From positions 1 to 12,138 of the forward strand of contig PWOI01000146.1 of assembly GCA_003557485.1 (NCBI GenBank): a stretch of 12,138 nt of DNA, in the 5' to 3' direction. This DNA comes from Elusimicrobiota bacterium. GTDB lineage: Bacteria; CG03; SLGR01; PWQF01. How positions within the stretch are numbered: position 1 is the stretch's first letter; each line of letters opens with the position of its first letter. The position numbers and the translations under genes were made by a program. The notes under the pieces were generated by a model. The model made no database searches. It was not told where the DNA came from and saw only the letters and a list, made by a program, of their open reading frames with translations. This document shows positions 1-12,138 of the stretch, in pieces.

Positions 1-90
1 AAAATGGAAGAAACAAAGTCTGAAAAAAATGAAAAATTTATGGAGAGAATTGAAGAGGTAAAATTATCGGAGGAATTGGTGGCTCAATGA
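1..90 (+). CDS. Possible C-terminal end of an upstream gene (partial)
   Basis: Frame 1 is open from the window edge to a TGA at 88-90 and gives 29 residues, very rich in Glu and Lys, ending in LSEELVAQ. It would be the hydrophilic helical tail of a protein that starts outside the window. No family can be recognised from so little. Frame 2 is also open to position 60, so the frame choice is not certain. The TGA overlaps an ATG at 87 in an ATGA arrangement, but the ORF that follows has only 22 codons. Confidence 0.3.
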   Translation, partial: KMEETKSEKNEKFMERIEEVKLSEELVAQ

Positions 91-372
91 CTTTTACAGA
101 ACATTTGGGATTGACTCAAAAAATAAAAATGATTGTTGGAATCAAAATAAAATAAAGTGGTTTTCTCATAACAATAAGAGTATATTAAGCTTTACTAATA
201 TATGTCAAATATATATGTCAAAATCATAAACTATGTGAAAGAAGCGCAGGCTTCAATAAAACCTTGAGAGAGATCCTTATGATTTCTGTAAAACCCTGTT
301 ATTCCTAAATTACAGCGTGCAGGCATGCCAAATTTTAAAGAAATTACGGTAAAATTTTGGTATGATATATTT
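91..372. other. AT-rich intergenic region upstream of msrB
   Basis: No convincing gene is present. A 22-codon ORF (87-155) overlaps the preceding stop but looks like chance or a gene remnant. The region contains a 13-nt tandem repeat at 197-222 and a small perfect inverted repeat (GAAGC, 4-nt loop, GCTTC) at 241-254 that lacks a T-tract. A TATGAT hexamer at 361-366, just before the preferred msrB start, could be a -10 element. Confidence 0.5.
197..222. repeat. 13-nt tandem direct repeat
   Basis: Two adjacent 13-nt units (197-209 and 210-222) share the 12-nt string ATATATGTCAAA and differ only at the first base. They lie about 150-175 nt upstream of msrB. They could be a direct-repeat binding site or simple AT-rich slippage; nothing here decides between these. 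Confidence 0.5.
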
Positions 373-750
373 ATGGATGTTAAAAAGAATAAACTTACTG
401 AAGAAGAAAAGAGGGTGATTATAAATAAAGGTACGGAAGCTCCGTTTACCGGGGAGTATCTAAATAACATAGAAAAAGGCTTTTATTTATGCCGGCAATG
501 TGATGCTCCGCTATACCATTCAAAAGACAAGTTCAAATCCGGGTGCGGATGGCCCAGTTTTGATGATGAAATACCTGAAGCGGTGAGAAAAGGCCCGGAT
601 GCAGATGGGTTCCGGACAGAAATTACCTGCGCCCGCTGCGGAGGGCATTTGGGTCATCTTTTTTTAGGTGAAGCTCTAACTCCTAAAAATGTCCGTCATT
701 GTGTTAATTCTATATCACTGAAGTTTGTTACGGATAAAAACAATGATTAA
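373..750 (+). CDS. msrB: Peptide-methionine (R)-S-oxide reductase MsrB
   Basis: Reduces methionine-R-sulfoxide in damaged proteins, normally in the cytoplasm with thioredoxin as electron donor. This is a complete 125-residue single-domain SelR protein. The zinc-binding pairs are C40/C43 (CRQC) and C86/C89 (CARC). The catalytic Cys is C110 in RHCVNS, where the usual form is RYCIN, and C58 in GCGWPSF is the likely resolving Cys. HLGHLF is also conserved. An in-frame ATG at 325 would add 16 residues with no family match, so I chose the ATG at 373, where the normal LTEEEKR start region follows at once. Neither start has a good Shine-Dalgarno site; a TATGAT at 361-366 raises the possibility of a leaderless message. 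The gene overlaps msrA by 8 nt. Confidence 0.95.
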
Positions 751-1231
751 AAAAATTGTTTTGGCCGGTGGATGTTTTTGGGGTATGCAGGATCTTTTCC
801 GCAAAAAAGACGGAGTCCTGCAGACCCGTGTTGGATACACCGGGGGAAAGAACTCAGATCCGACTTATGAAAATCATCCGGGACACGCCGAAGCTGTAGA
901 GGTTGATTACGATGACCGGGTGACATCATATAAAGAGCTTCTCGATTTTTTCTTTCGCATTCATGACCCTACAACATTAAACAGGCAGGGCAACGATATA
1001 GGCAGTTCATACCGCTCGGCAATTTTTTACGGCAATGAAGAAGAACGCAAACAGGCTGAAGATTTTATTAAAATAGTTAATGATTCGGGCAGATGGCAGA
1101 ATCCTGTTGTCACAACACTGGAGCCGCTAAATGTATTTTACCGCGCCGAAAAATACCACCAGGATTACCTTAAGAATAATCCGGGAGGTTATACCTGCCA
1201 TAAAATAAGGTTTCCCGGGTATAAAGGTTGA
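743..1231 (+). CDS. msrA: Peptide-methionine (S)-S-oxide reductase MsrA
   Basis: Reduces methionine-S-sulfoxide, complementing the R-specific MsrB encoded just upstream. The 162-residue protein has the MsrA signature GGCFWG with catalytic C11, HAEAVEV with the conserved Glu at residue 50, the [12 protein letters not shown] segment (74-85) and YHQDYL near 138-143. A C-terminal Cys at 152 (GYTCHK) is the likely recycling Cys. Length and motif order are normal. A TTG at 725 is in frame, but the ATG at 743 places the catalytic motif at the usual distance from the N-terminus. The start codon lies inside the last codons of msrB (8-nt overlap, no clear ribosome site), so translation is probably coupled. 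Separate adjacent msrB and msrA genes, rather than a fused MsrAB, are common in bacteria. Confidence 0.96.
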
Positions 1232-1289
1232 AAACTCAAAACCGGAAATTGTTGATGTAAAAAGTTAAAAGAGAAAAGGAGTTAATTTT

Positions 1290-1862
1290 ATGCTGATAGT
1301 ATATTCTCATCCTAACAGGGAAGGCCATTGCGGCTTTATTCTTTCGGCTCTGGAAAAGAATCTTAAAGAGAGAGAGATTAAATATGATATAGTTGATTTA
1401 TACAGGGAAAATTTCGGTCCGGTTATGAATCCTGCCGAACATTATACCTCAGGCCACAGGGAAATTGCTCCCGAGGTTCTTAAAATACAGGATAAAATCA
1501 GGGATTCAAAAATAATTGTTTTTATTTATCCAACCTGGTGGCAGAATGTTCCTTCTATACTTAAGGGTTTTATAGACAGGGTTTTTACCCCGCATTTTGC
1601 CTACAAATACAAGGGGAAGATTCCAAGAGGGCTGCTGAAAGACAAGAAGGCGCTGATACTTACAAGTACGGGAGCTCCCAGGATTCTTACAAAAATAACT
1701 TCCGGAGACAGGAGCGTAAAAGTCGTTAAAAAAGATATACTTAAATTCTGCGGTATAAAGTCAAAAGCTTTTGTCGTAGATAAAGCTTTGAAGCTTACAG
1801 ATTCCCAGGAAAAAAAGATAGAAAGAAAAGTGGAGCTTGCAGTAAAATATTTAATTAAATAA
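1290..1862 (+). CDS. NAD(P)H oxidoreductase, flavodoxin-like fold
   Basis: A 190-residue soluble flavoprotein of the Flavodoxin_2 family (NQO1, MdaB and KefF relatives), which typically carry out two-electron reduction of quinones or other acceptors with FMN or FAD and NAD(P)H. The start MLIVYSHPNREGHC is the first strand plus phosphate-binding loop. The YPTWWQNVPSILKGFIDRVF segment (80-99) and STGAP (126-130) are the family's flavin-contact regions. The start is supported by AAAGGAG at 1275-1281, 8 nt before the ATG. It lies 58 nt after msrA and 23 nt before uvsE on the same strand, which fits a redox-stress operon. The actual substrate cannot be told from sequence. An azoreductase or a potassium-efflux ancillary role is possible, but no KefB or KefC gene is nearby. 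Confidence 0.85.
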   Translation: MLIVYSHPNREGHCGFILSALEKNLKEREIKYDIVDLYRENFGPVMNPAEHYTSGHREIAPEVLKIQDKIRDSKIIVFIYPTWWQNVPSILKGFIDRVFTPHFAYKYKGKIPRGLLKDKKALILTSTGAPRILTKITSGDRSVKVVKKDILKFCGIKSKAFVVDKALKLTDSQEKKIERKVELAVKYLIK

Positions 1863-1885
1863 AAAAATTTCATTTCATAATAACC

Positions 1886-2773
1886 ATGAAAATCGGATAC
1901 CCATGTATAAATAATTCAATAGGCTGTAAATCTTCAAGAACTTTCAGGTTAAGAAACTACAGCCCGGAAAAACTTGTAGAAATAGTAAGTGGAAATCTTG
2001 AGTGCCTTCACAGGACACTGCTTTTCAATATTGAAAACAGTATTTTTTCCTTCCGGATCACTTCTGATCTTGTGCCTTTTGCCTCGCATAAGGTATGCAG
2101 CTATAACTGGGGGAAACATTTCCGGGAAGATTTTAAAAGACTAGGGGATCTTATAAGTAAAAATAAAATAAGAATATCAATGCATCCGGACCAGTTTGTA
2201 ATATTAAACGCCCAAAAAGAAGATATAAAATTTAACAGCATCAGAGAACTTCAGTACCACGCCAGTGTAATGGACCTTATGGGTTTGGATCAAAAGGCAA
2301 AAATACAGATTCATGTCGGAGGTGTGTACGGGGATAAAAAAACCTCTATAGAAAGATTTATAAAAGTTTACAAGACTCTGGATAATAAAATCAAAAACAG
2401 GCTTGTAATAGAGAATGACGAGAAAAGTTATAAGGCTTCCGACTGTCTTTATATAAGTTCTAAAACCGGCATTCCTGTGCTTTTTGATTATTTTCACCAC
2501 AGATTAAATAATAACGGGGAAGATACCGGAGAACTTATTAAGACAATTGTTTCAACCTGGAAAAGGAAGGACGGTCCGGCTATGATGGATTATTCCAGCC
2601 AACTTCACGGGGAGCGGCGGGGAAGGCACGCAATGAAGATTGATTTAACTGATTTTAAAAAGTTCCTCAACATAGTTAAAGATAGTGACGCGGATATAAT
2701 GCTGGAAATAAAAGACAAGGAAAAGAGCGCCATAGAAGCGGTTAAAATTCTGAAAAAAGAAAAGTTAATTTAA
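1886..2773 (+). CDS. uvsE: UV damage endonuclease UvsE/UVDE
   Basis: A TIM-barrel endonuclease that nicks DNA immediately 5' of UV photoproducts and some other lesions, starting excision repair independently of UvrABC. The 295-residue length is typical. The metal-ligand set known from the Thermus enzyme maps almost residue for residue: H68, H100 (MHPDQ), H143 (QIHVGG), E176 (VIENDE), D201 and H204 (FDYFHH), H241 (QLHGE), H248 (RHA) and E274 (LEIKD). Q103 in MHPDQF matches the lesion-probing Gln. All catalytic positions are present, so the enzyme should be active. The gene follows the oxidoreductase by 23 nt without a recognisable Shine-Dalgarno site and is followed by a weak hairpin, suggesting it ends the first operon. 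The N-terminal MKIGYPCIN is a normal family start. Confidence 0.95.
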   Translation: MKIGYPCINNSIGCKSSRTFRLRNYSPEKLVEIVSGNLECLHRTLLFNIENSIFSFRITSDLVPFASHKVCSYNWGKHFREDFKRLGDLISKNKIRISMHPDQFVILNAQKEDIKFNSIRELQYHASVMDLMGLDQKAKIQIHVGGVYGDKKTSIERFIKVYKTLDNKIKNRLVIENDEKSYKASDCLYISSKTGIPVLFDYFHHRLNNNGEDTGELIKTIVSTWKRKDGPAMMDYSSQLHGERRGRHAMKIDLTDFKKFLNIVKDSDADIMLEIKDKEKSAIEAVKILKKEKLI

Positions 2774-2799
2774 AAGAATACTGTTTCTAGTATCTTTTA
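2773..2799 (+). terminator. Weak hairpin after uvsE, possible terminator
   Basis: AAAAGAATACT (2773-2783) pairs with AGTATCTTTT (2790-2799) around a 6-nt loop, with one bulged A. The stem is AT-rich, and the U-run is part of the stem and followed by ATTTAT. It lies exactly at the uvsE stop codon. It could end the msrB-uvsE transcript weakly, or do nothing. Confidence 0.35.
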
Positions 2800-2816
2800 T
2801 TTATCACGCATTTAAA

Positions 2817-2822
2817 TATAAT
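2817..2822 (+). promoter_or_regulatory. Candidate -10 element for the carotenoid operon
   Basis: A perfect TATAAT lies 30 nt before the first start codon of the carotenoid operon. No good -35 is found 16-18 nt upstream (TCTTTT or similar), so any sigma70 promoter here would be weak or activator-dependent. The 79-nt gap with a hairpin before it makes this the most likely place for the operon's own promoter. Confidence 0.4.
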
Positions 2823-2852
2823 TGTTTTTAAATGAAATATGCAGGTGATTAA

Positions 2853-3419
2853 ATGAGAATAGATATAAGGTTTTTAATATTTGGATTACTAACAATTTTC
2901 TGGCTGGCAGAATTTATAGTTTTTCCCTCTCCAAAAAACGGCACAGGCAGAGGGAATATAAGTTTTTACCTGGTCCTTGCGGGAATAGTTCTTTCTATCT
3001 CTTTTTCTGTCATAATGAATCTAAGTGAAAAGGGATTGATAACAGGAAATCCAGGAGAAGTGTTACGCACCTCTTCGCTTTTTCTATATTTATATGGAGT
3101 ATTTCTGAGATATAGGTCCTCAAAACTTCTTGGTAAAAATTTTTCAAGGAATATAAAAGCAGAAAGAGAACAGGCTCTCGTTTCAAGTGGCCCTTACAGA
3201 ATTTTCAGGCACCCTTTATATATAGCTTTGATGATTTTAGTTGTATCAGTATCGATGTTTCTTCAAAGTTTTCCGGGGATAATCTTTTCCCTTGTAGTAA
3301 TGGCGGTTGTTTTAGGGATAAGGATTAATGAAGAAGAAAAAATAATGGAGGATAAGCTGGGAGAAAGATATACACGCTGGAAAGATAAAAGGTATATTCT
3401 TCTTCCTTTTATATTCTAA
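2853..3419 (+). CDS. Isoprenylcysteine carboxyl methyltransferase-like membrane protein
   Basis: A 188-residue integral membrane protein of the ICMT/PEMT-like SAM-dependent methyltransferase superfamily. Hydrophobic segments lie near residues 5-24, 36-55, 72-87, 122-138 and 141-157. The SAM-binding C-terminal core is clear: GPYRIFRHPLY (113-123), the acidic EEE (160-162) and the LGERYTRW segment (169-176). In eukaryotes this fold methylates a prenyl-protein carboxylate; bacterial members are mostly of unknown substrate. AGGTGAT (2843-2849) just before the ATG is a good ribosome site. The stop overlaps the crtP start as TAATG, so the two are translationally coupled. Being first in a C30 carotenoid operon suggests it may methylate the carotenoid carboxylic acid; this is inference. 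A lipid N- or O-methyltransferase with another substrate is the alternative. Confidence 0.8.
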   Translation: MRIDIRFLIFGLLTIFWLAEFIVFPSPKNGTGRGNISFYLVLAGIVLSISFSVIMNLSEKGLITGNPGEVLRTSSLFLYLYGVFLRYRSSKLLGKNFSRNIKAEREQALVSSGPYRIFRHPLYIALMILVVSVSMFLQSFPGIIFSLVVMAVVLGIRINEEEKIMEDKLGERYTRWKDKRYILLPFIF

Positions 3420-4897
3420 TGAATAAAAAAATAGTTGTAATAGGAGGTGGTTTGGGAGGCATATCTACGGCTGTAACTCTCAGAAATACCGGCTATGAAG
3501 TTGAGCTTTACGAAAAGAACAGCCATCTTGGAGGAAAGCTTAACGTACTCAAAAAAGAGGGGTTCTCTTTTGACCTCGGGCCTTCCATACTTACCTTTCC
3601 GCATATATTTGAAAAGCTTTTTAAAGAAGCCGGGAAAAATATGGAAGACTATTTAAAAATTGTTAAGCCCCGGATAGACTGGCGCTGTTTCTTTGAAGAC
3701 GGGGAAAAAATTGATCTTCTGCAGGATATAGAAGAAATAAAAGAATCCAGCACCTGCCTTTCAGATGAGGATATTGAAGGCCTCCGAGAATTTCTTAAAT
3801 ATTCCGAAAAACTTTATGATGTAGTAAAACAAGGTTATTTTGATAAGGGTGTGGATACATTTTCCCAGGCTTTAAAAACCTATGGCTTATGGAGAAGCTT
3901 GTCTGGGTTTGATATTTTTTCAACAATGCATCAGGGGGTGGCAAGGCATATAAAAAACAGGCATCTCTGCCACGCAATTGATTTCTTTATCAAGTATGTA
4001 GGTTCTTCTCCCTACCGGGCGCCGGCTGTTCTTAATATGATTCCTTACGGTCAGTTTAAATTCGGACTCTGGTATGTAGAGGGAGGTATGTATAACCTGG
4101 CGCTGGGCCTGAAAAAACTGATGGAAGATACAGGCGTTAAAATAAATTTAAATACAAAGATAGAAAAACTTAAAATTACAGGAGGGAAAATATCGGAAGC
4201 ATTTACTTCCGAGGGGGCAAAGATAAAGGGAGACATATTTGTCAGCAATATGGAGGTTGTTCCCGCATACAGTACTCTTACGGTTGAAGATGAGAAGTTT
4301 CTTAAAAAATACAATAAGTTCGAACCGGCCTGCTCGGGCCTGGTTCTTCACCTTGGCACAGATAAAGAGTTTCCTGAGCTTGCGCATCATAATTTCTTTT
4401 TCTCCGGGGATCCGGAAAAGCATTTTGATGATGTATTCGTCAAAAAAATACTTCCCCGGGACCCGACAATATATCTTGTGGCCCCCAAACGCACCGATAA
4501 TTCGGTGGCCCCCGAAGGCTGCGATAATATAAAAATACTGCCTCATATACCATATTTGCAGGATAACCCTTTCTCAAGGGAAGATTATATGCTTTTGCGG
4601 GAAAGGGTACTTGATAAACTCCAAAGGATGGGAATGAAAGACCTTAAGAAAAGTATTGTATTGGAAGATATGTGGACTCCCGAGGATATTGAAAAAAACT
4701 ATCTCTCCAATCGCGGCGCTATTTACGGCGTTGTTTCGGATAAAAAGAAAAACATGGGGTTCAAGGCGCCAAAAAGAAGCAGAAAATATCCCAATCTCTA
4801 CTTTGTCGGTGGCAGCGTAAACCCGGGAGGAGGCATGCCTATGGTAACCTTATCCGGACAGCAGGTTGCCGGGTTTATAAAAGAAGATAATGATTGA
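3419..4897 (+). CDS. crtP: 4,4'-diaponeurosporene/diapolycopene oxygenase CrtP (CrtNb)
   Basis: An FAD-dependent CrtI-family enzyme that oxidises the terminal methyl groups of C30 carotenoids to aldehydes. The 492 residues closely resemble my recollection of Staphylococcus CrtP throughout: the N-terminal dinucleotide fold VIGGGLGGIS (7-16) and LYEKNSHLGGK (30-40), FDLGPSILT, FIKYVGSSPY, GLWYVEGGM, SNMEVVP, LAHHNFFF, WTPEDIEKNYLSNRGAIYGVV, and the C-terminal FAD motif FVGGSVNPGGGMPMVTLSGQ. These markers separate CrtP from plain desaturases. It starts on the stop of the methyltransferase gene (TAATG) with no Shine-Dalgarno site and overlaps aldH by 8 nt. The enzyme should act at the cytoplasmic membrane on lipid-phase substrate. 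Whether it oxidises one or both ends of the carotenoid cannot be told from sequence. Confidence 0.93.
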   Translation: MNKKIVVIGGGLGGISTAVTLRNTGYEVELYEKNSHLGGKLNVLKKEGFSFDLGPSILTFPHIFEKLFKEAGKNMEDYLKIVKPRIDWRCFFEDGEKIDLLQDIEEIKESSTCLSDEDIEGLREFLKYSEKLYDVVKQGYFDKGVDTFSQALKTYGLWRSLSGFDIFSTMHQGVARHIKNRHLCHAIDFFIKYVGSSPYRAPAVLNMIPYGQFKFGLWYVEGGMYNLALGLKKLMEDTGVKINLNTKIEKLKITGGKISEAFTSEGAKIKGDIFVSNMEVVPAYSTLTVEDEKFLKKYNKFEPACSGLVLHLGTDKEFPELAHHNFFFSGDPEKHFDDVFVKKILPRDPTIYLVAPKRTDNSVAPEGCDNIKILPHIPYLQDNPFSREDYMLLRERVLDKLQRMGMKDLKKSIVLEDMWTPEDIEKNYLSNRGAIYGVVSDKKKNMGFKAPKRSRKYPNLYFVGGSVNPGGGMPMVTLSGQQVAGFIKEDND

Positions 4898-6260
4898 AAA
4901 TATAGTAAATTCCCAAAAGAAATATTTTAAACAGGGAAAAACGCGCAATATAGATTTTCGTATAGATAATCTTAAAAAACTGAAATCTGCCATACTTAGA
5001 AGCGAAGATAATATAATGGAGGCAATATCCCGTGATATGGGAAGGCCCGCTACAGAGATATATACAAGCGAAATATATACGGTTATATACGAGCTTGATC
5101 TTTTTATTAAAAAATTAAAAAAATGGACAAGGCTCCGAAAGGTAAAGACACCTCTGGCTTTAAAACCGGCCCAAAGCCGCATTTTTTTAGAGCCCCTGGG
5201 TACGGTTTTAATACTGTCTCCCTGGAATTATCCTTTCCAGCTGTCATTTGCTCCCCTTATAGGAGCTTTGGCAGCCGGAAACTGTATTGTTATTAAACCC
5301 TCTGAGATATCCTCAAATACGTCAGGGGTGATAACCCGAATTATAAATGAAAATTTCAGCGGTGATTACATATACTGCGTTGAAGGCGGCTCCGATATTG
5401 CAGAGGAATTGACAAAGCAGCCATTTGACCATATCTTTTTTACCGGCAGCGGTGAGATAGGGAGGGAAGTTCTTAAAAACGCAGCTTTTAACCTGGTTCC
5501 CGCAACCCTGGAACTGGGAGGTAAATGCCCCTGCATAGTGACCGGTGGCGGGGATATAAAAAGAATTGCCAGGAGAATAGCCTGGGGAAAATTTTTTAAC
5601 GCCGGCCAGACCTGTATGGCTCCGGATTATATTTTAGTACACAAATCGGTTAAAGAAGAGCTGTTAAAAGAAATAAGATTATGTATAAAAAATTTTTACG
5701 GTCAGGACCCTTCAAAGAGCGGAGATTACGGCAAAATAATAAACCGTAAACATTTTGACCGGATATTAAAACTTGTAGAGGGTAAAAATATTGCTGACTT
5801 TAAATTTAACCGGGAAGATCTCTATATTTCCCCTACGGTAATAGATGACGTTTCCCGGGATGATGATATTATGAAAAACGAGATATTCGGCCCGATTCTT
5901 CCTGTGCTGGAGTACGACAATATGGATGAGGTTACCGATTACCTGGCTCTGCAACCCACCCCGCTCAATATTTACCTTTTCACTTCAAATAAAGGAAAAA
6001 TAAAGAAAATAATAGAAAATACAAGATCGGGGTCAGTTACAGTAAACGATGTTATTGTGCAGGCGTTTTCCCCCTATTTGCCTTTCGGGGGTATTGGGGA
6101 GAGCGGTATGGGAAAATACAGGGGAATGAACTCCCTTTTAACTTTTTCAAACAGAAAAAGCATTATGAAAAGAAGTTTTTTTATGGATTTAAGTTTCAGG
6201 TATCCTCCCTATAAAACGGCTATAAGCAGGTTAAAGAAGTATTTAAAAATATTGAGGTAA
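4890..6260 (+). CDS. aldH: Carotenoid-operon aldehyde dehydrogenase (ALDH3 type)
   Basis: An NAD(P)-dependent aldehyde dehydrogenase of 456 residues, the compact class-3 length. Catalytic residues are intact: N113 in SPWNYPF, E208 in LELGG, nucleophile C242 in GQTCMAPDY and E331 in NEIFGP. The cofactor loop is FFTGSGEIG (183-191). The C-terminal FRYPPY (436-441) and a basic amphipathic tail are typical of ALDH3 and AlkH-like enzymes that act on long hydrophobic aldehydes at membranes. Lying between crtP and crtN, it most likely oxidises the C30 carotenoid aldehyde made by CrtP to the acid, as AldH does in staphyloxanthin synthesis. It overlaps crtP by 8 nt and ends 3 nt before crtN. A general fatty-aldehyde role is possible but less likely in this operon. 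Confidence 0.9.
   Translation: MIENIVNSQKKYFKQGKTRNIDFRIDNLKKLKSAILRSEDNIMEAISRDMGRPATEIYTSEIYTVIYELDLFIKKLKKWTRLRKVKTPLALKPAQSRIFLEPLGTVLILSPWNYPFQLSFAPLIGALAAGNCIVIKPSEISSNTSGVITRIINENFSGDYIYCVEGGSDIAEELTKQPFDHIFFTGSGEIGREVLKNAAFNLVPATLELGGKCPCIVTGGGDIKRIARRIAWGKFFNAGQTCMAPDYILVHKSVKEELLKEIRLCIKNFYGQDPSKSGDYGKIINRKHFDRILKLVEGKNIADFKFNREDLYISPTVIDDVSRDDDIMKNEIFGPILPVLEYDNMDEVTDYLALQPTPLNIYLFTSNKGKIKKIIENTRSGSVTVNDVIVQAFSPYLPFGGIGESGMGKYRGMNSLLTFSNRKSIMKRSFFMDLSFRYPPYKTAISRLKKYLKILR
6254..6258 (+). promoter_or_regulatory. Ribosome binding site of crtN inside the aldH end
   Basis: GAGGT lies in the last codons of aldH, 5 nt before the crtN ATG at 6264. It fixes the crtN start and allows re-initiation right after aldH ends. 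Confidence 0.7.
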
Positions 6261-6263
6261 AAT

Positions 6264-7799
6264 ATGAAAAATAAAAAAATTGTAATAGTAGGAGCAGGTC
6301 CGGGCGGCCTTACCATCGGAATGATTTTAGCGCACCGCGGGGCTGATGTTGAAATTTTTGAAAAAGAGGACCGCCCGGGGGGAAGAAACAGGGATATAAC
6401 TCTGGGGGATTTTAAGTTCGATACGGGGCCGACCTTTCTTATGATGAAATATGTTCTGGAGGAAATGTTTCAGGAAACAGGCCGCCGCGCTTCTGATTAT
6501 ATGGAGTTTGTAAAACTTGATCCTTTCTACAGGTTACAGTTTCCTGATAAAAGATTTTATCCTTCCGGAAATATGGAAAAGATGAAAGATCATATATCGG
6601 ATATTTTTCCCGGTAACGAAAAAGGGTTTGAAAAATTTATGAAAAGAGAGGGGAAGCGTTTTGAGAGCCTCATCCCCTGCCTGCAGAAGGATTACGCAAA
6701 ACTGCGGGCTTTCCTGGCTCCCATATTTCTCAAGGCTGCGCCCCGGCTAGCAGTAGGCAGAACTCTCTACGGGAACCTGGGAAGGTATTATGATTCAGAT
6801 GAACTTAAACTGGCTTTCACTTTTCAGTCAAAATACCTGGGCATGTCTCCCTGGGACTGCCCCGCGCTCTTTACTATTCTTTCCTATATGGAGTACAAGT
6901 ATAATATTTATCATGTTACGGGCGGGCTCAACATGATATCAAAAGCAATGGAAAAGGTCTTTAAGGAGGAAGGGGGAAAGGTTCATTATAACTCCGAGGT
7001 AAAGAGAGTTATAAATGAAGGAAGGAAGGTAACTGGAATTGAACTTAAAGACGGAAGAAAAGTACCAGCTGACGAGGTGATAATAAATGCAGATTTCGGG
7101 TATGCGGCTACAAATCTTATGCCCGTTGAAAAGCTTAAAAAATGGTCACCGGAAAAACTCCAAAAGAAAAATTTTTCCTGCGGAACGTTTATGCTTTACC
7201 TTGGGCTGGATAAGAAATACGAAACTGTAAACCACCACAATATTATATTTGCTGACAACTATAAGGATAATGTTGAGACTATGTTTAATGAACATAAAAT
7301 GACGGATGATTTTTCATTTTATATTCAGAACCCCTCCGTTACAGACCCCACCCTTGCTCCCGAAGGAAAGTCGGCTGTATATGTTCTTGTTCCTGTGCCG
7401 AACAACAGAAGCGGAATAGACTGGAATAAAGAAGGTCCGCTTTTCAGGGAAAAGGTTATAGACAAGATAATTCAAAAGACAGAGATGAAGGATATAAGGA
7501 AACATATAGTAGCGGAAAAAGTGACGACACCCAGAGAGTGGGAAGATAATTATAACGTATATATTGCCGCCGAATTCAACCTGGGGCACGACCTTAACCA
7601 GATGCTCTATTTCCGGCCCCATAACAAGTTTGAAGAATTAGAAAATCTTTATCTTACCGGCGGAGGAACTCATCCGGGAAGCGGACTTCCTACAATATAT
7701 GAGTCCGGCAGAATCTCTGCCAACCTGATTTCTAAAAAATACGGGCTCCCATATAAAAAGCCTTCTTTTGACCCCAAGAAGATTCTTGAAAATGCATAA
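6264..7799 (+). CDS. crtN: 4,4'-diapophytoene (dehydrosqualene) desaturase CrtN
   Basis: An FAD-dependent CrtI-family desaturase of 511 residues that introduces conjugated double bonds into the C30 backbone 4,4'-diapophytoene. The N-terminal fold has VGAGPGGL (9-16) and FEKEDRPGGR (32-41); the C-terminal FAD motif is LTGGGTHPGSGLPTIYES. Long internal stretches such as FDTGPTFLMM, FQSKYLGMSPWDCPALFT, FMLYLGLDK, DDFSFYIQN and LYFRPHNKFEELEN resemble my recollection of Methylomonas-type CrtN more than staphylococcal CrtN or C40 CrtI. It is last in the operon, 3 nt after aldH, with GAGGT as ribosome site. It supplies the substrate for CrtP. The synthase CrtM (or an Hpn-type route) that would make the precursor is not in this window. 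C40 phytoene desaturation cannot be fully excluded, but the CrtP and AldH partners argue for C30. Confidence 0.9.
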   Translation: MKNKKIVIVGAGPGGLTIGMILAHRGADVEIFEKEDRPGGRNRDITLGDFKFDTGPTFLMMKYVLEEMFQETGRRASDYMEFVKLDPFYRLQFPDKRFYPSGNMEKMKDHISDIFPGNEKGFEKFMKREGKRFESLIPCLQKDYAKLRAFLAPIFLKAAPRLAVGRTLYGNLGRYYDSDELKLAFTFQSKYLGMSPWDCPALFTILSYMEYKYNIYHVTGGLNMISKAMEKVFKEEGGKVHYNSEVKRVINEGRKVTGIELKDGRKVPADEVIINADFGYAATNLMPVEKLKKWSPEKLQKKNFSCGTFMLYLGLDKKYETVNHHNIIFADNYKDNVETMFNEHKMTDDFSFYIQNPSVTDPTLAPEGKSAVYVLVPVPNNRSGIDWNKEGPLFREKVIDKIIQKTEMKDIRKHIVAEKVTTPREWEDNYNVYIAAEFNLGHDLNQMLYFRPHNKFEELENLYLTGGGTHPGSGLPTIYESGRISANLISKKYGLPYKKPSFDPKKILENA

Positions 7800-7888
7800 A
7801 GAAGTTTTTGAATTACCATAATTTTGCAAATTCCTTTATGTGTAAGTGAAAATTTATGCAAACAGTTAAAATTGTTCATAATATAGAT

Positions 7889-7917
7889 TTGACACAGATA
7901 GAAACAACCTGTATATT
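7889..7917 (+). promoter_or_regulatory. Near-consensus sigma70 promoter of purC
   Basis: A perfect TTGACA (-35, 7889-7894), a 17-nt spacer and TATATT (-10, 7912-7917, five of six consensus bases) lie 72 nt before the purC start. Transcription should begin near 7924, leaving a leader of about 65 nt. I see no riboswitch fold or attenuator in that leader. This is the strongest promoter in the window and separates purC from the carotenoid operon. Confidence 0.75.
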
Positions 7918-7989
7918 TTCATTGAAGTTTTAAGTTTTTGTAAGGGTCTCAGTAATAGATTCCAATATTAAAAGGAGTATAATTATAAG

Positions 7990-8694
7990 ATGAAAAAAAT
8001 TGCTTCAGGAAAGACAAAGGATGTTTTTGAAAAAGAAAACGGGAACCTGGTACTCTTTTTCAAGGATGATGTAACCGGAGATGAAACCGGGGTAAACCCC
8101 GGGGCCAACCAGGTTACGGGTCAGATTAAAGGCAAGGGAAGGATGTCATTTGAACTCACCTGCTATTTCTTTAACCTGCTGAAAGAAAAGGGTATCCGCA
8201 CACATTTAGTTGAAGCTGATATGTCTGAGGCAGCAATGGAGGTCAAAAAAGCTCAGGTTTTCGGAGCCAGCGGCCTTGAGTTTATATGGAGGTCTGTTGC
8301 CTGCGGCAGTTTTTACAGGCGCTATCAAACACTGATAGAGAAAGAATTCCAGCCGCTTAAAGAACCCGTGGTTGAAATAACCCTTAAAGATGATGAAGGC
8401 GGCGACCCTCTTATTAACAGCAGCAGCCTTGTCGGACTGGGTCTCTTCACTAAAGAGCAGGTTCAGGAACTGATTGAAATGACCAAAAAGGCAATAGGCT
8501 ACATAGATGAGGACCTTGCCAAGAAAGGCCTTAAGCTGCTTGATATAAAGATTGAGTTTGGAGATATCGGAGGTTTTGGTATTATAGACGAAATATCCGG
8601 CGACTCAATGAGAGTCTCTTCCGATAAGGGGGTCCTTTCTCACGAAGAACTTTACCAAAGCATACTCGGAAACGGACATAATATAAAAAATTAG
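7990..8694 (+). CDS. purC: SAICAR synthetase PurC, divergent form
   Basis: Phosphoribosylaminoimidazole-succinocarboxamide synthase, the ATP-dependent step joining aspartate to CAIR in purine synthesis. The 234-residue protein keeps the family frame: SGKTKDVFE (6-14) for the usual GKxKxVY, FFKDDVTG, GIRTH (68-72), CGSFYRRY (105-112), LKDDEGGDPLIN (132-143), LLDIKIEFG (183-191) and IIDEISGDSMR (198-208). It differs from E. coli PurC in GVNPGAN before the KG motif and in having SGDSMRVSS where SPDGSRLWD is usual. Clostridia carry similar forms. AAAGGAG (7971-7977) supports the start. It stands alone with its own promoter, not in a pur operon, and converges on the next gene with only 19 nt between. 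Normal PurC function is likely, but the altered active-site region leaves some doubt. Confidence 0.85.
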   Translation: MKKIASGKTKDVFEKENGNLVLFFKDDVTGDETGVNPGANQVTGQIKGKGRMSFELTCYFFNLLKEKGIRTHLVEADMSEAAMEVKKAQVFGASGLEFIWRSVACGSFYRRYQTLIEKEFQPLKEPVVEITLKDDEGGDPLINSSSLVGLGLFTKEQVQELIEMTKKAIGYIDEDLAKKGLKLLDIKIEFGDIGGFGIIDEISGDSMRVSSDKGVLSHEELYQSILGNGHNIKN

Positions 8695-8713
8695 GGCAGC
8701 GGACTTAGAAAAA

Positions 8714-9784
8714 TTACGATGTGTGAAGGCTTTTAAGGTTGCCGTTTCTTGAAAGCATCTTTGCCACCCACCTGGTGCTTTCAAAACTGTTTAGAACTAT
8801 CATAAGTATGACTGTGATAGGAACGGCAAGAAACAGTCCCGGAAGTCCCCATATCGCTCCCCAGAAAACAAGGGAAAGGACTATTACGAGAGGACTTACA
8901 TTAAGGGATTTTCCCAGAAGAGCCGGGTCAATAAAGTTGCCAACAGTCATCTGTATGGCTCCTATGCCTATAAATGTCATAACAGCAGGCCGCAGTGTAT
9001 CAAACTGAAGAAGGGCAAGAAGCACCGGCATAACCGTTGCAATAAGGGAGCCTATATTAGGGATAAAATTAAGGATAAATATAAGAAGTGCCCAGAAGCT
9101 GGCAAATTCCAGTCCTACCCATTTCATCACGCCCCAGGATGCAACCGCTGTAATAAAACTTACTAGAGATTTTACACCTACATAGCGCCTGATATCCCGG
9201 TCAATTGCCGAAAGAATATCTTTTATAAGACGGTAATTTTTATCGTTTCCCGCCGCTTTTTCGATTTTGCTGTTAAAGTACTTCTGTTCCAGAAAGAGAA
9301 ATATCAGATATATCAGTATAAGCCCTATATTACCAAGTGTTCCGGTCAGTCCCATAGCCGCCCGTTGAATAACCCGTGCAATATTCAGTTCCTGGGTAAG
9401 CCAGGTTACTACCGGAATTTCTTCCGGCTTTAATCCGAACGGAAGGTCCAGCAGGAGTCTTTCAAGGTTTCGCTGGTACTGGGGAGCGACTTCAATTATT
9501 TTTGATACATTGACAACTATAATGCCGGCTACAATATTAAAAACCTGGATAATAATGAGAAGGGCCACAAGGATTCTAATCCACCTGGGAATCTGCAGCT
9601 TACGTATGCGTATCTTTGACATCGAATGCTCAAGAACATTTATCAGGTACCATAAAAGAATAGCAAAAACAAACGGTATAAGAAGATAGTCCGCTATGGT
9701 AAGGAAATAAACGGCCATCGTGCCGATTACTACCCATGCGGCCGCATGAAGCGATTTTATGTAGATATCCTTACTTTTATCCAT
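8714..9784 (-). CDS. AI-2E family transporter (PF01594-type permease)
   Basis: A polytopic inner-membrane protein of 356 residues. Hydrophobic helices lie near residues 12-31, 33-51, 69-92, 147-166 and 205-221, with several more packed between 226 and 335. The family signature NFIPNIGSLIAT..P (about 239-253) and the late GLPGLFLAVP (313-322) are clear, and an amphipathic soluble stretch (about 95-145) separates the third and fourth helices, as usual. Members include the E. coli autoinducer exporter TqsA but also sodium/proton antiporters, so the substrate is unknown. An in-frame TTG at 9787 is possible; I prefer the ATG at 9784. It follows the kinase gene by 32 nt on the same strand and probably shares its transcript. 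Confidence 0.87.
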   Translation of the reverse strand: MDKSKDIYIKSLHAAAWVVIGTMAVYFLTIADYLLIPFVFAILLWYLINVLEHSMSKIRIRKLQIPRWIRILVALLIIIQVFNIVAGIIVVNVSKIIEVAPQYQRNLERLLLDLPFGLKPEEIPVVTWLTQELNIARVIQRAAMGLTGTLGNIGLILIYLIFLFLEQKYFNSKIEKAAGNDKNYRLIKDILSAIDRDIRRYVGVKSLVSFITAVASWGVMKWVGLEFASFWALLIFILNFIPNIGSLIATVMPVLLALLQFDTLRPAVMTFIGIGAIQMTVGNFIDPALLGKSLNVSPLVIVLSLVFWGAIWGLPGLFLAVPITVILMIVLNSFESTRWVAKMLSRNGNLKSLHTS

Positions 9785-9816
9785 CAAACTTAATTATACT
9801 TCTCAGTTCTTTTAAA

Positions 9817-10746
9817 TCAACGTTTGATGCCGAGTTCTTTTTCAATTAAAAATTTGTTTTTTATCAGCAGGTTCATATAAACAAGTTCCAGCTCTATCAT
9901 CTCCGAATCTGCTTTTCTCAGCCATTCAGAGAGCCAGGCAAACCTTATGGCTATAATAAGGTCCAAAAAATATTCCCAGCTTTTTTCTTCAGTAAAATTT
10001 TTACTTATAAGTATTGCCGTGAGAGTTTTAAGAAGTCTTCCCGTAAGGGCGCCGGGATTTTCTATGCCAACGCATCCTGCAAAGTTAGCAATATCGTAAA
10101 GGGCAGGTTTGTATCCCAGAAACTCCCAATCTATTACTCCTTTGATGGAATTTCTGTCCCAGAGTATATTTATAGGGTGCAGGTCTCCGTGACAGAACTC
10201 TGTCTGCAGAGAGTCATGATATTCAAAAAAAGAATTTTCAAGATAATCCTTGACATGCTGAAGTTGCGCAAATAATTCCCCGTTATTTTTTTCGATCTGA
10301 ACCATAAGGCAGCGGATATAGTTTTTTATTGAGAAGGCCTGCTTCGGAAAAGAGATCCCGGCAGCTGATTTCTTTAAGTCCAGAATGATATTTGAGACTG
10401 CTTCTCCCCTCCACTGGTCATATATGTATTTTGGGCGTTCAAGCCCGAAGTTTTCAATAAACGGAGCAAGCTGCCAGAGGCTGTTATCACATTCAACAAT
10501 TTTATTTCCTATATAAGGATAAGCATATTTAAAACCGTTTAACTGGAGATATTTTATTGAATCTATTATAAGCTGCTTGTGTTTTCTCTGCCGGGGCGAT
10601 ATCTGTTCCAGAATATAAATATCCCCGTTAACATCTTCAACGGCTATTCTGTAGATGCATCGTTCAGGGCTGCCCTGTATCTCTACTTCCAAAACTGTTT
10701 TTTTAAAATCAACCCGGAAGCATTTTAAAATTTTGCTGTAATTCAT
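9817..10746 (-). CDS. APH/CotS-like phosphotransferase
   Basis: A 309-residue soluble kinase-fold protein of the aminoglycoside phosphotransferase/choline kinase superfamily, closest in layout to CotS- and homoserine-kinase-like members. The catalytic loop is FCHGDLHPINILWD with D188 and N193, and the metal-binding Asp is D206 in GVIDWEFLGYKPALYDIANF. The N-lobe strand reads YILEQIS (44-50), with Glu-Gln where many relatives have the ATP-anchoring Lys; sugar kinases of this fold often show an LQRIN-like version. The phosphate acceptor cannot be predicted: sugar, amino alcohol and small-metabolite kinases all look like this. Homology to a spore-coat protein is no evidence for sporulation. A weak TAGGA about 14 nt upstream precedes the ATG. 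The AI-2E gene follows after 32 nt. Confidence 0.8.
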   Translation of the reverse strand: MNYSKILKCFRVDFKKTVLEVEIQGSPERCIYRIAVEDVNGDIYILEQISPRQRKHKQLIIDSIKYLQLNGFKYAYPYIGNKIVECDNSLWQLAPFIENFGLERPKYIYDQWRGEAVSNIILDLKKSAAGISFPKQAFSIKNYIRCLMVQIEKNNGELFAQLQHVKDYLENSFFEYHDSLQTEFCHGDLHPINILWDRNSIKGVIDWEFLGYKPALYDIANFAGCVGIENPGALTGRLLKTLTAILISKNFTEEKSWEYFLDLIIAIRFAWLSEWLRKADSEMIELELVYMNLLIKNKFLIEKELGIKR

Positions 10747-10872
10747 ATGGTTTATTTCCTAAATAAATTTATTAATGTAAATAATAGTTAGCATAAGCGG
10801 TGCCTTTTTGTAAAGTTCTTTCTATGAATAATTGACAATTTTTTTAATTTACGGTAGCCTCTAATAAATCAA
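10747..10872. promoter_or_regulatory. Divergent intergenic region with candidate promoter
   Basis: This 126-nt AT-rich gap separates the minus-strand kinase gene from the plus-strand outer-membrane gene, so both need promoters here. On the plus strand a perfect TTGACA (10832-10837) is followed after 17 nt by TAGCCT (10855-10860), a poor -10. Transcription from it would start only about 6 nt before the ATG, with no Shine-Dalgarno site. On the minus strand I see no convincing -35/-10 pair. Confidence 0.4.
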
Positions 10873-11949
10873 ATGAAAAATAAAAGAATAACTACACTTA
10901 TAAATATCATTGCTTTTACCGTTTTAACGGCGCATTTTGCCTTTGCGGAAAGCCTCGAGTTCCGGGCTTTTCCGGTATTTGGTTATACGCCGGATACCGA
11001 CTTTATAATCGGACTTTCCGGTCTTGGTTTATTCTCCCTGGAAAATCTCCGTAACGAAACGCGCCCTTCAAACTTAATGATGTTCGGGAGCTATACGCTT
11101 AATAACCAGCATATGATGAAAGTTGAACACACGGTTTTCTTTCCGGGTAACACCTGGCTCATGGCAGGTGAAGCGGAAGTGAGAAAATACCCGGAACTAT
11201 TCTGGGGAATAGGAAACAGCACTTCAGATAAGGATGAAATTAACAGTGAATACGGAAGGTTTTTGATTAAACAGAAAATATACCGGCAGATAGCAGGCGA
11301 TTTTTTCAGCGGACCGATTTTAGAATGGAACCGTCAGTATAACCTGGAATTTGAAGAACCATTAAAAAGTGCGGATATAAAAGGATCCGGAGGCCATACA
11401 AGCCCGGGAGCGGGATGGGGTTTTCTTTTTGATGCACGAGACAGCTCGCTTGTTCCATCTGAAGGGTTTTTTGCTGAGGCTGCTTATATGGCCTACAGTA
11501 AAACGCTGGGGGCTGATTATAATTACAGCTCTTTTGATATGGACTTAAGAAAATATTTTCCGCTCAGTAGAGGTAAGCGAAATGTCTTTGCGATGCAGCT
11601 TCTGTCGGAAAACTCCCGGGGGGATGTGCCTGTGGGAGAAATGCGTATGCTGGGCGGCCGGCAGATGCTCAGGGGTTATTACGAAGGCAGGTACAGGGAC
11701 AAATCATACCTGGCGTTTCAATCGGAAATACGTGTCTCTCTTTGGAAAAGGCTTGGCGGGATATTTTTTGCCGCTGCCGGAAATGTGGGAAAAAATATAG
11801 AGGATATATTCACCGGAGATTTTAAATATACTGCCGGAGCGGGCATAAGGTATATGCTTATAGCCAATAACGGGGGAAATTTAAGGTTTGATTACGGAAT
11901 AGGGGAGAATACATCAGGGTTTTATATAACCTTTGGCGAAGCTTTTTAA
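10873..11949 (+). CDS. POTRA-less Omp85-superfamily outer membrane beta-barrel protein
   Basis: An exported 358-residue protein with a clear Sec signal peptide: basic MKNKR, a hydrophobic core (residues 7-22) and AFA before the likely cleavage at residue 25. The rest alternates in beta-strand fashion and matches the bacterial surface antigen (D15/Omp85) barrel: WGFLFDARDSSLVPSEGFF (182-200), the lid-loop motif GGRQMLRGYYEGRYRD (261-276) and a C-terminal strand ending GFYITFGEAF, with the terminal Phe expected of a BAM substrate. No POTRA domain fits between the signal peptide and the barrel, so it is neither BamA nor TamA; it resembles short noOmp85-type members. Its role is unknown; a pore or lipid-related function is possible. 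The candidate promoter upstream suggests it is transcribed alone. Confidence 0.85.
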   Translation: MKNKRITTLINIIAFTVLTAHFAFAESLEFRAFPVFGYTPDTDFIIGLSGLGLFSLENLRNETRPSNLMMFGSYTLNNQHMMKVEHTVFFPGNTWLMAGEAEVRKYPELFWGIGNSTSDKDEINSEYGRFLIKQKIYRQIAGDFFSGPILEWNRQYNLEFEEPLKSADIKGSGGHTSPGAGWGFLFDARDSSLVPSEGFFAEAAYMAYSKTLGADYNYSSFDMDLRKYFPLSRGKRNVFAMQLLSENSRGDVPVGEMRMLGGRQMLRGYYEGRYRDKSYLAFQSEIRVSLWKRLGGIFFAAAGNVGKNIEDIFTGDFKYTAGAGIRYMLIANNGGNLRFDYGIGENTSGFYITFGEAF

Positions 11950-11984
11950 TTGACTTTTTTTAAAAAATAAAATACAAAAATGTT

Positions 11985-12131
11985 ATGAGTGAAAAAGATA
12001 ATAATTTAAGGTATTCAAAATGTAACTTCAAATCAAAACCTTCCTTTGAATTTTTTTCCTCAGAAAAATACTTAAGCAACTTAGAATTCAAATCTGTCCT
12101 GGCAGGCATCTCAAAAGCACAACTCTTATGA
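11985..12131 (+). CDS. Doubtful 48-codon ORF at the right edge
   Basis: An ATG at 11985 opens 48 codons to a TGA at 12129-12131, rich in Ser, Lys and Phe and matching no family I know. A weak promoter-like TTGACT at 11950-11955 with TACAAA 17 nt later lies upstream, but there is no ribosome site. The opposite strand is also open from the window edge (12136) down to about 11960 and could instead be the C-terminal end of a minus-strand gene entering from the right. Composition is more AT-rich than the real genes. I treat neither as established. Confidence 0.15.
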   Translation: MSEKDNNLRYSKCNFKSKPSFEFFSSEKYLSNLEFKSVLAGISKAQLL

Positions 12132-12138
12132 TACTGCT

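Follow-up and report, generated by a model that had tools for sequence, protein, structure and literature searches.

The question raised by this locus was what a small, ICMT-like methyltransferase would do at the head of a carotenoid operon. The window, an entire contig of 12,138 nucleotides (C26), belongs to a MAG of 2.07 Mb that is 87% complete (G000). Four coupled genes were found in the order ICMT-like methyltransferase-crtP-aldH-crtN (Table 1). The stop codon of the methyltransferase gene (TAA, 3417-3419) overlapped the crtP start codon (ATG at 3419) by 1 nt, forming TAATG (3417-3421). The crtP and aldH genes overlapped by 8 nt (4890-4897; aldH ATG at 4890), and a 3-nt gap (6261-6263) separated the end of aldH at 6260 from the crtN ATG at 6264. 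All of the junctions from which the initial annotation had proposed operon coupling were re-found exactly. Between uvsE and the methyltransferase gene, a scan for promoters and terminators revealed nothing distinctive, and the window had no Rfam match and no PADLOC match.

Table 1. Features of the window, with coordinates and the evidence for each assignment.
Feature	Position	Strand	Evidence
ICMT-fold integral membrane methyltransferase, 188 aa, proposed carotenoid carboxyl O-methyltransferase	2853..3419	+	PF04140 8.7e-14; AF2 model; 3-member clade
RHPLY motif, residues 119-123, conserved SAM-side superfamily motif	3207..3221	+	24 homologs; common to 4a2n
EE pair, residues 161-162, in C-terminal motif EE..(x10)..Y173	3333..3338	+	Invariant in 24 homologs
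crtP, putative 4,4'-diaponeurosporene/diapolycopene terminal oxidase, 492 aa	3419..4897	+	50% to S. xylosus CrtP; CrtP clade 100/100
aldH, putative carotenal dehydrogenase, class-3-like ALDH, 456 aa	4890..6260	+	Aldedh 1.9e-86; E208, C242
crtN, putative C30 desaturase of squalene-route type, 511 aa	6264..7799	+	Groups with CrtN of hpnCDE clusters
msrB-like gene, context, likely ATG at 373	373..750	+	ORF; synteny with L013
msrA-like gene, context	743..1231	+	ORF; 79.6% to L013 ortholog, same order
Flavodoxin-like NAD(P)H oxidoreductase, context	1290..1862	+	PF02525 2e-33
uvsE/uvde UV damage endonuclease, context	1886..2773	+	TIGR00629 4.8e-57; 79.2% to L013 ortholog

The operon arrangement was not due to chance, because two other cassettes, L012 and L013, repeated the gene order, the protein lengths (188/492/456/511 aa) and the close junctions (6-nt gap, 8-nt overlap, 4-nt gap). 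By their coordinates these cassettes belong to genomes G003 and G005, two MAGs labelled Candidatus Sumerlaeota (L012) and Elusimicrobia (L013) that fall in another family of the same order as the window genome. The nearest sequenced relatives of the window organism came from sediment samples, and the isolate names suggest that L012 and L013 originated from soda-lake sediments. Both cassettes were organized as DUF2141-ICMT-crtP-aldH-crtN-DUF523/DUF1722. In the window genome, the DUF2141 and DUF523/DUF1722 genes were located on another contig (C183), where they flanked a second crtN, 78% identical. The msrB, msrA, flavodoxin-like oxidoreductase and uvsE genes upstream in the window, all on the same strand, had the same order as in L013. 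Identities between the window proteins and those of the two relatives were 62/68% for the ICMT-like protein, 82/80% for CrtP, 70/76% for AldH, and 90/88% for CrtN. The methyltransferase was the least conserved of the four (62-68% vs. 70-90%), which was counted against the methyl-ester reading set out below.

The head protein matched the ICMT profile PF04140 (8.7e-14) and PEMT (7e-12) in the Pfam/NCBIfam search. Its PF04140 score of 52.2 bits, over a gathering cutoff of 24, places it in the family. The score to the true-ICMT equivalog NF040696 was 69.6 bits, below the cutoff of 160; by NCBIfam the protein is therefore predicted not to be a true isoprenylcysteine methyltransferase, and this shortfall was also counted against the methyl-ester reading. 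An AlphaFold2 model of METHYLTRANSFERASE built from a 24-sequence alignment had a pLDDT of 89.4 and a pTM of 0.84. The nearest solved structures were Ma-ICMT (4a2n; Z 16.6, 3.6 A, 184 residues) and beetle ICMT (5v7p; Z 16.3). Among the 24 homologs R119, P121, Y123, E161, E162, and Y173 were invariant and H120 nearly so; all of the invariant residues were kept in the window protein, which carries an RHPxY...EE...Y motif. The ICMT fold, proposed earlier from sequence, is thus backed by the model and by the RHPxY and EE motifs, beyond a weak Pfam match. A sterol or 5-alpha-reductase, which has the fold in common, was ranked lower, with Z of 9-13 vs. 14-17 and a Steroid_dh match below cutoff.

The window protein has its fold, both motifs and a membrane location in common with the two solved ICMTs; it differs from them in its low identity (about 22%) and in the unmet equivalog cutoff, and an isoprenylcysteine substrate is not implied here. 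SrsB, encoded in an alkylresorcinol operon, is annotated as an ICMT-type enzyme (PMC6669644). This annotation therefore offers a precedent for lipid O-methylation by the ICMT fold. BpsB is ICMT-like as well; both are O-methyltransferases of type III polyketide lipid operons. Like the window protein, SrsB and BpsB are small methyltransferases encoded within lipid operons; their substrates are phenolic or pyrone hydroxyls, whereas a carotenoid carboxylate is proposed here.

The initial annotation had suggested looking for a clade of ICMT-like genes beside C30 acid genes and had counted missing linkage as a refutation; such a clade was recovered, and its linkage was conserved. The three cassette methyltransferases formed one clade (support 100/98), exclusive to the cassette, with the nearest other tree rows at a path length >3. 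Close orthologs (62-68%) were found only in the same cassette of the two other MAGs, making three genomes and two families in all. Among 16 genomes of the phylum, crtN/crtP occurred in three and the methyltransferase in exactly those three, for which the chance under random labels is 1/560 if the relatedness of the genomes is ignored. None of the next-best ICMT homologs (about 30% identity or less; 386 genomes) neighbored crtP or aldH within its locus. In the plasmid collection, ICMT matches were only 22-34% identical and none was seen in a crt cluster. One ICMT homolog, in G206 (L107), lay 0.7 kb after a CrtN-like gene; in the tree this CrtN-like protein formed a long branch that fell outside the clade, and its proximity to the ICMT homolog seems to be incidental. 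The linkage is known from a single order, in no more than three MAGs of which two belong to the same family, and this was counted against the main reading.

CrtP and CrtN both matched CrtI_fam (TIGR02734; 1e-102 and 5e-141). In a tree of 33 CrtN, CrtP, and CrtI proteins, the window CrtP fell within the CrtP clade, alongside Staphylococcus CrtP. The S. xylosus protein to which it was 50% identical is encoded in a crtO-P-Q-M-N plasmid cluster. Of the 3360 plasmid records that matched AldH, the best was an aldehyde dehydrogenase of S. aureus, not necessarily the characterised AldH, with 44.5% identity over 99% of the length. The window AldH is a class-3-like ALDH, as in staphyloxanthin-type pathways, and its Glu208 and Cys242, the catalytic residues in the ALDH superfamily, were invariant. 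The window CrtN grouped with CrtNs of hpnCDE clusters (98/92, 13 rows) and was only about 30% identical to Staphylococcus CrtN.

A single squalene/phytoene synthase (SQS_PSY) gene was found in the window genome, on contig C183 with the second crtN. Its protein scored 101 bits against squalene synthase (TIGR01559), under the equivalog cutoff of 287. No second SQS_PSY gene, and hence no HpnC/HpnD pair, was found in the MAG. A C30 backbone is likely, because the sole SQS_PSY is squalene-synthase-like. A C40 (CrtI/CrtB) pathway was rejected in view of the CrtP clade, the single squalene-synthase-like synthase, and the lack of any CrtB match over cutoff in the searches. The CrtP clade, the AldH match, the CrtN grouping and the synthase together uphold the earlier assignment of these genes to a C30 carotenoid acid.

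In the proposed pathway, two molecules of farnesyl diphosphate would be joined head-to-head, to squalene or dehydrosqualene, by the squalene-synthase-like enzyme encoded on the other contig, and CrtN would desaturate the C30 chain. CrtP would then oxidize the terminal methyl group(s) to aldehyde(s), and AldH would convert the aldehyde(s) to carboxylate(s). Inside the membrane, the ICMT-fold enzyme would transfer a methyl group from SAM to the carboxylate, giving mono- or dimethyl 4,4'-diapocarotenoate. At this step most of the nearest CrtP clusters instead add glucose and a fatty acid through CrtQ and CrtO. We consider it probable that the operon serves to make a C30 carotenoid acid whose carboxyl group is then methylated in the membrane. 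On balance, the ICMT-fold enzyme also appears to be a dedicated carotenoid carboxyl methyltransferase, recruited to crtP-aldH-crtN to give a methyl ester instead of an acyl-glucose. From the gene content we infer methyl ester(s) of 4,4'-diapocarotenoic acid, formed at one or both ends, as the most likely product, and photoprotection or antioxidant action would be its putative use. The anatomy of the operon and its linkage are strong, the chemistry is unproven, and the known distribution is narrow.

The absence of the usual pathway ending was consistent among the three ICMT-bearing genomes. In G000, G003, and G005 no protein exceeded the cutoff for CrtO (PF18927), which was present in G048 and G254, the latter holding a CrtP cluster without ICMT. 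No CrtQ ortholog was found in the three genomes, where generic GT2 matches were about 1e-6 (best 8.7e-7, G000) vs. 5.4e-62 in G048; the MAGs in these searches were 87-97% complete. Both a GT and an AT, or equivalents, were present in most of the related CrtP clusters that lacked ICMT: those of G048, G387, G396, S. xylosus, and five alphaproteobacterial plasmids. Neither GT/AT nor ICMT was nearby in G412. G180 branched as sister to the window group in both trees (CrtP 61%, CrtN 65%). Its crtP-aldH-crtN operon had no GT/AT and no ICMT close by, and neither CrtO nor CrtQ was found elsewhere in its genome. Because this sister operon has neither ending, addition is favored over a direct swap, and in the simplest history suggested by these clusters the methyltransferase joined an acid operon that already lacked glycosyl and acyl transfer. 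The claim that the ICMT-like enzyme replaces CrtQ/CrtO accordingly stands as to the missing CrtO and CrtQ ortholog, and is doubtful as to direct replacement.

Compared with the staphyloxanthin pathway (CrtM, CrtN, CrtP, AldH, CrtQ, CrtO), the window operon has in common CrtP, an AldH-like enzyme and a C30 acid as likely intermediate. It differs in that CrtN is of another subfamily, a squalene-synthase-like enzyme probably takes the place of CrtM, neither a CrtQ ortholog nor CrtO occurs, aldH lies inside the operon, and an ICMT-fold enzyme is at the head. Alphaproteobacterial squalene-route clusters (hpnCDE, crtN, crtP, AT, GT, aldH, DUF2141) are alike in CrtN subfamily (about 42%), CrtP, and AldH, and in the DUF2141 neighbor of the L012 and L013 cassettes. 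Unlike them, the cassettes have nothing or ICMT in place of AT and GT2, and the window genome has one squalene-synthase-like gene in place of the HpnC/D pair.

The methyltransferase could instead act on another membrane lipid or a quinone-type compound and owe its place in the operon solely to co-regulation with a stress locus (msrB-msrA-oxidoreductase-uvsE-crt). The flanking stress and repair genes are not carotenoid-specific, and enzymes of the ICMT/PEMT fold accept diverse classes of substrate, LmtA and MddA being weak relatives in the NCBIfam profile search. The fold acts on lipid phosphate, thiols, phospholipids, and phenolic lipids, a breadth that was counted against the main reading as well. 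Yet translation of the gene is coupled to that of crtP, its occurrence in the phylum follows that of crtN/crtP, and in L012, where a transposase lies upstream and the stress genes are absent, it still neighbors crtP-aldH-crtN; we regard another lipid substrate as unlikely.

O-methylation of a hydroxylated carotenoid end, as by CrtF in C40 pathways, would fit the oxygenated intermediates through which CrtP-type enzymes pass and the annotation of SrsB in a phenolic lipid operon, but none of the three cassettes has a hydratase or hydroxylase gene and the operon AldH would drive aldehyde to acid, making this the least probable alternative. Little more probable is a protein that kept the fold and is no active carotenoid methyltransferase, so that the pathway would end in free diapocarotenoic acid, or in a conjugate whose formation depends on unlinked genes. 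Every superfamily-invariant residue is kept, dN/dS is about 0.14-0.21 (NG86, vs. the L012 and L013 orthologs), indicating purifying selection, and fold members of unrelated function (sterol and steroid reductases) score below the ICMTs. On the other side, free 4,4'-diapolycopenedioic acid has been reported from Bacillus firmus, according to a citation within PMC9598406, and other GT2 genes occur in these genomes. Because no gene for an ending neighbors the G180 operon either, the pathway may stop at the free acid.

Carboxyl methylation, the preferred reading, has chemical parallels. Pigments isolated from Planococcus and Halobacillus include C30 carotenoic acid methyl esters. The product predicted here is likewise such an ester, whereas those pigments also carry glucose at the other end, and PMC8502411, PMC8933910, and PMC7764019 name no methyltransferase gene for them. 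For methyl 5-glucosyl-5,6-dihydro-4,4'-diapolycopenoate of Planococcus the gene was left open (PMC8502411), the O-methyl ester group was ascribed to CrtP in PMC8933910, and a methyltransferase went unmentioned in PMC7764019. For Methylobacterium extorquens PA1, 4,4'-diapolycopenedioic acid was proposed to be the substrate of an "unknown methyltransferase" (PMC10448405). Searches of open-licence papers in PMC turned up no carotenoid pathway that uses an ICMT-type enzyme. The operon is a compact, expressible candidate for an esterifying step to which these papers assign no agreed gene. It would represent a new ending for a staphyloxanthin-like pathway, and a carotenoid carboxylate would likely be a new substrate class for the ICMT fold.

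The window genome carried a second crtN (78% identical) on contig C183, flanked by a DUF2141 gene and a DUF523/DUF1722 gene. In the tree, the branch of this copy preceded the three cassette crtNs. This branching order indicates that crtN was duplicated and that the outer cassette genes (DUF2141 and DUF523/DUF1722) are now located on C183 rather than in the window. DUF2141 proteins repeatedly adjoined C30 carotenoid clusters (loci L137, L139, L140, L066, L145, L146, L012, and L013), an association spanning several phyla.

Immediately upstream of the carotenoid operon, msrB, msrA, an oxidoreductase and uvsE formed an oxidative/UV stress neighborhood, which was kept in L013. L012 and L013 come from close relatives in a single order, yet their NCBI phylum labels conflict (Sumerlaeota vs. 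Elusimicrobia), so one or both of these public labels must be incorrect.

Features and coordinates by locus
Feature	Locus	Coordinates
msrB, msrA, oxidoreductase, uvsE	Window	373-2773
Second crtN between DUF2141 and DUF523/DUF1722	L007 (G000, C183)	9495-12454
Class I SAM methyltransferase	L141 (Microvirga ossetica plasmid)	4755-5837
Sulfotransferase	L137 (Palleronia plasmid)	9373-10482
crtN-adjacent aldH	L147 (G412)	10813-12093
ICMT-like domain frame	L043 (G005, C140)	

The G412 aldH apparently occupied two ORFs, perhaps through a frameshift or assembly error, and a very long open frame in G005 (2932 aa reported) contained an ICMT-like domain.

The Microvirga methyltransferase, between crtN and crtP in a squalene-route C30 cluster, is a candidate for the enzyme that has been postulated for Methylobacteriaceae as an “unknown methyltransferase” (PMC10448405). 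The sulfotransferase gene inserted in the Palleronia crtN-crtP-acyltransferase-glycosyltransferase-aldH cluster suggests a sulfated carotenoid glycoside as its product.
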